Assembly (NCBI RefSeq): GCF_002224285.1
Contig: NZ_CP022436.1
Coordinates: 310,001-374,000 of the forward strand
DNA from: Arthrobacter sp. YN
GTDB taxonomy: Bacteria; Actinomycetota; Actinomycetes; Actinomycetales; Micrococcaceae
Reading direction: 5' to 3'
DNA: 64,000 bases
Part shown: in pieces, positions 1-64,000 of the stretch
How positions within the stretch are numbered: the stretch's first letter is position 1
Layout: every line of letters starts with the position of its first letter
Made by a program: the position numbers and the translations under genes
The notes under the pieces: model-generated
The model's database searches: none
The model's input: the letters and a program-made list of their open reading frames with translations, nothing else
Told to the model about the DNA's origin: nothing

Positions 1-3000
1 ACCCACGCAAAGGAGACCTTCAGCCTGCTGATCAACGGCACGCGCCAGGTCCTCAGCACCGGGCTTGATCCTTGTGGATCAAACACCACCAACGGCGGCG
101 CCATAGAGATCCAGAAGCTCCAGTCTGCTGCCTACCAGGTTCCGATGGGCACCTCCCCTTCCCTCGGTCTTGAACTGAGGAATGAAGCCACCAGCGGTGC
201 CGGAAACGACGTCGCTTTCGACCTTCCGCAGATCGTGGATGTCACTCCCCAGGTGGACAAGGCCTTTACTCCGTCCCTCATCGGCCCCGGCGGAACGTCC
301 AAAGTTACCTTGACGGTGACCAACACAGACGATTTGATGGCCAAGAACGACTGGTTCATCACGGATACCCTCCCGGCCGGCGTCGTGATTGCCGGTACCC
401 CCAACATTGGCGGCACCTGTGTACAAGCCACAGGAACCAACCCCCTGGTGCGCACGGCCGTTGCCGGCAGCAACACCATCTCGGTGACCGGCGGGGACCT
501 CGCCCTGGGCATGACCTCCTGCACCATCGAAGTTGATGTCACGGCAGCAGCCGAGGGCACCTACGTCAACGGTCCGGCCAACATCGTCACCAACCTGAAC
601 CCGCCGGCAGACGCCACTTTGGTAGTCAAGGCCCCGCGCCTTGAACTGAGCAAGGCACTGGATGCCACCCGTCTGATGGATTCGGATCAGTTCACCACTG
701 AGATCCGCACCGGCTCGGCTACGGGACCTGTTGTCAGCAACACTGCCAACGCCACCACCACCGGTACGGGTTCCACCGTTACTGCGGGCACAGGTGTCAC
801 TGGCGAATACGTCGCTGACGCCGGGGCAACGTACTACCTGACGGAGTCGGGTACCAACCTGTCCGGTTACAGCAAGGTGATCACCTGTGTTGACGCCAAC
901 GGTCTCCAGGGCGGACTGCCCAACGGAGCGGTAGTCGATGCTGCTTACTCCTTGGTGCCTGTTGCTGGCGCCGATATCAGCTGTGTCCTCACCAACACGG
1001 CCGTTCCGGCACCGGAACTGGAATTCACCAAGTCCGCTGACTCTTCAGACGTCCAGGATCCCTCTGTTGTGGGTGACCAGATCACCTACACGTTCACGTC
1101 CACCAACACGGGCAACGTGCCCCTGACGGGTGTCACCATCAACGACCCCCTGGATGGATTGTCAGCCCTGACCTACACCTGGCCGGGAACTCCGGGCACC
1201 TTGCTGCCCGGCGAAACCGTGACGGCTATGGCCACCTATGCCATCACCCAGGCTGACATCGATGCAGGGCACGTGGCGAACCTTGCCACCACCACGGGTA
1301 ATCCTCCGACAGGTCCTCCTGTCACCCCGCCGCCAGCAGGTACCGATACCCCGCTGACTCCGGCTCCGGCCATGGAGTTCAGCAAGTCCGCGGATGCTTC
1401 GGATATCCAGGATCCGTCCGTTGTTGGTGACCAGATCACCTACACGTTCACAGCCAAGAACACCGGCAATGTCTCCCTGACCAACGTGTCCATCAACGAT
1501 CCGTTGGCTGGCCTGTCTGCTTTGACGTACAACTGGCCCGGTGCTGCAGGAACGCTCCTGCCCGGCCAGACCGTTACCGCTACGGCAACGTACGCCATTA
1601 CGCAGGCCGACATCAACGCCGGTCACGTCGCCAACACGGCGACTACCACTGGTACTCCGCCCACCGGTCCCGCGGTCACGCCGCCTCCGGCAGGTACGGA
1701 TACCCCGCTGACTCCGGCTCCGGCCATGGAGTTCAGCAAGTCCGCGGATGCTTCGGGCATTCAGGATCCGTCGGTTGTGGGTGACCAGATCACCTACACG
1801 TTCACGTCCAAGAACACCGGCAACGTTCCGCTGACCAATGTGTCCATCAATGATCCTTTGGCTGGCTTGTCGGCTCTTACCTACACGTGGCCGGGCACTC
1901 CGGGCGAGTTGCTTCCGGGTCAGTCGGTGACGGCTACGGCAACGTACGCCATTACGCAGGCTGACATCACGGCCGGTCATGTGGCGAACTCGGCAACCAC
2001 TACGGGCACCCCGCCTGTTGGCCCTCCGGTGACTCCTCCTCCAGGCACCACGGACACTCCGCTGACGTCAACTCCGGCCATGGAGTTCAGCAAGTCCGCT
2101 GACGCGTCCGCCATTCAGGATCCGTCTGTTGTGGGTGACCAGATCACCTACACGTTCACGTCCAAGAACACCGGCAACGTTCCGCTGACCAACGTGTCCA
2201 TCAACGATCCCCTGGTTGGTCTCTCGGCTCTGGTTTACACCTGGCCGGGTACTCCTGGTGAACTGCTTCCGGGGCAGACCGTGACGGCTACGGCAACGTA
2301 CGCCATCACCCAGGCGGATATCGACGCCGGTCATGTCGCCAATGCGGCGACCACCACGGGCACCCCGCCTGTTGGCCCGCCGGTAACGCCTCCTCCGGGA
2401 ACCACGGATACTCCGCTGACTACGGCTCCGGCCATGGAGTTCACCAAGTCCGCTGACGCTTCGGACATCCAGAACCCGTCTGTTGTGGGTGACCAGATCA
2501 CTTACACGTTCACCTCGAAGAACACGGGCAACGTGAAGCTCACCGGCGTCGTCATCGATGACCCGCTGGCGGGTCTTTCGCCGTTGGTTTACACGTGGCC
2601 GGGCACTCCTGGTGAGCTGCTTCCGGGTCAGACGGTGACGGCTACGGCAACGTATGCCATCACCCAGGCTGATATCGACGCCGGGCATGTTGCGAACGTT
2701 GCGACTACCACGGGTACTCCGCCCACCGGTCCTGCTGTCACGCCTCCTCCGGCTGGTACGGACACTCCGTTGACGGCTGGCCCGGCTCTGGAGTTGACCA
2801 AGACAGCTGATGCTTCCGGTGTTCAGGATCCGTCGGTTGTGGGTGACCAGATCACCTACACGTTTACGTCCACCAACACGGGCAACGTGAAGCTGACTGG
2901 TGTTGTCATCAACGATCCGCTCGCGGGTCTGTCTGCTCTGACGTACACCTGGCCCGGTACTCCGGGCGAGTTGCTTCCGGGCCAGTCCGTGACGGCTACG

Positions 3001-6000
3001 GCAACGTATGCCATCACGCAGGCTGATATCGACGCCGGGCATGTCGCGAACGTTGCGACCACCACGGGTACTCCGCCCACCGGTCCCGCGGTCACGCCGC
3101 CTCCGGCTGGTACGGACACTCCGCTGACTCCTGGCCCCGCCTTGGAGTTCAGCAAGTCCGCTGATGCTTCGGCAATTCAGGATCCGTCGGTTGTGGGTGA
3201 CCAGATCACCTACACGTTCACGTCCACCAACACTGGCAATGTGAAGCTCACCAACGTGTCCATCACGGATCCGCTGGCTGGCCTCTCGGCGCTGGAATAC
3301 ACCTGGCCGGGGACCCCCGGCGAGCTGCTTCCGGGTCAGACGGTGACGGCTACGGCGACGTACGCCATCACCCAGGCTGATATCGACGCCGGTCACGTCG
3401 CCAATGCGGCGACCACCACCGGAACTCCGCCTGTTGGTCCTCCTGTCACGCCGCCTCCGGGAACCACGGATACTCCGTTGACCCCGGCTCCGGCAATGGA
3501 GTTCAACAAGTCGGCGGATGCTTCGGCAATCCAGGATCCGTCTGTTGTGGGTGACGTCATTACCTACACGTTCACCTCGAAGAACACGGGCAACGTCAAG
3601 CTCACTGGTGTGGTTATCACGGACCCGCTGGCTGGTCTTTCGGCTCTGAACTACACTTGGCCCGGTACTCCGGGCGAGTTGCTTCCGGGCCAGTCCGTGA
3701 CGGCTACGGCAACGTATGCCATCACGCAGGCTGATATCGATGCGGGTCATGTTGCGAACAGCGCCACGACCACCGGTACTCCGCCCACTGGTCCGCCGGT
3801 GACGCCTCCTCCGGGAACAACGGACACCCCGTTGACCCCGGCTCCGGCAATGGAGTTCACCAAGTCGGCGGATGCTTCGGCAATCCAGGATCCGTCTGTT
3901 GTGGGCGATCAGATCACCTACACGTTCACCTCGAAGAACACGGGCAACGTCAAGCTCACCGGTGTGGTCATCAATGACCCGCTGCCGGGTCTCTCGGCGC
4001 TGGAATACACCTGGCCGGGGACTCCCGGCGAGTTGCTTCCGGGTCAGACGGTGACTGCAACGGCAACGTATGCCATCACCCAGGCTGACATCAATGCAGG
4101 CCACGTCGCGAACACGGCAACCACCGTGGGCACTCCGCCCACCGGTCCCGCTGTGACGCCTCCTCCGGCCGGTACTGATACCCCGTTGACCCCGGCTCCG
4201 GCCATGGAATTCAGCAAATCCGCTGATGCCTCCGGTGTCCAGGATCCGTCTGTTGTGGGCGATCGCATCGTCTACACCTTCACGGCGAAGAACAGCGGTA
4301 ACGTGACCCTGACCAACGTTTCCATCACGGATCCGCTGGCCGGTCTCTCCGCTCTGACGTACACGTGGCCCGGCGCGGCAGGAACCCTCCTGCCCGGCCA
4401 GACGGTGACGGCTACGGCAACGTACGCCATCACGCAGGCTGATATCGACGCCGGTCATGTCGCCAACAGCGCCACGACCACCGGCACGCCGCCGGTTGGT
4501 CCTCCTGTCACGCCTCCTCCGGGAACCACGGATACCCCGTTGACCCCGGGTCCGGCCATGGAGTTCACCAAGTCCTCGGATGCCTCCGCTATCCAGAACC
4601 CGGCAGTTGTAGGTGACTTGATCACCTACACGTTCACGGCGAAGAACAGCGGCAACGTGACCCTGACCAACGTTTCCATCACGGATCCGCTGGCTGGCCT
4701 CTCGGCTCTGACGTACACGTGGCCCGGCGCGGCAGGAACCCTCCTGCCCGGCCAGACGGTGGCGGCTACGGCAACGTACGCCATCACGCAGGCTGATATC
4801 GACGCCGGACATGTCGCCAACTCGGCAACTACTACGGGCACCCCGCCCGTTGGTCCTCCGGTGACGCCTCCTCCGGGAACGACGGATACTCCGTTGACCC
4901 CGGCTCCGGCGATGCAGTTCACCAAGTCGGCCGACGCCTCCGCTATCCAGAACCCGTCCGTTGCAGGTGACCTGATCACCTACATGTTCACGGCGAAGAA
5001 CAGCGGCAACGTCAAGCTGACCGGTGTGGTCATCAATGACCCCCTGGCTGGTCTGTCTGCCCTTGAGTACGTCTGGCCGGGGACCCCCGGCGAGCTGCTT
5101 CCGGGTCAGTCGGTGACGGCTACGGCAACGTACGCCATCACGCAGGCTGATATCGATGCGGGTCATGTTGCGAACAGCGCCACGACCACCGGTACTCCGC
5201 CCACCGGTCCGCCGGTGACGCCTCCTCCGGGAACGACGGATACTCCGTTGACTCCGGCTCCGGCGATGGAGTTCAGCAAGTCCGCTGATGCCTCCGCAAT
5301 CCAGGACCCGTCCGTGGTGGGTGACGTTATTACCTACACCTTCACCTCGAAGAACACGGGCAACGTCAAGCTCACCGGTGTGGTCATCAATGACCCCCTG
5401 GCTGGCCTCTCGGCTCTGACGTACACCTGGCCGGGCACTCCGGGCGAGTTGCTCCCGGGTCAGTCGGTGACGGCTACGGCAACGTATGCCATCACCCAGG
5501 CTGACATCGACGCCGGGCATGTTGCGAACAGCGCCACGACCACTGGTACTCCGCCCACCGGTCCGCCGGTGACGCCTCCTCCGGGAACGACGGATACTCC
5601 GTTGACCCCGGCTCCGGCGATGGAGTTCAGCAAGTCGGCTGATGCCTCGGCAATCCAGGATCCGTCTGTTGTGGGTGATCAGATCACCTACACGTTCACG
5701 GCGAAGAACACCGGCAACGTGACGCTGAAGAACGTATCCATCACGGATCCGCTCGCCGGCTTGTCTGCTCTGACGTACACCTGGCCGGGAACCCCCGGCG
5801 AGTTGCTTCCGGGTCAGTCGGTGACGGCTACGGCAACGTACGCCATCACGCAGGCTGACATCGATGCCGGTCACGTCGCGAACAGCGCCACGACCACCGG
5901 TACTCCTCCCACCGGTCCTCCGGTGACGCCTCCTCCGGGAACGACGGATACTCCGTTGACCCCGGCTCCGGCGATGGAGTTCAGCAAGTCGGCTGACGCT

Positions 6001-9000
6001 TCGGCTGTCCAGGATCCTTCGAAGGTTGGTGACGTTATTACGTACACCTTTACCTCGAAGAACACGGGCAATGTGAAGCTCACTGGTGTGGTCATCAATG
6101 ACCCGCTGGCCGGCTTGTCTGCCCTTGAGTACACCTGGCCGGGTACCCCCGGCGAGCTGCTTCCGGGTCAGACCGTGACGGCTACGGCAACGTACGCCAT
6201 CACCCAGGCTGATATCGACGCCGGTCACGTCGCCAATGCGGCGACCACCACCGGAACTCCGCCTGTTGGGCCTCCTGTCACGCCTCCTCCGGGAACCACG
6301 GATACTCCGTTGACTCCGGCTCCGGCGATGGAGTTCAGCAAGTCGGCTGACGCTTCGGCGATCCAGGATCCTTCACGGGTTGGTGACGTTATGACGTACA
6401 CCTTCTCTGCGAAGAACACCGGCAACGTGAAGCTCACTGGTGTGGTCATCAATGACCCGCTGGCTGGCCTCTCCGCGCTGACCTACACCTGGCCGGGAAC
6501 CCCCGGCGAGCTGCTTCCGGGTCAGACCGTGACGGCTACGGCAACGTACGCCATCACCCAGGCTGACATCAACGCAGGTCACGTCGACAACTCGGCAACC
6601 ACTACCGGTACCCCGCCTGTTGGGCCTCCTGTCACGCCTCCTCCGGGAACCACGGATACTCCGTTGACCCCGGCTCCGGCGATGGAGTTCACCAAGACGG
6701 CAGACGCTTCCGGTGTTCAGGACCCGTCGGTTGTGGGCGATCGCATCGTCTACACCTTCACGGCCAAGAACACGGGCAACGTCACGCTGACCAACGTGTC
6801 CATTACGGATCCGCTGGCAGGTCTCTCGGCACTGGCTTACTCCTGGCCGGGTACTCCGGGCGAGTTGCTTCCGGGCCAGACGGTGACGGCTTCGGCATCG
6901 TATGGCATTACTCAGGCTGATATCGACGCTGGTCATGTCGCCAACTCGGCAACCACTACGGGCACTCCGCCGGTTGGTCCTCCTGTCACGCCTCCTCCGG
7001 GAACAACGGATACTCCGTTGACCCCGGCTCCGGCGATGGAGTTCACCAAGAGCTCGGACGCCTCCGCGATTCAGAAACCTGCAGTTGTTGGTGACCAGAT
7101 CACTTACACCTTCACGGCGAAGAACTCCGGCAACGTCACGCTGAAGAACGTCACTATTGACGATCCTTTGGCTGGTCTCTCGGCACTGGAATACACCTGG
7201 CCGGGTACTCCCGGCGAGTTGCAGCCGGGCCAGACGGTGACCGCTACGGCAACGTATGCGATTACCCAAACTGACATCAATGCAGGCCATGTAGTGAACG
7301 CGGCAACCACTACGGGCACTCCGCCCGTTGGTCCGCCGGTAACGCCTCCTCCGGGAACGACGGATACTCCGCTGACTCCGGCTCCGGCGATGCAGTTCAC
7401 CAAGACGGCTGACGCTTCCGCTGTTCAGGACCCGTCCGTTGCAGGTGACAAGATCACCTACACGTTCACCGCGAAGAACACCGGCAACGTCAACCTCACC
7501 AACGTGTCCATTACGGATCCGCTGGCTGGCCTGTCCGCCCTCGAGTACACCTGGCCGGGGACCCCCGGCGAGCTGCTCCCGGGTCAGACCGTGACCGCTA
7601 CGGCAACGTATGCGATTACCCAGGCTGATATCGACGCCGGTCACGTCGCCAATGCGGCGACCACCACCGGAACTCCGCCCACCGGTCCGCCGGTGACGCC
7701 TCCTCCGGGAACGACGGATACTCCGTTGACCCCGAAGCCGGCGATGGAATTCAGCAAGTCTGCGGATGACTCGGCTGTCCAGGATCCTTCCAAGGTTGGC
7801 GAGGTCATTACGTATGCCTTCTCTGCGAAGAACACCGGCAACGTCACGCTGAAGAACGTCACGATTACCGACCCTCTGGCTGGTCTTTCGGCTCTGACGT
7901 ACACGTGGCCGGGCACTCCGGGCGAGTTGCTTCCGGGTCAGACGGTGACGGCTACGGCAACGTACGCCATCACGCAGGCTGACATCGACGCCGGTCACGT
8001 CGCGAACAGCGCCACGACCACCGGTACTCCTCCCACCGGTCCTCCGGTAACGCCTCCTCCGGGAACCACGGATACTCCGTTGACCCCGGCTCCGGCAATG
8101 GAGTTCACCAAGTCCGCTGACGCCTCAGCTGTCCAGGATCCTTCGAAGGCCGGTGACGTGATCACGTACACCTTCTCTGCGAAGAACACGGGCAACGTCA
8201 CGCTGAAGAACGTTTCCATCACGGATCCGCTGGCTGGTCTCTCGGCGCTGACCTACACCTGGCCCGGAGCTGCAGGAACACTGCTGCCCGGTGAAACGGT
8301 GACGGCTACGGCAACGTATGCCATCACCCAGGCTGATATCGACGCCGGTCATGTCGCGAACAGCGCCACGACCACGGGCACTCCGCCTGTTGGTCCTCCT
8401 GTCACGCCTCCTCCGGGAACCACGGATACCCCGCTGGTCCCGAAGCCGGCGATGGAGTTCAGCAAGTCGGCTGATGCCTCGGCTGTTCAGGATCCGTCCG
8501 TTGCAGGTGACCTGATCACCTACACGTTCACGGCGAAGAACACCGGCAACGTGACGCTGAAGAACGTTTCCATCAGCGATCCACTGGCAGGCCTGTCTGC
8601 CCTGGCTTACACCTGGCCGGGCACCCCCGGCGAGCTGCTGCCCGGTCAGACGGTGACGGCGACGGCAACGTACGCCATCACCGTGGCTGATATCGACGCC
8701 GGTCACGTCGCCAACTCGGCGACCACCACCGGTACCCCGCCGGTTGGTCCTCCTGTGACGCCTCCTCCGGGAACGACGGATACTCCGTTGACCCCGGCTC
8801 CGGCCATGGAGTTCACCAAGTCCGCGGACGCCTCGGCTGTTCAGGACCCCACAGTTGCAGGGGACAAGATCACCTACAACTTCACGGCCAAGAACACCGG
8901 CAACGTGACCCTGACCAACGTGTCCATCACGGATCCGCTGGCTGGCCTCTCGGCACTGACATACACCTGGCCCGGAGCTGCAGGAACACTGCTGCCCGGT

Positions 9001-9993
9001 GAGACAGTGACGGCGGCGGCAACGTACGCCATCACCCAGGCTGATATCGACGCCGGTCACGTGGCGAACTCGGCAACCACGACGGGTACCCCGCCCGTTG
9101 GTCCGCCGGTAACGCCTCCTCCGGGTGAGACGGATACTCCGTTGACTCCGGCTCCGGCCATGGAGTTCAGCAAGACCGCAGTGGCTCCGGCTACGGATGG
9201 TCCGTCGAAGGTGGGTGACGTGATCACCTACAACTTCACGGCCAAGAACACCGGCAACGTGAAGCTCACCAACGTTTCCATCACGGATCCGCTGGCCGGC
9301 CTCTCGGCGTTGACCTACACCTGGCCGGGAACCCCCGGCGAGCTGCTGCCCGGCCAGACGGTGACGGCTACGGCAACGTATGCCATCACCCAGGCTGACA
9401 TCAACGCCGGTCACGTCGCCAACTCGGCGACCACCACCGGCACTCCGCCCACCGGTACTCCGGTGACGCCTCCTCCGGGTGAAACGGACACACCGTTGAC
9501 CCCGACGGCAGGTTTGGAGTTCACCAAGACGGCCGATGCCTCGGCTGTTGGAGACCCCACCCAGGTGGGTGACGTGATCACGTACACGTTCACCGCCAGG
9601 AATACCGGAAACGTCCCGTTGACGGATGTCTCCATCAACGATCCGATGCCGGGCCTCTCGGCCCTGGTTTACACCTGGCCCGGCGTTGCAGGAACCCTGC
9701 TACCCGGTGAGACCGTGACCGCTACGGCAACGTATGCGATCACCCAGGCGGATATCAATGCCGGTGAGGTCGCTAATACGGCAACCGCAACGGGCACGCC
9801 TCCGACGGGACCCCCGGTCACCACACCACCTGCTAGTGCTGTCGTGACCTTCCCGCCGGTAGTTCCGAGCCAGCCTTCGGGTCCGTTGGCCAACACGGGA
9901 GCTGTCCTCACCGTGTTGCCCATCAGCCTGCTGGTAGTTGGCGCGGGGCTGTTCCTGTTCCTCGTTGGACGCCGCAAGCGTTCCGAGGCATAG
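1..9993 (+). CDS. Giant repeat surface protein, sortase-anchored (5' partial)
   Basis: The reading frame is open from base 1, so the start and signal peptide lie upstream; about 3,330 codons are visible. The first part (to about nt 620) looks like a DUF11-type adhesin domain, followed (about nt 630-1010) by a prealbumin/SpaA-like domain. Then come 25 copies of a 118-residue Ig-like module of the DUF7507/DUF11 kind, with core motifs NTGNV, DPLAGLSAL, YTWPG, LLPGQTVTATATY and AITQADIDAGHVAN. The C-terminus has LANTG, a hydrophobic helix and an RRKR tail, a class E sortase signal. I infer a wall-anchored stalk holding an N-terminal head away from the cell. The long frames on the other strand are codon-bias shadows. 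Ligand unknown. Confidence 0.9.
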   Translation, partial: THAKETFSLLINGTRQVLSTGLDPCGSNTTNGGAIEIQKLQSAAYQVPMGTSPSLGLELRNEATSGAGNDVAFDLPQIVDVTPQVDKAFTPSLIGPGGTSKVTLTVTNTDDLMAKNDWFITDTLPAGVVIAGTPNIGGTCVQATGTNPLVRTAVAGSNTISVTGGDLALGMTSCTIEVDVTAAAEGTYVNGPANIVTNLNPPADATLVVKAPRLELSKALDATRLMDSDQFTTEIRTGSATGPVVSNTANATTTGTGSTVTAGTGVTGEYVADAGATYYLTESGTNLSGYSKVITCVDANGLQGGLPNGAVVDAAYSLVPVAGADISCVLTNTAVPAPELEFTKSADSSDVQDPSVVGDQITYTFTSTNTGNVPLTGVTINDPLDGLSALTYTWPGTPGTLLPGETVTAMATYAITQADIDAGHVANLATTTGNPPTGPPVTPPPAGTDTPLTPAPAMEFSKSADASDIQDPSVVGDQITYTFTAKNTGNVSLTNVSINDPLAGLSALTYNWPGAAGTLLPGQTVTATATYAITQADINAGHVANTATTTGTPPTGPAVTPPPAGTDTPLTPAPAMEFSKSADASGIQDPSVVGDQITYTFTSKNTGNVPLTNVSINDPLAGLSALTYTWPGTPGELLPGQSVTATATYAITQADITAGHVANSATTTGTPPVGPPVTPPPGTTDTPLTSTPAMEFSKSADASAIQDPSVVGDQITYTFTSKNTGNVPLTNVSINDPLVGLSALVYTWPGTPGELLPGQTVTATATYAITQADIDAGHVANAATTTGTPPVGPPVTPPPGTTDTPLTTAPAMEFTKSADASDIQNPSVVGDQITYTFTSKNTGNVKLTGVVIDDPLAGLSPLVYTWPGTPGELLPGQTVTATATYAITQADIDAGHVANVATTTGTPPTGPAVTPPPAGTDTPLTAGPALELTKTADASGVQDPSVVGDQITYTFTSTNTGNVKLTGVVINDPLAGLSALTYTWPGTPGELLPGQSVTATATYAITQADIDAGHVANVATTTGTPPTGPAVTPPPAGTDTPLTPGPALEFSKSADASAIQDPSVVGDQITYTFTSTNTGNVKLTNVSITDPLAGLSALEYTWPGTPGELLPGQTVTATATYAITQADIDAGHVANAATTTGTPPVGPPVTPPPGTTDTPLTPAPAMEFNKSADASAIQDPSVVGDVITYTFTSKNTGNVKLTGVVITDPLAGLSALNYTWPGTPGELLPGQSVTATATYAITQADIDAGHVANSATTTGTPPTGPPVTPPPGTTDTPLTPAPAMEFTKSADASAIQDPSVVGDQITYTFTSKNTGNVKLTGVVINDPLPGLSALEYTWPGTPGELLPGQTVTATATYAITQADINAGHVANTATTVGTPPTGPAVTPPPAGTDTPLTPAPAMEFSKSADASGVQDPSVVGDRIVYTFTAKNSGNVTLTNVSITDPLAGLSALTYTWPGAAGTLLPGQTVTATATYAITQADIDAGHVANSATTTGTPPVGPPVTPPPGTTDTPLTPGPAMEFTKSSDASAIQNPAVVGDLITYTFTAKNSGNVTLTNVSITDPLAGLSALTYTWPGAAGTLLPGQTVAATATYAITQADIDAGHVANSATTTGTPPVGPPVTPPPGTTDTPLTPAPAMQFTKSADASAIQNPSVAGDLITYMFTAKNSGNVKLTGVVINDPLAGLSALEYVWPGTPGELLPGQSVTATATYAITQADIDAGHVANSATTTGTPPTGPPVTPPPGTTDTPLTPAPAMEFSKSADASAIQDPSVVGDVITYTFTSKNTGNVKLTGVVINDPLAGLSALTYTWPGTPGELLPGQSVTATATYAITQADIDAGHVANSATTTGTPPTGPPVTPPPGTTDTPLTPAPAMEFSKSADASAIQDPSVVGDQITYTFTAKNTGNVTLKNVSITDPLAGLSALTYTWPGTPGELLPGQSVTATATYAITQADIDAGHVANSATTTGTPPTGPPVTPPPGTTDTPLTPAPAMEFSKSADASAVQDPSKVGDVITYTFTSKNTGNVKLTGVVINDPLAGLSALEYTWPGTPGELLPGQTVTATATYAITQADIDAGHVANAATTTGTPPVGPPVTPPPGTTDTPLTPAPAMEFSKSADASAIQDPSRVGDVMTYTFSAKNTGNVKLTGVVINDPLAGLSALTYTWPGTPGELLPGQTVTATATYAITQADINAGHVDNSATTTGTPPVGPPVTPPPGTTDTPLTPAPAMEFTKTADASGVQDPSVVGDRIVYTFTAKNTGNVTLTNVSITDPLAGLSALAYSWPGTPGELLPGQTVTASASYGITQADIDAGHVANSATTTGTPPVGPPVTPPPGTTDTPLTPAPAMEFTKSSDASAIQKPAVVGDQITYTFTAKNSGNVTLKNVTIDDPLAGLSALEYTWPGTPGELQPGQTVTATATYAITQTDINAGHVVNAATTTGTPPVGPPVTPPPGTTDTPLTPAPAMQFTKTADASAVQDPSVAGDKITYTFTAKNTGNVNLTNVSITDPLAGLSALEYTWPGTPGELLPGQTVTATATYAITQADIDAGHVANAATTTGTPPTGPPVTPPPGTTDTPLTPKPAMEFSKSADDSAVQDPSKVGEVITYAFSAKNTGNVTLKNVTITDPLAGLSALTYTWPGTPGELLPGQTVTATATYAITQADIDAGHVANSATTTGTPPTGPPVTPPPGTTDTPLTPAPAMEFTKSADASAVQDPSKAGDVITYTFSAKNTGNVTLKNVSITDPLAGLSALTYTWPGAAGTLLPGETVTATATYAITQADIDAGHVANSATTTGTPPVGPPVTPPPGTTDTPLVPKPAMEFSKSADASAVQDPSVAGDLITYTFTAKNTGNVTLKNVSISDPLAGLSALAYTWPGTPGELLPGQTVTATATYAITVADIDAGHVANSATTTGTPPVGPPVTPPPGTTDTPLTPAPAMEFTKSADASAVQDPTVAGDKITYNFTAKNTGNVTLTNVSITDPLAGLSALTYTWPGAAGTLLPGETVTAAATYAITQADIDAGHVANSATTTGTPPVGPPVTPPPGETDTPLTPAPAMEFSKTAVAPATDGPSKVGDVITYNFTAKNTGNVKLTNVSITDPLAGLSALTYTWPGTPGELLPGQTVTATATYAITQADINAGHVANSATTTGTPPTGTPVTPPPGETDTPLTPTAGLEFTKTADASAVGDPTQVGDVITYTFTARNTGNVPLTDVSINDPMPGLSALVYTWPGVAGTLLPGETVTATATYAITQADINAGEVANTATATGTPPTGPPVTTPPASAVVTFPPVVPSQPSGPLANTGAVLTVLPISLLVVGAGLFLFLVGRRKRSEA
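1018..9867 (+). repeat. 25 tandem 354-bp repeats encoding 118-aa modules
   Basis: Equivalent codons at the start of each module fall at 1018, 1372, 1726 and so on to 9514. The distance from first to last is 8,496 bp, exactly 24 x 354, so there is no net insertion or deletion in the array. Copies differ by scattered substitutions. Modules alternate between blocks such as GTPGELLPGQ and GAAGTLLPG, and between the NVSITDPL and GVVINDPL types, which suggests shuffling by recombination. The first and last copies are the most divergent. Confidence 0.95.
9886..9990 (+). other. Class E sortase sorting signal (LANTG, TM helix, basic tail)
   Basis: LANTG is encoded at 9886-9900. It is followed by about 22 hydrophobic residues and the charged end GRRKRSEA just before the stop at 9991-9993. 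LAxTG replaces LPxTG in substrates of class E sortases of high-GC actinobacteria. No sortase gene is in the window, so a housekeeping enzyme elsewhere must do the anchoring. Confidence 0.85.
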
Positions 9994-10002
9994 GACAAAA
10001 AG

Positions 10003-10044
10003 TGCGCGGCAATCGGGGCCCCAACCCCGGTTGCCGCGCATTTT
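10003..10044 (+). terminator. Rho-independent terminator of the repeat-protein gene
   Basis: Arms TGCGCGGCAA (10003-10012) and TTGCCGCGCA (10031-10040) extend inward through a T-G wobble and CGGGG/CCCCG, giving about 16 pairs. TTTT follows directly. It lies 10 bases after the stop codon. Confidence 0.85.
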
Positions 10045-10084
10045 CAACGAACGTACAACCCAGAAAGAACCAGGTAGCCACACC

Positions 10085-10513
10085 ATGAAGAAGACTGTTG
10101 CGTGCATAGCGGGGGTGCTGGTTTCGGCAGCCGCACTCGCCGGTTGTTCGTCGTCCCAGAGCAACGAGGCAGGGACGTCGCCGTCGTCAACTACAACCCA
10201 AGCCGCCACCACCGGTGAGGCAAAACCTGCCAACCCCGGTACCGGCATCATTGAAGCCACCAAGATGACCTCCTGCGATACTGCGCAGGGAAAGGTCACG
10301 GCGAAGGGGACCGTGACTCCTCCGGAGGGGACCAAGGGCACGGTCAAAATTACCGTCAGCTGGGTGGACCCGAAGACCTCGGCCGTCCTCGCCCGTGGGG
10401 AGCAGACCTTCAAGGATGCTGCAGCGGGCAAGGCGCTTGACTGGGTCGCCAACGCAGAGGTAACCAAGCCTGCCGCGGAGATCAAGTGCGTCCTGGGGGC
10501 CACGGTCCTCTAG
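10085..10513 (+). CDS. Small secreted lipoprotein
   Basis: A 142-residue protein. The N-terminus has MKK, a hydrophobic stretch and the lipobox LAGC at residues 19-22, so Cys22 should be lipidated and anchor it to the outer face of the membrane. A Ser/Thr/Ala-rich linker follows, then a compact domain of about 85 residues with alternating hydrophobics and two cysteines (TSCD and IKCVL) that could form a disulfide. The domain recalls FxLYD-like beta-sandwich lipoproteins, but I do not recognise a specific family. The ATG at 10085 is chosen because it gives a complete signal peptide; in-frame codons upstream overlap the preceding terminator. It is bounded by terminators and so is probably monocistronic. 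Confidence 0.8.
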   Translation: MKKTVACIAGVLVSAAALAGCSSSQSNEAGTSPSSTTTQAATTGEAKPANPGTGIIEATKMTSCDTAQGKVTAKGTVTPPEGTKGTVKITVSWVDPKTSAVLARGEQTFKDAAAGKALDWVANAEVTKPAAEIKCVLGATVL

Positions 10514-10542
10514 GCAAGCAGTTCCATCAAACACCGTGCCAG

Positions 10543-10585
10543 AGCGGCCGGTCAGGTATCCATTACCTGGCCGGCCGCTTTTTTT
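10543..10585 (+). terminator. Rho-independent terminator after the lipoprotein gene
   Basis: Two 16-base arms (10543-10558 and 10564-10579) pair with one G-T wobble around a 5-base loop, and a run of T follows. The arm overlaps the 3' end of the convergent gene at 10563. That strand has no T tract after the hairpin, so it works mainly for the plus strand. Confidence 0.85.
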
Positions 10586-10940
10586 GCCACTGAACCGCGT
10601 GCCAGAACAGCAGGCCCGCAGTGATCAGCAAGGCGGCCAGCAGTACGTAGGGCGCGTTGGAAAGCAGGATGAACTTCATTTGGGCTGCTTCGGCGGATTC
10701 GGCGGGCTGGACGAATTGCGGAGAGCTCACTATCGCACCGACTGACGTAGCCAGCGCCCAGACTCCAAGCCAGGCCAAGCCGGCGTCCATGACCCACAAC
10801 GCAATGATGAACGGGTTGAATGGAGTCCGCTTGCGTTCCTTGTCCGCAGGCTCCGGCACATGGGGGCTGACGGCCTGCACAGCGTTGCCCTGCTCGTCGA
10901 TTTCGCGGAAGCCGATGCGCTCGTGGACGTGGTCCTTCAT
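10563..10940 (-). CDS. Small two-helix membrane protein
   Basis: A 125-residue protein beginning MKDHVHERIGF. A charged N-terminal region of about 45 residues (two short acidic/basic stretches) is followed by two hydrophobic segments, roughly residues 50-75 and 90-115, and a basic C-terminus (QKKRPAR). This suggests two membrane helices with both ends in the cytoplasm. The frame extends upstream to 11075, but that extension has out-of-character composition, and a G-rich stretch sits just before the ATG at 10940, so I start there. I do not recognise the family. It is convergent with the lipoprotein gene and divergent from the siderophore operon. Confidence 0.65.
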   Translation of the reverse strand: MKDHVHERIGFREIDEQGNAVQAVSPHVPEPADKERKRTPFNPFIIALWVMDAGLAWLGVWALATSVGAIVSSPQFVQPAESAEAAQMKFILLSNAPYVLLAALLITAGLLFWHAVQWQKKRPAR

Positions 10941-11164
10941 AGGTCCCCCAACCGTTGACTGCGGATAGTCCTTGCACTCTACTCCTGTAGTCGCGAAGCC
11001 CGACAAGGAAGAGCGGCGCCCAGGCATGGCCCATTGCCGACACTCCATGGCCGAAAAGAGTGCCGCATTTTGCACCCAATGCAGTCTGAAAGAAAGTCAA
11101 TGACGCGCAACTGGGCGGTACACAGGCGAGAAAGCGCCTTCAGAGCGAAATAGGTCACAAAAGT

Positions 11165-11204
11165 TTGACGGAAAGGCTTACCTAAGTAAGGCTTACCTTG
11201 CTAA
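11165..11204 (+). promoter_or_regulatory. Iron-box-like operator/promoter of the siderophore operon (DtxR/IdeR type)
   Basis: AAGGCTTACCT occurs twice, at 11173-11183 and 11188-11198, 15 bp apart. A 19-bp frame over the second copy matches about 14 positions of the IdeR/DtxR consensus, including the central GGC. A -35-like TTGACG (11165-11170) precedes it, so a bound repressor would cover the promoter. The site lies 38 bp before the first siderophore gene. Confidence 0.7.
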
Positions 11205-11235
11205 CAAGCGCCCCACGCAATGGAAGGAAGCTGAC

Positions 11236-12798
11236 GTGACGTCACCCAGTGTCGAAGAGCGGATCGCTCAGGAGCAGGATTTTGGCTCCAAAGTGGAACT
11301 GGCCCTCGCTGCCACCAACCAGCTGTTCAACGCACGAAATTCGCCCAGCTACGTCGCGCAGGTTCTCCAGGGAGTCAACGCTGTCTCCACCAAGGTCCAG
11401 CGCACCACCCAGCCGTTCACCGGCGTCGGGCATGCTGAACTGAAAGCCAGGGTAGGCGCCGTCGATCTTGAACGTCCGCTGCCGGACACGGCTGCCGCCC
11501 TGGAAGAGCTCGACGAGCTCTACCTCAAGGACGCCATCTACTTCCACGATTCCCGCTACGCCGCACACCTCAACTGCCCGGTAGTCATCCCTGCGTTGGT
11601 AGGAGAAGCCGTACTCTCGGCGGTGAACTCCTCCATGGACACGTGGGACCAGAGTGCGGGTGCCACCATGATCGAGCGCCGCCTCATCGATTGGACCGCC
11701 GAGCGCATCGGGTTCAGCACCGAGGCCGACGGCGTGTTCACCTCCGGTGGCAGCCAGTCCAACTTCCAGGCGCTGCTGATTGCCCGCAACCATGCTGTTG
11801 TCAAGCTACGGGCCGCAAGCGGGGACGCGCGCCTGCCCCACCTTCTTGACCGCCTCCGGATCTTCACGTCCGTGGACAGCCACTTCAGCATCCAGAAGTC
11901 CGCTTCCATGCTGGGCCTGGGCTTCGACGCCGTCATCGCGGTCCCCACCACCGAAGACCACCGCATGGACCCCGCCGCCCTTGCGGCTGCTTTGGCCGAA
12001 GCGCACGACGCCGGGCTGGTGCCGATGGCTGTTGTGGCCACCGCCGGGACCACGGACTTCGGTTCGGTTGACCCCTTGTCCGAAATGGCCGCGTTGGTTC
12101 GCGCCTACGATTCCTGGCTGCACGTGGACGGCGCCTATGGTGGCGGGCTCATCGTGTCCGGCCGCCACCGGCACCTCCTGGACGGCATCCACCTGGCGGA
12201 TTCCGTCACGGTGGACTTCCATAAGACGTTCTTCCAGCCGGTCAGCTCCAGCGCGGTCCTGGTCCGCAACGGTTCCATGATGGGCCACGTGACCTACTAC
12301 GCGGACTATCTGAACCCGGAAAGCGCCGCAAAGGCCGAGATCCCCAACCAGGTGGACAAGAGCATCCAGACCACCCGCCGCTTCGATGCACTGAAGCTAT
12401 GGCTGACCCTCCGCATCATGGGCGCCGACGCCATTGGTGCGCTCTTCGACGAAGCCATCGACCTCGCCGCCCGGGTAGGCACCCTGCTGGCTGACGACGC
12501 CGAGTTCGAGCTCGCTGCCGCCCCGCAGCTGAGCACCTTGGTGTTCCGCTACCGCCCAATGGTTGACGGTGCACCCCTCGACGACGACGCTGCAGACGCA
12601 CTCAACCCCGCCATCCGCGCAGCCATCTTCGCTTCAGGCGAGGCCGTAGTTGCCGGCACCAAAGTTGCTGGCCGCCACTACCTCAAATTCACCCTCCTCA
12701 ACGCCGAAGCGAGCCTGCGGGACATCCAGGAAATCATCGAACTTATCCGCCGGACGGGCAACGGCCTGCTGGCGAACACCACGGAGGCGGCAGCGTGA
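11236..12798 (+). CDS. desA: PLP-dependent lysine decarboxylase of siderophore synthesis (DesA-like)
   Basis: A 520-residue group II PLP decarboxylase (glutamate/aromatic decarboxylase fold). The PLP lysine is Lys330 in VDFHK; upstream are the TSGGSQSN cofactor loop and the HVDGAYGG segment. In desferrioxamine pathways this enzyme turns L-lysine into cadaverine, the backbone of the siderophore. Position as first gene of a four-gene operon with an N-hydroxylase, an acyltransferase and an NIS synthetase supports lysine over other substrates; the sequence alone does not exclude ornithine or diaminobutyrate. The start is GTG with a GGAAGG site 7-13 bases upstream. It overlaps desB by 4 bases. Confidence 0.88.
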   Translation: MTSPSVEERIAQEQDFGSKVELALAATNQLFNARNSPSYVAQVLQGVNAVSTKVQRTTQPFTGVGHAELKARVGAVDLERPLPDTAAALEELDELYLKDAIYFHDSRYAAHLNCPVVIPALVGEAVLSAVNSSMDTWDQSAGATMIERRLIDWTAERIGFSTEADGVFTSGGSQSNFQALLIARNHAVVKLRAASGDARLPHLLDRLRIFTSVDSHFSIQKSASMLGLGFDAVIAVPTTEDHRMDPAALAAALAEAHDAGLVPMAVVATAGTTDFGSVDPLSEMAALVRAYDSWLHVDGAYGGGLIVSGRHRHLLDGIHLADSVTVDFHKTFFQPVSSSAVLVRNGSMMGHVTYYADYLNPESAAKAEIPNQVDKSIQTTRRFDALKLWLTLRIMGADAIGALFDEAIDLAARVGTLLADDAEFELAAAPQLSTLVFRYRPMVDGAPLDDDAADALNPAIRAAIFASGEAVVAGTKVAGRHYLKFTLLNAEASLRDIQEIIELIRRTGNGLLANTTEAAA

Positions 12799-14138
12799 GC
12801 ACCCAAGACAACAGCAAGATCTACGACGTCGCAGGCATCGGCGTCGGGCCTTTCAACTTGGGCTTGGCCGCCTTGAGCGAGCCCGTGGAGAACCTCGACT
12901 GCGTGTTCCTGGATCGGCGCGAGTCCTTCGACTGGCACCCCGGCATGATGCTGGAGCCGGCGCACCTGCAGGTCCCGTTCATGGCGGACCTTGTGACGCT
13001 CGCCGACCCGACGTCGCCGTTCTCGTTCCTGAACTTCCTGAAACAGACGGGGCGCCTCTACCGCTTCTATATCCGCGAGAACTTCTACCCGCTGCGCGCC
13101 GAGTACAACCAGTACTGCCAGTGGGTGGCCGGACAGCTTGAGTCCGTCCGTTTTAGCACGGATGTGCTGGATGTGACGTACGACGACGGCGTATACCGGC
13201 TTTCGGTGGAGGGCCCGGACGGCGCTGAGGTGCTTCGCGCCCGCAAGCTGGTCCTGGGCACGGGCACGTCGCCCTACGTTCCGGACTCCTGTGCAGGAAT
13301 TGTGGACGCCGGCGGACTTGTCCTCCACAACGCGGACTACCTGTCGAGGAAAAGTGAGCTGCAGTCCAAACGCAGCATCACCATCGTGGGCAGTGGCCAG
13401 AGCGCGGCGGAGCTGTACTACGAGTTGCTTCAGGAAATCGACGTCTACGGCTACCAGCTCAACTGGGTGACCCGCTCGGGCCGGTTCTTCCCGCTGGAGT
13501 ACACCAAGCTCACCCTCGAGATGACCTCGCCGGAGTACGTTGACTATTTCCACTCGCTTCCCGGCGAGCAGCGCGATTCGCTGATCAAGAGCCAGAAGAA
13601 CCTGTACAAGGGCATCAACTCGGACCTGATCGACGACATCTACGATCTCCTCTATACCAAGAGCCTCTCCGGCATGGTGGACACCCAACTGCACACGCAT
13701 TCTTCGCTCACTGCCGCAGAGTGGGATGCCACCACCGGCACGCACACCCTCCAGTTGCACCACGAGGAACACGGCCAGGGCTACAGTCTGGAGTCCGAAG
13801 CCGTGGTCCTCGCCACCGGCTACACCTATAAGGAGCCCGCCTTCCTGGCAGGAATCCAGGACCGGATCCGCCGCGACGCCAAGGGCCGCTTCGACGTCGA
13901 GCGCAACTACGGTACCGGTGTTGAACCTGGCGAAATCTTCGTCCAGAACGCAGAGCTGCACACCCACGGCTTTGTCACCCCGGACCTCGGCATGGCTGCT
14001 TACCGTAACTCCTGCATCCTGCGGGAAATCACCGGCCGGGAGGTCTACCCCGTGGAGCGCAGCATCGCGTTCCAGCAGTTCGGTGCGCCGGCTCCGGTGG
14101 CTGCTGCCGTCCCCGAAACCGTGGGAGCCGCTGTATGA
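12795..14138 (+). CDS. desB: L-lysine/cadaverine N6-monooxygenase (DesB-like)
   Basis: A 447-residue flavin monooxygenase of the IucD/SidA/PvdA family. The FAD-binding segment GIGVGPFN is at residues 14-21, the NADPH site GSGQ at 199-202, and the late ATGY motif lies in the C-terminal third. Such enzymes N-hydroxylate the terminal amine of lysine, ornithine or cadaverine using FAD, NADPH and O2; next to a lysine decarboxylase, cadaverine is the likely substrate, giving N-hydroxycadaverine. It starts with GTG inside the 3' end of desA (4-base overlap) and ends in an ATGA overlap with desC, so the three are translationally coupled. Confidence 0.9.
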   Translation: MSTQDNSKIYDVAGIGVGPFNLGLAALSEPVENLDCVFLDRRESFDWHPGMMLEPAHLQVPFMADLVTLADPTSPFSFLNFLKQTGRLYRFYIRENFYPLRAEYNQYCQWVAGQLESVRFSTDVLDVTYDDGVYRLSVEGPDGAEVLRARKLVLGTGTSPYVPDSCAGIVDAGGLVLHNADYLSRKSELQSKRSITIVGSGQSAAELYYELLQEIDVYGYQLNWVTRSGRFFPLEYTKLTLEMTSPEYVDYFHSLPGEQRDSLIKSQKNLYKGINSDLIDDIYDLLYTKSLSGMVDTQLHTHSSLTAAEWDATTGTHTLQLHHEEHGQGYSLESEAVVLATGYTYKEPAFLAGIQDRIRRDAKGRFDVERNYGTGVEPGEIFVQNAELHTHGFVTPDLGMAAYRNSCILREITGREVYPVERSIAFQQFGAPAPVAAAVPETVGAAV

Positions 14139-14725
14139 GCTTCACGTTCCGGCCCGTCGATCCGGTAGCGGATGCACCTGTCCTCCACAGCTGGGTCAGC
14201 CAAGAATATGCCCGGTTCTGGGGCATGGTTTCGGCCACTGAGCAGGACGTTGTGGAGGAGTACTCCAAGATCGCTGAATCCGGCCATCACCAAGCGTTCT
14301 TGGGGCTCGACGACGGCGCCCCCGCCTTCCTGATGGAGCGGTACCGCCCGGAGTCATCGCCGTTGGCGGACGTCTACGAGGTCCAACAAGGTGATGTGGG
14401 AATGCACCTCCTGGTGTCACCGCCCACCGGTCAGCCGCAGCCTGGCTTCACTACCGCCGTCATGCAGTCCGTTATGAAGGAACTGTTCGATGACCCCGCA
14501 ACCCGGCGGGTCGTCGTCGAACCTGACGCCCGCAACCACAAGATCCACGTCCTGAACGAGAAGGTGGGCTTCCGGCCGCACGGCGTGGTGACTCTTCCCG
14601 CCGTCGATCCTGCCGAAGACCATAAGCAGGGCCTGCTGAGCTTCTGCACCCGCGAGGATTTCCTCGCCACCCTGACCCCAATTCTGGCCGCGCCTGCCGC
14701 GGCGACCAGAGGAGAATCCCTGTGA
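14135..14725 (+). CDS. desC: N-hydroxycadaverine acyltransferase (DesC/AlcB-like)
   Basis: A 196-residue GNAT-fold acyltransferase of the siderophore type (AlcB/RhbD/IucB relatives). Visible family features are the HSWVSQEYARFWGM segment, DVGMHLLV, and the C-terminal VVVEPDARNHKIHVLNEKVGF stretch that carries the acyl-CoA fold. In desferrioxamine synthesis it acylates N-hydroxycadaverine with succinyl- or acetyl-CoA to give the hydroxamate. Its ATG lies in the desB stop (ATGA), and its own stop overlaps the GTG of desD. Confidence 0.88.
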   Translation: MSFTFRPVDPVADAPVLHSWVSQEYARFWGMVSATEQDVVEEYSKIAESGHHQAFLGLDDGAPAFLMERYRPESSPLADVYEVQQGDVGMHLLVSPPTGQPQPGFTTAVMQSVMKELFDDPATRRVVVEPDARNHKIHVLNEKVGFRPHGVVTLPAVDPAEDHKQGLLSFCTREDFLATLTPILAAPAAATRGESL

Positions 14726-16562
14726 CCACTACTGCCGATGCCGTGACCACTGCGGTTGATTCCGTGTCCCACCTGAACCCCGAGCGGTGGGCCATCGCCA
14801 ACCGGCACCTCGTCCGGAAGGCGATCGCCGAGTTCTCGCACGAGCGCATCCTGGTCCCGGAGCTGATCCGTGCGGAGGGCACCGGCGTCGGGCTTTACAA
14901 GGTAGTGAGCGATGACGGCGCTACGGAATATCGCTTCCGTGCCCGGGTACTCCAACTGGAGCACTGGTCCGTCTCTGTGGAATCGATCGTCCGTTTGCGC
15001 GATGGCGAAGAGCTGCCGTTGGACGCTTTGGACTTCATTGCCGAATTTCACGAGGCTCTGGCCATCCGCCAGGAAATGCTGCCCGTGTACTTGGAGGAAA
15101 TCAGCAGCACGCTGGCCAGCCACGCCTACAAGCAGGGCAAGCCGTTCAGCTCGGCGCAGTTGGCGGCGGGCATCACCGACGGCACTGACCGGGCCGCAGA
15201 TTTCCAAGCCATTGAACACAGCATGACTGAGGGCCACCCGTGCTTTGTGGCCAACAACGGCCGATTGGGCTTCGGGATTACCGACTACCACGCGTTCGCA
15301 CCCGAAACCGGTGCAACCGTGAAGCTGCAGTGGATCGCGGTGCACCGCAGCAAGGCAGTGTTCACGTCCAGCGCAGGGTTGGATTACCGGACGCATTTCG
15401 AGGGCGAACTCGGGCCCGCGACTCTTGCGTGGTTCAACGCGGAACTGTCCGCCTCCGGCTTGGATCCCGAGGACTACCTCCTCATGCCGGTCCACCCGTG
15501 GCAGTGGGACAACAAGCTCACGGTGACGTTCGCGGCAGAAATCGCCCAGCGCCACATCGTGAACCTGGGCACCGGTGAAGACTCGTATCAGGCCCAGCAG
15601 TCCATCCGTACGTTCTTCAACACCGACTACCCGGAGAAGGCCTATGTGAAGACGGCCATGTCCGTGTTGAACATGGGCTTCATGCGGGGACTGTCCCCGC
15701 AGTACATGAAGGCGACGCCGGCCATCAATGACTGGCTGCAGGAACTGATAGGCAATGACCAGGAGCTCCAGAACCGGGGCCTGGCCATGATCCGTGAAAC
15801 CGCGGCCATCGGCTACCACAACCACTACTACGAGGCTGCTTCGGCCAAGGGTTCTCCGTACCGAAAGATGCTTTCGGCCTTGTGGAGGGAAAGTCCGCTG
15901 CCGTTGCTCAAGGATGGGCAGCAGCTCGCCACCATGGCTTCGCTGCTGCACGTGGATGCCGCCGGGGAATCGGTGGTCTCATCGCTGATTCAGCGCTCCG
16001 GCCTGGCTCCCACCGAATGGCTTCGCCGTTACTTCGAGGCCTACCTCGTGCCGTTGGTCCACTGCCTCTACGAGTACGAGCTCGCGTTCATGCCGCATGG
16101 CGAAAACGTGATCCTGATCCTCGAGGACGGTGTGCCCGTGCGCGCGATCATGAAGGACATCGCCGAGGAAATCGTGGTCATGGGGGACCGGCTGGAACTT
16201 CCCGAGGAAGTCTCCCGCGTGAAGGCGGAGATTCCGCCCGAGGAAATGGTCCTGGCCATTTTCACCGACGTGTTCGACTGCATCTTCCGCTTCCTCGGAG
16301 CAATCCTTGTGGAGGAGGGGACGCTGCGCGAGGACGAGTTCTGGGGACTGCCGCCGCCGTACTGCGCGAATACCAGCAACGCCACCCGGAACTTGCAGAC
16401 CAGTTCGCCATGCATGATCTGTTTGCGCCGGACTTCGAGCTCTCCTGCCTTAACCGGCTGCAGCTGAGGAACAACCAGCAGATGCTGGACATCTCGGATC
16501 CCTCCGGTGGACTCCAGATGGCAGGCCGCTTGGCCAACCCGCTGGCGAAGTTCGCCTTGTAA
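14722..16562 (+). pseudogene. desD: NIS siderophore synthetase (DesD-like), frameshifted near the 3' end
   Basis: An IucA/IucC-family, NRPS-independent siderophore synthetase that would oligomerise and cyclise N-succinyl-N-hydroxycadaverine with ATP. Visible are the HPxHPWQWD motif (VHPWQWDNK, about residue 258), the KTAMSV and HNHYYE-type segments and FMPHGEN. The frame from GTG 14722 (AGAGGAG site) runs correctly to Trp541 at 16342, then goes off frame at TGGGG (16343-16346) and stops at 16467. The expected tail (EYQQRHPELADQ to LANPLAKFAL) continues in the -1 frame to a stop at 16560-16562. One missing G restores a 613-residue protein of normal family length. Real mutation, slippage or base-call error cannot be told apart here. 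Confidence 0.85.
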
Positions 16563-16615
16563 GGTCCCGCGAGGGGTTGGCTTTCGGCACTTTCAAAGGT
16601 TGAGAGAGTCGAGAG

Positions 16616-17941
16616 CTAACCCGACGGCGAGGAAATTAGCGCCATGATCTCCGTTTGGTAAGCCTGCGAGGACGTCATCGATCCCCGGAACCAGCACAGT
16701 GCGTGAACTGACGGATCGCCCGGGACCACCATGGGCCTGAGATTGTCCACAGTGGATCCCTCCGTGATGGCTTCCCATGTCCAGCCGGCACCTGAATCGG
16801 ACGTGACGCCCCGGTAGATCTCGTAGTGCGCAGTGGTGGCGCCCGTCCGCGGATCCACAGGTGTGGAGATGTAGACGCGATTCAGGTCGTGGGGGTCCAC
16901 GGCGCCCAGCCCGGTGTAGTCCTGCTCGTGCGGCAGGAGGCCGGGGCCGGCGACGGCGAGCGGATGAAGCTCCCAGCGCACGCCATCGAAGCGCGCGTAC
17001 AGCAGGCGGTGATCGTCGACGTCGAGCATTTGCTCCCGCTGCAGCGGACCGTTGACGTCGTTGGCCCGGCAGGTGACGATGGCCGCCAGTTCCGTGCCCT
17101 GCCGGCGCAGGTCAGTAGTCCAACCGTGGGTGAGGACGTCGCCGTCGAGCGTTGTTCCGGCTTCGAAAACTGTGGTGAGGGCTGACTGGTTGATGCCCGC
17201 CGAGCCGATCAACGGCTTACTGACCACATTCCCCGCGGCGTCGTGGAGAGCGTCGTTCTGGAGATAGCCGTGGTAGATGCTGTTGTTGAAATCGCGCGGA
17301 TGGTGGTCCGTGGTGATGAGGTCGATGCGGTCTGTCCCGTTGCCCACATAGCGGGTGTAGCCATTGACATAACCGATCTTGGGACGCGTGAAGAGCTTGC
17401 CGCCGTAGGTCCAGGTGCTGCCGTGGTCGTCCGAGATCATCAACGTGGGATCGTCATTGATGGCCCGGACAAAGTTGTAGACCCGGTCCTCCTGGCGCAG
17501 GTGATGCAGGTTGGAGTAGGTGGCGCCACGGCCGTCGGCCAGTTCGGTCCAATCGAAGTGCTGCTCCTGGTCCCATTCAGAGGCGTCGTGAGGGCGTGTC
17601 GAAATCCGCCAACGTGAGTAGTTGTCCGTCTTGTGCTTGGCGTACATCGCCACGTAGCGACCATCCGGCCGGATCAGGAGGGCCGGGGCATTGTGGTCAT
17701 CTGACTCCAAACGGTGGTGCAGCACGTGGACGCGGCTGCTGCCGGTAGCAAGATCCAAGACCGCAATTTCTATGTTTCCGCCGCGTTCTGCGCCCCCAGG
17801 CCCTTCCGGCGAGGCCACGGATCCGAGCAGCAAGGTGTTGTTGGCGGGGTCGATCAGTGCACGCTCATCCTGGAACCAGCACCAAGCGCCGTTGTTGTTG
17901 AGGAGTAGTGGCACTTGTTGAGATGGGGCGGGGTTGGCCAT
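16616..17941 (-). CDS. BNR_4-type beta-propeller protein
   Basis: A 441-residue cytoplasmic-looking protein without a signal peptide. The N-terminal LLLNNNGAWCWFQDERALID resembles the opening of BNR_4 repeat proteins, and an Asp-box-like DDHGSTWTYGG at about residue 165 is typical of sialidase-type propellers; the family includes ulvan-type polysaccharide lyases. Conserved histidines and tyrosines are visible (YSNLHHLR, DHHPRDFNNSIYHGY). I infer carbohydrate recognition or cleavage, without naming a substrate. AAGGA stands about 6 bases before the ATG. It converges on desD with 53 bp between stops and diverges from the SDR gene. Confidence 0.7.
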   Translation of the reverse strand: MANPAPSQQVPLLLNNNGAWCWFQDERALIDPANNTLLLGSVASPEGPGGAERGGNIEIAVLDLATGSSRVHVLHHRLESDDHNAPALLIRPDGRYVAMYAKHKTDNYSRWRISTRPHDASEWDQEQHFDWTELADGRGATYSNLHHLRQEDRVYNFVRAINDDPTLMISDDHGSTWTYGGKLFTRPKIGYVNGYTRYVGNGTDRIDLITTDHHPRDFNNSIYHGYLQNDALHDAAGNVVSKPLIGSAGINQSALTTVFEAGTTLDGDVLTHGWTTDLRRQGTELAAIVTCRANDVNGPLQREQMLDVDDHRLLYARFDGVRWELHPLAVAGPGLLPHEQDYTGLGAVDPHDLNRVYISTPVDPRTGATTAHYEIYRGVTSDSGAGWTWEAITEGSTVDNLRPMVVPGDPSVHALCWFRGSMTSSQAYQTEIMALISSPSG

Positions 17942-17999
17942 GGGAATCCTTTGCGGCTTTGCATCGTTTCAATTCCAGTGTGGGTACTAGTCTAGGCGC

Positions 18000-18779
18000 A
18001 TGACGACTCGAGCCAACGAACTCACTGCCCTGGTGACAGGGGCAACCGCCGGGCTCGGTGCGGAATTCGCCCGCCAGCTCGCTGAAGCCGGACACCACCT
18101 GGTCCTGGTGGCCCGCGACGAACAGCGCCTGAAAGAAACGGCCGAAGAGCTCGAACGCGACTTCAGTATCTCGGCGGAGGTCCTGTCCGCTGACCTGACC
18201 ACCGACGTCGGGGTAACAGCTGTGGCGGACCGCTTGCGGGATGCTGCGCGGCCCGTGGATGTCCTGGTCAACAACGCCGGCATCGGGCTGTTGAAGTCGT
18301 TCGAAAGGAATGACCTGGACGAAGAAAAGCACCATCTGCGGCTCCACGTCCAGACGCCCATGGAATTGTGCCACGCGGCGCTGGAAGTCATGCTTGCCCG
18401 CGGTAAGGGCCGGATCATCAACGTTGCCAGCGTGGCGGCGTTTGCCAACAGGGGCACTTACTCGGCCGCCAAGGCGTGGCAGGTCACATTCAGCCGGTGG
18501 GCGAACATCACCTACGCCAAGTCCGGCGTTCAGGTCACTGCCGTATGCCCGGGTTTCACGCATACCGAATTCCACGACCGTATGGGCATGGACAAGTCCG
18601 TGGCTCCCCGTTTCCTGTGGCTCACTGCCGAGCGCGTGGTGCGTGAAGGGCTGGCGGACAACGCCAAGGGCAAAGGTGTTTCCATTCCGACGCGCAGGTA
18701 CAAGGTGGTCAGCTTCTTCGCACGTGTCCTTCCAGCGCAACTTACGTCCGGACCGCCCAGGCGGCCGCTGGAGCCGTAA
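18000..18779 (+). CDS. Short-chain dehydrogenase/reductase
   Basis: A 259-residue classical SDR. The cofactor motif TGATAGLG begins at residue 13, NNAG sits near residue 90, and the catalytic Tyr154 and Lys158 are in YSAAK, with the serine in VASVAAF. Length and motifs are normal for an NAD(P)H-dependent oxidoreductase; the substrate is unknown. TAGTCT (17988-17993) stands 6 bases before the ATG with no Shine-Dalgarno, which fits a leaderless mRNA. It is divergent from the BNR protein with 58 bp between starts, room for two promoters. Confidence 0.88.
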   Translation: MTTRANELTALVTGATAGLGAEFARQLAEAGHHLVLVARDEQRLKETAEELERDFSISAEVLSADLTTDVGVTAVADRLRDAARPVDVLVNNAGIGLLKSFERNDLDEEKHHLRLHVQTPMELCHAALEVMLARGKGRIINVASVAAFANRGTYSAAKAWQVTFSRWANITYAKSGVQVTAVCPGFTHTEFHDRMGMDKSVAPRFLWLTAERVVREGLADNAKGKGVSIPTRRYKVVSFFARVLPAQLTSGPPRRPLEP

Positions 18780-18908
18780 GCCTCCCAAAGTGTTCACATG
18801 GTGGGCATTCGGCTTTAGGCTGAGGCTGGAGTGCGGCACCGGGGCGCGGCGGCTGTACTGGGGCTTCAGCAGCGTGGCTCCGCAACATGAGGCTCGCGGG
18901 AGCCTCGT

Positions 18909-20078
18909 TTGCCCGCGAACAAGGCCGTGTCCGAGACGGGTAGCGGCATGGGCGGAACAGCACCGGCGGACAGCAACGGGCGCCACGGAACAGGGTTTGG
19001 CGGTGACGGCATTGTTGCCGTGGCTGACAGCGACATGGATTTGGTCCTTCAGGTTCGCGCAGGCGATAGGACTGCGTTCGAGGTGCTCTTCGAGAGGCAC
19101 CAAGGGACGGCGCGGAAGGTAGCAGCGGCGCAGGTGGATAACTTTGCAGACGTTGACGACGTCGTGGCAGACGCTTTCGCTTCCGTTTACCAAAGCATCA
19201 CCGCGGGGAAGGGGCCAGACACATTCTTCCGCGCCTACCTGCTGACTGCCGTGCGGCGTTTCGCCTATCACGCTAATCGGGGCGCGTCGCGTACCCGCCC
19301 TACCGCTGAGTCGTTCGTGCTGGATTCGGCGGTGTTCCATGATGATCCTGCAGTGGCCCACTTCGAATCCAAGGCCGTTGCCCAGGCGTTCCGCTCCCTT
19401 CCTGAACGGTGGCAGGAAGTCCTTTGGTACGTTGACATCGAAGGGTTGAAGCCGGCTGCTGCTTCGACGTTGCTCGGCTTGAACCCCAACGGGGTTTCCG
19501 CCCTGGCGCTTCGTGCGCGGGAACGCCTGCGCCAGGTGTACCTGCAGAACCACATCACGTCATCCGCTGGAGATGACTGCGAAGAATACTCGGCGCAGTT
19601 GGGTGCCTACGCCCGCGAAGGTCTGAGGCGGCGCAGCCAGGACAGGGTGCGGGCACATCTTGAGGGCTGTCCCAAGTGCACTGCCTTGCTGCTTGACCTC
19701 AACGATGTGCAGTCAGCCATGCGGGCTGTGGTCTTCCCGTTGGTAGCCGGAGTTGCGTTTACCTCCGTCTTCCCTGCGCTTGCGGCCACTGGCGCCGGAG
19801 CAGGGGTGGGCGCCGGCGTGGTGCACGGCCTGCCGCACAAGGAGATGGCCCTCTTCTTGAAGGTGGGCGCTGGAGTGATGGCCGTGGCAGCAGTGTCGGT
19901 GGGCGCAGCCGTAGCGTTGAGTGGCGCAGGGTCAAACACGGCTGAGGTACCAGTGGCGGAGGTATCGCCTACCGCTCAAGGGCAAATTTCTTACGGTCCT
20001 GATCCAGCCGCCCCGGGAACCGGGGAGCAGGATCAGCCCCAACTTCCTGCCCCAATGAGCCTTCGAACGGAGCGGTAG
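18909..20078 (+). CDS. ECF-type sigma factor fused to zinc-finger and membrane segments
   Basis: A 389-residue protein. Residues about 40-125 form sigma region 2 and about 155-215 sigma region 4 (LPERWQEVLWYVDIEG, LNPNGVSALALRARERLRQVY). A zinc-finger-like stretch (C..YSAQLGAYAREGL.....VRAHLEGCPKC) resembles the zf-HC2 anti-sigma domain. Then come two hydrophobic segments (about 265-295 and 315-335) and a Pro-rich tail. Such fused, membrane-tethered sigma factors (ECF53-like groups) sense external signals in actinobacteria. The start is TTG with GGAG 7 bases upstream; GTG 18927 or ATG 18948 are alternatives. The frame stops in the linker, and the external part appears to continue in another frame (20090-20695). 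Confidence 0.8.
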   Translation: MPANKAVSETGSGMGGTAPADSNGRHGTGFGGDGIVAVADSDMDLVLQVRAGDRTAFEVLFERHQGTARKVAAAQVDNFADVDDVVADAFASVYQSITAGKGPDTFFRAYLLTAVRRFAYHANRGASRTRPTAESFVLDSAVFHDDPAVAHFESKAVAQAFRSLPERWQEVLWYVDIEGLKPAAASTLLGLNPNGVSALALRARERLRQVYLQNHITSSAGDDCEEYSAQLGAYAREGLRRRSQDRVRAHLEGCPKCTALLLDLNDVQSAMRAVVFPLVAGVAFTSVFPALAATGAGAGVGAGVVHGLPHKEMALFLKVGAGVMAVAAVSVGAAVALSGAGSNTAEVPVAEVSPTAQGQISYGPDPAAPGTGEQDQPQLPAPMSLRTER

Positions 20079-20089
20079 AGAAGCCTGCC

Positions 20090-20695
20090 GTGTTTCCCTT
20101 TCCCGTGCCAACGAAACCAGCGCCCAGCGGGTTTCCAGCACCCTCGCCGTCCCAGAAGAATCCACTGTTTCCGACGTTCGCACCGACGGGGCAGCCGACC
20201 ATCCCGGCACTGGTGCCGGTTCCGAGCGCAACCCCGACCCCGAGCGCAACCCCGACCCCGAGCCCAACGCCAAGCCCCACTCCGACGCAAACCCTCACGG
20301 CCACGCCCAGCCCTACTTTCACCGCCACGCCGTCACCGGCGCCCGCTGTGACAGCCACGTTCCGTGCTGAACCGGGGACCACGGCCTCCGACGTGAATGT
20401 CACTATCACCTTCACCCTTCAAGGAGGTACGGCGCCCTCCGCGGCAGAAGCGGTTTTCACGATTTCTGAAGAGGCCCACATGATCCGCGGAAAACTCAAT
20501 GAACCGGCAGGCTGGACGTGTGCGTCCGGTGATGCAGCCACCCGGCAGTTCCGCTGCACCAGCACCGCTGTGGATCCGGATGCGCTTGAATTCTCGCTGG
20601 GAGTTTCCAAAGTGGATGACGCCGGGACCACCACGATGTATTACGAGTTCGGCGGCATTGGCATTGAAACGGCAACCTTCTCCACCACGTTCTAG
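20090..20695 (+). CDS. Pro/Thr-rich stalk and external domain, probably the detached end of the sigma-factor protein
   Basis: 201 residues in the -1 frame relative to the sigma gene: a Pro/Ser/Thr-rich linker (TPTPSATPTPSPTP repeats) and a C-terminal beta-rich domain with one cysteine pair (WTCAS and QFRCTS) that looks extracellular. It has no signal peptide or membrane helix, so as a separate protein it could not be exported. Upstream, the same frame is open from 20003, overlapping the sigma frame. Adding one C at CCCC (20050-20053) would join both into a protein of about 595 residues. It could be a genuine separate protein from GTG 20090 (weak GAGAAG site), but I think fusion is likelier. 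Confidence 0.6.
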   Translation: MFPFPVPTKPAPSGFPAPSPSQKNPLFPTFAPTGQPTIPALVPVPSATPTPSATPTPSPTPSPTPTQTLTATPSPTFTATPSPAPAVTATFRAEPGTTASDVNVTITFTLQGGTAPSAAEAVFTISEEAHMIRGKLNEPAGWTCASGDAATRQFRCTSTAVDPDALEFSLGVSKVDDAGTTTMYYEFGGIGIETATFSTTF

Positions 20696-20769
20696 GGAAC
20701 ATTGACTGGATTCAAGTGCGGGGGACCGGGTGAGGACGACACTTCATCCTGGTCGTCCAGAACTGACAG

Positions 20770-21843
20770 CTACTGCAGCACGCGACTCCGTGGAGCCCGG
20801 ACCAGCACAGCCACCGCGATGCCCACCACTGCGCCCACGAACGTCTCCACGGCCCGCTCCATCACCAGCAGGCCCGGGTCCATGGGGGCCGCGAGTTGCG
20901 CGATCAGCAGGATCACCGGGGTGAAGAACACCATGGCCCACCCATAGTGCCGGGCCATGAACAGTTCGGTGGGGAACTGGCACAGGACCACCAGCACGGC
21001 CAACACCACGGCGGTGTGACCCGGGAAGTACTGGAGCGGCGACAGCGGACTGGGGAAAAGCACGACGGCGACCACTGCCAACCCGAGGAACGTCCCCACT
21101 ATGCGGTGGATACCGCGGTGGACGCGGCTGGGGAGGTCGGCTCCGGCGAGGGGCACGGCCGCGGCGGCCATGGCCCAGTGCGGATGGCCGCTGCCGCTGA
21201 GGACTCCGACCGACCCGGCCACGCTGACAGCGAGGGCATAGCGCGCAGCATGAACCATGGCTGCCGGGACCAGTGTTCCCTGCCGGAGGGGGCCGCGGAG
21301 GACGGGAACGTCGCGGACGGCACCGGACTCCCACCCGCGGTGCCGGAACCACCCGGCAAAGCCAACCAGCAGCGAAAAGGCGGCGGACCCGGCACCGATG
21401 AGTACCGCCGTCGTGAGTGGGACATTGGTTGGCACCGAAGCGCAGGCGCCCAGCGCGAGGATGCCGAAGAACGGGCCGATGGGTTTGAGGCGGACGGTGT
21501 CAGCGTAGAGGGAGCCGGCTCCGGCGAAGAGGGTTGCCACCAGCACCAGCCACCACGAGTGGATGTGGTTGACGGAAAGGAACACGCCAATGGCCAGCCC
21601 ACCCACCAGGAACAGGCCCGCCTGCGCTTGGTGCTTGAGCCTGAGTTGATGCGTTTCGTTGCGTCCGTACATTCCCGTCAACGCACCGAACACGGCGTAC
21701 ATCATGAGGTCCGGACGGCCGATGAGAATGAGGACCAGCCCTGGCACCGCGACACTCAGGGCAACGCGTACGGCCGAGAGGCGATCGTTGTTGGCAGGGC
21801 CAAGACGGTGGAGTTCGCGGGCATGCGCAATGATGGCGGGCAC
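20770..21843 (-). CDS. FUSC-family membrane protein
   Basis: A 357-residue integral membrane protein. Two sets of hydrophobic segments (about residues 20-165 and 205-340) are separated by a hydrophilic loop, the duplicated layout of fusaric acid resistance-type (FUSC/YccS) proteins. Motifs such as GRPDLMMYAVFGALTGMYGR and RVHRGIHRIVGTFLGL are typical of FUSC_2 modules. The family is linked to efflux of aromatic acids, but the substrate here is unknown. The frame is open to 22095, but the upstream part overlaps the divergent SRPBCC gene and is not membrane-like, so I use the GTG at 21843; a clear Shine-Dalgarno is lacking. Confidence 0.75.
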   Translation of the reverse strand: MPAIIAHARELHRLGPANNDRLSAVRVALSVAVPGLVLILIGRPDLMMYAVFGALTGMYGRNETHQLRLKHQAQAGLFLVGGLAIGVFLSVNHIHSWWLVLVATLFAGAGSLYADTVRLKPIGPFFGILALGACASVPTNVPLTTAVLIGAGSAAFSLLVGFAGWFRHRGWESGAVRDVPVLRGPLRQGTLVPAAMVHAARYALAVSVAGSVGVLSGSGHPHWAMAAAAVPLAGADLPSRVHRGIHRIVGTFLGLAVVAVVLFPSPLSPLQYFPGHTAVVLAVLVVLCQFPTELFMARHYGWAMVFFTPVILLIAQLAAPMDPGLLVMERAVETFVGAVVGIAVAVLVRAPRSRVLQ

Positions 21844-21977
21844 AGCGAAACACCACCAATCATCAGAGGGACTCCCTTGAAAATTATCAGGACGGTCCGG
21901 CGGCCCGCCATTAGGCCGGTCACAAGCCGTAGCGAGATGGGGCACACGCATCCGGGAAGGTCTGGGAAGATCGAAGT

Positions 21978-22481
21978 ATGCCCGTTGCTTTCGTCTGCCG
22001 CACCCGCTCCACCATGTCGCCGCAGGAACTGTTTGATCTTTCCCGCAACATCGATGCCCATGTGGGGTCCATGACGCACAGCCGCGAGAAGGCAATCGCC
22101 GGCGTCACCACTGGACTGATCTCAGAAGGTGAGACTGTCACTTGGCAGGCGTGGCACCTGGGAGTCCGGTTCCGCATGACCAGCCGCATCACGCACATGG
22201 AGGCACCGGCGTCGTTCTCCGATGAACAGGTGAAGGGCCCGTTCAAGTACCTCCGCCACACACACGAGTTCCGGCCGGACGGCAGCGGGACGCTCATGGT
22301 GGACACTGTGGACTTCGCCGCACCGTTCGGCCCGTTGGGGCGTTTGATGGAGAAGCTGGTCCTGGCCCGCTACCTGCAGGACCTGATTGAGAAGCGCAAC
22401 GAGTTCCTGGTGGACCAAACCCGTCCAGCCGCAACTCCACCAGCCCCGGACGCCACGGACGCCCCGGGCTCCCGGCAATGA
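21978..22481 (+). CDS. SRPBCC (START/Bet v1-like) family protein
   Basis: A 167-residue protein with the SRPBCC helix-grip pattern: an N-terminal strand, a helix with SPQELFDLSRNIDAHV, then antiparallel strands (EGETVTWQAWHLG, FRMTSRITHME, YLRHTHEFRPDGSGTLMVDTVDF) and a long C-terminal helix (LMEKLVLARYLQDLIEKRNEFL). Relatives bind hydrophobic ligands or act as cyclases; no catalytic residue can be named. The last 25 residues are Pro/Ala-rich and disordered. GGGAAG about 10 bases upstream supports the ATG. The stop overlaps the next start (ATGA), so both are cotranslated. Confidence 0.8.
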   Translation: MPVAFVCRTRSTMSPQELFDLSRNIDAHVGSMTHSREKAIAGVTTGLISEGETVTWQAWHLGVRFRMTSRITHMEAPASFSDEQVKGPFKYLRHTHEFRPDGSGTLMVDTVDFAAPFGPLGRLMEKLVLARYLQDLIEKRNEFLVDQTRPAATPPAPDATDAPGSRQ

Positions 22482-22993
22482 TCAGGCTCGCGCATGCGGA
22501 CGATCTCCTGATTCTGCAGGACATCGAGCGTGCCGCGGGCCAGGCGTTCCGGGCGTTGGGAATGGATTCAGTCGCGGACGACGAGCCACTCTCCACCAAT
22601 GAGCTGCAGGGTTACGCCGCAGCGGGCCGGGCCTGGGTTTCCGTCGACGGACTCGACTACCCGGTGGCGTACCTCTTGGCGGATGTCGTTGACGAGGCCG
22701 GGCATGTGGAACAGGTCAGCGTCCATCCGGACTACGCGCACCAAGGCCTGGGCCGTGAGCTCCTGCATGCCGCTCGCGTGTGGACCCGCGGCCATGGAAT
22801 GCAACGGCAAACCCTGAGCACCTTCCGGGATGTGCCGTGGAACGCTCCGTACTACCGCCGCCTTGGCTTCGAGGTGCTCGACGCCGGCAGCTGGGGTCCG
22901 CAGTTGACCCGCCTGATGGAGCATGAGGCTGAGCTGGGCCTGACGCGCTGGCCGCGGGTCGCGATGTGGCGTACAGCTGTCCCTCCCAAGTAG
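22478..22993 (+). CDS. GNAT-family N-acetyltransferase
   Basis: A 171-residue single-domain acetyltransferase. The acetyl-CoA binding motif A is clear: VEQVSVHPDYAHQGLGRELL, with the Q/RxxGxG/A pattern, and motif B follows in YRRLGFEVL. The N-terminal IRLAHADDLLILQDIE is typical of Rim-like GNATs. Substrate unknown. Its ATG lies within the stop of the SRPBCC gene (4-base overlap), so the two form an operon; it converges on the VOC gene. Confidence 0.87.
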   Translation: MIRLAHADDLLILQDIERAAGQAFRALGMDSVADDEPLSTNELQGYAAAGRAWVSVDGLDYPVAYLLADVVDEAGHVEQVSVHPDYAHQGLGRELLHAARVWTRGHGMQRQTLSTFRDVPWNAPYYRRLGFEVLDAGSWGPQLTRLMEHEAELGLTRWPRVAMWRTAVPPK

Positions 22994-23004
22994 CCCAAGC
23001 ACAG

Positions 23005-23424
23005 CTAGCCCGCTACCAATTCCACCTCATAGCTGTCCGTGTTGAGCAGGTAGGCCGCATAGTGGTCGGGGCCGCCGGCGTGGGGGTACTTCGACTCGAA
23101 CATCTCATACCAGCCAGCGTCGGCGCCGAGCGCCCTGATCCGGTCCACGTTTTCGCGAGTGCCTGCGTGGAAGGCTACGTGATTGACTCCCGGGTCAGTG
23201 CGGCGGTGGGTTGTAGCGGTGGCGGCGTCCGTCTGCTCCACCACCACGTAGGTGCCGCCAAGCTTCCAACTGCACCCAGTGGGCCACTCCTGGAAGGGCA
23301 CGTAACCGAGCTCGCCCAGCAACCAGCCCCACTCTTCCCTTGCCCGTTCAAGGAATGGCACCCAGATCTCAAGATGATGGATGGACCCCATGGGTCCTGG
23401 GGAATCCGAAGCAACCTCGCGCAT
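23005..23424 (-). CDS. VOC-superfamily (glyoxalase-like) protein
   Basis: A 139-residue single-module VOC protein. The paired beta-alpha-beta-beta-beta units are visible: SIHHLEIWVPFLERAREEWGWL and, in the second half, VNHVAFHAGTRENVDRI ending in DSYEVELV. His16 (HHLEI), the central His (NHVAF) and the Glu in YEVELV are the usual metal ligands. It may be a lyase, isomerase or resistance protein. The ATG at 23424 is 9 bases after the paiB-like stop; ATG 23391, directly before the first strand, is an alternative. It is the last gene of the EamA-PaiB-VOC operon. Confidence 0.82.
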   Translation of the reverse strand: MREVASDSPGPMGSIHHLEIWVPFLERAREEWGWLLGELGYVPFQEWPTGCSWKLGGTYVVVEQTDAATATTHRRTDPGVNHVAFHAGTRENVDRIRALGADAGWYEMFESKYPHAGGPDHYAAYLLNTDSYEVELVAG

Positions 23425-23433
23425 GCGCCGAGT

Positions 23434-24057
23434 CTACGAGGTCCGTGCGCGTTCCACATCGGCTGCGCTCGCCGAGTCGCCACGGGCACGGAGTCCCTCA
23501 ATGACTCCGTCAACATCGGCCGGAGCACGGTTCTGGCTGAGTTTCGTCTTCGCCTCCACCCGGGTGATGACGAGTTCGACGCCGACAATCGCCTTCAGCT
23601 GCCCGGCAATGAACCGTTCGGGTGCTTCGTCAACGGCCCAGGGGCGGGGCATGCCGGCCTCGTGCTGGTTGGACAGGCGACGCACGTGGCGGCCCAGCCA
23701 GTCGGCGTCGTCGTGGATCACCAGCTTACCGTAGACGTGGGCCGTGGAGTAGTTCCAGGTGGGGACCACCCGTCCGTGCTCGGCCTTGGAGGCGTACCAG
23801 GACGGAGAAATATAGGCATCGTTGCCTTGCACGATCATGAGGGCTTCACCGGTAGCAGCCGAAGACCACTGGGTGTTGTTGCGGGCCATGTGCGCGTGCA
23901 GGGCGCCGCGCTCACCGATCGAGGGTTCGTAGACGAACGGCAGAAGGGTGGCGAGCAGCCCGTCCTCTGTCATGGTCACAAGGTTGGCCGCTCCGGCGTG
24001 CTGGAGCAATGACTCGACGGTGTCGGGGGAGGGGGCGAAGTGTGCTGGCGTGTACAT
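23434..24057 (-). CDS. FMN-binding negative regulator (PaiB family)
   Basis: A 207-residue split-barrel flavin protein. Family signatures are MYTPAHF at the N-terminus, LPF-x-Y, HMARNN, GNDAYISPSWY and PTWNYSTAHVYG, then the C-terminal helix with LSQNR. Bacillus PaiB represses sporulation and protease genes; in actinobacteria members more probably act as FMN-dependent pyridoxamine-phosphate-oxidase-like proteins. Next to a MocR regulator, which carries a PLP-binding domain, a role in vitamin B6 or amine handling is a fair inference only. It is 6 bases downstream of the EamA gene. Confidence 0.87.
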   Translation of the reverse strand: MYTPAHFAPSPDTVESLLQHAGAANLVTMTEDGLLATLLPFVYEPSIGERGALHAHMARNNTQWSSAATGEALMIVQGNDAYISPSWYASKAEHGRVVPTWNYSTAHVYGKLVIHDDADWLGRHVRRLSNQHEAGMPRPWAVDEAPERFIAGQLKAIVGVELVITRVEAKTKLSQNRAPADVDGVIEGLRARGDSASAADVERARTS

Positions 24058-24063
24058 GGGTTC

Positions 24064-24984
24064 CTACTTCCTTAGCCTGACGCGGACAGCGGCTCCGGCG
24101 CAAAGGATCACTGCGAGGCCACCCACAACGGTGGTCCACGTCAGCGGTTCGCCCAGGAGAAGGCCGGCCCACGCGATGGTCATCACGGGTTGGACGAGTT
24201 GGATCTGGCTGACCTGCGCCATGGGCCCGATGGCCAGGCCGCGGTACCAGGCGAAGAAGCCGAGGAACATGCTCACCACACCCAGGTAGGCGAAGGACAA
24301 CCACTGGAGCGGTGTGGCTTGTGGCGTGCCGGAGCCCAGGGAAAGGAGGGTCAGCAGGATCATGGCGGGAGCAGCTACCACCAGGGCCCACGAGATGGTT
24401 TGCCAGGAGCCGAGTTCCCGGGCCAGCAGCCCGCCTTCCGCATAGCCAATGGCTGCCGCAACCACGGCTCCGAGCAGCAGGAGGTCTGCCCAATGCAGTG
24501 AGCCAAAGCCACCGGATTGAACCAGGGCAAACACCAAGGCAGCAACGACGCCCACGGCCGTGAGGATCCAGAAGAGCAGCCGTGGACGCTCCCGCCCGCG
24601 CAGTACCGCCACGGTGGCCGTGGCCGCGGGCAGCAGCGCGATGACGATTGCCCCGTGGCTCGCGGAGGTGCTGGTCAGGGCGAAGGTGGTCAGCAGCGGG
24701 AACCCCGCCACGATTCCTCCGGCTACCACCGCCAGGCGGATCCACTGTGTGCCTCGCGGAAACCGTTGGCGGGTGAGGGCCAGGGCGAGTGCGGCAAGAA
24801 GGGCGGCAACGACGGCCCGGCCCGCTCCGATGAACAGGGGTGACATGCCCTCCACAGCTACCCGCGTGAGCGGAACGGTGAAAGAGAAAGCGACGACGCC
24901 GAGGAGGCCCCACCAGATTCCGGTCGAGGTCCGGGTGGATACCACTGGCCGCGAAAGTGTAGTAGCGCTACTATTAGGACTCAT
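24064..24984 (-). CDS. EamA/DMT-family transporter
   Basis: A 306-residue inner membrane protein with about ten hydrophobic segments in two EamA halves (residues about 20-150 and 165-300). The second half ends in QIQLVQPVMTIAWAGLLLGEPLTW, the classic EamA signature. These drug/metabolite transporters export amino acids or small metabolites; the MocR neighbour hints at an amine or amino acid. The start is ATG 24984, which overlaps by two bases the ATG of the divergent regulator. On this strand TATCGT lies about 5 bases before the ATG, which suggests leaderless transcription. The upstream extension of the frame is antisense to the regulator and is rejected. Confidence 0.87.
   Translation of the reverse strand: MSPNSSATTLSRPVVSTRTSTGIWWGLLGVVAFSFTVPLTRVAVEGMSPLFIGAGRAVVAALLAALALALTRQRFPRGTQWIRLAVVAGGIVAGFPLLTTFALTSTSASHGAIVIALLPAATATVAVLRGRERPRLLFWILTAVGVVAALVFALVQSGGFGSLHWADLLLLGAVVAAAIGYAEGGLLARELGSWQTISWALVVAAPAMILLTLLSLGSGTPQATPLQWLSFAYLGVVSMFLGFFAWYRGLAIGPMAQVSQIQLVQPVMTIAWAGLLLGEPLTWTTVVGGLAVILCAGAAVRVRLRK
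24960..24973. promoter_or_regulatory. 14-bp perfect palindrome at the MocR/EamA divergent start
   Basis: TAGTAGCGCTACTA is a perfect palindrome 9 bp before the MocR ATG and inside the first EamA codons. The TACTAT at 24969-24974 could be the MocR -10 box. Position and symmetry suggest an autoregulatory operator. Confidence 0.55.
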
Positions 24985-26398
24985 GAACAACGATAGCAGT
25001 TCCCGGATTGTCTCGCGAGTAAAAGAGTGGATCGCAGGCGCAGCCCCGGGGGCCAAGCTGCCATCAACGCGCCAACTCGTGGCCGAGTACCAAGCCAGCC
25101 CGGTCACAGTGCAGAAAGCGTTGAGGACACTCACGGCGCAAGGGCTGATTGAAAGCCGTCCCGGCGTCGGAACCTTCGTGCGGGCCTACCGCACCGCACG
25201 GCCCTCCGACTATGGCTGGCAAACGGCTGCATTGCGGTCAGCCCAGGCTGCGCGGCCCCTGAACTCTGCTGCGATGCGGAGCGCTACCAATGACGTCATC
25301 GCGTTCCACTCCGGTTACCCTTCCCGCGAGCTGTTACCGGAGCGGCTCGTGAGAGCTGCACTGACAAGGGCCGCCAGGGGAGACGCTGCCCTGTCGCGGC
25401 CACCGGCGCAGGGCTTCCCTGAACTCCAGACCTGGTTCGCGCAGGAACTCAGTACCTCAACCCCGGTGGGCGTCACTCCGCCCCAGCCGAGCGACGTCGT
25501 GATTCTTCCGGGCAGCCAGAGCGGACTCAGCTCCATTTTCCGCGGACTGGTGGGACACGGACAGCCGCTGCTGGTGGAGTCGCCCAGCTATTGGGGTGCA
25601 TTGCTGGCTGCCGGCCAGGCGGGCGTCAATGTCATCCCTGTCCCCAGCGGCCCGGAGGGCCCTAATCCGGAAGAACTGGACCGGGCGTTCGAGGAATCAG
25701 GCGCGCGCTTGTTCTACGGGCAGCCCAACTTCGCGAATCCCACGGGAGCGCAATGGTCGGCGGAACGGGGCGAGGAAGTCCTGCGGATCGTCCAGCGGCA
25801 CGGAGCGTTCCTGGTGGAGGACGACTGGGCGCACGACTTCGGCATCACCGCACCGTCGGTCCCGCTCGCTGCCAAGGACGATTCCGGCCACGTGGTCTAC
25901 ATCCGGTCCCTGACCAAGAGCGTCTCCCCGTCCATCCGCGTCGCCGCGATCATCGCCCGGGGACCGGCGCGCGAACGCATCATGGGCGCGCAGGCCGCGG
26001 AATCCATGTACGTCAGTGGGGTGCTTCAGGCGGCAGCGCTCGACGTCGTCACCCAGCCCGGGTGGCAAACGCACCTTCGCGGACTCAGCCATCAGCTGCA
26101 GTCACGCCGCGACCTCCTGGTCACCAGCCTCCGCGAGCACGTCCCGCAGGCACACCTCAGCCACCTGCCCAAGGGCGGTTTGAATCTGTGGCTGCGGATG
26201 CCGGACGGGTTCGACGTCGAACGCCTCACCAAGGATTGTGAGGCAGCCGGGGTGCTCATTGCCGCCGGCACGGAGTGGTTCCCCGCAGAACCTGAGGGAC
26301 CATACATCCGGCTCAACTATGCCGGCCCCAACCCGGGCGGCTTCCCTGAAGGTGCCCGGATCATCGGCGAGGCGGTCAAAGGCTTGCTGCAGGCCTGA
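24983..26398 (+). CDS. MocR-type GntR/aminotransferase transcriptional regulator
   Basis: 471 residues. The N-terminal GntR winged helix (about residues 5-75: PSTRQLVAEYQASPVTVQKALRTL, RPGVGTFV) is joined by a linker to a fold-type I aminotransferase-like domain. The PLP lysine is Lys312 in SLTKS; NFANPTG and EDDWAHDF are the cofactor-contact motifs. MocR proteins sense PLP or amine ligands and usually control a divergent gene, here the EamA transporter. The ATG at 24983 is used because it begins right at the HTH; the longer frame upstream is antisense to EamA. The mRNA would be nearly leaderless. Confidence 0.87.
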   Translation: MNNDSSSRIVSRVKEWIAGAAPGAKLPSTRQLVAEYQASPVTVQKALRTLTAQGLIESRPGVGTFVRAYRTARPSDYGWQTAALRSAQAARPLNSAAMRSATNDVIAFHSGYPSRELLPERLVRAALTRAARGDAALSRPPAQGFPELQTWFAQELSTSTPVGVTPPQPSDVVILPGSQSGLSSIFRGLVGHGQPLLVESPSYWGALLAAGQAGVNVIPVPSGPEGPNPEELDRAFEESGARLFYGQPNFANPTGAQWSAERGEEVLRIVQRHGAFLVEDDWAHDFGITAPSVPLAAKDDSGHVVYIRSLTKSVSPSIRVAAIIARGPARERIMGAQAAESMYVSGVLQAAALDVVTQPGWQTHLRGLSHQLQSRRDLLVTSLREHVPQAHLSHLPKGGLNLWLRMPDGFDVERLTKDCEAAGVLIAAGTEWFPAEPEGPYIRLNYAGPNPGGFPEGARIIGEAVKGLLQA

Positions 26399-26429
26399 GG
26401 CGGGCGCCGCCGTCGTGCGTTCTTAACAG

Positions 26430-26477
26430 CCGTAGCCACCAACCTCAAGGAGAGCGCCTTGGGGGTGGTGGCTACGG
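26430..26477 (+). terminator. Hairpin between convergent MocR and MFS genes
   Basis: CCGTAGCCACC (26430-26440) pairs with GGTGGCTACGG (26467-26477); the inner bases pair further with two mismatches. No T run follows, so it may be a Rho-aided or bidirectional terminator. Confidence 0.5.
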
Positions 26478-26538
26478 TGGGCGGCAAGCTGCCGCGAACT
26501 ATCTGAATCGCTGCGCAGAAGTTGCAGGCAAAGAGTTC

Positions 26539-28164
26539 CTAAGCGGGGGTCAGGTCCTTGTTGCCTTTGCCGAACACGGCGTCATCGATTGGACGGCCGT
26601 CGAACGGCATCTCGTCCAGGTTGATGAGCGGGTTGGTGTCCTGGGTTGCTACAAGCTCGCGTGCTTCAGCCTGGGTGTCCACGCTGGGCATGGAGCCCGG
26701 CAGGGGACGCTGGGCGGATTCACGGAGGAAGTAGATGGCGATGGCACCCACGATGGATGTGGCCATCAGGTAGTACGCCGGCATCATGTCATCGCCGGTG
26801 CCCTCGATCAGGCCCTGGACGATGAACGGCGTGGTTCCGCCGAAGATCGCCACCGAGAAGTTGTACGCGATGCCCATTCCGCCATAGCGGCTGGACGTCG
26901 GGAACAGTGCCGGCAGGGCCGAGGCCAGGTTGGCGATGTAGAACGTCACAGGGAAAGCGATCAAGGCAAGGCCGGCCAGCGTGGACCAGATCTCGCCAAT
27001 GCCGATCAGCATGAACGCAGGTACCGAGAAGACGATGGTGCTGCCTGCGCCTACCCACAGCACCGGACGGCGTCCGATGCGGTCAGAGAGCTTACCGGTC
27101 AGTGGAATACAAACAGCCATGATCACCAGGACCGGGATGGTCAGCAGGGTGCCGTGGACGGGGTCGTAGCCCTTGGAATCCGTGAGGTACGTGGGCATGT
27201 AGGAGGTCAGTGCGTAGCCAACAGTGTTGGCAGCTGCTGCCAGGATCATGGCCAGCACGATCTGGCGCCAGTAGGCCTTGACGATTCCGATGGGTCCCTT
27301 GGCGACTGCAGCATCCTGTGACGCTGCATCCTTGGCAGAGGCCTCCTGGGCGTCCAGGGTGGCCTGGAACTGGGGGGATTCCTCGATCTTGCTACGGAAG
27401 TACACCGCGATGAGGCCCAGCGGACCAGCGATCAGGAACGGAATCCTCCAGCCCCACTCCTCCATGGCGGCCTGTCCCAGCGTGAGCTGCAGGACAGAAA
27501 CCAGGGCGGCGCCGAGGGCGAAGCCAATGTAGCTGCCCATATCAAGGAAGCTGGCAAAGTAGCCGCGGCGCTTGTCCGGGGCGTACTCGCTGACAAAGGT
27601 GGTGGCACCGGCGTACTCGCCACCGGTGGAGAAGCCCTGGATGAGCTTCAGGATGACCAGCAACGCGGCGGCCCAGATGCCGATCTGCGCATAGCCGGGA
27701 AGGAGGCCGACGGCGAACGTACTTGCCGCCATCAGCATCAGTGTTGCTGCGAGCACCTTCTGGCGGCCAACCTTGTCGCCCAGCCAACCGAACACCACGC
27801 CACCGAGGGGGCGTGCGATGAAGGTTGCGGCGAAGGTGCCCAGAAGGAAGAGTGTTTGGACGGACTTGTCTGCTTCCGGCAGGAAGACAGGGCCCATGGT
27901 GGTGATGAGGTAGCCGAACACGCCGACGTCGTACCATTCCATGGTGTTGCCGACGATCGTGCCGCCGAGTGCTTTGCGCAGCATCGGCTTGTTCACCACG
28001 TTGACGTCGGACTCTTTGAGCCGGCGCTTCGGGCGAAGCTTCGTTTTCTTCGTTGCGTTCTTTACTGCATCTGTGGCGGCCGGGGTTGGGCCTGCCAATA
28101 CCTGGTTCCCGGTGGCGTTCCTTGCGCCATCCGGAGAGACGGTGTTGCTTTGGTCTGTGGGCAT
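26539..28164 (-). CDS. MFS transporter, metabolite:H+ symporter (ProP-like) family
   Basis: A 541-residue membrane protein with 12 predicted helices. Family marks are TIVGNTMEWYDVGVFGYL at helix 1, PLGGVVFGWLGDKVGR between helices 2 and 3, and RLIQGF-like KLIQGFSTGGEYAGA; this is the MHS branch that imports proline/betaine, alpha-ketoglutarate, citrate and similar solutes. Long hydrophilic ends are unusual: about 70 basic residues before helix 1 and about 50 acidic residues after helix 12, as in osmosensing ProP relatives. The ATG 28164 has a strong AGGAGA site 9 bases upstream. It converges on the MocR gene. Substrate not predictable. Confidence 0.85.
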   Translation of the reverse strand: MPTDQSNTVSPDGARNATGNQVLAGPTPAATDAVKNATKKTKLRPKRRLKESDVNVVNKPMLRKALGGTIVGNTMEWYDVGVFGYLITTMGPVFLPEADKSVQTLFLLGTFAATFIARPLGGVVFGWLGDKVGRQKVLAATLMLMAASTFAVGLLPGYAQIGIWAAALLVILKLIQGFSTGGEYAGATTFVSEYAPDKRRGYFASFLDMGSYIGFALGAALVSVLQLTLGQAAMEEWGWRIPFLIAGPLGLIAVYFRSKIEESPQFQATLDAQEASAKDAASQDAAVAKGPIGIVKAYWRQIVLAMILAAAANTVGYALTSYMPTYLTDSKGYDPVHGTLLTIPVLVIMAVCIPLTGKLSDRIGRRPVLWVGAGSTIVFSVPAFMLIGIGEIWSTLAGLALIAFPVTFYIANLASALPALFPTSSRYGGMGIAYNFSVAIFGGTTPFIVQGLIEGTGDDMMPAYYLMATSIVGAIAIYFLRESAQRPLPGSMPSVDTQAEARELVATQDTNPLINLDEMPFDGRPIDDAVFGKGNKDLTPA

Positions 28165-28504
28165 TTGGGCTTCTCCTAGGGAGGTCATTTGCTTGCGACT
28201 TCTGCTGCCCCGCTCTGGGCAGGCCTTCAATTTTACGGGGTTTCGGCGGAAAACCCGAGTTGAGATCGGATTTTTGGGCAGTTTGAGGGTGCAATTTGCC
28301 TAGGTGTGTTCCATCTCATTACCCGCTCTTGCCCCGTAATCATGCGGATCCCGGCCTGTTTTTGCCCTCCTGAGCACCTTGTTACCAAATTGTTTAGCTG
28401 AGCCCACTTAACGGGGTCCAAAAGGGGTCAGAAACTGATGATTTGCGAGTCGATGGCACATTGACGGTGGCCACCGACATTGCGCCGATGGCCACCGCTC
28501 CCGG
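28165..28504. other. 340-bp intergenic region upstream of the MFS gene
   Basis: AT-richer than the genes around it and without a convincing ORF. It should hold the promoter of the MFS gene (minus strand). The hairpin CGGTGGCCA / TGGCCACCG (28465-28473 and 28489-28497) lies just downstream of the 36-residue minus-strand ORF and may be its transcription end, though no T run follows. Confidence 0.5.
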
Positions 28505-28615
28505 TTAGGGGATGTTGTGCCAGAACAGGCGGACGACATCAACGACTAGTCGGATGATGTTGACCGCCAGGTTCCAGGCGCCCCATGGTTCTTCACGTTT
28601 CCGCTTGGACTCCAT
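28505..28615 (-). CDS. 36-residue amphipathic peptide
   Basis: ATG at 28615 is preceded by a near-perfect ribosome-binding site, GGAGGAGGT, 6 bases upstream. The peptide starts with a charged MESKRKREE segment, continues through PWGAW and then forms an amphipathic or membrane-inserting helix (NLAVNIIRLVVDVVRLFWHN) before ending IP and TAA. I know no family. Small size, charge and helix recall membrane-active or regulatory microproteins, possibly toxin-like. It stands alone between an MFS gene and the restriction operon. Confidence 0.6.
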   Translation of the reverse strand: MESKRKREEPWGAWNLAVNIIRLVVDVVRLFWHNIP

Positions 28616-28769
28616 GCCGGCACCTCCTCCCGGAGGAACAGGGCACGGCCTGCACGTGTCTGTAGGCACAACGACGTTGCGCCCTACGTGCGCAGGGCCA
28701 TAGACTCAAAGTGTTCGGATTTGAGGCTATGACCCTCTCGACCGCACCAATGAGCGCACCGCGCTGAAC

Positions 28770-28800
28770 AAGGACCCGATTGCACTCGGGTCCTTTGTTC
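28770..28800. terminator. Hairpin terminator downstream of hsdR
   Basis: AAGGACCCGA (28770-28779) pairs perfectly with TCGGGTCCTT (28786-28795) around a 6-base loop. T-rich sequence follows on the plus strand, and on the minus strand it lies 78 bp after the hsdR stop with a weaker T content, so it may serve either direction. Confidence 0.6.
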
Positions 28801-28877
28801 GTTAACGGCACAGCAGGCTTTTGCCTGATGATCCCAGCGTATCGGCCAGAAGGCGCCTAAACGGACAGCCCGACCTG

Positions 28878-31800
28878 TTAGAGTCGTGCCTCCGCAAATC
28901 GGGGCGCCATAGACTCCATCTGCTCCATTACCAATTTGATGGCTTCCGGCTGCTTGTCCGGCGGGTACCCGAAGCGGACCAAGAGCCTCTTGATGGAGGA
29001 GCGCAGTTTGGCCCTGACGTCGTCGCGCACCGTCCAGTCGGTCCGAACGTCCCGGCGCATCACTGACAAGAGCTCGCGGGCGATATCGGCGAGCACGCCT
29101 TCGCCCTGTATCTCCACGGCAGACTCGTTGGAGGCCACAGCGTCATAGAAAGCCAGCTCGTCCGAGTTCAGAGGGGGCGTGAAATGAGCGCCTCGGTTGC
29201 CCTCGGCCGCGACTTCGCGTGCCAGCTCCACCAACTCCGCGATGATCTCCGCCGAGGTCAGCTGCTGATTGGTGTACTTCCGCATCAGCTCAGTAATGCG
29301 TTCGGAAAAAGCTCGCTGGCGAATCACGTTGTTTCGTGTCGCGACGGCAGACTCATCAGCAATGAGCTTCCGCAGCGCTTCTATTGCTAGCTGCGGGTTG
29401 CGGGCATTTTGGGTCTTGGCGATGAATTCCGGTGTCAGGTCGCCCAGCGACGGCTTCGGCATGCCGGCTGCCTCGTAGATGTCCAGTACCTCGCCGGAAG
29501 AGGTTGCGGACGCCACTAGGTTGCCCAGCAGTCGATGGATCTCCTCGGGCACCGGCTCGCCGCTGGCCTGTCGGTCTGCGGCGTCGAACTTGGCCATGTA
29601 GACCCGGGTCTCCTCGTAGACCTGGATTTCGGGCCGAAGTTCAGCCAAGGTATCCGAGCCGGAACACAGCGCCCACGCCCGTGACAACTGGCCGGAGTAC
29701 CGACGGTACTTTGAGGCCAGAGTTTCTTCGCCCTCGGCCGGCTTGTTACCCGGTGTCTCCGGGCTTCGCAGATAGTTAGCCGCACCCGTCGCAGCGCTGA
29801 CAAAAGCCCGCGGGCCGCCCTTCTTCAACACGGATTTCCAGTCGTATCCGGAGACCATCCCACGCAGTTCTTCGACCAGCAGAACCGTCTGCCCAACCGC
29901 TTCATCCAGGTTCTTGCCGACTGGCTTGTTCGCCTGATCATCTTTCGTGTACTCGCCCAACGCCTGGGTTAGATTCTCAGCCAGCGGAGCGTAGGCCACA
30001 AGCAGGCCGTCTTGTTTGCCGCGGAAGGTGCGGTTTACACGGGCCAGGGTCTGCATCAACAGCGCACCCTTCAGGGGCCGGTCCAGGTACAGCGTGTGCA
30101 GGGGCGGTGAGTCGTAGCCGGTGAGCATCATGTCCTTGACGATGACGAGCTCCAGTTCGTCGTCAATGTCCTTAAGCCGCTCTTTTACCGTCGCATTCGC
30201 CGAATCGCGGCGTACGTGATCGGACACCGGGGGAACATCGGTGGCGTTACCGGAGTACACCACCTTGATCTTTCCCTTGGCAAGGTCATCCGAATGCCAG
30301 TCAGGCCTCAGCGCCACGATGGCGGCGTAGAGGTTCGCGCAAATCTCACGTGTGCTGCCCACGATCATCGCCTTGCCTGGCGCTTCAATGAACTTGCGCA
30401 TGCGTTCGCGACGGTTCTCCCAATGCGCCACCAAGTCTTCCGCCAACGCAGCGATACGCTGCGGCGCACCGTACACGGCGTTCACGACGGCGACGCTCGC
30501 CTCGAGACGCGCTCGTTCAGTATCGTCCAGGCCCAGGGTGGCCTCATCGGCTGCCTGGTCAAGGACTTCTTCTGTCACGTCGGACGCGAGTCCCACCTTG
30601 ATGAGCCGCGGCTCAAAGTACACCGGCACCGTGGCGCCGTCCTCCACCGCCCGGGTGAGGTCGTACACGTCGATGTAATCGCCGAAGACTTCCTGCGTGT
30701 TCCGGTCATCAAAGGAGATGGGCGTTCCGGTAAAGGCGATCAACGTGGCATGGGGGAGTGCGTCGCGCAGGTGCCGAGCGTATCCGTCCAAGTCGTCGTA
30801 GTGCGAGCGGTGCGCCTCATCAACCACCACAATGATGTTGCGTCGGTTGGACAGCAGCGGGTGCTCGGCGCCGGCGTCTTTTTCGGCTTTGCTGCGCCCG
30901 AACTTTTGCAGGGTAGTGAAGTAGATACCACCGGTCGAACGGTTACTCAGTTCCTCCCGCAGTTCGGAGCGCTTCCGGATCTGCTGTGGCGACTCGGCCA
31001 GCAGCAGGCTCCTATCAAAGCCCTCGTACAACTGGCCATCGAGCTCGTTCCGGTCCGTGATCACCACGACCGTCGGGTTTTTCAGCTTCGGATGCCGTGC
31101 CACTAGGTTGGCGTAGAGCTCCATCTCCATTGACTTGCCAGAGCCCTGTGTGTGCCAGACGACGCCTGCTTTGCCGTTGCTTTCCACCGCTTGAACGGTG
31201 CTGCCGACGGCCTTGGTGACCGCGAAGTACTGGTGCGGCTTCGCGATGCGCTTCAATAGCACTTCCGGGCCGCCGTCGAAGGCAGTGAAATTGCGGACTA
31301 ACTGCAGAAAACGTTCCTGGTTGTAGAGGCCATACAGGGCAGTCTCCAGCGCCGTGACAGCGACGCCGGACTCCATGTAGCCCGGTGCGACCGGCCGACC
31401 ATCATCGTCCACATTCCATGGCGAGAAGTGGTTGAGGGGAGTGAACGGCGTGCCATACTTTGCTTGGATTCCGTCTGATGCGAGCGTGAACACGCAGAAG
31501 CGAAACGCCATGGGAAACTCCCGAAGATACGTCTGTAGCTGCGCATGCGCCGCGGCGACGTCAGCCGTGGCGCTGCCTGCCTTCTTCAGTTCAATAATAC
31601 TTACCGGCATACCGTTGCAGTAGAGCACGACGTCGAAGCGGCGCCTGTAGTCCCCTTGCACCAGCGTGACTTGGTTGACGGCGAGCCAGTCGTTCTGATC
31701 GGGGTCCTGGCTCAGCAGGTGGATGGTTGGGTTGGCTTCGTTACCGTCCGAGTCGATGTAGCTGAGCCGATAGCCGTTCACGAGGTAGTTGTGGATACGG

Positions 31801-32105
31801 TGGTTTTCGGCAATGGCGTCGTTCGATGTGGGAGCGGCAATCTCGGCCAAAGCCTGTTGCAGATACTCGGCAGGCACCTTCGGGTTGAACTTCTGAAGCG
31901 CGCCAAGCAGCCGGGGACGGATCAGCAGTTCATCCCACGACTCCCGCTCGTCAGATCCGGGCGCAATGGCCTGCCCTGGCAAGGGCTGCCAGCCGAGCGG
32001 CTCGGCCAAAAGCTCAAGGGCCATGCCCTCCCAGTCGGCTTCGGAAAAAGCTACTGCCGGTGTTGCTGCCTTCACGGTGATTCCCCCTGTTGGACCGGTG
32101 GTCAT
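28878..32105 (-). CDS. hsdR: Type I restriction enzyme, R (motor/endonuclease) subunit
   Basis: 1,075 residues. The N-terminal PD-(D/E)xK nuclease is seen in FDVVLYCNG and Glu172-Leu-Lys174. The superfamily 2 translocase follows: Walker A GSGKS at 321-325, DEAH at 429-432, FTGTP and the LARVNRTF motif VI region. The C-terminal third is helical and should contact HsdM. In complex with HsdM2S it translocates and cuts unmethylated DNA far from its site. The ATG at 32105 has no good ribosome site; GTG 32075 (residue 11) has GGGGGA 6 bases upstream and may be the real start. It lies 64 bp after hsdS as the last gene of the operon. Confidence 0.92.
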   Translation of the reverse strand: MTTGPTGGITVKAATPAVAFSEADWEGMALELLAEPLGWQPLPGQAIAPGSDERESWDELLIRPRLLGALQKFNPKVPAEYLQQALAEIAAPTSNDAIAENHRIHNYLVNGYRLSYIDSDGNEANPTIHLLSQDPDQNDWLAVNQVTLVQGDYRRRFDVVLYCNGMPVSIIELKKAGSATADVAAAHAQLQTYLREFPMAFRFCVFTLASDGIQAKYGTPFTPLNHFSPWNVDDDGRPVAPGYMESGVAVTALETALYGLYNQERFLQLVRNFTAFDGGPEVLLKRIAKPHQYFAVTKAVGSTVQAVESNGKAGVVWHTQGSGKSMEMELYANLVARHPKLKNPTVVVITDRNELDGQLYEGFDRSLLLAESPQQIRKRSELREELSNRSTGGIYFTTLQKFGRSKAEKDAGAEHPLLSNRRNIIVVVDEAHRSHYDDLDGYARHLRDALPHATLIAFTGTPISFDDRNTQEVFGDYIDVYDLTRAVEDGATVPVYFEPRLIKVGLASDVTEEVLDQAADEATLGLDDTERARLEASVAVVNAVYGAPQRIAALAEDLVAHWENRRERMRKFIEAPGKAMIVGSTREICANLYAAIVALRPDWHSDDLAKGKIKVVYSGNATDVPPVSDHVRRDSANATVKERLKDIDDELELVIVKDMMLTGYDSPPLHTLYLDRPLKGALLMQTLARVNRTFRGKQDGLLVAYAPLAENLTQALGEYTKDDQANKPVGKNLDEAVGQTVLLVEELRGMVSGYDWKSVLKKGGPRAFVSAATGAANYLRSPETPGNKPAEGEETLASKYRRYSGQLSRAWALCSGSDTLAELRPEIQVYEETRVYMAKFDAADRQASGEPVPEEIHRLLGNLVASATSSGEVLDIYEAAGMPKPSLGDLTPEFIAKTQNARNPQLAIEALRKLIADESAVATRNNVIRQRAFSERITELMRKYTNQQLTSAEIIAELVELAREVAAEGNRGAHFTPPLNSDELAFYDAVASNESAVEIQGEGVLADIARELLSVMRRDVRTDWTVRDDVRAKLRSSIKRLLVRFGYPPDKQPEAIKLVMEQMESMAPRFAEARL

Positions 32106-32169
32106 TCTGAAATGTTGTGCAAATCCTGCATCGAGGTCAGAGTCGCTGGCCGGGCTGGCTCGTCCGACC

Positions 32170-33372
32170 TCACACTCCCGCGTCCTCCAGCACCTTCTCC
32201 GCGTCCTTGACCCGCAACTTGCCGGACATGAGTTGGGGGAGAAGAGCGTCGCGGGTGGCAGCTATGGTGGCGTTCTCAACACGGGTGGCTGCAACTCTGG
32301 ATCCGAGCAATGAGATCTGGCGCTTGACTGCTGTGGGGACCGAACTGAGGTCGGTAACGGGCGTTGCCAATACATCACCTGGCTTGACTCGTTGATGGCT
32401 GCTGGATGTACCGGAAACTCGTGATTCTAGCGAAGCGCTGAATAAGGGCTGCGAAAGCATGGCCCAGATAACTGCCGTGGATTCTTCCTTCGGTTCCAGG
32501 ACCAAGAACTCAGTGGAGGCGAGTGCAGGAATACTTGGCAAGGTGGCCACGTCCCAGATTCTAGGGAAACGCGGGTTCAACTTGGATATGAGTACGGAAG
32601 GCTCCGCGATGACGAACTTGTTGCTCTTGATGTTCGCGGGCTTAGACACTTCCGGGCACCGGTCGGTATCGAATGCTGGCAAGCTGAAGTGGGCAACATT
32701 TTCGACAGATATACTCTCAGGATTGGCAGATCTTCGTCGATGCACGGCTATCTCAGAGAGCGGGAGACGTACGGGGTAGGGCGTTAGCAGAGATACCATC
32801 AGTTGCGAGGCGGTGACAGACAGTTTGGTGTTGGCGGCGATCTTGTCGTCGAGGACGCCCAGAACCTCAGCAATGGCCCGCTGTTCTGCAGGTTCAGGCA
32901 CTTGCAACGGCACTGCCGCAAGAATCGACGTGTTGAGGTTGGGCATGGTTGCACCTACGGCATGGCGAACAATCCATGCGCGAGCTTCCTCAGTGCCAAG
33001 AAGATACGACACAAATGCAGGACTATGTTCAGACTGTTCTCCCAGCCTCACCCGAAGGCATCCAGTGCCGCAGAGCCATCCTTCATTGTTTTCTCGAACA
33101 AGAGCGCGCTTTTCGACGTCCCCACGTCGGGAATAGACAATGTCGCCATTTCGCATTCGATACTTGGCGAGTCGCAAAGCATCTGATTCTTGAATTCGGG
33201 CGATGCCCTCCGCATGAATAACGTTGTCACCAATGTTCTGCGGCATAACGCTCGGTATCCCGTCCAAGACGTAGTCCGACGCGTGAAGTTGGCTCCCGAA
33301 GGGACCTGTTTGGATCCCTCCCCCTCCTTCGGCGCAGAGTGCACCTAACGTTATTTCTCGCCACTCGCTCAA
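32170..33372 (-). CDS. hsdS: Type I restriction enzyme, S (specificity) subunit
   Basis: 400 residues with two target-recognition domains, each followed by a conserved helix: the first ends in VPEPAEQRAIAEVLGVLDDKIAANTKL (about residues 160-190), the second in VKRQISLLGSRVAAT and ALLPQLMSGKLRV near the end. The N-terminal TLGALCAEGGGGIQTGPFGSQLH is the usual TRD1 opening. It reads the bipartite DNA site for HsdM and HsdR. The start is TTG inside the hsdM stop (TTGA, 4-base overlap), which fits translational coupling and the typical SEW start. TRDs are hypervariable, so the recognised sequence cannot be inferred. Confidence 0.9.
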   Translation of the reverse strand: MSEWREITLGALCAEGGGGIQTGPFGSQLHASDYVLDGIPSVMPQNIGDNVIHAEGIARIQESDALRLAKYRMRNGDIVYSRRGDVEKRALVRENNEGWLCGTGCLRVRLGEQSEHSPAFVSYLLGTEEARAWIVRHAVGATMPNLNTSILAAVPLQVPEPAEQRAIAEVLGVLDDKIAANTKLSVTASQLMVSLLTPYPVRLPLSEIAVHRRRSANPESISVENVAHFSLPAFDTDRCPEVSKPANIKSNKFVIAEPSVLISKLNPRFPRIWDVATLPSIPALASTEFLVLEPKEESTAVIWAMLSQPLFSASLESRVSGTSSSHQRVKPGDVLATPVTDLSSVPTAVKRQISLLGSRVAATRVENATIAATRDALLPQLMSGKLRVKDAEKVLEDAGV

Positions 33373-34997
33373 AGCACTCGCCCCAACTGCTCGCGCACCA
33401 CAGCGGTCAGCCGCTCGGACTCTTCGAACTGTTCAAACAGCTCCTTTGAAAGCCGTGCGATCTTCTCCTCGATCGGCTCGCCGTCGTCCTCGACGTCCGC
33501 AGCCCCTACGTACCGCCCGGGGGTCAGGGCGTAGTCCGCTGCCTTGACCTCCGCGAGGCTGGCCGAGTAGCAGAAGCCCGCCTCGTCGTCGTACGTCAGT
33601 CCGGTCTCAACCGCCGAATCTGTGCCTCGCCACGCGTGGTAAGTGTTGGCGATCTTCGCGATGTCCTCATCGGAAAGCGCACGCTCGGCGCGGTCCACCA
33701 TGTAGCCGAGGTTCCGTGCATCGATGAACAGCACTTGCCCGGTCCGGTCGACGGAGCCGCGCGGGCCGGCGGTCTTGTCCTTCGCGAAGAACCACGTGCA
33801 GACCGGGATGCCGGTGCTGCGGAAGAGCTGGGTGGGCAGCGCCACCATGCAGGAGACGAGGTCGGCTTCCACCAGCTGGGCGCGGATCTCGCCCTCACCC
33901 CCGGAGTTGGAGGACATGGAGCCGTTGGCCATGACCACGCCAGCGCTGCCGCCTGGGGCGAGCTTCGAGATGATGTGCTGAATCCAAGCGTAGTTGGCAT
34001 TGCCAGCCGGGGGGACGCCGTACTTCCAGCGTGGGTCCGACTCGGAGCGGGACCAGTCCTTGATGTTGAAGGGCGGGTTGGCCATGATGAAGTCGGCGCC
34101 ATTGTTGCCGGTCAGCTCGGGGTGCTGGTCGCGGGCGAACGTATCGCCCCAGCGAGAGGCGAGGTTGGCGTTAAGGCCGTGGATGGCGAGGTTCATCTTC
34201 GCCATTCGCCAGGTGCGCTCGTTGAGCTCCTGGCCGTAGACGGAGATGTCGGAGCCTTCCATGTTGTGGGCCTCGAGGAACTTTTCGGCTTGCACGAACA
34301 TGCCGCCGGATCCGCAGCAGGGGTCGTACACGCGGCCGCGGTGTGGTTCGAGGACCTCGACCAGGACTCGGACCACGCCGGCGGGGGTGTAGAACTCACC
34401 GCCTCGTTTGCCCTCGGCCTTGGCGAACTTTTCGAGGAAGTATTCGTAGACCTCGCCCAGCAGGTCTCGGGCCTTGCTGGCCCCCTGACCGGTGAAGCGC
34501 GCCGAATTGAAAAGATCCAGCAGCTCGCCAAGACGGCGCTGGTCCACGTTGTCCCTGTTGTAGATGCGGGGGAGCGTGGCAGCCAGGGACTTGTTGTCCA
34601 TCATGATCATGTCCATGGCCTCGTCGATGAGCTGCCCCACCAACTTCGGGTGCTCGCCCATGGCTGCAGGCAGGCCCTTGGCGTTCTCTGCCAAATAGGT
34701 CCACCGCGCCCGAGGTGCCACCCAGAAGACGCCGCGGCCCGTGTACTCGTCGACGTCGTCGATCAGCTGAGCGATCTGGTCCTCGTTGAGACCGTCCGCC
34801 TCCAGTTCGGCTTGGATCTGCTCACGACGTTCGTCGAAAGCGTCGGAGACGTACTTCAGGAACACCAGGCCCAGGATCACGTCCTTGTACTGTGAGGCAT
34901 CCATGGAGCCGCGCAGCTTGTCCGCGGCTTTCCAGAGGGTGTCCTTGAGTTCCTTCATGGTGGACGGGGCGAGGTCCACCTTCAATTTCGGGGGCAT
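33369..34997 (-). CDS. hsdM: Type I restriction enzyme, M (N6-adenine methyltransferase) subunit
   Basis: 542 residues. The N-terminal helical domain (residues about 10-140, LKDTLWKAADKLRG) precedes the methyltransferase domain with the SAM motif DPCCGSGG at 225-232 and the catalytic NPPF at 307-310. It methylates adenine in the site read by HsdS and protects host DNA. AAAGGA about 8 bases upstream marks the ATG. That ATG overlaps by one base the stop of the upstream HTH/methyltransferase-like gene (TAATG), so all are translated as a set. Both catalytic motifs are intact, unlike in the upstream protein. Confidence 0.93.
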   Translation of the reverse strand: MPPKLKVDLAPSTMKELKDTLWKAADKLRGSMDASQYKDVILGLVFLKYVSDAFDERREQIQAELEADGLNEDQIAQLIDDVDEYTGRGVFWVAPRARWTYLAENAKGLPAAMGEHPKLVGQLIDEAMDMIMMDNKSLAATLPRIYNRDNVDQRRLGELLDLFNSARFTGQGASKARDLLGEVYEYFLEKFAKAEGKRGGEFYTPAGVVRVLVEVLEPHRGRVYDPCCGSGGMFVQAEKFLEAHNMEGSDISVYGQELNERTWRMAKMNLAIHGLNANLASRWGDTFARDQHPELTGNNGADFIMANPPFNIKDWSRSESDPRWKYGVPPAGNANYAWIQHIISKLAPGGSAGVVMANGSMSSNSGGEGEIRAQLVEADLVSCMVALPTQLFRSTGIPVCTWFFAKDKTAGPRGSVDRTGQVLFIDARNLGYMVDRAERALSDEDIAKIANTYHAWRGTDSAVETGLTYDDEAGFCYSASLAEVKAADYALTPGRYVGAADVEDDGEPIEEKIARLSKELFEQFEESERLTAVVREQLGRVL

Positions 34998-37054
34998 TAC
35001 TGGGTTCCTTTTGTCTGGGGTTCGGCGAGATTATTGCTGAGGTGGTCTATCAGGGTGAGGCTTCCGCTCGCCACGCCGTCCGTTATCAGCGTAGCGACTT
35101 CGTGGAGTTGCCCGAGCCGTTCTCGGGCTTGTTGCTGCTCGTGCTGCAGCCGGGCAAGAGTATCGCCCAGTTTCATCCGCTGGGCCTCGGGTACGCGACG
35201 CAGGCGCCACCGGCGCCAAGCCTTGTCCGTTGGGGAAATGCTGTTGATGTCAGAGGCAACGACGAACGGCGACAGCCCGCCCGGGTCAGCGGCGTCGACG
35301 CGTAGTACCTTCGCCGGGAATATGACAACGGAACCACCGTGAGTGTCCACCGTGGCAGCGGGCCGGGGGCTAGTGCAGAAGACGACGTCGCCCGGCTGCG
35401 TGAGCAGGCTCGCAGGATATTTGGCTGCCAGGTCCAGTAGGGCGATGTGCCGGTGCGGCGCGTTGTGAGGGTCAAGCAGCTCCGCCGGGCCCAAGGCTCG
35501 GGTTCCCTTCTGCTGGTTCAGGTCCGCCTCCGCCACCCGATTTCCCTTGATGTGCTTGAGGGCGCCGGAGGAGATGAGTTCTTGGACTGTAGCTGCCTGG
35601 GAGTTCACGTTCGTACCGGTGGGCAAGATGTGTAAGGCAGGCGAGTCGCTGGACTGCAGCAGACGCGCCAGTTCCTCCACCCGGAGTGCTGCCTCGGCAC
35701 CATTCGGCTTGCCAGCCGAACGATGGGGCGGCGCTGGCACCAAGGACTTCCTGCTGACCAGCAGGTGCCGGGTCTGCACCAGCCGGGCGAACCGGAAGGA
35801 ATGGGCGCGCACCGTTGCGCCGTTTCCCATGGAGGCAACGATGTCACTGATCAGGTCCTGCTTCACGTCTTCTGTGAGGTCTTGGGTACTGAGGTCCGCC
35901 ACCATGGTCCAGCGTTCGGCAATAGGAACCTCCGGGAACGACGGTCCAAGCACCCAAAGCGCCTGAGCTTCGCGGGGTTTGGCGCGCAGCAGGCCTTGGG
36001 GTAGCCGCACGATGGCGCGGACCCGGCCGATTCGGAGCAACTCCGCACGGAGCCCTCTGGAGCTGCCGTCCGTCAGCGGATCGCAGAGAACCCGAGCCGG
36101 GCCGATGATGACAGCCCTCTGTTGGTCATCCATCTGTAAGAGAAGCTGTTCCACTGCCGCAAGGATCTGCGCTCCGTCCATGCCGGATTCGCCTGGGGAC
36201 GGGTACTGAGCCACGTGAACTACAGGTCCTCGGACGGCGAACTCCCCGCTCGGATCGAGATGGATCTGCCCGCGGTCCACGCCGTGCACCCGCAGTCGGC
36301 GACGCACTAGGCGACCTGAACCGCCGTCGTCGTCCGCTGTCATGAACGTGACCGGCGCTGCTTCCCCGGCGGCATGGGCGACGCCCAGCAGGAGATCGCT
36401 ACCGCCTCGCGTGGAATCAGCAAAGACGGAGTTTCCGCCAAGAGTCGCGGCCAGTTCAACGACGGCAGCTGCCACCAACCCCACGGCAGACTCGGTGAGG
36501 GCTGTGGCGGAGTACTCCTTCAGCCCATCGCGGAACCTCGCGGCAAGCAAATGCTCGAAGGCCCCTGCCACGTTGTAGGCACTGTCCACCAGTCGGTCGG
36601 TGAACGCCGCGTAGGAGACAAGCGACGTTCCCGCGGCTTCCATTTCGGAGTACAGGAATGTGTCATCTGGATCGCACTCGTCTGCAGCGTCCAGCAATTC
36701 TTCCCTACTCAGCTGTGTCAACGAGTTACCAGTAATTGCCTTGAGCGTCAGCAGTGCCGTGAGAGTTTCGAAGGTGTTTCCGCGGGTTCCATCGGCAGTC
36801 GTGTCGGGCATGCGGGTGAAGGCAGCGACGTCGTTGGCTGCCTCTCGGTTGTTGCCCCGTCCAGTATCCGCCAGCCAAGCAGCGATGTGGCCGGAGTCGA
36901 AGAGTTCCAACCTGCCGTTGAGCGCTACAGGCTTCGGAAATGGGTGGGCGGATCCGGCACTGCGTTTTCGCCACATGGACACAACGGGGCGCTGGACCTG
37001 CGCGAGGGCGGCAACGTCCGAGAGGGTCATGAGCATTGCTTCTGTTTGGTTCAT
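34997..37054 (-). CDS. HTH + degenerate N6-methyltransferase-like + HsdS-like fusion protein of the hsd operon
   Basis: 685 residues in three parts. Residues about 8-60 form an AlpA/MerR-like HTH (TLSDVAALAQVQRPVVSMWRKR). Residues about 90-440 resemble HsdM: a helical part, a degenerate SAM loop FADSTRGGS at 211-219, and at the catalytic place AQYPSPG (282-288) instead of NPPF; the later RAIVRLPQGLL segment is HsdM-like. Residues about 470-675 resemble an HsdS half: a TRD-like region (SLLTQPGDVVF), then RMKLGDTLARLQHEQQQARERLGQL and ASGSLTLID. I infer a catalytically dead, DNA-binding accessory or regulatory subunit. It is first in the operon with GGAGG 5 bases before the ATG. Confidence 0.72.
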   Translation of the reverse strand: MNQTEAMLMTLSDVAALAQVQRPVVSMWRKRSAGSAHPFPKPVALNGRLELFDSGHIAAWLADTGRGNNREAANDVAAFTRMPDTTADGTRGNTFETLTALLTLKAITGNSLTQLSREELLDAADECDPDDTFLYSEMEAAGTSLVSYAAFTDRLVDSAYNVAGAFEHLLAARFRDGLKEYSATALTESAVGLVAAAVVELAATLGGNSVFADSTRGGSDLLLGVAHAAGEAAPVTFMTADDDGGSGRLVRRRLRVHGVDRGQIHLDPSGEFAVRGPVVHVAQYPSPGESGMDGAQILAAVEQLLLQMDDQQRAVIIGPARVLCDPLTDGSSRGLRAELLRIGRVRAIVRLPQGLLRAKPREAQALWVLGPSFPEVPIAERWTMVADLSTQDLTEDVKQDLISDIVASMGNGATVRAHSFRFARLVQTRHLLVSRKSLVPAPPHRSAGKPNGAEAALRVEELARLLQSSDSPALHILPTGTNVNSQAATVQELISSGALKHIKGNRVAEADLNQQKGTRALGPAELLDPHNAPHRHIALLDLAAKYPASLLTQPGDVVFCTSPRPAATVDTHGGSVVIFPAKVLRVDAADPGGLSPFVVASDINSISPTDKAWRRWRLRRVPEAQRMKLGDTLARLQHEQQQARERLGQLHEVATLITDGVASGSLTLIDHLSNNLAEPQTKGTQ

Positions 37055-37339
37055 GTCCGCCTCCTTTCGTCATTGACCTCACCTTATCGCCGTGGAGCAC
37101 CCTAAAAAACGGCAACCTCGATAAGGGGGGTTATCAGTATATTTGCTTTTTCATATAAGTCCTTGCCGTAGCTTCGTTCTCAAGCAACGAGGGAAGGTCT
37201 CCGGAGTTGCGATTGCTGCGGGAGCCATGCATTGGGGGACCGGTTTCCGCGTATTTCGACAATCCCTCTCCTTCCGAAAGATCGGAGGGTCCACCAGTGC
37301 GGCCGTACGAGGCCGACATAGCTGATAGAGGTTCCAGAC
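37055..37339. promoter_or_regulatory. Divergent promoter region, hsd operon / DUF2130 gene
   Basis: 285 bp without an ORF. The segment around 37105-37165 is the most AT-rich of the neighbourhood. GATAA and TTATC arms flank a G6 run at 37119-37134 (a small inverted repeat). On the minus strand TATACT is a good -10 candidate about 80 bp before the hsd operon start. No clear operator for a controller protein was identified. Confidence 0.45.
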
Positions 37340-38755
37340 ATGCATGACATCAAGTGCCCGCACTGCGGACAGACATTTACTATCGACGAAGCCGGCTACG
37401 CCGACATCGCCAAGCAGGTTCGCGATGCTGAGTTCGAACAGCAGCTCAACGAACGGCTTGAACTGGCAGGGCAAGACAAGGCCACTGCTCTCGAGCTCGC
37501 GGAGGCGAAGTCCGCCAGCGAACGCCAGAAGATCGCGGCGGCCAAGGATGCTGAGATCCAGGAGCTGAAGTCAAAGCTCGATGCCGGTGAGGTTGCACAG
37601 AAGCTCGCCGTATCCGAGGCACTTGGTGCCGTCGAAAAGGAGCGCGATGGGCTGATGAAGGAGCTCGAACACGCGAAGCAGGAGAAACAGGCATCAGCTG
37701 AACTGGCCGAGGCGAAGCTCGCTAGCGAACTTCAGAAGACTGCATCGGAGAAAGACTCCGCGATCCAGGACCTCAGGGCGAAGCTCGAAGCCATCGAAAC
37801 CGCGCAGAAGCTTGAGATCTCCGAAGCAGTCAACACAATCGAAAAGGAGCGAGACAAACTCAAGAGCAGCCTTGAACGGGCCGATCTCGAGAAGCAGCTC
37901 GGTGAGAAGGCTCTGAAAGACAAGTACGAAACCCAGATCAAGGACCGTGAAGAACAGATCGAGCGGCTGCGGGACCTGAAAGCCAAGCTGTCGACCAAGA
38001 TGGTCGGAGAAACTCTTGAACAGCACTGTGAGACCGAGTTCAACCGCATCCGTGCCACAGCTTTCCCCCTTGCCTATTTCGAGAAGGACAACGATGCGCG
38101 GGCCGGGAGCAAGGGTGATTACATCTTCCGCGACTCCGATAGTGCCGGTACTGAGATTGTGTCAATCATGTTTGAGATGAAGAACGAGAACGACGGAACC
38201 GCGACCAAGCATAAGAACGAAGACTTCCTGAAAGAGCTGGATAAGGATCGCACGGAGAAGGGGTGCGAGTACGCAGTGCTGGTCTCTCTGCTCGAGCCTG
38301 ATAGCGAGCTCTACAACACCGGGATCGTCGACGTTTCTCACCGCTATCCGAAAATGTATGTCATCCGCCCGCAGTTCTTCATCCAGCTCATCGCGCTGCT
38401 GCGGAATGCCGCGATGAATTCGCTCGAATACAAGACCGAACTTGCGATGGTCAAGGCGCAGAACTTGGACATCACAAATTTCGAACAGCAGATCAGCGAT
38501 TTCAAGGACGCGTTCGGTCGGAACTGGAGGCTCGCCTCCGACGGTTTCGTGGAGGCGATCAAGCGCATCGACGAAGCGATCAAGGACCTGGAAAAGACGA
38601 AAGTGGCGCTGCAGAAGTCTGCCGACAACCTGAGGCGTGCGAACGCCAAAGCCGACGATCTCACCATTAGGAAGCTCACGCGAGGCAACTCGACAATGAC
38701 CACCAAATTTGCCGAGTTGGAGGCAGCGAAGACGGCCGGGTGGGACGTCAACTGA
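37340..38755 (+). CDS. DUF2130 protein: zinc knuckle, long coiled coil, nuclease-like core
   Basis: 471 residues. CPHCG at residues 6-10 is a short zinc-knuckle half. Residues about 30-220 are Glu/Lys/Ala-rich heptads, a long coiled coil with an internally repeated AELAEAKLASE/ALELAEAKSASE block. Residues about 225-450 are the DUF2130 core, with GDYIFRD and an E-x-K (MFEMKNE) pattern like PD-(D/E)xK nucleases, then RPQFFIQLIALLRNA. Relatives are often found near restriction genes. A DNA-cleaving or DNA-end role is inference. AGAGG lies 9 bases before the ATG. Divergent from hsd, ended by a strong terminator. Confidence 0.82.
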   Translation: MHDIKCPHCGQTFTIDEAGYADIAKQVRDAEFEQQLNERLELAGQDKATALELAEAKSASERQKIAAAKDAEIQELKSKLDAGEVAQKLAVSEALGAVEKERDGLMKELEHAKQEKQASAELAEAKLASELQKTASEKDSAIQDLRAKLEAIETAQKLEISEAVNTIEKERDKLKSSLERADLEKQLGEKALKDKYETQIKDREEQIERLRDLKAKLSTKMVGETLEQHCETEFNRIRATAFPLAYFEKDNDARAGSKGDYIFRDSDSAGTEIVSIMFEMKNENDGTATKHKNEDFLKELDKDRTEKGCEYAVLVSLLEPDSELYNTGIVDVSHRYPKMYVIRPQFFIQLIALLRNAAMNSLEYKTELAMVKAQNLDITNFEQQISDFKDAFGRNWRLASDGFVEAIKRIDEAIKDLEKTKVALQKSADNLRRANAKADDLTIRKLTRGNSTMTTKFAELEAAKTAGWDVN

Positions 38756-38762
38756 AACAGTG

Positions 38763-38800
38763 AAGGCCGGCACCTGAAAAGGTGCCGGCCTTCGCTTTCT
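38763..38800 (+). terminator. Terminator of the DUF2130 gene
   Basis: Perfect 13-bp stem AAGGCCGGCACCT / AGGTGCCGGCCTT around a GAAA loop (38763-38792), followed by CGCTTTCT. It starts 7 bases after the stop and is before the convergent methyltransferase. Confidence 0.88.
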
Positions 38801-38810
38801 CCTTCGGTAC

Positions 38811-39596
38811 TCACTCCCTGATTCGTGATCCGGCTACCACCGTTGCGTCCAATTCCTCGTCCGAGGCCACCTCCGCGATGAACCCCGCCTCGCCTAGAAT
38901 CCCTGCCGTCGCCAGCGCCTGCTGCCCCGATGTTTCGATGACCAGGAACCCACCCGGCGCCAGCCACTGAGCCGCGCCCAGCGCTACCCGGCGCTGAACC
39001 GCCAAACCGTCCGCGCCGCCGTCGAGCGCTGCTCTCGGCTCGTGGAGACGCGCCTCCGGCGGCATCATGCCGATGGAGTCAGTGGGAACATACGGCGCGT
39101 TCGCGAGCAGTACGTCAACGCGCCCCAGGAGTTCACGGGGGAGTGCGGCGTAGAGATCGCCGTGGTGGACCATTCCGCCACGGGGCCCAACGTTGCGGCG
39201 TGCACAGCGGACCGCAAGGGGGTCTATGTCCGCCGCATGCAGTTCGCAGCTCCCCAGAAGGTCGCTCACCGCCGCACCTATCGCCCCGGAACCACAGCAG
39301 AGGTCGACGACGACGGCACCTGGCTTGGCGATCAGGGTCGCCTGGCGCACCAGGAACTCAGTTCGGCGCCGCGGAACGAACACGCCGGGTCGCACAGACA
39401 TGCGCGTCCCGCAAAACTCTGTCCAGCCCACAATGTGTTCAAGAGGCTGTCCACTGACCCTCTGTTCCACCATGCGGTTGAGCTCGTCCGGGTGGTTGGC
39501 GGCGTTCAGGAGGAGGCGGGCCTCGTCATCGGCGAAAACGCAGCCCGCTGCACGAAGTGTGGTGGCGATGGATGCTCTCCGGGTCACGTTTGCCAT
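38811..39596 (-). CDS. PrmC-related putative protein N5-glutamine methyltransferase
   Basis: 261 residues with the PrmC/HemK layout: an N-terminal helical domain ending in VSGQPLEHIVGWTEF, then a Rossmann methyltransferase with SAM motif VVDLCCGSGAIG and the catalytic-site NAPYVPT where PrmC has NPPY. The shorter N-terminal part and NAPY match the PrmC-related family of unknown substrate found in actinobacteria (TIGR03704 as I recall it), so I do not call it prmC. No clear ribosome site before the ATG at 39596. Convergent with the DUF2130 gene. Confidence 0.82.
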   Translation of the reverse strand: MANVTRRASIATTLRAAGCVFADDEARLLLNAANHPDELNRMVEQRVSGQPLEHIVGWTEFCGTRMSVRPGVFVPRRRTEFLVRQATLIAKPGAVVVDLCCGSGAIGAAVSDLLGSCELHAADIDPLAVRCARRNVGPRGGMVHHGDLYAALPRELLGRVDVLLANAPYVPTDSIGMMPPEARLHEPRAALDGGADGLAVQRRVALGAAQWLAPGGFLVIETSGQQALATAGILGEAGFIAEVASDEELDATVVAGSRIRE

Positions 39597-39889
39597 GCTA
39601 GCCGAGGAAGACTGGTGGGTCGGAAGGTGAATTGCACGTCGGATAGGAAGTAGCTGCAGGTGAGGGGTTCACAAATCTGCCGCGACTTGGTTAGGGTATG
39701 AAGCATGGGAACACTGATTTTTGAGTAGACCGGCCTCTGCCCGTAACGGCACAGCCGGGTTTCACCTGACAAAAATCCACGCCTGTTGAGGCCCTGCCTC
39801 CATGCCGTTCCCGTTCTCGACGCCTTTTCCCGAACCGCAACGACATGGGATACGTGTCTCTTCAGGACTCAGACCTAAGGAGTCCACGA
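39597..39889. other. 293-bp intergenic region before two small genes
   Basis: No convincing ORF. It should carry the promoters of the methyltransferase (minus) and of the small gene at 39890 (plus). At 39744-39769 it holds a 26-base element that matches 22 of 26 positions at 28803-28828. Confidence 0.5.
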
Positions 39890-40123
39890 ATGACTGCCAA
39901 CCCTTCCGAAAACAACACCCCCGAGACCCCGACAGCGGAGAGCTCAGCCAAAACTCCAGCGTCCGGCGGCATCAAGTCCAAGCTGACCGACGCCCAGAAA
40001 GCCATGCTGGCCAGCAAATCCGGGGGCGGTGCACCGGCCGGCTGGCAGAGCACCGGCAAGGGGCACAAGCCCACCTCCGCCAGCGGCAAGCAGGCTAAGA
40101 CCGAGAAGAAGGTCCGCTGGTAA
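39890..40123 (+). CDS. Small basic disordered protein
   Basis: 77 residues, rich in Ser, Thr, Ala, Lys and Gly, with no hydrophobic core. The middle (GIKSKLTDAQKAMLASKSGG) may form one helix; the end (KQAKTEKKVRW) is strongly basic. AAGGAG 8 bases upstream fixes the ATG at 39890. It is followed 34 bases later by another small gene in the same direction, so both are probably cotranscribed. I do not recognise a family; binding to nucleic acid is a guess from the charge and the ligD/ku neighbours. Confidence 0.7.
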   Translation: MTANPSENNTPETPTAESSAKTPASGGIKSKLTDAQKAMLASKSGGGAPAGWQSTGKGHKPTSASGKQAKTEKKVRW

Positions 40124-40157
40124 AACCTGCGGACAGGCACACTGGAAAGGAAGAACC

Positions 40158-40418
40158 ATGACTGCGAATCACGATTCCGAACGCATCAATCCTGAGGTTG
40201 CGAGCCACTTGGTGGAGTCCATGGACATGGCCCCGATGCCCGAGCCGACCACCATCGCCGTTGCATTGGGCGCTGACCAGAGCAAGCAGTGGCCTGACGG
40301 TAACGGTAAACGCCGCCACCCGAAGGAGCGAGATCAAGCCCACGGCCGCATGGGCCAGGGGGCAGCTGTGACGGCGATCCACAGGACCAGCCGCCCGCAG
40401 ATGCCGCACTCCTCCTAG
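40158..40418 (+). CDS. Small hydrophilic protein
   Basis: 86 residues, polar and partly basic (WPDGNGKRRHPKERDQAHGRMG), with a Met/Pro-rich middle (MDMAPMPEPTT). GGAAAGG about 8-14 bases upstream supports the ATG at 40158. No domain, signal peptide or membrane helix is seen. It lies just downstream of the 77-residue basic protein and converges on ligD; function unknown. Confidence 0.65.
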   Translation: MTANHDSERINPEVASHLVESMDMAPMPEPTTIAVALGADQSKQWPDGNGKRRHPKERDQAHGRMGQGAAVTAIHRTSRPQMPHSS

Positions 40419-40446
40419 CGTTACCCGAACCGCACCACCCCTGCGT

Positions 40447-40524
40447 AGCCAGCCCAACTGAGTAACAGCACACGTCCTACTGAACCTTCAATAGAGCGTT
40501 ATCTGCGACTCAGTTGGGCTGGCT
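40447..40524. repeat. 17-bp perfect inverted repeat over the ligD 3' end
   Basis: AGCCAGCCCAACTGAGT at 40447-40463 returns in reverse complement at 40508-40524, with a 44-base spacer. The right arm includes the last ligD codons and stop. It may be a long-loop terminator for the convergent genes. Confidence 0.8.
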
Positions 40525-43068
40525 TACGTCCTCAGGGGACTTGTCGGGGCGCCAGCCACGCCACACGGGATGCCGCAGCCGGCCGGGCCCCGTCCATTCC
40601 CCGAAGGTCACCTCCGCCACAAGCTCAGGGCTGACCCACGTGGCACCTGCCGCGTCCTCACGGGGGATGTCCGCGAAGGGGGATTCGGTCACCGCGCGGG
40701 GCTCCAGAACCTCCATGATGTCCCGCAGTTGCCAGTCCTTGAATCCGCTGCCAACCCTGCCCACATAGTGCAGCTTGTCGCCGTCCGGGATGCCCAACAA
40801 GAGGGAACCGAACGTCCCGCTTCGAGCCCCGGCACCGGGACGCCAGCCACCCACCACCACTTCCTGGCTTTGCTCCAGCTTGAGCTTGAGCCAGGACCTG
40901 CTGCGGCGGCCGATCACATAACGGCCGTCGGCTTTCTTCGCCATCACGCCCTCCAAGCCCAGCTCGGCGGCGCTGGCCATGAGATCCTCTACGTCATGGT
41001 CCAGAACCGCCGAAAGATGCAGCGGGCAGCCTTGGGGCAAGCGCTCCGCAAACCCCGAGAGTTTTTCGCGACGCTCTCGGAAAGACAGGCCGCTCAGGTC
41101 CGTGCCGTCGTCGTACAGAAGGTCGAACAGCATGAGCTGCACCGGGACCGCTGCCCGTGCCCGCTGGATGTCCGCAGCTTTGACCAGGTTCATCCGGAGT
41201 TGCAGCCGGCCGAAATCAGGCCGTGATCCTTTGCCGAGCGCCACGATCTCGCCATCAGCAACGAAGTCGCCGTCGGGCCAGCATGCGCGGTCCGTCAGTT
41301 CTGGGTATGTGGCCGTGAGGTCATTTCCGTTGCGGCTCATGAGGCGGATCCTGCCCTCGGTTCCCGTGATGATCGCCCGGATTCCGTCCCACTTCAATTC
41401 ATACAGCCAATCGTCGCCGTGGAGGTCAGCGGTGGTGCCTGAGGTTGCGAGCATGGGGGTGTAATTCGGCGGGGGCTGCGGAGCCGTCGGCTGGGACTGG
41501 GGTGTCACGGCTTTGGCTGTGGATGCTCCACCCCGCCGCCTTCCAGGTTGCTCCTTCATCAGGTGGATCAGCCAGTTCTGACCCGTATTGATCAGCGCGA
41601 ACCGTTTGGTCCCACCAAGTCCGCCGCCCGGCTCGCCTGTGAGGGTCGCAATGACTTCCTTGCCGTCGCGCCATTTCTCGCACGTGTAATCGCCGCGGTC
41701 CCAGATGCTGACGGTCCCCGCGCCGTACTCGCCCTTGGGGATGACGCCCGCGAAGTTGGCATAGTCCATGGGATGGTCCTCGGTGTGCACGGCCAGGTTG
41801 TTGCGGTTTGGAGTTTCAGGAACGCCACGGGGGAGTGCCCACGACACCAGGACGCCGTCGCGTTCCAACCGGAAATCCAGATGGTAGCGGCGGGCATGGT
41901 GCTCCTGGATGACAAAGATGCCGCCCGGCGGCGGCGGGTCGCCCGGTTCCGGTTGATCCGAGGACGAGCCCCCGGTCAGCGGGAAGGCAGAAACGGCCGA
42001 CGACGACGGAAACGGCTCCGGGGTCTTGCCCGGATCGCGCATCCCGACATACTTGGCGAGACGGTTCTCCACCGTCACCACCCGCTCGCGGGAGGTACCC
42101 GGGCTGCTGCCCGTGCCCGAACTGCCTGCGGGAGCACCGTCGTCGTCCTTCTCATCCTCACCGTGGGGCGGAAGGTGCCGCTCGGAAATCGGTGCGAAGT
42201 GGTCCTTGCCCGTCTTGACACGCTTCATCACGGCCAGGAAATCCAAGTGCTCCAAGGAGGCGGAGGTCAGCTCACGCCACGTGCGCGGCGCCGCCACGGT
42301 GGGGCGCGCCTTGCCGCGGAGTGAGTAGGGGACGATGGTGGTTTTGTTCCCACTGTTCTGGCTCCAGTCCACCAGCACCTTGCCGTGGCGGAGGGACTTT
42401 TTCATGTCGCTGACCACCAGCTCGGGGTGGTCGGACTCCAGGGCGCGGGCAAGCTCTTTGGCGAAGGCGGACACTTGCTCGGACTTAAGGGTCCCATCCA
42501 GGCCCGTGTAGAGGTGGATGCCCTTGCTGCCGCTGGTGACGGGGACAGGGTCCATGCCCATGTCCTGCAGGATGGAGCGGGCCAGCTTGGCCACCTCAAC
42601 GCACTCGGGCAGTCCCGCTCCGGGCCCGGGGTCCAGGTCCAAAACAAAGCGGTCGGGGCGGAGCGGCTTCCCTGAAGGATCCACTTGCCACTGCGGAACG
42701 TGGATTTCCAACGAGGCGATCTGGGCCATCCACGTCAACGTGGCCAGGTTGTTGACCATGGGGTAAACGTTGGCGTGGTCCGAATGCTGAATGGCGGCCC
42801 GGGGTATCCACCGGGGGGCGGAGTCCTCAAGGTTCTTCTGGAAGAACACCTCCCCGGGATTCTCAGCTGTGCCCACTCCGTTGACCCACCGCTTGCGCGT
42901 CACCGGCCTGTTGGCCGCCGCGGGAATGAGGAAAGGAGCGACGGCGGCGTAGTACTCCAGCACTTCGGCCTTGGTGGTGCCGGTCTCCGGGTAGATGATT
43001 TTCCCCAGGTTGGTGAGGGTGAGCTCGTGGCCTTCCACGTTCACGCGCTCCTGTTGCTTGCCTGCCAC
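40510..43068 (-). CDS. ligD: Multifunctional NHEJ ATP-dependent DNA ligase LigD
   Basis: 852 residues in the Mycobacterium order. Residues about 1-290: primase/polymerase domain with LDLDPGPG, metal Asp144 and Asp146. Residues about 380-500: 3'-phosphoesterase (HARRYHLDFRLERDGVLVSWALPRG, HTEDHPMDYANFAG). Residues about 540-850: ATP ligase with nucleotidyl Lys559 in ELKWDGIR and the LKLK-type motif V. It fills, trims and seals Ku-bound double-strand breaks. The start is GTG with AGGAG 5 bases upstream. It is divergent from ku, 38 bp between starts, so the two likely share control. Several low-complexity linkers are normal for actinobacterial LigD. Confidence 0.95.
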   Translation of the reverse strand: MAGKQQERVNVEGHELTLTNLGKIIYPETGTTKAEVLEYYAAVAPFLIPAAANRPVTRKRWVNGVGTAENPGEVFFQKNLEDSAPRWIPRAAIQHSDHANVYPMVNNLATLTWMAQIASLEIHVPQWQVDPSGKPLRPDRFVLDLDPGPGAGLPECVEVAKLARSILQDMGMDPVPVTSGSKGIHLYTGLDGTLKSEQVSAFAKELARALESDHPELVVSDMKKSLRHGKVLVDWSQNSGNKTTIVPYSLRGKARPTVAAPRTWRELTSASLEHLDFLAVMKRVKTGKDHFAPISERHLPPHGEDEKDDDGAPAGSSGTGSSPGTSRERVVTVENRLAKYVGMRDPGKTPEPFPSSSAVSAFPLTGGSSSDQPEPGDPPPPGGIFVIQEHHARRYHLDFRLERDGVLVSWALPRGVPETPNRNNLAVHTEDHPMDYANFAGVIPKGEYGAGTVSIWDRGDYTCEKWRDGKEVIATLTGEPGGGLGGTKRFALINTGQNWLIHLMKEQPGRRRGGASTAKAVTPQSQPTAPQPPPNYTPMLATSGTTADLHGDDWLYELKWDGIRAIITGTEGRIRLMSRNGNDLTATYPELTDRACWPDGDFVADGEIVALGKGSRPDFGRLQLRMNLVKAADIQRARAAVPVQLMLFDLLYDDGTDLSGLSFRERREKLSGFAERLPQGCPLHLSAVLDHDVEDLMASAAELGLEGVMAKKADGRYVIGRRSRSWLKLKLEQSQEVVVGGWRPGAGARSGTFGSLLLGIPDGDKLHYVGRVGSGFKDWQLRDIMEVLEPRAVTESPFADIPREDAAGATWVSPELVAEVTFGEWTGPGRLRHPVWRGWRPDKSPEDVSQPN

Positions 43069-43106
43069 CTCTTCTCCTCTGCTGTGTTGTGCTGTTGACT
43101 GGGTGC

Positions 43107-43973
43107 ATGAGGGCCATATGGAAGGGATCCATCGCGTTCGGTCTGGTCAACGTACCAGTGAAGCTCTACAGTGCCACGGAGGATCACGATATTAGCCTGC
43201 ACCAAGTCCACAACAAGGACGGCGGGCGTATCCGGTACCAGCGGAAATGCGAAATTTGCAGCGAAGTGGTGGCGTATGAGGATATCGACAAGGCCTACGA
43301 AGAAGAAGGCCGAACCGTTGTCCTGACGTCCGCGGAATTGAAGTCGTTGCCGGAGGAAAACAGTCGCGAAATCGAGGTGGTGGAGTTCATCCCCGCCGAG
43401 CAGCTGGACCCCATCATGTATGAACGCAGCTATTTCCTGGAGCCGGATTCCAAATCGCCCAAGGCTTACATGTTGCTGAGGCAGACGTTGGAGGACACCG
43501 ACAGGATCGCCATTGTCCAGTACGCGCTGCGGCAGAAGACCCGTTTGGGTGCGCTGCGGGTGCGTGGTGATGTACTGCTGCTGCAGGCTTTGCTGTGGGG
43601 CGATGAAGTCCGTGAAGCCAAATTCCCCTCCCTTGAGAGTGACATCAAGATTTCGGACAAGGAGCTGGAGATGTCCTCCGCCCTGGTGGAATCCATGGCT
43701 CATGACTTTGATCCCGATGAGTACACCGATGACTACCAGGTCCAGTTGAAGACGTTGATCGAGGCCAAGCTGGATAAGGGCGAGGCCCTGGACACTGAGG
43801 CCACGTTCGGCGTTGTTGAGGGCGAAGGCGAAGGCGGCGACGTCATCGACCTCATGGAAGCGCTTAAGCGCAGCCTGGACAAGAAACGCGGCAAGGAGAA
43901 AGCGGACGACGCCGGCGCTGCCGCCGGCAAAACTGCCGGCAAGCCAAAGGCGCGGGCCAAGAAAAAGGCCTGA
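43107..43973 (+). CDS. ku: NHEJ end-binding protein Ku
   Basis: 288 residues beginning MRAIWKGSIAFGLVNVPVKLYSAT, the invariant Ku opening. The beta-barrel core holds HQVHNKDGGRIRYQRKCE and VVAYEDIDKAYE, and the segment LDPIMYERSYFLEPD is also conserved. The C-terminus is Lys/Ala-rich (KPKARAKKKA), the extended tail seen in actinobacterial Ku that aids DNA binding. It forms a ring-shaped homodimer on broken ends and recruits LigD. A possible earlier ATG at 43089 adds six residues not found in the family, so 43107 is preferred. Confidence 0.94.
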   Translation: MRAIWKGSIAFGLVNVPVKLYSATEDHDISLHQVHNKDGGRIRYQRKCEICSEVVAYEDIDKAYEEEGRTVVLTSAELKSLPEENSREIEVVEFIPAEQLDPIMYERSYFLEPDSKSPKAYMLLRQTLEDTDRIAIVQYALRQKTRLGALRVRGDVLLLQALLWGDEVREAKFPSLESDIKISDKELEMSSALVESMAHDFDPDEYTDDYQVQLKTLIEAKLDKGEALDTEATFGVVEGEGEGGDVIDLMEALKRSLDKKRGKEKADDAGAAAGKTAGKPKARAKKKA

Positions 43974-44003
43974 ACCGGCGTCGTTATCTGCTTTCTCTTG
44001 CCT

Positions 44004-44113
44004 TTAGTGATTCCGCAGCATGGAAATAAGCTCGGATTTCTTCCTGTCCGAATAGCCCGCGCCACGTTCCTTGGTGCGGGCTTTCAATCGCTGGAATTCG
44101 TCTTTCCCGGCAT
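44004..44113 (-). pseudogene. 36-codon small basic protein, apparently frameshifted
   Basis: An ATG at 44113 with AAAGGA 8 bases upstream reads MPGK and then stops after a few codons in frame. Adding one A in the AAA run directly after GGA would read MPGKDEFQRLKARTKERGAG and then YSDRKKSELISMLRNH, ending at TAA 44004-44006. The corrected peptide is 36 residues and very basic, and its end resembles SAP/Rho-N-type helices. Without correction the good frame has no start codon nearby. Small size makes this tentative. It lies between ku and the DUF6766 gene. Confidence 0.45.
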
Positions 44114-44137
44114 GGTTGGTTCCTTTCTCCTCATCGG

Positions 44138-44860
44138 CTAGGTGCCAGTCTCGTAGTGCGGCTCTGCCACGGGCTTTGATTCCGGCGAACCCCTTTCGCG
44201 AAGGTACACAGAAGCGCCCACCAAAACCGCCACGGCCAGGAACTCGCTTTGCCAGTTCTGGAAGGACTCAAACCAGAACTGGCTGGAACCGATGTACTCC
44301 CAAGTGGAGATCTCCGGAAGGCCATGGCTGAGCTGTTCGTCGTTGTAAGCGGCCGCACCACCTACGGCATGCAGGGTGAAGGAGAGCAGGAAAAGCAGGC
44401 CCAGCAAGCCAGACAACGAGTGCTCGTAAACCTTCAGAACCCAGCCGCCGCGTCTCACCGGCCACGGGGTCTTGGCGGACATTTTGGCATCGCGGGGATC
44501 TTCGTCCTGGGGTGCGTCCTTATCCACGGGTTTGGATTCCGAGGAGCCACGCTGGAACAGGAAAACCGTCAGGACCACGTACATGGCCATCTGGAGGAAC
44601 TCCGACTCCCAGTTCTCAAAGATCGCTTCCCAGAAGCTGCCTGACGTCAGAAAATCCGAAATTCCGGTTGCCGGCCCACCGTGTGCTTGCTGTTCCTCGC
44701 TGTGATTGGCTGCTCCTGAGAGGATCATTCCTCCGAGGAAGACGACGAACAGGCCTGCATTGACCAGCAGCAAGCCGTGGTCCGTGACCCAGTGACGTGG
44801 GGGCTTGGTGTCCTTGCCGGAACCCTGGTTGTGCTTGGCGGGTCGCAGCATCCCACTCAC
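44138..44860 (-). CDS. DUF6766-like membrane protein with internal duplication
   Basis: 240 residues with about four hydrophobic segments in two similar halves. Each half has a helix, a HG-rich loop and a pattern FWEAIFENWESEFLQMAM (first) or FWFESFQNWQSEFLAVAV (second), each followed by a helix and an R-G-S-(S/P)-E-S-K-P-V cytoplasmic segment. It matches DUF6766 as I remember it; function unknown. The GTG start overlaps the stop of the DUF6328 gene by 4 bases (GTGA), with GGAAG upstream, so the pair is coupled. It lies in the stress/DNA-repair neighbourhood. Confidence 0.78.
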   Translation of the reverse strand: MSGMLRPAKHNQGSGKDTKPPRHWVTDHGLLLVNAGLFVVFLGGMILSGAANHSEEQQAHGGPATGISDFLTSGSFWEAIFENWESEFLQMAMYVVLTVFLFQRGSSESKPVDKDAPQDEDPRDAKMSAKTPWPVRRGGWVLKVYEHSLSGLLGLLFLLSFTLHAVGGAAAYNDEQLSHGLPEISTWEYIGSSQFWFESFQNWQSEFLAVAVLVGASVYLRERGSPESKPVAEPHYETGT

Positions 44861-45381
44861 TCTTCCTTTGCAGTCCCGTTGTTGCCGCTGCCGTTTCGGA
44901 CGGCCCGGCGGTGCAGCCAGAGCGGCGTTCCCACCACCAGGAGCAGCAGTACCAGAATGATGAATCCCCCTGCGACAAACCCGGCGGTCCGTCCGGCGGT
45001 GAAGTCAAAGACCAGAGTGGCGGAGCCAACAATCAACAAGGCCACGCCGGCCAGCGCCCACTTGGTCACAACGTCGGCGCTGGAGACCAAGGTGGCCTTG
45101 AGGCCCCTTCGGAACAACCGGCGGTGAACACTGACGGGGAGCACGATGAGGACGGTGGTCAGTGCTGCCACCATCACGTTGAACAGGTAGAGACTCCGCT
45201 GCCAGTCGTCCAGGAGTTCGAATCGTTCCTGAAAGGGGAGCGTGAGCAGGAAACCGCCAAGGATTTGTACCCCTGTTTGGAGAACCCGTAACTCCTGGAT
45301 CAATTCCATCCAGTTGCGGTCCATCCGTTCCTCGGTGGACTCGTTCCTGCCAATCCTGGGAGCCGGCTCCGGCTCAACCAT
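44857..45381 (-). CDS. DUF6328-like membrane protein
   Basis: 174 residues. The N-terminal cytoplasmic part contains MDRNWMELIQELRVLQTGVQ, characteristic of DUF6328, followed by four membrane helices (about residues 40-60, 65-88, 105-128, 133-155) with the motif LPVSVHRRLFR between helices 2 and 3. Function unknown. GGAGGTG 8 bases before the ATG is a strong ribosome site. First gene of a two-gene operon with the DUF6766-like gene. Confidence 0.82.
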   Translation of the reverse strand: MVEPEPAPRIGRNESTEERMDRNWMELIQELRVLQTGVQILGGFLLTLPFQERFELLDDWQRSLYLFNVMVAALTTVLIVLPVSVHRRLFRRGLKATLVSSADVVTKWALAGVALLIVGSATLVFDFTAGRTAGFVAGGFIILVLLLLVVGTPLWLHRRAVRNGSGNNGTAKEE

Positions 45382-45497
45382 CTATGCACCTCCGTGGTGG
45401 TTTCTGTGGACGCCGACCAAGCACCGGACTACGGTCGGAACTGTCAGCATTCCTCGATCTCGCTATCGGGGCCTCATCGGATTTTCAAGGAGGAAAA

Positions 45498-45719
45498 ATG
45501 AGCCAGGACGATCACCGGGTAGACCCGGACAACGAACCCGGGGGTTACGGAACGCCTACCCCCGAACAGGAAATGCCTGGTCAGGGAGATGAACGCGAGA
45601 CCCCGGAACGGCCTGCTCAGGGGGTGCCTGAAGCTCCCGACGACGAGTTCCCGACGCCAAAGGACCCTGATGCGGCCCCGCCGCCCGCTGCCACCGGAGA
45701 TGGCCCGGGCCGAGAGTAG
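45498..45719 (+). CDS. Small acidic Pro/Gly-rich disordered protein
   Basis: 73 residues, almost entirely Pro, Gly, Asp, Glu and polar residues (RVDPDNEPGGYGTPTPEQEMP; PEAPDDEFPTPKDPDAAPPP), so intrinsically disordered. AAGGAGG 6 bases before the ATG is near-ideal. No family recognised. It recalls the disordered, hydrophilic proteins of desiccation-tolerant actinobacteria, which is only an analogy. Similar in kind to the Pro-rich gene at 53570-53767. Confidence 0.68.
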   Translation: MSQDDHRVDPDNEPGGYGTPTPEQEMPGQGDERETPERPAQGVPEAPDDEFPTPKDPDAAPPPAATGDGPGRE

Positions 45720-45786
45720 TCCAGGGCGGGGTTGTGGAGAGCAGGAACGCCGGAGGCAGTGCCCCGGCGCTCCACCCTGTCCAGGT

Positions 45787-45957
45787 CTATACCGTGTGTC
45801 CCCTGCGACCCGACATAAAGCTCAGCAGCCAGCCAATGGCTGCGACGACGAGGAGGATGACGCCTACCCACAGCAGCCAGCTCAGTGCTTCGGTGAAGCC
45901 GCCTACCAAGAGAAGAACAATTGCTACTACACCAGCAATGATCAGAAGTGTATTCAT
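45787..45957 (-). CDS. 56-residue two-helix membrane peptide
   Basis: Begins MNTLLIIAGVVAIVLLLVGG, a first helix, followed by FTEALSW and a second helix (LLWVGVILLVVAAIGWLLSF), then a basic tail MSGRRGHTV. AAGGA is 11 bases before the ATG. Small hydrophobic proteins of this design are common in stress-induced actinobacterial loci. Convergent with the acidic small protein. Function unknown. Confidence 0.75.
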   Translation of the reverse strand: MNTLLIIAGVVAIVLLLVGGFTEALSWLLWVGVILLVVAAIGWLLSFMSGRRGHTV

Positions 45958-46264
45958 GGTCAGCACATTCCTTTCTGGGGGAATCTTTGACTAATGTCGC
46001 CGGTTCCCGGCTATGCATTCCGATTACTTCGATTGAGTTATGCCGGTACCTCGAGGCGTTCCGCCGCCTCAAAGTGCCTTTACCGTTATTGCCTGCCGGC
46101 GGTCCTCCGGAGTGGTTCGCCAGTCGTGAACACTAACAGTTCCCATTGTACTACTAAGCTTCCTTATGAAAGGCTTATTGAAGTCGTCACCTGATGATTG
46201 GGCAGTTGCCGCAGAAACTTTGCGGCACGTTTTAGGCTCACATGAACGTCTATGAGAGGAACAC
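45958..46264. other. 307-bp intergenic region, promoters of dps and the membrane peptide
   Basis: No convincing ORF on either strand. It is AT-richer near 46130-46260, before dps, where a plus-strand promoter should lie. I could not assign a specific sigma factor box. Confidence 0.45.
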
Positions 46265-46744
46265 ATGAAAGCGTCACAGCAGCTTGCAGACAACCTTCAG
46301 ATCGTCCTGACAGACCTTATTGAGCTTCAGCTTCAAGGCAAGCAGGCGCACTGGAACATTGTGGGGCCGAACTTCCGCGACCTTCACCTCCAGCTGGACG
46401 AGCTGGTAGTGGCCACGCGCGAATTCGCTGACGACACCGCCGAACGCATGAGGGCCCTCCACGCCCTGCCCGATGGCCGCAGCGCGACCATCGCCAAGGG
46501 CACGCGCCTGGAGGAGTTCCCGGCCGGCCTGGTCAACACCAAGAATGCGGTCAAGCTGGTCACCGACCGCGTGGAGCGTGCTGTCCAGACAATGCGCGAT
46601 GTCCATGACGAAGTGGATGAGGAAGATCCCACGACGGCGGACCTGCTGCACGCATTCATCTCCCGCCTTGAGCAGCTGGTGTGGATGATCAATGCGGAAA
46701 TCATGAATGCCGGCGCTGCCGTGACGGATCCGGACGAGGCCTAG
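46265..46744 (+). CDS. dps: Dps-family DNA-protection/ferritin-like protein
   Basis: 159 residues with the four-helix ferritin fold. The intersubunit ferroxidase residues are His29 and His41 (HWNIVGPNFRDLH) and, from the partner subunit, Asp56 and Glu60 (FADDTAERM). It assembles a 12-mer that oxidises Fe2+ with H2O2, stores iron and shields DNA in starvation. The N-terminus is short, without a Lys-rich DNA-binding tail. GAGAGGA 6 bases upstream supports the ATG. The topoisomerase IB gene follows after 42 bp, so cotranscription is likely. Confidence 0.9.
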   Translation: MKASQQLADNLQIVLTDLIELQLQGKQAHWNIVGPNFRDLHLQLDELVVATREFADDTAERMRALHALPDGRSATIAKGTRLEEFPAGLVNTKNAVKLVTDRVERAVQTMRDVHDEVDEEDPTTADLLHAFISRLEQLVWMINAEIMNAGAAVTDPDEA

Positions 46745-46786
46745 AACTCACCGGGCCGGGCTGATCACGAAGAGGGCGGAAGAACC

Positions 46787-47749
46787 GTGCCAAGGCTTAA
46801 GCGCACTGACCTGTCCAAGCCCGGCATCGTCCGCCGTAAGGTAGGAAAAGGGTTCAGCTACCGGCACCCCGACGGGAGCCTGGTCAGCAAAGAGGATCGC
46901 CAGCGCATCAATGCGCTGGCGATCCCGCCTGCATGGACCGATGTGTGGATCAGTCCTTTCGAGAATGGGCACATCCTTGCCACGGGCGTCGATGATGCAG
47001 GGCGCAGCCAGTACATTTACCACCCCACGTGGCGGGAGCGGAAGGACACCGAGAAGTTCATTCGGGCCGCCAAACTGGGGCTGGTCCTGCCGGCGATCCG
47101 GCGCAACGTCACCGTCCACCTGCAGAACACCGAAGATCCGCGGCAACAGACCCTCGCCGCGGCCGTACGACTCATGGACCTCGGCGCCCTTCGGGTTGGC
47201 TCCGAGGTCTACATGAAGCAAAACGGCTCCTATGGGCTCACCACGCTTCGATGCCGTCATGCCCGGGTGGAAGGGCATGATGTCTTCCTGAAGTTCCCGG
47301 GCAAAAGCGGACAACTGTGGGACAAGTCCATCCGCGACCCCGCCCTGGCCGCCTTTTTGGAACCGCTGGCCGAGCGCCCTGGCAAGGAACGCCTGCTGGC
47401 TTACCTCTCGGAGGGAACGTGGGTCTCCGTGGACGCGTCCATGATCAATGAGTATCTCCGGGGTATCTCAGGGGAGGCTTACACCTCCAAGGATTTCCGG
47501 ACCTGGAAAGGTACTGCGGCTGCGGCTCTTTGCCTGATCAAATCCGGTTACCAGGGAACTCCCCGGCAAGCGATTGTGAGGGCCATCAAGGAGGCCTCGG
47601 AACTCCTGGGCAACACCCCGTCCGTGGCCCGATCCTCCTATGTTGACCCCCGCATCATTGAGGCTTACCTCTCCGGAGGACTGAAGGATGTGAAGCCCAC
47701 GGAAGCATCGATCGCGGCCTCCCTGAATGGCGAAACGCCGAGGATGTAA
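46787..47749 (+). CDS. DNA topoisomerase IB (poxvirus-like)
   Basis: 320 residues. The N-terminal domain has IPPAWTDVWISPFENGHILATG and YHPTWRERKDTEKF; the catalytic domain carries LRVGSEVYMKQNGSYGLTTLR, the lysine loop KSGQ, FRTWKGT, and the nucleophile Tyr285 in VARSSYVDP. This enzyme relaxes supercoils through a 3'-phosphotyrosine link. It begins GTG with GGAAG upstream. Such genes are scattered in bacteria and often lie beside stress genes, as here (Dps, NHEJ). Confidence 0.9.
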   Translation: MPRLKRTDLSKPGIVRRKVGKGFSYRHPDGSLVSKEDRQRINALAIPPAWTDVWISPFENGHILATGVDDAGRSQYIYHPTWRERKDTEKFIRAAKLGLVLPAIRRNVTVHLQNTEDPRQQTLAAAVRLMDLGALRVGSEVYMKQNGSYGLTTLRCRHARVEGHDVFLKFPGKSGQLWDKSIRDPALAAFLEPLAERPGKERLLAYLSEGTWVSVDASMINEYLRGISGEAYTSKDFRTWKGTAAAALCLIKSGYQGTPRQAIVRAIKEASELLGNTPSVARSSYVDPRIIEAYLSGGLKDVKPTEASIAASLNGETPRM

Positions 47750-47793
47750 CCAGGGCGATCGCCATGGCCTGACGTCGACCCCTCGAGTCAATT

Positions 47794-47817
47794 TTATGAG
47801 TACACTCGTACTAATAA
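47794..47817. promoter_or_regulatory. TetR-type operator before the membrane protein/TetR operon
   Basis: A 24-bp near-perfect palindrome: TTATGAGTAC and GTACTAATAA arms (one mismatch) separated by ACTC. It lies 33 bp before the first gene of an operon ending in a TetR regulator, the usual autoregulatory setting. Confidence 0.65.
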
Positions 47818-47849
47818 AGCTCGGATGGAAAAACGTTGAGGAGCGGTAA

Positions 47850-48407
47850 ATGATCCTGATCGCGATCGTGGTGTGCGAAGTTGCGTTCTGGGTGGCGATC
47901 ATCGCCGGGCTCGCAGCGCGGTATCTGCTGCGGAAACCCCGCCTCGGTAAAGCTCTCCTGATCCTTGCTCCGGTGATCGATGCTGTACTGCTGACCCTGG
48001 TCGCAGTCGATCTGCTGGGCGGGGGAACAGCCTCATGGCAGCACGGACTGGCGGCGATCTACATTGGCGTCTCCATCGCGTACGGCAAACGCATGGTGGC
48101 GTGGGCCGATGCGCACTTCCAGCACCGGTTCTCCGGCGGCCCTGCGCCGGAACGGCTCACAGGAACCCGCTACACGGCCAAATGCTGGCGGGATGTCATC
48201 CTCACTGCGTTGGCGGTAGTCATCGCCGCTGCGACCCTGGGAGCGATCATTCTTCTTGTCAATGACGCGGAACGAACCTCAGCGCTCTCGGGATTCTTTC
48301 GCATCCTGGGAATCATCTTCGCCATCGACTTCCTTTGGGCAGTGAGTTACACGATCTGGCCGAAGAAGGCCGCCCGAACCGTGCCAGCTGCTTCTTCTTC
48401 GCGGTGA
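47850..48407 (+). CDS. Membrane protein, first gene of a TetR operon
   Basis: 185 residues with about five hydrophobic segments (residues 3-22, 28-55, 62-75, 115-138, 145-165), a charged loop containing HFQHRFSGGPAPERLTGTRYTAKCWRD, and a Lys-rich C-terminus. It resembles YmcC-like membrane proteins of unknown function, with low certainty. A GAGCGG site lies a few bases before the ATG. The TetR gene starts 6 bases after its stop; regulated self-expression through the upstream palindrome is a fair inference. Confidence 0.7.
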   Translation: MILIAIVVCEVAFWVAIIAGLAARYLLRKPRLGKALLILAPVIDAVLLTLVAVDLLGGGTASWQHGLAAIYIGVSIAYGKRMVAWADAHFQHRFSGGPAPERLTGTRYTAKCWRDVILTALAVVIAAATLGAIILLVNDAERTSALSGFFRILGIIFAIDFLWAVSYTIWPKKAARTVPAASSSR

Positions 48408-48413
48408 AACGCC

Positions 48414-49001
48414 ATGCCCCGGAGAATCGACGCAGAGGCACGCACCGCAGCGATTGCGGAGGCTTCGTTACGTGTCCTTGAACGTGATGGGCTCCAGGGT
48501 CTGTCCGTGCGTGGGGTCGCAGCGGAAGCGGGCATCGCCGCCGCTTCGTTGCGGCGGGCCTTTGCCACGCAGCATGCCCTCAGGGAGTACTGCCTGCAAC
48601 TCATTGAGGACCGGGTCACCGCCAGGGTCTCCGCGCTTGAGCTGACCGGCCGCGCCCTGGTTGATGCGTTGTTGCTGCAGTTGCTCCCTCTCGACAAAGA
48701 GCGGCGCTTGGAACTGGTGGCACAAGTCCAACTCGGCGTTCTGTCCCTTACCGACAGTGAGCTTCGTCCTGCTGCGACCAGGCTAAGCGACGCAGTAGAG
48801 CGCGCATGCCGCGCAGCTGTGCAAATCCTGGCTGAAACGGGTCAGTTCCACGCGGAGCGCGATCCAGAGTATGAAGCCCAGCGGCTACGTGCACTTCTTG
48901 ACGGAATCGCGATGCATGGGTTGTGGAGTGGGGAGCTGCCGGAGTCGAGCCAGATGCCCGGCATGCTTGCTCGCCATCTCGACGAGCTCGCCGGTCCATA
49001 A
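48414..49001 (+). CDS. TetR-family transcriptional regulator
   Basis: 195 residues. The N-terminal HTH (about residues 10-55) has VLERDGLQGLSVRGVAAEAGIAAASLRRAF; the rest is the helical ligand/dimer domain with no recognisable ligand signature. It probably represses its own operon by the palindrome at 47794-47817. Ligand unknown. Confidence 0.85.
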   Translation: MPRRIDAEARTAAIAEASLRVLERDGLQGLSVRGVAAEAGIAAASLRRAFATQHALREYCLQLIEDRVTARVSALELTGRALVDALLLQLLPLDKERRLELVAQVQLGVLSLTDSELRPAATRLSDAVERACRAAVQILAETGQFHAERDPEYEAQRLRALLDGIAMHGLWSGELPESSQMPGMLARHLDELAGP

Positions 49002-49054
49002 CCCGTTGTCGCTGCCTCGCTTGACGGTGACACCGGAGACGCCGACAGCCACAA

Positions 49055-49098
49055 AAAGAGCCTGGCGACATCCGAATCCGGGAGTCGCCAGGCTCTTT
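49055..49098. terminator. Bidirectional terminator between tetR and ptsH
   Basis: A 15-bp perfect stem with arms 49055-49069 and 49084-49098, AAAGAGCCTGGCGAC and its complement, around a 14-base loop. The A/T ends give T runs on both strands, fitting the convergent genes. Confidence 0.85.
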
Positions 49099-49123
49099 CA
49101 GCAGCGCTGAGGGTTGAGTGTCC

Positions 49124-49402
49124 CTACTCGGCGTCGTGGTCCGTTTCCAGGATCTTCACCAGGCTGTCCAGGGCGGCGTCGGCACCTTCACCTTCGGCGC
49201 GCAGCACCACCACGTCACCGTGGGAGGCGCCCAGGCTCATCAGGGACAAGATGCTGGCGGCGTCCATGGCGTCATCGGCGGGTTCGCCCTGGCGTGCGAT
49301 GGTGACATCGAGGTCCAGGTCCCCTGCTGCCTCGGCAAAGATGGCTGCAGGGCGGGCGTGGAGGCCGACGCGGCTTGCGATGGTGGCTGTACGTTCTGGC
49401 AT
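49124..49402 (-). CDS. ptsH: Phosphocarrier protein HPr
   Basis: 92 residues with the phosphorylated His15 in GLHARPA and the Ser-50 site in ASILSLMSLG, equivalent to regulatory Ser46 of HPr. It takes phosphate from enzyme I and gives it to EIIA domains. AGGAG 7 bases before the ATG. It lies 69 bp after fruA as the last gene of the fru operon, so a dedicated HPr for fructose is plausible. The C-terminus is acidic (ETDHDAE). Confidence 0.93.
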   Translation of the reverse strand: MPERTATIASRVGLHARPAAIFAEAAGDLDLDVTIARQGEPADDAMDAASILSLMSLGASHGDVVVLRAEGEGADAALDSLVKILETDHDAE

Positions 49403-49471
49403 TGGTGCTCCTTTTGTGAAGGGTGGCGGTTGTGGGAGGTGGCGTTGTGGGAAGTCTAGACCGCTGGGGGT

Positions 49472-51502
49472 TTAGACGCTGGCGGTTGCCGGCGCGGCTT
49501 CCGCTTCCACCGGCTTTTTGACGGCAAAGCGCTTGAGGGCGATGACGGCCAGCGCGCTGACCACCATTCCAGCCACGATGGCGATGATGAACATCGGCAG
49601 GTTGCCAATGGCGAAGAAGACGAAGAAACCGCCGTGGGGAGCCTGGGAAGTTACTCCCGTGGCCATGCAGAGTGCACCGGTCAGGGCGCCGCCCACCATG
49701 CTGGCGGGAATGACGCGCAGGGGGTCTGCTGCAGCGAAGGGAATGGCGCCTTCGGAGATGAAGGATGCACCCAGCAGCCAGGCCGCCTTACCGTTTTCAC
49801 GCTCGTTGAGGGTGAAGAGTTTCTTGTTCAGGACCGTGGCAAGGGCCATGGCCAGCGGCGGAACCATGCCGGCTGCCATCACTGTGCCCATGATCAGCCA
49901 CGGAGCCTGGTTGTCTGCGCTGCCCGCGCTCAGGCCGGCAACTGCGAAGGCGTAGGCAACCTTGTTGACCGGACCGCCGAGGTCGAAGCACATCATGAGG
50001 CCAAGGATGATGCCGAGAACTACAGCCGATGCGCCACTCATGCCGGTGAGCCAGTTGTTGAGAGCTACCGTAAGGCCGGCAATGGGACCGCCGAGGACCA
50101 GGAACATCAAGCCGGACGCAACGATGGAGGCCAGCAGCGGGATGATGACCACGGGCATCAAGCCACGGAGCCAGCGGGGTACCTGCCAGGTTCCGATCAG
50201 ATGCGCGACGTAGCCGGCCAGGAGGCCGCCGACGATACCGCCGAGGAACCCTGCACCCATAAAGCCTGATACGGCACCGGCGACGAAGCCGGGGGCGATA
50301 CCGGGCCGGTCGGCGATGGCGTAGGCGATGTATCCAGCCAGTGCCGGGACCAGGAAGCTCATGGACAGGGCACCGATCTTGAACAGGACCGCACCGAGGT
50401 AGATGGCAAGGCCACCTTCAGGCAGGTTGCCGAAGTTGTTCTCCAGCACCACCTTGTCCGCTACTTCGGTGATGTCGTAGCCGCCCAGCAGGAAGCCCAG
50501 CGCGATCAGCAGACCACCGCCGGCAACGAACGGAATCATGTAGCTGACGCCGGTGAGGAGCGCACGCTTCAGCTTCTGGCCAATGTGTTCACCCTTCTCC
50601 TCCTCGGCACGCTCAGCCTGCTCTTCGGCGCCGGCATGGGGAACGCGGCGTGCGCGGGGGTCCTCAGCAGCTGCAAGTGCTTCCTGGACCATCTTGGTGG
50701 GTTCGTCGATGCCACGCTTGACGGGAGCGTTGATGACCGGCTTGCCGGCGAAGCGCTCCTTGCCGCGAACATCAACGTCGACGGCGAAGATCACCGCGTC
50801 GGCTGCTGCAATCACAGCAGGGTCCAGCGGCTTGGCGCCTGAGGAACCCTGGGTCTCCACCTGCAGGTCAACGCCCATCTCCTTGGCCGCGGCAACCAGC
50901 GAGTCAGCAGCCATGTACGTGTGTGCAATGCCTGTGGGGCAAGCGGTCACGGCCACAATGCGCTTGGGTGCGGCAGCCGCCGTCGTGCCGGCAGCAACAG
51001 CGCCCGAAGTGGCAGCAGCGGGTGCAGCCTCGGCGGGCGCAGCTGCAGGCTTGTCCGCCAAGGCGCCGTCCACGAGGTCCACGATGTCCTGCTCGGTGGC
51101 AGCCGCACGCAGTGCTGCCGTGAAGTCCTTTTTAATGAGGGACCGGGCCAGCTTGGACAGCAGCTTCAGGTGTTCCTGGTCCGCGCCATCCGGGGCTGCG
51201 ATGAAGAAGATCAGGTCTGCCGGGCCGTCCTTGGCGCCGAAGTCCACCTTGTGGGACAGCCGGGCCATGGCCAAGGCAGGCTCCTGGACCGCAGCAGAGC
51301 GGCAGTGCGGGATGGCGATGCCGCCGGGGACGCCGGTTGCGGTCTTCTGCTCGCGGGCGAAGGCGTCGGTAAAGAGCCCTTCAACCTCGGAAGCACGGCC
51401 GGTGGCGGCAACTTTGCCGGCCAGGACGCGGATGACGTCGGCAGGGGAGTCGCCCAGGTTTTGGTCGAGGGTGACCAATTGGGTTGTGATCAGCTGGGTC
51501 AC
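49472..51502 (-). CDS. fruA: Fructose-specific PTS enzyme IIABC
   Basis: 676 residues in one chain. EIIA: residues about 1-150 with His66 in IPHC; linker rich in Ala/Pro; EIIB: about 180-275 with phosphocysteine Cys188 in TACPTGIAHTYMAA; EIIC: about 310-660 with some 9-10 membrane helices. Imports fructose while making fructose-1-phosphate. The GTG at 51502 has AAGGA 7 bases upstream; the frame extends to 51733, but that part is antisense-like within fruK. Its start overlaps the fruK stop by 4 bases. Confidence 0.93.
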   Translation of the reverse strand: MTQLITTQLVTLDQNLGDSPADVIRVLAGKVAATGRASEVEGLFTDAFAREQKTATGVPGGIAIPHCRSAAVQEPALAMARLSHKVDFGAKDGPADLIFFIAAPDGADQEHLKLLSKLARSLIKKDFTAALRAAATEQDIVDLVDGALADKPAAAPAEAAPAAATSGAVAAGTTAAAAPKRIVAVTACPTGIAHTYMAADSLVAAAKEMGVDLQVETQGSSGAKPLDPAVIAAADAVIFAVDVDVRGKERFAGKPVINAPVKRGIDEPTKMVQEALAAAEDPRARRVPHAGAEEQAERAEEEKGEHIGQKLKRALLTGVSYMIPFVAGGGLLIALGFLLGGYDITEVADKVVLENNFGNLPEGGLAIYLGAVLFKIGALSMSFLVPALAGYIAYAIADRPGIAPGFVAGAVSGFMGAGFLGGIVGGLLAGYVAHLIGTWQVPRWLRGLMPVVIIPLLASIVASGLMFLVLGGPIAGLTVALNNWLTGMSGASAVVLGIILGLMMCFDLGGPVNKVAYAFAVAGLSAGSADNQAPWLIMGTVMAAGMVPPLAMALATVLNKKLFTLNERENGKAAWLLGASFISEGAIPFAAADPLRVIPASMVGGALTGALCMATGVTSQAPHGGFFVFFAIGNLPMFIIAIVAGMVVSALAVIALKRFAVKKPVEAEAAPATASV

Positions 51503-52491
51503 TGTGAGTCCTTCTGGAGGGCCGTGATGGTTACGGCATTGGGGGTTGTCTGGTGGACTGCCGGGACAGTGGAGCCCGGCAGGGAGGCAGCAGCGGCACC
51601 ATGTGCCACGGCTTGACGAAGGCAGTCCTGCGCGGAGCCGCCTTGGGTTGCAGCCAGCAAGTAGCCGGCCAGCGCAGAGTCCCCGGCGCCTACCGTGCTG
51701 ACGGCTTTGATGGGCGGATGCGTGGCCAGCCACGCTCCGTCCGCCGTCACCAGGATTGCTCCTTTGGACCCGAGTGTTGCGAGAACGGCGCCTACACCGC
51801 TGGCGACGACGGCGGCTGCAGCTTCAGCGGCTTTGGCCGGGTCTGCTTCCAGTTCGTCAGCGGTGGAGACGCTGGTGAAACCGGCGGCCGCGGCAAGCTC
51901 TGCGAGCTCTTCCGCGTTCGGCTTCAGGAGGTCCGGCTTCCCGGAGGCATCGCCCACCAAAGACGCCGCAAGCGGCGCCCCGGAGGAGTCAATGGCGATG
52001 CTTGGGGAGGCCGTTCCATCCGGGGTCAACCGGAGCCGGCGGGCGATGGTGGCGTAGAAATCCGCGGGAACTCCTGGTGGGAGCGAACCTGCGAGGACCA
52101 CCCAGCTCGCGCCACGGGAGCGTTCCAGCAGCAGCCCGATCAGGGCTTCCTGCTGTTCCTCGCTCAGCTCCGGGCCGGGTTCGTTGATCTTGGTGGTGAC
52201 GCCGTCCGGTTCGGTGAGAGTGACATTGCTGCGCAGCGCCTGGCCGATGGGCAGCGCCGCGAACGGCACACCGCCGTCGTGCAGTCCGGAAAGGACCGGA
52301 TCCGAATCCGCGCCCGGAAGGACTGCCACGGTGTCGAGGCCGGAGGCCACGAGCGCCCGTGAAACGTTGACGCCCTTTCCGCCCGATTCCTGATGGACGG
52401 CCACGGCGCGCTGCACCTCGCCGCGGGCCAGGGCGCCGGGGAGTTCCACCGTGCGGTCCAGGCTGGGGTTGGCAGTCAAGGTGACGATCAT
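51499..52491 (-). CDS. fruK: 1-phosphofructokinase
   Basis: 330 residues of the PfkB family. N-terminal GGKGVNVSRAL is PfkB signature 1; the C-terminal STVGAGDSALAGYL is signature 2, with catalytic Asp in GAGDS. It converts fructose-1-phosphate to fructose-1,6-bisphosphate using ATP. Four-base overlaps with the regulator upstream and fruA downstream (ATGA, GTGA) couple translation. Confidence 0.94.
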   Translation of the reverse strand: MIVTLTANPSLDRTVELPGALARGEVQRAVAVHQESGGKGVNVSRALVASGLDTVAVLPGADSDPVLSGLHDGGVPFAALPIGQALRSNVTLTEPDGVTTKINEPGPELSEEQQEALIGLLLERSRGASWVVLAGSLPPGVPADFYATIARRLRLTPDGTASPSIAIDSSGAPLAASLVGDASGKPDLLKPNAEELAELAAAAGFTSVSTADELEADPAKAAEAAAAVVASGVGAVLATLGSKGAILVTADGAWLATHPPIKAVSTVGAGDSALAGYLLAATQGGSAQDCLRQAVAHGAAAASLPGSTVPAVHQTTPNAVTITALQKDSQ

Positions 52492-53279
52492 GCGATCACC
52501 ACGTCTACGCCGGCGTCGGCCAAGGCCGCGGCGAGTTCTGCGGACGGTTGGCTGTCTGTAATCAAGGTGTCAACATCCTTCAAAGTGGCGAACTGGACCA
52601 GCGTTTCGGAGTCCAGCTTGGAAGAGTCGGCCAGGGCCACTACGCGGCGGGCAGAGGTGACGAAAGCGGCTTTTACCGCCGCTTCCTCAGGATCGGGGGT
52701 GCTGAGGCCGAAGGTTGCATGGATACCGTTGGCACCCACAAAAGCGATGTCCGGGCGAAGTTTGTAAGCGGCTTCCACCGTGGACTGCCCGACGGCGGCT
52801 TGCGTCAGTCCGCGGACCCGGCCGCCAAGGATTTGCAGTGCTATGCCCGGCGTGGAGGAAAGTTTGCCTGCGATGGGAATGGCGTGGGTAATCACCACGA
52901 GTTCATCGTTTCCGTTGGCCGCGGGTGTCCGCTGGGCCAGCAGGTCTGCCAGGGTTTCCGTGGTGGAACCTGCGTCCAGCAGGATGCTGCCCGTTGTGAG
53001 CTCCGGGATCAGCCCGAGGGCTGCGTTGGCGATGCGGAGTTTCTCCACCTGGCGCTGTACCGCCCGCTCAAGGATGCTTTCCTCGCGGGTGCTCAGGCGG
53101 TCGGAAGGTACTGCACCGCCATGGACGCGGCGGAGGTTTCCGGAGACTTCGAGGGCCGCGAGGTCGCGACGGATTGTCTCAGTGGTGATGCTGAAACGGT
53201 CGGCAAGGTCTGTGACGCTCACCCGTCCGCGCTCTGCGACGAGTGCGGAGATCAGTTGCTGGCGTTCTTCGGCGAACAC
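52488..53279 (-). CDS. fruR: DeoR/GlpR-family regulator of the fru operon (FruR)
   Basis: 263 residues. N-terminal DeoR HTH (residues 5-55: RQQLISALVAERGRVSVTDLADRFSITTETIRRDL, then GNLRRVHGGAV), followed by the sugar-phosphate-binding DeoRC domain with DAGST and FVGANGIHATFGLSTPDPEEAAVK. It probably responds to fructose-1-phosphate and binds the 16-bp repeats upstream. The GTG start has GGAGGG 4 bases upstream. First gene of the operon. Confidence 0.88.
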   Translation of the reverse strand: MFAEERQQLISALVAERGRVSVTDLADRFSITTETIRRDLAALEVSGNLRRVHGGAVPSDRLSTREESILERAVQRQVEKLRIANAALGLIPELTTGSILLDAGSTTETLADLLAQRTPAANGNDELVVITHAIPIAGKLSSTPGIALQILGGRVRGLTQAAVGQSTVEAAYKLRPDIAFVGANGIHATFGLSTPDPEEAAVKAAFVTSARRVVALADSSKLDSETLVQFATLKDVDTLITDSQPSAELAAALADAGVDVVIA

Positions 53280-53358
53280 TTACCCTCCATTGCGGTCAAG
53301 CCAGGTCTTCAGGACGGCCACTTCCGTGACTGCTGTCACAACGATGTGGAATTGCTTG

Positions 53359-53411
53359 ACTCTATCTTTGTTTATGTTGGTAAGTCAAGAGAAATCAACA
53401 TAAACAAAGAT
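53359..53411 (-). promoter_or_regulatory. fru promoter with 16-bp perfect inverted repeat operator
   Basis: Arms ATCTTTGTTTATGTTG (53364-53379) and CAACATAAACAAAGAT (53396-53411) are perfect complements with a 16-bp spacer. On the minus strand TTGACT (53383-53388) and TAGAGT (53359-53364), 18 bp apart, look like -35 and -10 boxes, with an arm over their spacer. Best read as FruR operators. Confidence 0.7.
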
Positions 53412-53442
53412 CTTGGGGATCGCCGTTACTGGACATGCCAAA

Positions 53443-53513
53443 GGGCATGCCGCGCTCCCTGTAGCGCGACATGCCCTCGTGCGGATCCTGACTGGGGGAT
53501 CCTGCCAGGATCC
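53443..53513. repeat. Hairpins behind the fru promoter
   Basis: GGGCATG-c-CGCGCT pairs with AGCGCG-a-CATGCCC at 53443-53476, and GGATCCT/AGGATCC at 53497-53513 forms a second short stem; another GGATCCTG stands at 53483. They separate the fru promoter from the small genes to the right and may be the transcription end of those. No T run. Confidence 0.5.
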
Positions 53514-53569
53514 GGTCTCTGGAAGTGACCGGGAGTAACGTGCCCGGCGGCGAGGTGTGTCCGGTTCCC

Positions 53570-53767
53570 CTACGTCAGGGGAGCGGGCGGTTCCCCGTGC
53601 CCGGGCGGGGAAGGCACGGTGGGCCCCGGCGTGGGGTCAGGAACCGGCGGCGGTCCCGGCTCCGGCAAGGGAACAGGCTCGGGTGTAGGGCCGGGTTCGC
53701 GGGTTGGGTCCGGGCTGGGATCGCGGGTGGGGTCCGGATGTGAAGGGTCCGGTGGGAATTCACTCAT
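53570..53767 (-). CDS. Small Pro-rich disordered protein
   Basis: 65 residues, nearly all Pro, Asp, Glu, Gly, Thr and Ser in a PDPTREPGPTPEPVPLPEPG-type pattern, so intrinsically disordered. AAGGAG 8 bases before the ATG at 53767 sets the start; the frame is open further upstream in the end of the preceding gene. No family recognised. It follows the 67-residue gene with only 2 bases between. Confidence 0.62.
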   Translation of the reverse strand: MSEFPPDPSHPDPTRDPSPDPTREPGPTPEPVPLPEPGPPPVPDPTPGPTVPSPPGHGEPPAPLT

Positions 53768-53769
53768 GG

Positions 53770-53973
53770 TCAGGAACTCCTTTGACGCGACGAATGGTGC
53801 GGTCTGAGGCTTTCCGGGACGGACGAGGGATACCAGGTGGTGTCCCATCCGGAGCTCCGGTAGTCGATGGGCAAATTATCTGGATCCGGCGGGTCTGGAA
53901 GCTTCCGCCTGCCGGCAGGCCTGAGTTGCGGGCCGGCTGTCGATGGTTCTTTCCTCTGTGATTCTGTGTGCAT
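53770..53973 (-). CDS. Small hydrophilic protein
   Basis: 67 residues with a basic start (TESQRKEPSTAGPQLRPAGRRK), an acidic-Pro segment (LPDPPDPDNLPIDYRSSGWD) and Trp/Tyr residues (TTWYPSS). GGAGGG 6 bases before the ATG 53973. The frame continues upstream to 54294 inside the zinc-ribbon gene and is not coding there. Third member of a small minus-strand cluster 54452-53570. Unknown function. Confidence 0.6.
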   Translation of the reverse strand: MHTESQRKEPSTAGPQLRPAGRRKLPDPPDPDNLPIDYRSSGWDTTWYPSSVPESLRPHHSSRQRSS

Positions 53974-54020
53974 GCTTTCCCTCCCGGTAGCTCCAGAACT
54001 GGTGTTGCGGCCGCTGATCC

Positions 54021-54452
54021 TCATTCCGGGATCTCCATGCGGAAGCCGCAGTGGCATCCGAGGATGCGTGTGTTGATGAGGACCTCGTACATCCTCAACT
54101 GGCCGCCGGGCCTCAAGACCAAGGGGGCTTGGATCCGGCGAAGCTCGCAGCTCTTGGTCTTCATGGGCTCGCCGCAATGCAGATACTGGCCGCCGAACTG
54201 CAGCACGCCCTGGGAGACACCTGGACGGTTCAGTACCAGCGCAACCCTCTGGACAGACGCAACTTGTTGATAGGCGTACCTGCAGGCGTGGCACTCGTAG
54301 GCGACTTCAACCATGTTGGGCGCGGGCGGATAGTGCGACTGGATGGAGTTCACCAGAAGGTGCTTGTCTGTATTGCAGCGCTTGCACCAAAGGGGCTCGT
54401 CAGGCGGTTGATGGGCTTCGTCCGGGATTCTGGACGCTGGCTGGGCCGGCAT
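54021..54452 (-). CDS. Zinc-ribbon-like protein, paralogue of 55618-56073
   Basis: 143 residues with four cysteine clusters: WCKRC, YECHAC, YLHCG and LGCHCGFRMEIPE. The pattern suggests two zinc sites made from knuckles. The same motifs in the same order are in the protein at 55618-56073 (WCTVC, YTCSEC, FSCTHCG, LHCRCGFQMEVPR), so the two are diverged copies. Here the third cluster has lost one cysteine. The ATG at 54452 with AGAGG 8 bases upstream is preferred to GTG 54461. Role unknown; nucleic-acid or protein binding is a guess. Confidence 0.7.
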   Translation of the reverse strand: MPAQPASRIPDEAHQPPDEPLWCKRCNTDKHLLVNSIQSHYPPAPNMVEVAYECHACRYAYQQVASVQRVALVLNRPGVSQGVLQFGGQYLHCGEPMKTKSCELRRIQAPLVLRPGGQLRMYEVLINTRILGCHCGFRMEIPE

Positions 54453-54628
54453 GGTCTGCACCTCTGCATGGAAAAATGCGGGACGCCCGTCTGCATGAGC
54501 TGGGAAAGCCTGGTCCTCTCGCGGGGACTGTAGCTAGATTGTGCACATAGCTGCACCGTAGATGCAAGGATTCTGCAACCATTCCTGACGGGGTGACAAG
54601 CCCGGCCCGGACGATCGTAAACTAAGGC

Positions 54629-55402
54629 ATGAGCGAAATGAACGTTGACTTGGTGCTGCCTGATGCCGCCTCAGCGCCTGACGACGATTCGGTACCTGAC
54701 CGTCTTCAAGACCTTGTCATCGACAGCGAGGACGTGGGCGGATTCCTGGGAGAACTAGCGGTCTTTTCGGCAGCGGCTGTGTCCCAGGCCGTTGGCATGC
54801 CTGTGCACTGCGGCATCACCCTGAGCCGGCGACGACGTACGGCAACGGTGGCCGGGAGCACCCCCGAAGCCAGGTTGATCGACGAAATTCAGCAGGCATA
54901 CGGTGATGGGCCGTGCCTGGAAGCGATGCGAAGCCGTGCCACCGTGCACGTTCCGGACACCTCCACCGAAGCGCGGTGGTCGGAGTACTGCGCCGTCATC
55001 GCCGCGCGAGGCCATCTTTCAGCCCTCTGCGTCCCTCTGGAGTTGGACGAAGGAGCTACTGCTGCGCTGAACTTCTTCGCCCCCCATGCCGGCGTCTACG
55101 ACGAAGCCACCATCCGAAACTGCGAGCTGTACGCCAGCCAGGCCGAACGCTCGCTGCGGTTGGCCGTGCGCATCGGAGTGAAGCAGCAGCACGCTGACGA
55201 TCTCCAGGACGCCATGCAATCCCGGACCGTCATTGACCTTGCCAGCGGAATCATCATGGGGCAGAATCGCTGCACCCAGGAAGAGGCGTTCCAGATTCTG
55301 AAGAAGGCCTCCAGCACCCGGAACCAGAAGCTGCGGGAGGTTGCAGAGTCACTGGTCAAGGGTGTGGCCAATCAGGCTCCTGTTGCCCATTTCGAGCCCT
55401 GA
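54629..55402 (+). CDS. GAF and ANTAR domain regulator (RNA-binding antiterminator)
   Basis: 257 residues. Residues about 25-175 form a GAF sensor (DEIQQAYGDGPCLEAMRS, VHVPDTSTEARW, SALCVPLELDEG); about 190-250 form the ANTAR helical domain with DLASGIIMGQNRCTQEEAFQIL and the AxxxxA-type end LREVAESLVKG. ANTAR proteins bind paired hairpins in mRNA leaders to stop termination. TAAACT ends 6 bases before the ATG with no Shine-Dalgarno, so the mRNA may be leaderless. Signal unknown. It is divergent from a zinc-ribbon gene and followed by its paralogue. Confidence 0.88.
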   Translation: MSEMNVDLVLPDAASAPDDDSVPDRLQDLVIDSEDVGGFLGELAVFSAAAVSQAVGMPVHCGITLSRRRRTATVAGSTPEARLIDEIQQAYGDGPCLEAMRSRATVHVPDTSTEARWSEYCAVIAARGHLSALCVPLELDEGATAALNFFAPHAGVYDEATIRNCELYASQAERSLRLAVRIGVKQQHADDLQDAMQSRTVIDLASGIIMGQNRCTQEEAFQILKKASSTRNQKLREVAESLVKGVANQAPVAHFEP

Positions 55403-55617
55403 GCCAGACAGGCGGACTCCCGGCCGCGAGGCCGTGACTTGTGACGCGCACCACTGGTGAACTACATTTTAGGTGGGTTAAGCAGACAGCCCTTGGAACC
55501 TCATGTCACCTGGTGCCATCACGGATGGTCCAAGAACTGCACTCTTAGCCGTGGCCGCCTTCGGCCGGCTCTCCGTGCACGCATGCGGGCTCCTTGGAGA
55601 AGTAAAGGAGAATGGCA

Positions 55618-56073
55618 ATGACGCTTGGATCCCTGCCCGTCCCGAAGCCTGCCAGAGGGACGGATCCCGCAACCGGTGAGACCGGAGCGCGGCCCTGGTG
55701 CACAGTGTGCGGCACTGATTCGTACATTTTTGTTGAAACCGTGGTTGAAGCCCAACCGAATCAGTCCGAGGTAGTAGAAGTCAGCTACACCTGCAGCGAG
55801 TGCGATACGTTCTACGCCCACGCTGTCCGGCTGGAGGCCTTGGTGCCTGAGATCCAACGCGAGTTTCTCTCCACTTCCGCAGCGGGACTCTGGTTCAGCT
55901 GCACCCATTGCGGCGATCCCATGACCTTGGGACGTCCCACCGAGCGGGTGATTGAGGCGCCCCGGACCACGGATGATCCGGACAGCCCCAGCCTCCTGGA
56001 GGTCTACTTGCAGACGCAGGTGCTGCATTGCCGTTGCGGTTTCCAAATGGAGGTTCCACGCCACGTTGGATGA
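55618..56073 (+). CDS. Zinc-ribbon-like protein, paralogue of 54021-54452
   Basis: 151 residues with cysteine clusters WCTVCGTD (about 30), YTCSEC, FSCTHCGDPM and LHCRCGFQMEVP near the end, eight cysteines in all, compatible with two zinc ions. It starts at ATG 55618, with AAAGGAG 7 bases upstream; ATG 55612 is too close to it. Between the clusters is an acidic, variable segment (EAPRTTDDPDSPSLLEV). The YbdK-type gene follows after 37 bp. Function unknown. Confidence 0.72.
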   Translation: MTLGSLPVPKPARGTDPATGETGARPWCTVCGTDSYIFVETVVEAQPNQSEVVEVSYTCSECDTFYAHAVRLEALVPEIQREFLSTSAAGLWFSCTHCGDPMTLGRPTERVIEAPRTTDDPDSPSLLEVYLQTQVLHCRCGFQMEVPRHVG

Positions 56074-56110
56074 CCGCCGTCTCTGAACAACCAACAGCGG
56101 GAGGGTGGCT

Positions 56111-57289
56111 ATGCGCACGTTTGGTGTTGAAGAGGAACTGTTGATCGCGGATCCCGCGGACGGCACGCCTTTGGCGTTGGCCGCAGAGATCCTGGACGTG
56201 GCGGCTCCCCTCTACGGAGAAGGAACCGGAGAAACAACCCGCGGGGAGGCCGGCACTGATAAGGCCGGCGCCGGGAGCGCGACGTTGAAGTCGGAGTTCA
56301 AACAGGAGCAGGTGGAGGTCAACTCGCGTCCTTGCCGGACTGCGGCCGAACTCAGGGCCGAGATCCGTGCCGGGCGGGAGTTGTCTGACAAGGCCGCGCG
56401 GGCCGTGGGCGCGCGCGTTGCGGCGTTGGCCACCCCGCCGGTCTTCCATGCCACACCCACGCTGGGCAACCAGCGGTACACGGCGATGGGGACGGAATTT
56501 GGCTTGATTTCGCGTGAGCAGCTCACCTGCGGCTTCCACGTCCACGTGTCCATCGAATCACCGGAAGAAGGGGTTGCCGTCCTTGACCGGATGCGGCACT
56601 GGCTGCCCGTCCTCCTGGCCTTGAGCGCCAACTCTCCTTTCTGGATGGGAGCCGACACCGGCTTTGCCAGCTACCGCACGCAGATCTGGAACAGGTGGCC
56701 CACGGCCGGCCCCATGGACGTTTTCGGTTCAGCGGAAGGCTACCAGGCGATCCTCTCCGAGCTGTTGGGGACGGGCGTTCCATTGGATGAGGGCATGATC
56801 TACTTCGATGCCCGCCTCTCCAGGGGGCACCCCACCGTTGAACTGCGGATCGCCGACGTCTGCCTGTACGCCGAAGACGCCCTCACCATTGCCGTCATTG
56901 CCCGTGCCCTGGTGGAGACTTCGGCGGCTGAGTGGCGTCAGGGAAAACCGGCGTCAAGCACATTGACGCCGGTCATCCGCATGGCGAACTGGAAGGCCAG
57001 CCGCTTTGGCATCAACCAGCAGTTGCTGCACCCGCTCGAGCAGCGGCCCTATCCCGCCGCGGACGTAGCGGGCGCCCTGCTCCGGCACGTTCGTGTGGCC
57101 TTAACAAGGGCCGGCGACCTCGCGCTCGCACGGGCAGGCGTGGCCAACATCCTCCGCCGGGGCACCGGCGAGCGGCTGCAACGCCAGGCGTACAGCCAGC
57201 GGCGCCGGCTGTCCGACGTCGTGTCCGCCGCCATCGCGTCGACGCATCAGGATGGCGAAAGGTCCGACGCCGGACTGCTGAGTCGGTGA
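56111..57289 (+). CDS. Carboxylate-amine ligase, YbdK/GCS2 family
   Basis: 392 residues beginning MRTFGVEEELLI, the GCS2-family opening. Family motifs are KSEFKQEQVEVNS, the GFHVHVSIESPEEGV metal/substrate segment, NSPFWMGADTGFASYRTQIW and HPTVELRIADVC. Members ligate glutamate to cysteine or other amines weakly; the natural reaction of YbdK-like proteins is not settled. GGAGGG 7 bases upstream supports ATG 56111. Convergent with the VOC gene. Confidence 0.88.
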   Translation: MRTFGVEEELLIADPADGTPLALAAEILDVAAPLYGEGTGETTRGEAGTDKAGAGSATLKSEFKQEQVEVNSRPCRTAAELRAEIRAGRELSDKAARAVGARVAALATPPVFHATPTLGNQRYTAMGTEFGLISREQLTCGFHVHVSIESPEEGVAVLDRMRHWLPVLLALSANSPFWMGADTGFASYRTQIWNRWPTAGPMDVFGSAEGYQAILSELLGTGVPLDEGMIYFDARLSRGHPTVELRIADVCLYAEDALTIAVIARALVETSAAEWRQGKPASSTLTPVIRMANWKASRFGINQQLLHPLEQRPYPAADVAGALLRHVRVALTRAGDLALARAGVANILRRGTGERLQRQAYSQRRRLSDVVSAAIASTHQDGERSDAGLLSR

Positions 57290-57366
57290 CAGCCGGCCCG
57301 CTGGGTCTGCGGTAACCGAGCTGGAAAGCCGCCGGCAGCCGGGAAGCCGCCACCACCCCTGATTGA

Positions 57367-57768
57367 TCAGCCCTGGTTGATGCGGATCATGTTGCCGGAA
57401 GGATCGCGGAAGGCGCAGTCGCGCGGACCCCATGGTTGGTCGATCGGTTCCTGGAGTACCTCGGCTCCGGACGCACGGAGTTTCTCGAACGTGCCGTCCA
57501 GATCATCCGTGGTGAACACCAGCATGGGCATGACGCCCTTGGTCAGCAGTTCCTGGATGGCGTCGCCGTCGGCCTGGGAGCGGCCGGCATGCGGCGGGGA
57601 AAGGACCAGTTCAAGATCCGGCTGGGCATCGCTGCCGATGGTGACCCAACGCTGGCCGTCGGAGCCGACGTCGTTCCGGACCTCGAAACCCAGGGCGTCG
57701 CGGTAGAAGGCGAGCGACTCATCCACATCGTTGACAGTGACATGTGCGTACTTCAATGAAATGTTCAT
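57367..57768 (-). CDS. VOC-family (glyoxalase/bleomycin resistance-like) protein
   Basis: 133 residues from MNISLKYAHVTVNDVDESLAFY. Paired modules are visible, the second starting at PMLVFTTDDLDGTFEKL. Metal ligands may be His9, the Glu in LELVLS and Asp/Glu near DPSGNMIRI. The GFEVRNDVGSDGQRWVTIG stretch is typical of DhaR-like VOC proteins. It is 10 bases behind the AraC gene, so the two are coupled; the longer frame upstream lies in that gene. Confidence 0.83.
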   Translation of the reverse strand: MNISLKYAHVTVNDVDESLAFYRDALGFEVRNDVGSDGQRWVTIGSDAQPDLELVLSPPHAGRSQADGDAIQELLTKGVMPMLVFTTDDLDGTFEKLRASGAEVLQEPIDQPWGPRDCAFRDPSGNMIRINQG

Positions 57769-57778
57769 GAACCACACG

Positions 57779-58246
57779 CTATTGCAGCTGTGACGTGGGC
57801 GCTTCTTCAATCCTGCTCAGTGTTTCAGGATCGGGAGTCCTGCCTTTGCTGGTTCTTTCGGGGCGCGTGTGTTGTTTCGCGATGCAGTTGGGCATGGCCT
57901 TGACGGCGTGGTGTTCGCGGGAGCGGTATTCGCTGGGGTTGATGCCTACGATTTCCGTGAAACGCGTGCTGAAGGATCCCAGCGACGTACAGCCCACTTC
58001 CATGCAGGCGTCCGTGACGCTGGTCCCCGCCCGGAGCAGGGCCATGGCCCGCTCGATCCGCCGGGTCATGAGGTAGTTGTAGGGCGATTCTCCGTAGGCG
58101 GCCTTGAACTGGCGGGAGAAATGCGCGGGGGACATGAGGGCGCCGGCGGCCATGGTGGGGACGTCCAACGGACGCGCATACTCGCGGTCAATGAAGTCGC
58201 GGGCGCGCCGCAGATGGGCCAGGTTGGCCAGTTCCTGCGGAGTCAT
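57779..58246 (-). CDS. AraC-family transcriptional regulator (DNA-binding domain only)
   Basis: 155 residues. Residues about 8-110 are the two AraC HTH motifs (VPTMAAGALMSPAHFSRQFKAAYGESPYNYL and SVTDACMEVGCTSLGSFSTRFTEIVGINPSEYR). There is no sensor domain; the last 45 residues are polar and Pro/Arg-rich. TAGACT on this strand ends 6 bases before the ATG, consistent with a leaderless mRNA. It forms an operon with the VOC gene. Confidence 0.87.
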   Translation of the reverse strand: MTPQELANLAHLRRARDFIDREYARPLDVPTMAAGALMSPAHFSRQFKAAYGESPYNYLMTRRIERAMALLRAGTSVTDACMEVGCTSLGSFSTRFTEIVGINPSEYRSREHHAVKAMPNCIAKQHTRPERTSKGRTPDPETLSRIEEAPTSQLQ

Positions 58247-58266
58247 GGCGCCAGTCTACTAGGCTC
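58247..58266. promoter_or_regulatory. 20-bp divergent promoter between araC-type and esterase genes
   Basis: Only 20 bp lie between the two ATGs. AGTCTA-c-TAGGCT at 58253-58265 is a near-palindrome. It provides TAGACT on the minus strand, 6 bases before the AraC ATG; the plus-strand -10 (TACTAG) is weaker. Both messages would be leaderless. Confidence 0.5.
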
Positions 58267-58890
58267 ATGCCCATGGATTCAGTGGTGTGGTCAAAGCCCG
58301 AAAACCAGCGCGAGGGCACTCCGTTGCTGGTGATGATGCACGGGTATGGAACCAGCGAACAGCGCATGGTGGAACTCTTTCCGCATCTCCCCGGTGAGTT
58401 CACGTGCGCTGCGCTTCGCGGTCCCAAGGTGATCGGCGATCATTACGGCTGGTTCCTGCTGGACTACTTCCTGACCAACGACTTTGCTGACGTCATAGCG
58501 TCCACCAACTCGGTGTTCAACTGGATCAACTCCGTCAAGGACAACCACAGCAGCGTCAGCTTGCTGGGGTATTCGCAGGGCATGGCCATGGCCAGCACGC
58601 TCCTGCGCTTGCGGCCCCACGCCTTCAAGGCCACGGTGGGCCTGTCCGGTTTTGTGCTGGACAACGACCTCCTTGCCCTGAGCGAGTCCTTCGATACCCC
58701 GCCGCCGTTCTTCTGGGGCCGGGACAAGGCCGATCCCGTGATCAATGAGGACGCGATTGCCCACACTGCCGAGTGGCTGGAAGCCAACGTGGCACTGACG
58801 GCACGGACCTATCCGGGCATGGGCCACAGGATCGAGCCGCCTGAACTGGTGGACGTCAGCGCCTTCTTGAAGTTCTACGTGCTGGGTTAG
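58267..58890 (+). CDS. Alpha/beta-hydrolase, carboxylesterase-like
   Basis: 207 residues. The nucleophile Ser103 lies in GYSQG; Asp in DKADPVI and His in GMGHRI complete the triad near the end, and MMHGYGTSE near the N-terminus gives the oxyanion region. Size and motifs fit the carboxylesterase/phospholipase (YtpA/LYPL-like) family. Substrate unknown. It starts at the first of two close ATGs, without a ribosome site. Divergent from the AraC gene with 20 bp between them. Confidence 0.85.
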   Translation: MPMDSVVWSKPENQREGTPLLVMMHGYGTSEQRMVELFPHLPGEFTCAALRGPKVIGDHYGWFLLDYFLTNDFADVIASTNSVFNWINSVKDNHSSVSLLGYSQGMAMASTLLRLRPHAFKATVGLSGFVLDNDLLALSESFDTPPPFFWGRDKADPVINEDAIAHTAEWLEANVALTARTYPGMGHRIEPPELVDVSAFLKFYVLG

Positions 58891-59000
58891 GGCTATGGGG
58901 TGGAGCCCGGATTAGAAGGCATCCGGCCGCCGGAATCAATCTCGTGGTGCGATTCACGTCACAATTCCGCATTCGAGTGCACTCTATTGAATGACAAAAT

Positions 59001-59014
59001 TGTAAGCGCTTACA
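59001..59014. promoter_or_regulatory. LacI-type operator (cre-like 14-bp palindrome)
   Basis: TGTAAGCGCTTACA is a perfect palindrome and fits the cre consensus of LacI/CcpA-type repressors. It lies 10 bp before the remnant LacI gene and about 390 bp before pgmB. Confidence 0.75.
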
Positions 59015-59023
59015 CTTTTGGCT

Positions 59024-59387
59024 GATGACCCGACGCGGGTCTCACGTGAAGGCGTCAGGCGAGCATGGAAAGGGTTGAGGCCGTGGTGCATGGCAGGGCC
59101 CCGACAGCCACAGCCTGGTTGTTCGCCCAGGAGGCTTCCGTGGGACAATATAGGTATCGATGATGAACACGCAGCCTGGCAGGCACCCCAACACCTGCTG
59201 GGGCTGGGTATGGAAACTTGGCCGTTCTCTTGAGCAATGACCCCCCGTTGTGACTGAGCGGGCAATGACGGACCTCATCGCCCGCGGCGCGAGGCCCACG
59301 GCGGCGTTTGCCTCTGGTGAAAACCCCTCCAACCACCTGCTCGATACCAAGCTCATCGAACGCAAAACCACGCGCCGCAAGCGCTGA
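59024..59387 (+). pseudogene. Remnant LacI-family regulator
   Basis: Three fragments in three frames: N-IGIDDEHAAWQAPQHLLGLG (from 59147), then GNLAVLLSNDPP (59212-59250), then MTDLIARGARPTAAFASGEN-type sequence ending PSNHLLDTKLIERKTTRRKR at the stop 59385-59387. These match the effector-domain order of LacI-family repressors. The expected DNA-binding part after MTRRG (59024) is missing or scrambled, and the remnant is 364 bp against about 1,000 bp for an intact gene. Deletions and frameshifts, not a base-call slip, explain it. The operator upstream is intact. Confidence 0.65.
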
Positions 59388-59401
59388 ACGGAATACTGCA
59401 C

Positions 59402-60127
59402 ATGACTGATCTTCGTAATGCCTGGACGGGCGCTTCGGCGCTGTTGTTCGACCTCGACGGCGTGCTGACGCCTACTGCCGTGGTGCACGAGCAGGCGTGG
59501 CAGGAACTGTTCGACGGTTACCTGGCCCAAACGGGACACCCGCAGGGCTATCAGGAGAGCGATTACTTCGACCACATTGACGGCAAGCCGCGCTTCGATG
59601 GCGTCCGGGATTTCCTGGCATCCCGCGGCATCACGTTGCCCGAAGGCCCGGTCCACGACCACCCGGACAACGTCACCGTGCAGGGCCTGGGCAACCGCAA
59701 GAATGCCATCTTCAACGAGATCGTGAACTCCCGCGGTGTTGAGCCGTTTGAAGGTTCGGTCAAATTCATCAATGCCGCGGTTGAACTGGGTCTCAAGGTG
59801 GCTGTCGTGTCCTCCTCACGCAACGCGCCTGCCGTCCTGAAGGCCGCCGGCCTGGACCACCACTTCGAGGTGGTGGTGGACGGCCAGGTGGCCGCCGCCG
59901 TCGGGCTTCCCGGCAAGCCTGACCCTGCCACCTATGTTTATGGCGCAGGCCTTCTGGGCGTGCCTGTGGAGGAATGCATCGTGGTGGAGGATGCGGTGTC
60001 CGGGGTGCAGGCCGGCGCAGGTGCCGACTTTTACGCCGTGATCGGCGTGGACCGCGGGGCGGGCCGCCAAACCCTGCTCGACGCCGGTGCCACGTTGGTG
60101 GTGGACGACCTCAACGATCTTCTCTGA
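59402..60127 (+). CDS. pgmB: Beta-phosphoglucomutase family HAD phosphatase
   Basis: 241 residues with HAD motif FDLDGVLT (nucleophile Asp17, acid/base Asp19), cap segment, VVSSSRN (motif II), GKPDPATYV (motif III) and VVEDAVSG (motif IV). It isomerises beta-glucose-1-phosphate to glucose-6-phosphate. Thirty bp before the GH65 phosphorylase gene, whose product is beta-glucose-1-phosphate, which supports this. ATG 59402 is 14 bases after the LacI remnant. Confidence 0.92.
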   Translation: MTDLRNAWTGASALLFDLDGVLTPTAVVHEQAWQELFDGYLAQTGHPQGYQESDYFDHIDGKPRFDGVRDFLASRGITLPEGPVHDHPDNVTVQGLGNRKNAIFNEIVNSRGVEPFEGSVKFINAAVELGLKVAVVSSSRNAPAVLKAAGLDHHFEVVVDGQVAAAVGLPGKPDPATYVYGAGLLGVPVEECIVVEDAVSGVQAGAGADFYAVIGVDRGAGRQTLLDAGATLVVDDLNDLL

Positions 60128-60157
60128 CCCTACTTTTTCGAAGGATTTCAACCGCCC

Positions 60158-62512
60158 ATGGCACTCATCAGCTCCGATCGGCTGCGCTTCCCCTGTGAGC
60201 CCTGGAAGCTCGTGGAGAATATCCACGTCCCCGGTGACGAGGGAACGCTGGAAACGCTGTTCGCACTTGGCAACGGCCACCTTGGTATCCGCGGCTCGCA
60301 CTCAACAGCGGGCGACGGCGAACTTCCCGGCACGTTCATCAACGGTTTCCACGAGATCTGGGACATCAAGCACGCAGAGAATGCTTACGGTTTTGCCAGG
60401 ACCGGTCAACGGATTGTGTATGTCCCGGATGCCAACAACTTCACGGTGTCGATCGATGGCGAGGCGCTGAGCCTGGCTGAGTCCACGGTGACTGACTACA
60501 GCCGCAGCGTGGACTTTTCCACCGGCGTCTATGAAGAGAGCATCACGTGGGCCTGCCGTTCGGGTGCGACCGTTACCACGGTGGAGCGCCGGGCGGTGGG
60601 GTTCGATTCGCGCGGATGCCTTGGCCTGGAACTGTCGCTGACAGCTGACCGGGACGTGTCCGCGGACATCACTTCCGGCGTCGTGAACCGTCAGGACCAG
60701 CCTGTGGAGGACCAGTCGGCCCACGATCCACGCCGTTCGGGCCGGCACGCCGGCCGTGTCCTGCTGCCGTTGCACCTGCAGGGTGCTGACGGCTCCCTGC
60801 GCCTTGCATGGGAGACGGCCGAATCGCGTCAGCGCGTGGCCATGGCCGTGGATCACTGGATCTCCGCGGAAGGCCAGCCATTCGAGACGGTGGTGGGCGA
60901 GGACGACTCATCCGTCCGCTACGTTCTGGCAATCCACGACGGCGACACGTTCCGTTTGGAAAAAACGGTCAGTTACCTGGTGGCAGGCTCCACGGACGCC
61001 GAAGACCGCGGCGAAAGCTTGGCAGCGGAAGCCGAAGCGAAGCTGGTGCCGTTCGCCGACATCCTGGCCCAGAGCAAAGCGCACTACGACGAATACTGGA
61101 CCACGGCCGACATCTTGATCGGTGGCCAGCCGGAGATGCAGCAGGCGGTCCGGTGGGGACTGTTCCAGCTGGCCCAGGCCACTGCGCGTGCCGGTGTTGC
61201 CGGAATCCCCGCGAAGGGGGTGAGTGGTTCCGGCTACGAGGGCCACTACTTCTGGGACCAGGAAATCTACCTCCTGCCGTACCTGACGTACACCAATCCT
61301 TGCGGTGCCCGGAAGGTCCTGGAATCGCGGCACGCCATGCTGCCCGACGCGCGGGTGCGCGCCAAGGAGCTCAGCGTGGACGGTGCACTGTTCCCATGGC
61401 GGACCATCAACGGGCTTGAGGCCAGCGCCTACTACGCCGCCGGTACGGCCCAGTTCCACATCGCCGCGGCCATCGCGTTCGCCGCCAACCGGTACGAATG
61501 GGCCAGCGCAGATCCCACCTTCCGCGCGGAATTGGGTGCCGACCTGCTGATCGAGACAGCACGCATGTGGGCTTCGCTGGGCTTCTTCGGCAAGGACGGC
61601 ATGTTCCACATCCACGGTGTCACCGGCCCGGATGAGTACACTGCCGTGGTCAATGACAACCTGTACACCAACGTCATGGCGCGCTTTAACCTTCGTGCAG
61701 CCGCGGCGTTGGAGCACGAAGGCATTGCTGGCACCGAGCGTTTGGTGTGGCGTCAGGCAGCCGAGCGGATGTTCCTTCCGTACGATCCGCACCTGCAGCT
61801 CCACAGCCAGGACAACGACTTCATGACCCTGGAGCCGTGGGACTGGAACACGCCCAAGTCCAAGTACCCGCTGCTGCTGAACTTCCACCCGTTGGTGATC
61901 TACCGGCACCAGGTCCTCAAACAGGCCGATACCGTGCTGGCAATGTTCCTTCAATGGCAGGACTTCTCGGCCGAGGAGAAGCAGCGCGCCTTCGACTTCT
62001 ACGATCCCATCACCACAGGTGATTCCACCTTGTCCGCCTGCGTGCAGGGCATCATGGCCGCCGAGGTGGGGTACGGCGACGTCGCGCTCCAGCACTTCAC
62101 CGAGGCGCTGTTCATCGACCTCGACAACTCGCACGGCAACACGATCGACGGCGTCCACATTGCCTCCACCGGGGGGATCTGGAGCTCCTTGGTCTGTGGT
62201 TTCGCCGGCATGCGGGACCAAGGTGAGGTGCTGCGCTTCGATCCACGCCTGCCTGTGAAGTGGGAAGGCCTGTCCTTCCGCCTCAAGGTCCAGGGACGCC
62301 TGCTGGCCGTGGACCTGGCGCAGGGTTCCATCGAGCTCACACTCATCCCCGGGCCGGACTACAGCGACGAACCGTTCCACGTGAACGTGCGGGAGCAGGT
62401 GGTCACGGTCGGTGCGGATACCGTCCTGGTTCCGCTCGAAGCGGTACCGGTGCCACCGCCGTCGATCTTCCCCAGCGTCTTCCCGACGGCGGGACTTCCG
62501 ATCATCCGGTAG
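60158..62512 (+). CDS. Glycoside hydrolase family 65 phosphorylase (maltose-type)
   Basis: 784 residues. The N-terminal domain carries ALGNGHLGIRG; the (alpha/alpha)6 catalytic domain has the SGSGYEGHYFWDQEIY segment and the general acid Glu493 in GVTGPDEYTAVVNDNLYTN; phosphate-contact residues follow near GIWSSLVCGF. GH65 enzymes phosphorolyse alpha-glucosides such as maltose, trehalose, kojibiose or nigerose to beta-glucose-1-phosphate; maltose is the common substrate with pgmB but is not certain. AAGGA 12 bases upstream of the ATG. No sugar transporter is near. Confidence 0.92.
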   Translation: MALISSDRLRFPCEPWKLVENIHVPGDEGTLETLFALGNGHLGIRGSHSTAGDGELPGTFINGFHEIWDIKHAENAYGFARTGQRIVYVPDANNFTVSIDGEALSLAESTVTDYSRSVDFSTGVYEESITWACRSGATVTTVERRAVGFDSRGCLGLELSLTADRDVSADITSGVVNRQDQPVEDQSAHDPRRSGRHAGRVLLPLHLQGADGSLRLAWETAESRQRVAMAVDHWISAEGQPFETVVGEDDSSVRYVLAIHDGDTFRLEKTVSYLVAGSTDAEDRGESLAAEAEAKLVPFADILAQSKAHYDEYWTTADILIGGQPEMQQAVRWGLFQLAQATARAGVAGIPAKGVSGSGYEGHYFWDQEIYLLPYLTYTNPCGARKVLESRHAMLPDARVRAKELSVDGALFPWRTINGLEASAYYAAGTAQFHIAAAIAFAANRYEWASADPTFRAELGADLLIETARMWASLGFFGKDGMFHIHGVTGPDEYTAVVNDNLYTNVMARFNLRAAAALEHEGIAGTERLVWRQAAERMFLPYDPHLQLHSQDNDFMTLEPWDWNTPKSKYPLLLNFHPLVIYRHQVLKQADTVLAMFLQWQDFSAEEKQRAFDFYDPITTGDSTLSACVQGIMAAEVGYGDVALQHFTEALFIDLDNSHGNTIDGVHIASTGGIWSSLVCGFAGMRDQGEVLRFDPRLPVKWEGLSFRLKVQGRLLAVDLAQGSIELTLIPGPDYSDEPFHVNVREQVVTVGADTVLVPLEAVPVPPPSIFPSVFPTAGLPIIR

Positions 62513-62546
62513 CCTCCAGGCTGCGCTGGGCTACTGGAGCCGGGAG

Positions 62547-64000
62547 TTACGTGGAGGCAAGGTCCATGGTGGTCAGGCGCAGCCACAACCACAGCCGTTT
62601 CTGCGGATCCGCCAGGTCCAGGTTGAAGTCCTCGGCCAGGCGGGTCACGCGGTAGCGGACCGTGTTGTTGTGGACATGGAGCTGGGCGGCCATGGCCGAA
62701 ATATTTCCGTTGCTCGCAAGATAGGCGCGGAGGGTGTCCAGATAATCCGTTTGCTGCTCGGCGTCCCGGGCCTGGATTCTGGCGATTTCGTCCGTGCCAC
62801 CCAGTCCGTTCTCCTCAATGAATGCCCCGATCTTCAGCAGGTTCAACGGAATCTGGAAGTCCTCATAGAGGGCGACTCCCGGTGTCTTTCCGGTGCCGGC
62901 TGTCTTTCCGGCGCGCACCTGCAGGTTCAGCAGGTGGTTCAGCGTCTGGACGGCCTCGGACCGGGATCGGGGAAGGCCCTCAATGCCTTCGGCAATGCCC
63001 CCCACGGTGGCGATGACCGGGAACGAGCTGATGGTGTGTGAATACGCCTCAATTTCCTGGATGATCCGCCCATGCAAGGCCCGCGGCGAGGTCCCCTTGC
63101 AGGGCAGGAGCGCGTAGACCACTGAGCCGAGCAATGCGCTGTGGCCGGTGCCGAACTGCACGTTGCAGACCGTGGTCACCAAGTGCAGCAGCCGATGGAT
63201 GTCCCGCACTGATTCCAGGCTTCCGGTCTCCGGGCGGACGATCGAGAAAGCGGCCACGGCCAAGCCGTTGGCGGTGTCCAGCCCCAGTTGGGCGGCAGCG
63301 AACGATGCATGCGGGGTGTCGTCCATCAGCGTCCGGATGAGGTCCGCATTGCGACGCTCCCCGAAGTCCGAGGCAGAGCGGGCATGCAGCATGTGCAAAC
63401 CGGCCAACGGTGCCATCCGGTCCAGTGCATTCAGTGCCGCAGCCCGGTTTTCCTCGCCGGGATCGATGATCCAGATGGAACCGAGCAGCTCACCCCCGGC
63501 CCGGACGGCCAACGCAAGGCGGGCCATGCCGTCGTCGGGCGCTGGCACCAGCACCGCTCCCGGGGCGGCGTAGACGATCTTGAAATCCTGGTCGAAAGCC
63601 GGCGGCGTGGTTTCCTCCAGGGTGAGCGTGGTGATGCGCCGGAGCTCATCGATGGGCTGGCCGGGCAAGGTGGAATAACCAAGAATCCGTCCCAGCGGAT
63701 CCACGATACTCGCGGCGCCGTTGGTGATGGAGGCCGCGGCGTTGGCGAAAGCGTAAAGGTCTCCCAAGCGGACCCCGGCCACCGAGTCGGCCGCTGCGCC
63801 CATGACTGAGGCCCTGGCCAGTGCCACCAGCCGTGTCCAGTCGGCGTCGTCCGGCGCCACCAGCACGGACAAGCTGTATCCCACCGCTGCCGAACGCAGC
63901 TGCTCCATCTTGGCGCCATGCGCTTTCACGATCACCGCGGCGGCGTTGCTGTTTGCTGCCCTGTGGAGGAGTTGATCAAAATCCGGTGAGCCGTAGGTGC
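62547..64000 (-). CDS. PucR-family transcriptional regulator (5' partial)
   Basis: The frame runs off the window end, so the start is beyond 64000; about 484 codons are visible. A PucR N-terminal domain and a GAF-like middle (ALVVKA-like VIVKAHGAKMEQL; SITNGAASIVDPLGRILGYS) precede the C-terminal HTH_30 of the CdaR/PucR type (GNISAMAAQLHVHNNTVRYRVTRL). A start at GTG 63935 would cut conserved sequence, so it is not the true start. It is convergent with the GH65 gene; its target is unknown. Confidence 0.88.
   Translation of the reverse strand, partial: TYGSPDFDQLLHRAANSNAAAVIVKAHGAKMEQLRSAAVGYSLSVLVAPDDADWTRLVALARASVMGAAADSVAGVRLGDLYAFANAAASITNGAASIVDPLGRILGYSTLPGQPIDELRRITTLTLEETTPPAFDQDFKIVYAAPGAVLVPAPDDGMARLALAVRAGGELLGSIWIIDPGEENRAAALNALDRMAPLAGLHMLHARSASDFGERRNADLIRTLMDDTPHASFAAAQLGLDTANGLAVAAFSIVRPETGSLESVRDIHRLLHLVTTVCNVQFGTGHSALLGSVVYALLPCKGTSPRALHGRIIQEIEAYSHTISSFPVIATVGGIAEGIEGLPRSRSEAVQTLNHLLNLQVRAGKTAGTGKTPGVALYEDFQIPLNLLKIGAFIEENGLGGTDEIARIQARDAEQQTDYLDTLRAYLASNGNISAMAAQLHVHNNTVRYRVTRLAEDFNLDLADPQKRLWLWLRLTTMDLAST

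Follow-up and report, generated by a model that had tools for sequence, protein, structure and literature searches.

A predicted autogenous regulator of actinobacterial type I restriction-modification operons, apparently made from a dead modification-specificity fusion

The predicted type I restriction-modification operon of Arthrobacter sp. YN opens with a gene for a multidomain protein, here labelled MX, that we regard with good confidence as a dedicated autogenous transcriptional regulator of the operon, of either sign, made from a dead modification-specificity (M-S) fusion. Of the three roles that a first-pass annotation had suggested for this protein (regulating the operon, providing a second specificity or forming an inactive M-S half-complex), the regulatory one is favored because the MX promoter carries a conserved inverted repeat, the repeat stands at a fixed distance from the -10 element, the same repeat precedes many distant hsdR genes, and the helix-turn-helix (HTH) and the repeat have co-varied in one case. 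The features of the locus are listed in Table 1; the window is the whole stretch of 64,000 nucleotides that was analyzed.

Table 1. Predicted features of the MX locus, in window coordinates
Feature	Position	Strand	Basis or remark
Candidate operator GATAAGGGGGGTTATC; minus strand GATAACCCCCCTTATC	37120..37135	.	sole exact GATAAN6TTATC of the 5.06-Mb genome
Candidate -10 hexamer TAAGGT, offset 49 from the operator's first base	37081..37086	-	sequence; family statistics
Shine-Dalgarno AGGAGG ahead of the MX start codon	37060..37065	-	sequence
MX, HTH + HsdM-like + TRD-like, first hsd operon gene	34997..37054	-	685 aa
Winged HTH, residues 8-64, recognition helix around VQRPVVSMWRKR	36863..37033	-	model secondary structure
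HsdM-like body, helical domain + Rossmann-like fold, residues 75-447	35714..36832	-	
Degenerate SAM motif I, FADSTRGGSDLL, residues 211-222	36389..36424	-	sequence, alignment
QYPS, residues 283-286, in place of HsdM NPPF	36197..36208	-	Q283 closes model strand 278-283
Single TRD-like domain, residues 487-620	35195..35596	-	model; hhalign to HsdS; 7eew alignment reaches residue 669
Long C-terminal helix, HsdS-like, residues 623-663	35066..35188	-	model, pLDDT about 80-85 per ten-residue block
hsdM, 542 aa, NPPF present	33369..34997	-	Pfam N6_Mtase E 1.2e-111, HsdM_N E 1.9e-25
hsdS, 400 aa	32170..33372	-	Methylase_S E 3.8e-9; PADLOC Specificity_I E 2.5e-61
hsdR, 1075 aa	28878..32105	-	TIGR00348 hsdR E 1e-137; Pfam HSDR_N, T1RH-like_C

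The operon is predicted from the occurrence of N6_Mtase and HsdM_N, Methylase_S, and HSDR_N and helicase domains in one cluster. As annotated at first pass, MX precedes hsdM and is coupled to it in the window through a TAATG overlap, after which come hsdS and hsdR. The operon is not a classic three-gene HsdRMS set consisting only of R, M and S, and comparison of loci bears out the earlier proposal that MX stands outside that set, as a conserved fourth gene. The order MX-hsdM-hsdS-(other genes)-hsdR is kept across the flanked loci, and hsdM adjoins MX in 73 of 77 loci, a set kept from 194 relatives found (44 of the 77, picked for diversity, form subset A3); the same holds for all 12 class-level loci (L201-L212), where MX identity is about 30%. 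A second set of 39 loci has strains in common with the first (e.g., L121/L031 and L144/L046), and thus counts from the two are not independent; a second protein search, with query A1, returned mostly the same close homologues. MX was tallied in 44 of 295 family genomes after weak matches in G065, G173, G235 and G246 were dropped from 48, and 101 of 394 class genomes match MX, mostly through the HTH alone, with 15 of the 394, including the window's own genome, matching below 1e-60. MX is not indispensable, since genome G079 has hsdMSR with a 93% identical HsdM, yet has neither MX nor a nearby repeat. Mumia has MX and the repeat with no hsd genes nearby.

The earlier reading of MX as an HTH, a dead methyltransferase and an HsdS-like tail in one protein agrees with our structure model and alignments, in which MX has the HsdM fold; a previous model built from 12 sequences was poor (pLDDT 61.6) and was set aside. 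Family searches with the window MX gave zero matches in NCBIfam, no accepted match in Pfam (HTH_17 alone, E 0.011, misplaced at residues 488-513) and a weak MTase_I match in PADLOC (E 0.015), while PHROG excisionase/DNA-binding families matched the HTH at E 7e-6 and 1.9e-5. A PDB sequence search with the single MX protein returned nothing at E 1, and a profile search with MX reached StySJI M at E 0.022. Mean identity to the window protein is 56.6% for the HTH, 54.6% for the Rossmann-like part and 46% for the tail. Since the HTH is barely more conserved than the Rossmann-like part, the body has a function beyond the present reach of the regulatory reading.

The altered SAM loop and the replacement of NPPF by QYPS, both recognized at first pass, are confirmed by sequence and alignment. 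Motif IV, [NDS]PP[YFW], was found at the aligned position in 0 of 75 MX sequences, a comparison that excluded the short or broken frames of L134, L139 and L171 and kept the partly broken L137 and L167; nor did any of the 75 present the case that would have spoken against the annotation, an intact NPPF beside the same genes. Residues Q283 and P285 are nearly invariant among MX homologues. An SPPW sequence occurs elsewhere in the MX of L190, away from the motif IV position. Judged by these alignments, MX is an HsdM-like protein whose catalytic motif is lost.

The conserved inverted repeat in front of MX is new in the present analysis, the earlier annotation having described no operator. The window site is the single exact GATAA-N6-TTATC in its own genome, and a reversed-pattern control has 0 sites. 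The repeat precedes MX with 9 or 10 of its 10 positions matching in 77/77 loci (exact in 70), and it is exact in 38 of the 39 loci of the smaller set, with one mismatch in L047; five of those 39 (L034, L038, L042, L069 and L118) could not be placed with the HTH pattern, and the repeat was seen in them separately. Among the 295 family genomes, YGATAAN6TTATCR occurs in 42 of the 44 with MX versus 26 of the 251 without it. A manual tally placed 44 of the 49 sites in the 42 MX genomes before MX, two before hsdR and three elsewhere; the 26 MX-less genomes have the pattern once or twice, about as often, judged by eye, as the reversed control. On these sequence counts, repeat sites are almost confined to hsd loci. 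The repeat was not found at very distant MX-like genes (L065-L068 and L102-L105).

The geometry of the promoter is also fixed. Of 77 promoters, 68 have a -10 element of the form TANNNT that begins 48-50 bp from the repeat; TANNNT stayed below 8/89 at every other offset between 20 and 69. No -35 signal emerged in the 77 promoters, where the match was no better than in a shuffled control, and the distance from the -10 to the start codon runs from 31 to 143, except for one at 7. Because the repeat lies just upstream of the -35 region, the -10 spacing is rigid and there is no -35 signal, an activator fits better than a repressor, and within the regulatory reading we take activation to be the more likely sign.

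It is nevertheless possible, as a minority version of the regulatory reading, that MX is an autorepressor that lowers hsd transcription from the repeat, with phage infection or loss of methylation lifting the repression. RptR and the nearest studied fusions, M.SsoII and M.EcoRII, each repress their own promoter, which counts against our reading as to sign, and repression persists in a dead M.EcoRII mutant, but only if the target sites carry methylation, which sets a precedent for a sensor without catalysis. The promoter geometry speaks against the autorepressor, however, and RptR sites overlap the -10.

A second repeat often appears where hsdR is remote from the operon. When hsdR lies more than 4.4 kb away, an 8-10 of 10 match stands shortly before it in 7 of 9 loci, compared with 0 of 21 loci with a nearer hsdR (the window and the MX-less L101 among them), under a cut-off of 8 of 10 that 111 of the 2203 sequence windows of these loci pass, true sites counted. 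In the 77-locus set, a 9-10 of 10 match precedes hsdR in 6 of 11 loci in which it is more than 3.6 kb away and in 0 of 43 in which it is nearer; these distance limits were set after inspecting the data, and the 4.4-kb limit gives just 2 of 5 in this set. All six sites have TANNNT at offset 49-50, and among the remaining distant hsdR genes, three have nothing site-like and two have a version shortened by one base. In the window, hsdR is adjacent to the operon and no site precedes it (best 7 of 10).

Variation in the HTH points in the same direction. Of 137 loci scanned, two have the recognition-helix variant VSRQAVSMW, and these are the two with GTTAA-N6-TTAAC, although both belong to one genus and count as a single lineage (proteins 50% identical). 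Five genomes of the genus and 22 of the order, searched for further GTTAA-type loci, gave only the two already known. The helix of L203, VRRQVVSMW, is similar to the variant, and this locus retains GATAA.

In the mechanism that we propose, the N-terminal winged HTH, presumably dimeric, would bind GATAA-N6-TTATC, centered about 52 bp upstream of the presumed transcription start. MX would control the MX-hsdM-hsdS(-hsdR) operon; a distant hsdR would, in many loci, also come under MX through its separate promoter. The HsdM-like body and half-S tail would form a dimerization scaffold and could possibly sense free HsdM/HsdS, SAM or target DNA, and MX may also serve as an inactive HsdM partner. More tentatively, and at somewhat less than even chance, MX may be a complete modification module (M fold and half-S) that gave up catalysis and became a controller, linking type I expression to the condition of the system's own modification machinery, e.g., with the dead body binding SAM, free HsdM or target DNA in either methylation state while the HTH sits on one genomic operator, in an arrangement widespread across Actinomycetes.

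An alternative, which we consider unlikely, is that MX serves the restriction complex as a structural or specificity part (an inactive M-S half-complex or a second specificity) and that the repeat belongs to another regulator. The HsdM fold and half-S retained in the model would suit such a role, as would the TAATG overlap with hsdM in the window, the near-constant adjacency of hsdM and the conservation of the Rossmann-like part nearly as well as the HTH. In 1225 pairs from the first 50 of 70 loci with usable hsdS, however, the MX tail tracks the MX body (r 0.71) and not HsdS (r 0.12), and in close pairs HsdS falls below 45% identity in 60 of 67 while the MX tail stays at or above 66% in 67 of 67. 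A second specificity is disfavored because the tail evolves with the MX body and is unaffected by HsdS exchange. The repeat, moreover, follows MX across the family genomes.

It is more doubtful still that the TRD-like tail, and not the HTH, reads the repeat. Symmetric bipartite sites are typical of TRD pairs in type I and IIB enzymes, and the two half-S tails of a dimer would fit such a site, but helix and repeat changed together in two loci, and conservation is higher in the HTH than in the tail (57% vs 46%). That MX is a functionless, eroding relic of a second modification enzyme is barely credible: the catalytic motifs are lost and truncated or frame-broken copies exist (L134, L171, L038, L118 and L139), but frames of mostly 640-740 aa stay open even where identity has dropped to about 30%, some residues are invariant and the promoter is conserved.

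If MX is the regulator that we propose, a restriction-modification enzyme fossil has been reused for control. The family, present in many soil actinobacteria, provides a predicted regulator, operator and target promoters under 18 actinobacterial genus names, all directly testable, and GATAA-N6-TTATC before an HTH/M-S gene offers a sequence signature for finding such loci.

A search of open-licence papers for MX-like regulators yielded RptR, work on M.SsoII/EcoRII and reviews, and nothing recognized as MX. RptR is described as a 79-aa gammaproteobacterial repressor that acts at TAGCTA repeats over the -10 of its own promoter and is encoded by the first gene before a type I system, conserved with the hsd genes (PMC12255303). 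MX is likewise the first gene ahead of a type I system and has a repeat in its own promoter, whereas RptR has no methyltransferase fold and differs from MX in size and repeat. Residues 75-447 of MX are predicted to fold like type I HsdM and fused M-S proteins (3khk, 3lkd and 7eew, the last with the M-S arrangement), to which MX adds a winged HTH while lacking NPPF and a GxG-type motif I. The HTH-N6 methyltransferases of other actinobacteria (L218 and L221) combine an HTH related to that of MX with N6 methyltransferase homology to HsdM and, unlike MX, retain NPPF and DPACGTG; the GATAA repeat was not found ahead of ten genes of the HTH-N6 methyltransferase-like kind, and none lies within about 220 bp upstream of L218 and L221.

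M.SsoII, M.Ecl18kI and M.EcoRII are described as active type II C5 methyltransferases with an N-terminal HTH that repress their own gene (PMC3978073). MX shares with M.SsoII/M.EcoRII a predicted N-terminal HTH and an inverted repeat in its own promoter; those enzymes, however, are active C5 cytosine methyltransferases of type II systems, whereas MX, the first product of a type I operon, has an N6/type I fold without catalytic motif IV and ends in a TRD-like tail. C proteins are HTH regulators with their own operator that control restriction genes (PMC3874152) and are small and stand-alone (PMC3978073). MX, likewise an HTH protein with a candidate operator of its own and predicted control of restriction genes, is by contrast a multidomain protein with a 600-residue M-S body. 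MX resembles both M.SsoII/M.EcoRII-type and C-protein control, without one defining feature of each.

All of the evidence on MX, the protein with a winged HTH, an HsdM-like body and a TRD-like tail, is comparative, and it suggests that MX is very probably an autogenous regulator. MX has no accepted domain match in Pfam, NCBIfam or PADLOC, and among the open-licence papers listed in a literature search none was recognisable as describing its family. The TAATG overlap with hsdM was borne out: the MX stop codon TAA shares one base with the hsdM ATG. The DUF2130 gene divergent from MX is shown only by L070 among the 40 loci compared, and a few kb separate the putative end-joining genes from the operon.

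Features of the MX region (window coordinates)
Feature	Position	Strand	Description
MX	37054-34997	minus	ORF, 685 aa
hsdM	33369-34997	minus, same as MX	recognised by Pfam, NCBIfam or PADLOC
hsdS	32170-33372	minus, same as MX	recognised by Pfam, NCBIfam or PADLOC
hsdR	28878-32105	minus, same as MX	recognised by Pfam, NCBIfam or PADLOC
GATAA-N6-TTATC	37120-37135		candidate operator, exact
DUF2130 protein gene	37340-38755	plus	divergent from MX
LigD and Ku genes	40510-43973		putative, by appearance; non-homologous end joining

The candidate operator upstream of MX is exact in 38 of the 39 loci of the first set (set A; one mismatch in the remaining locus), matches at 9 or 10 of 10 arm positions in 77/77 loci from named genomes (set B), and among 14 deep class-level loci is exact in 10, 9/10 in two and 8/10 in two; the locus sets share strains and are phylogenetically related, so these counts are not independent events. 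In its own genome the exact repeat occurs once, and a reversed-pattern control gave zero occurrences. Across 295 family genomes, YGATAAN6TTATCR was found in 42 of the 44 with MX versus 26 of the 251 others, and by manual tally the 49 sites in MX genomes comprise 44 before MX, two before hsdR and three elsewhere. In 68 of the 77 set B promoters a TANNNT hexamer starts at an offset of 48-50 bases, counted from the repeat's first base; in set B the best -35 match is no higher than in a shuffled control and the spacing from -10 to start codon is variable. With this hexamer as the -10, the repeat would be centred near -52.

A match to the repeat also precedes many of the distant hsdR genes. In set A it stands at 8-10 of 10 positions, about 50-60 bp before hsdR, in 7/9 loci with hsdR more than 4.4 kb from the hsdM end and in 0/21 with nearer hsdR, a count that holds the near-identical pairs L049/L050 and L054/L058 and a cut-off (8 of 10) reached alone by 111 of 2203 windows of set A loci, true sites counted. 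With hsdR beyond 3.6 kb in set B, six of 11 loci have 9-10 of 10, two (L190 and L193) have the one-base-shorter GATA-N7-TATC and three have nothing repeat-like before hsdR, and none of 43 loci with nearer hsdR attains 8 of 10; both limits were chosen post hoc, the set B count at 4.4 kb is only 2/5, and the sets share one strain in this comparison. TANNNT lies at offset 49-50 in 6/6 set B hsdR sites.

Which domain reads the repeat? The repeat is exact in 120 of 132 locus rows (redundant between sets). Both rows with the recognition helix VSRQAVSMW, absent from all others of the 137 loci scanned, carry GTTAA-N6-TTAAC, and in two rows with RPVPT one side of the repeat reads GGTAA. This apparent co-variation of helix and repeat is suggestive only, because it comes from a single lineage and L203, with helix VRRQVVSMW, retains GATAA. 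Measured against the window MX, mean identity is slightly higher in the HTH (57%) than in the Rossmann-like part (55%) and drops to 46% in the tail.

The gene order held when checked, with MX followed by hsdM and hsdS in 36/36 flanked set A loci with true MX; hsdR is also within the examined stretch in most of them, the hsdS-hsdR gap sometimes reaching several kb. In set B, hsdM directly follows MX in 73 of 77 loci, the others being a contig end (L178), truncated MX (L134 and L171) and an orphan MX (L174, Mumia). Even at about 30% MX identity (L201-L212), an hsdM of about 60-74% identity comes next in 12/12. MX matches occur in 48 of the 295 family genomes (E 0.001), of which 44 were counted as true MX. 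HsdM at least 79% identical to that of the window occurs 47 times, 46 of them in MX-bearing genomes (in G105, MX is on another contig); the sole exception, L101 of G079, has hsdMSR alone, with HsdM 93% identical and neither MX nor the repeat nearby, and offers a natural MX-less system for comparison. Among the best 120 of 495 homologues, organism-bearing names are Arthrobacter, Paenarthrobacter, Pseudarthrobacter or another Micrococcaceae label. By record title, set B relatives span 18 actinobacterial genera, including Arthrobacter, Pseudarthrobacter, Cryobacterium, Agromyces, Rhodococcus, Oerskovia, Cellulosimicrobium, Glutamicibacter and Humibacillus.

Several loci depart from this arrangement. 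The Mumia orphans (L174 and L200) have their own repeat 55 bp upstream, a convergent, putatively Fic-like gene by appearance, and no hsd genes found nearby. L171 and L134 are decayed; in L171 the frame after the truncated MX resumes mid hsdR-like sequence, as after a deletion. At L065:6224-11613 an HTH-N6_Mtase-S-like protein retains DPVAGSG and DPPY, and its gene is followed by two tandem hsdM and an hsdR match, giving a type I locus with two M subunits and a possibly active protein of this kind. In genus g3 (L102-L105), a very distant MX of 706-708 aa (no Pfam match in L102) precedes an hsdM of about 54% identity, with no GATAA repeat nearby; in L102-L104 it is preceded by a 567-571-aa gene of AlbA/Schlafen-like appearance.

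Regulation of the operon, a role proposed in the first-pass annotation, is what the repeat, the promoter geometry and the hsdR sites point to. Repression by MX is less likely but possible in view of the known HTH-methyltransferase fusions and RptR (PMC12255303, PMC12707154, PMC3978073); activation is favoured, since the spacing is rigid, the site lies upstream of a promoter without a -35 signal, and sites stand before separate hsdR genes. A second specificity, also proposed, is counted against by a tail whose identities follow those of the MX body (correlation 0.71; 1225 pairs, 50 loci) and not those of HsdS (0.12, same pairs), and that stays at 66% identity or above in all 67 close pairs, in 60 of which HsdS is below 45%.

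The dead M-S body, that is, the HsdM-like body lacking the catalytic motif plus the tail, may serve as a dimerisation scaffold and perhaps as a sensor. In a dead M.EcoRII mutant, repression takes place only if its sites carry methylation, which shows that a regulator need not be catalytic for its control to depend on methylation (PMC12707154). Activation by MX would be similar in logic to that by C proteins (PMC3874152).
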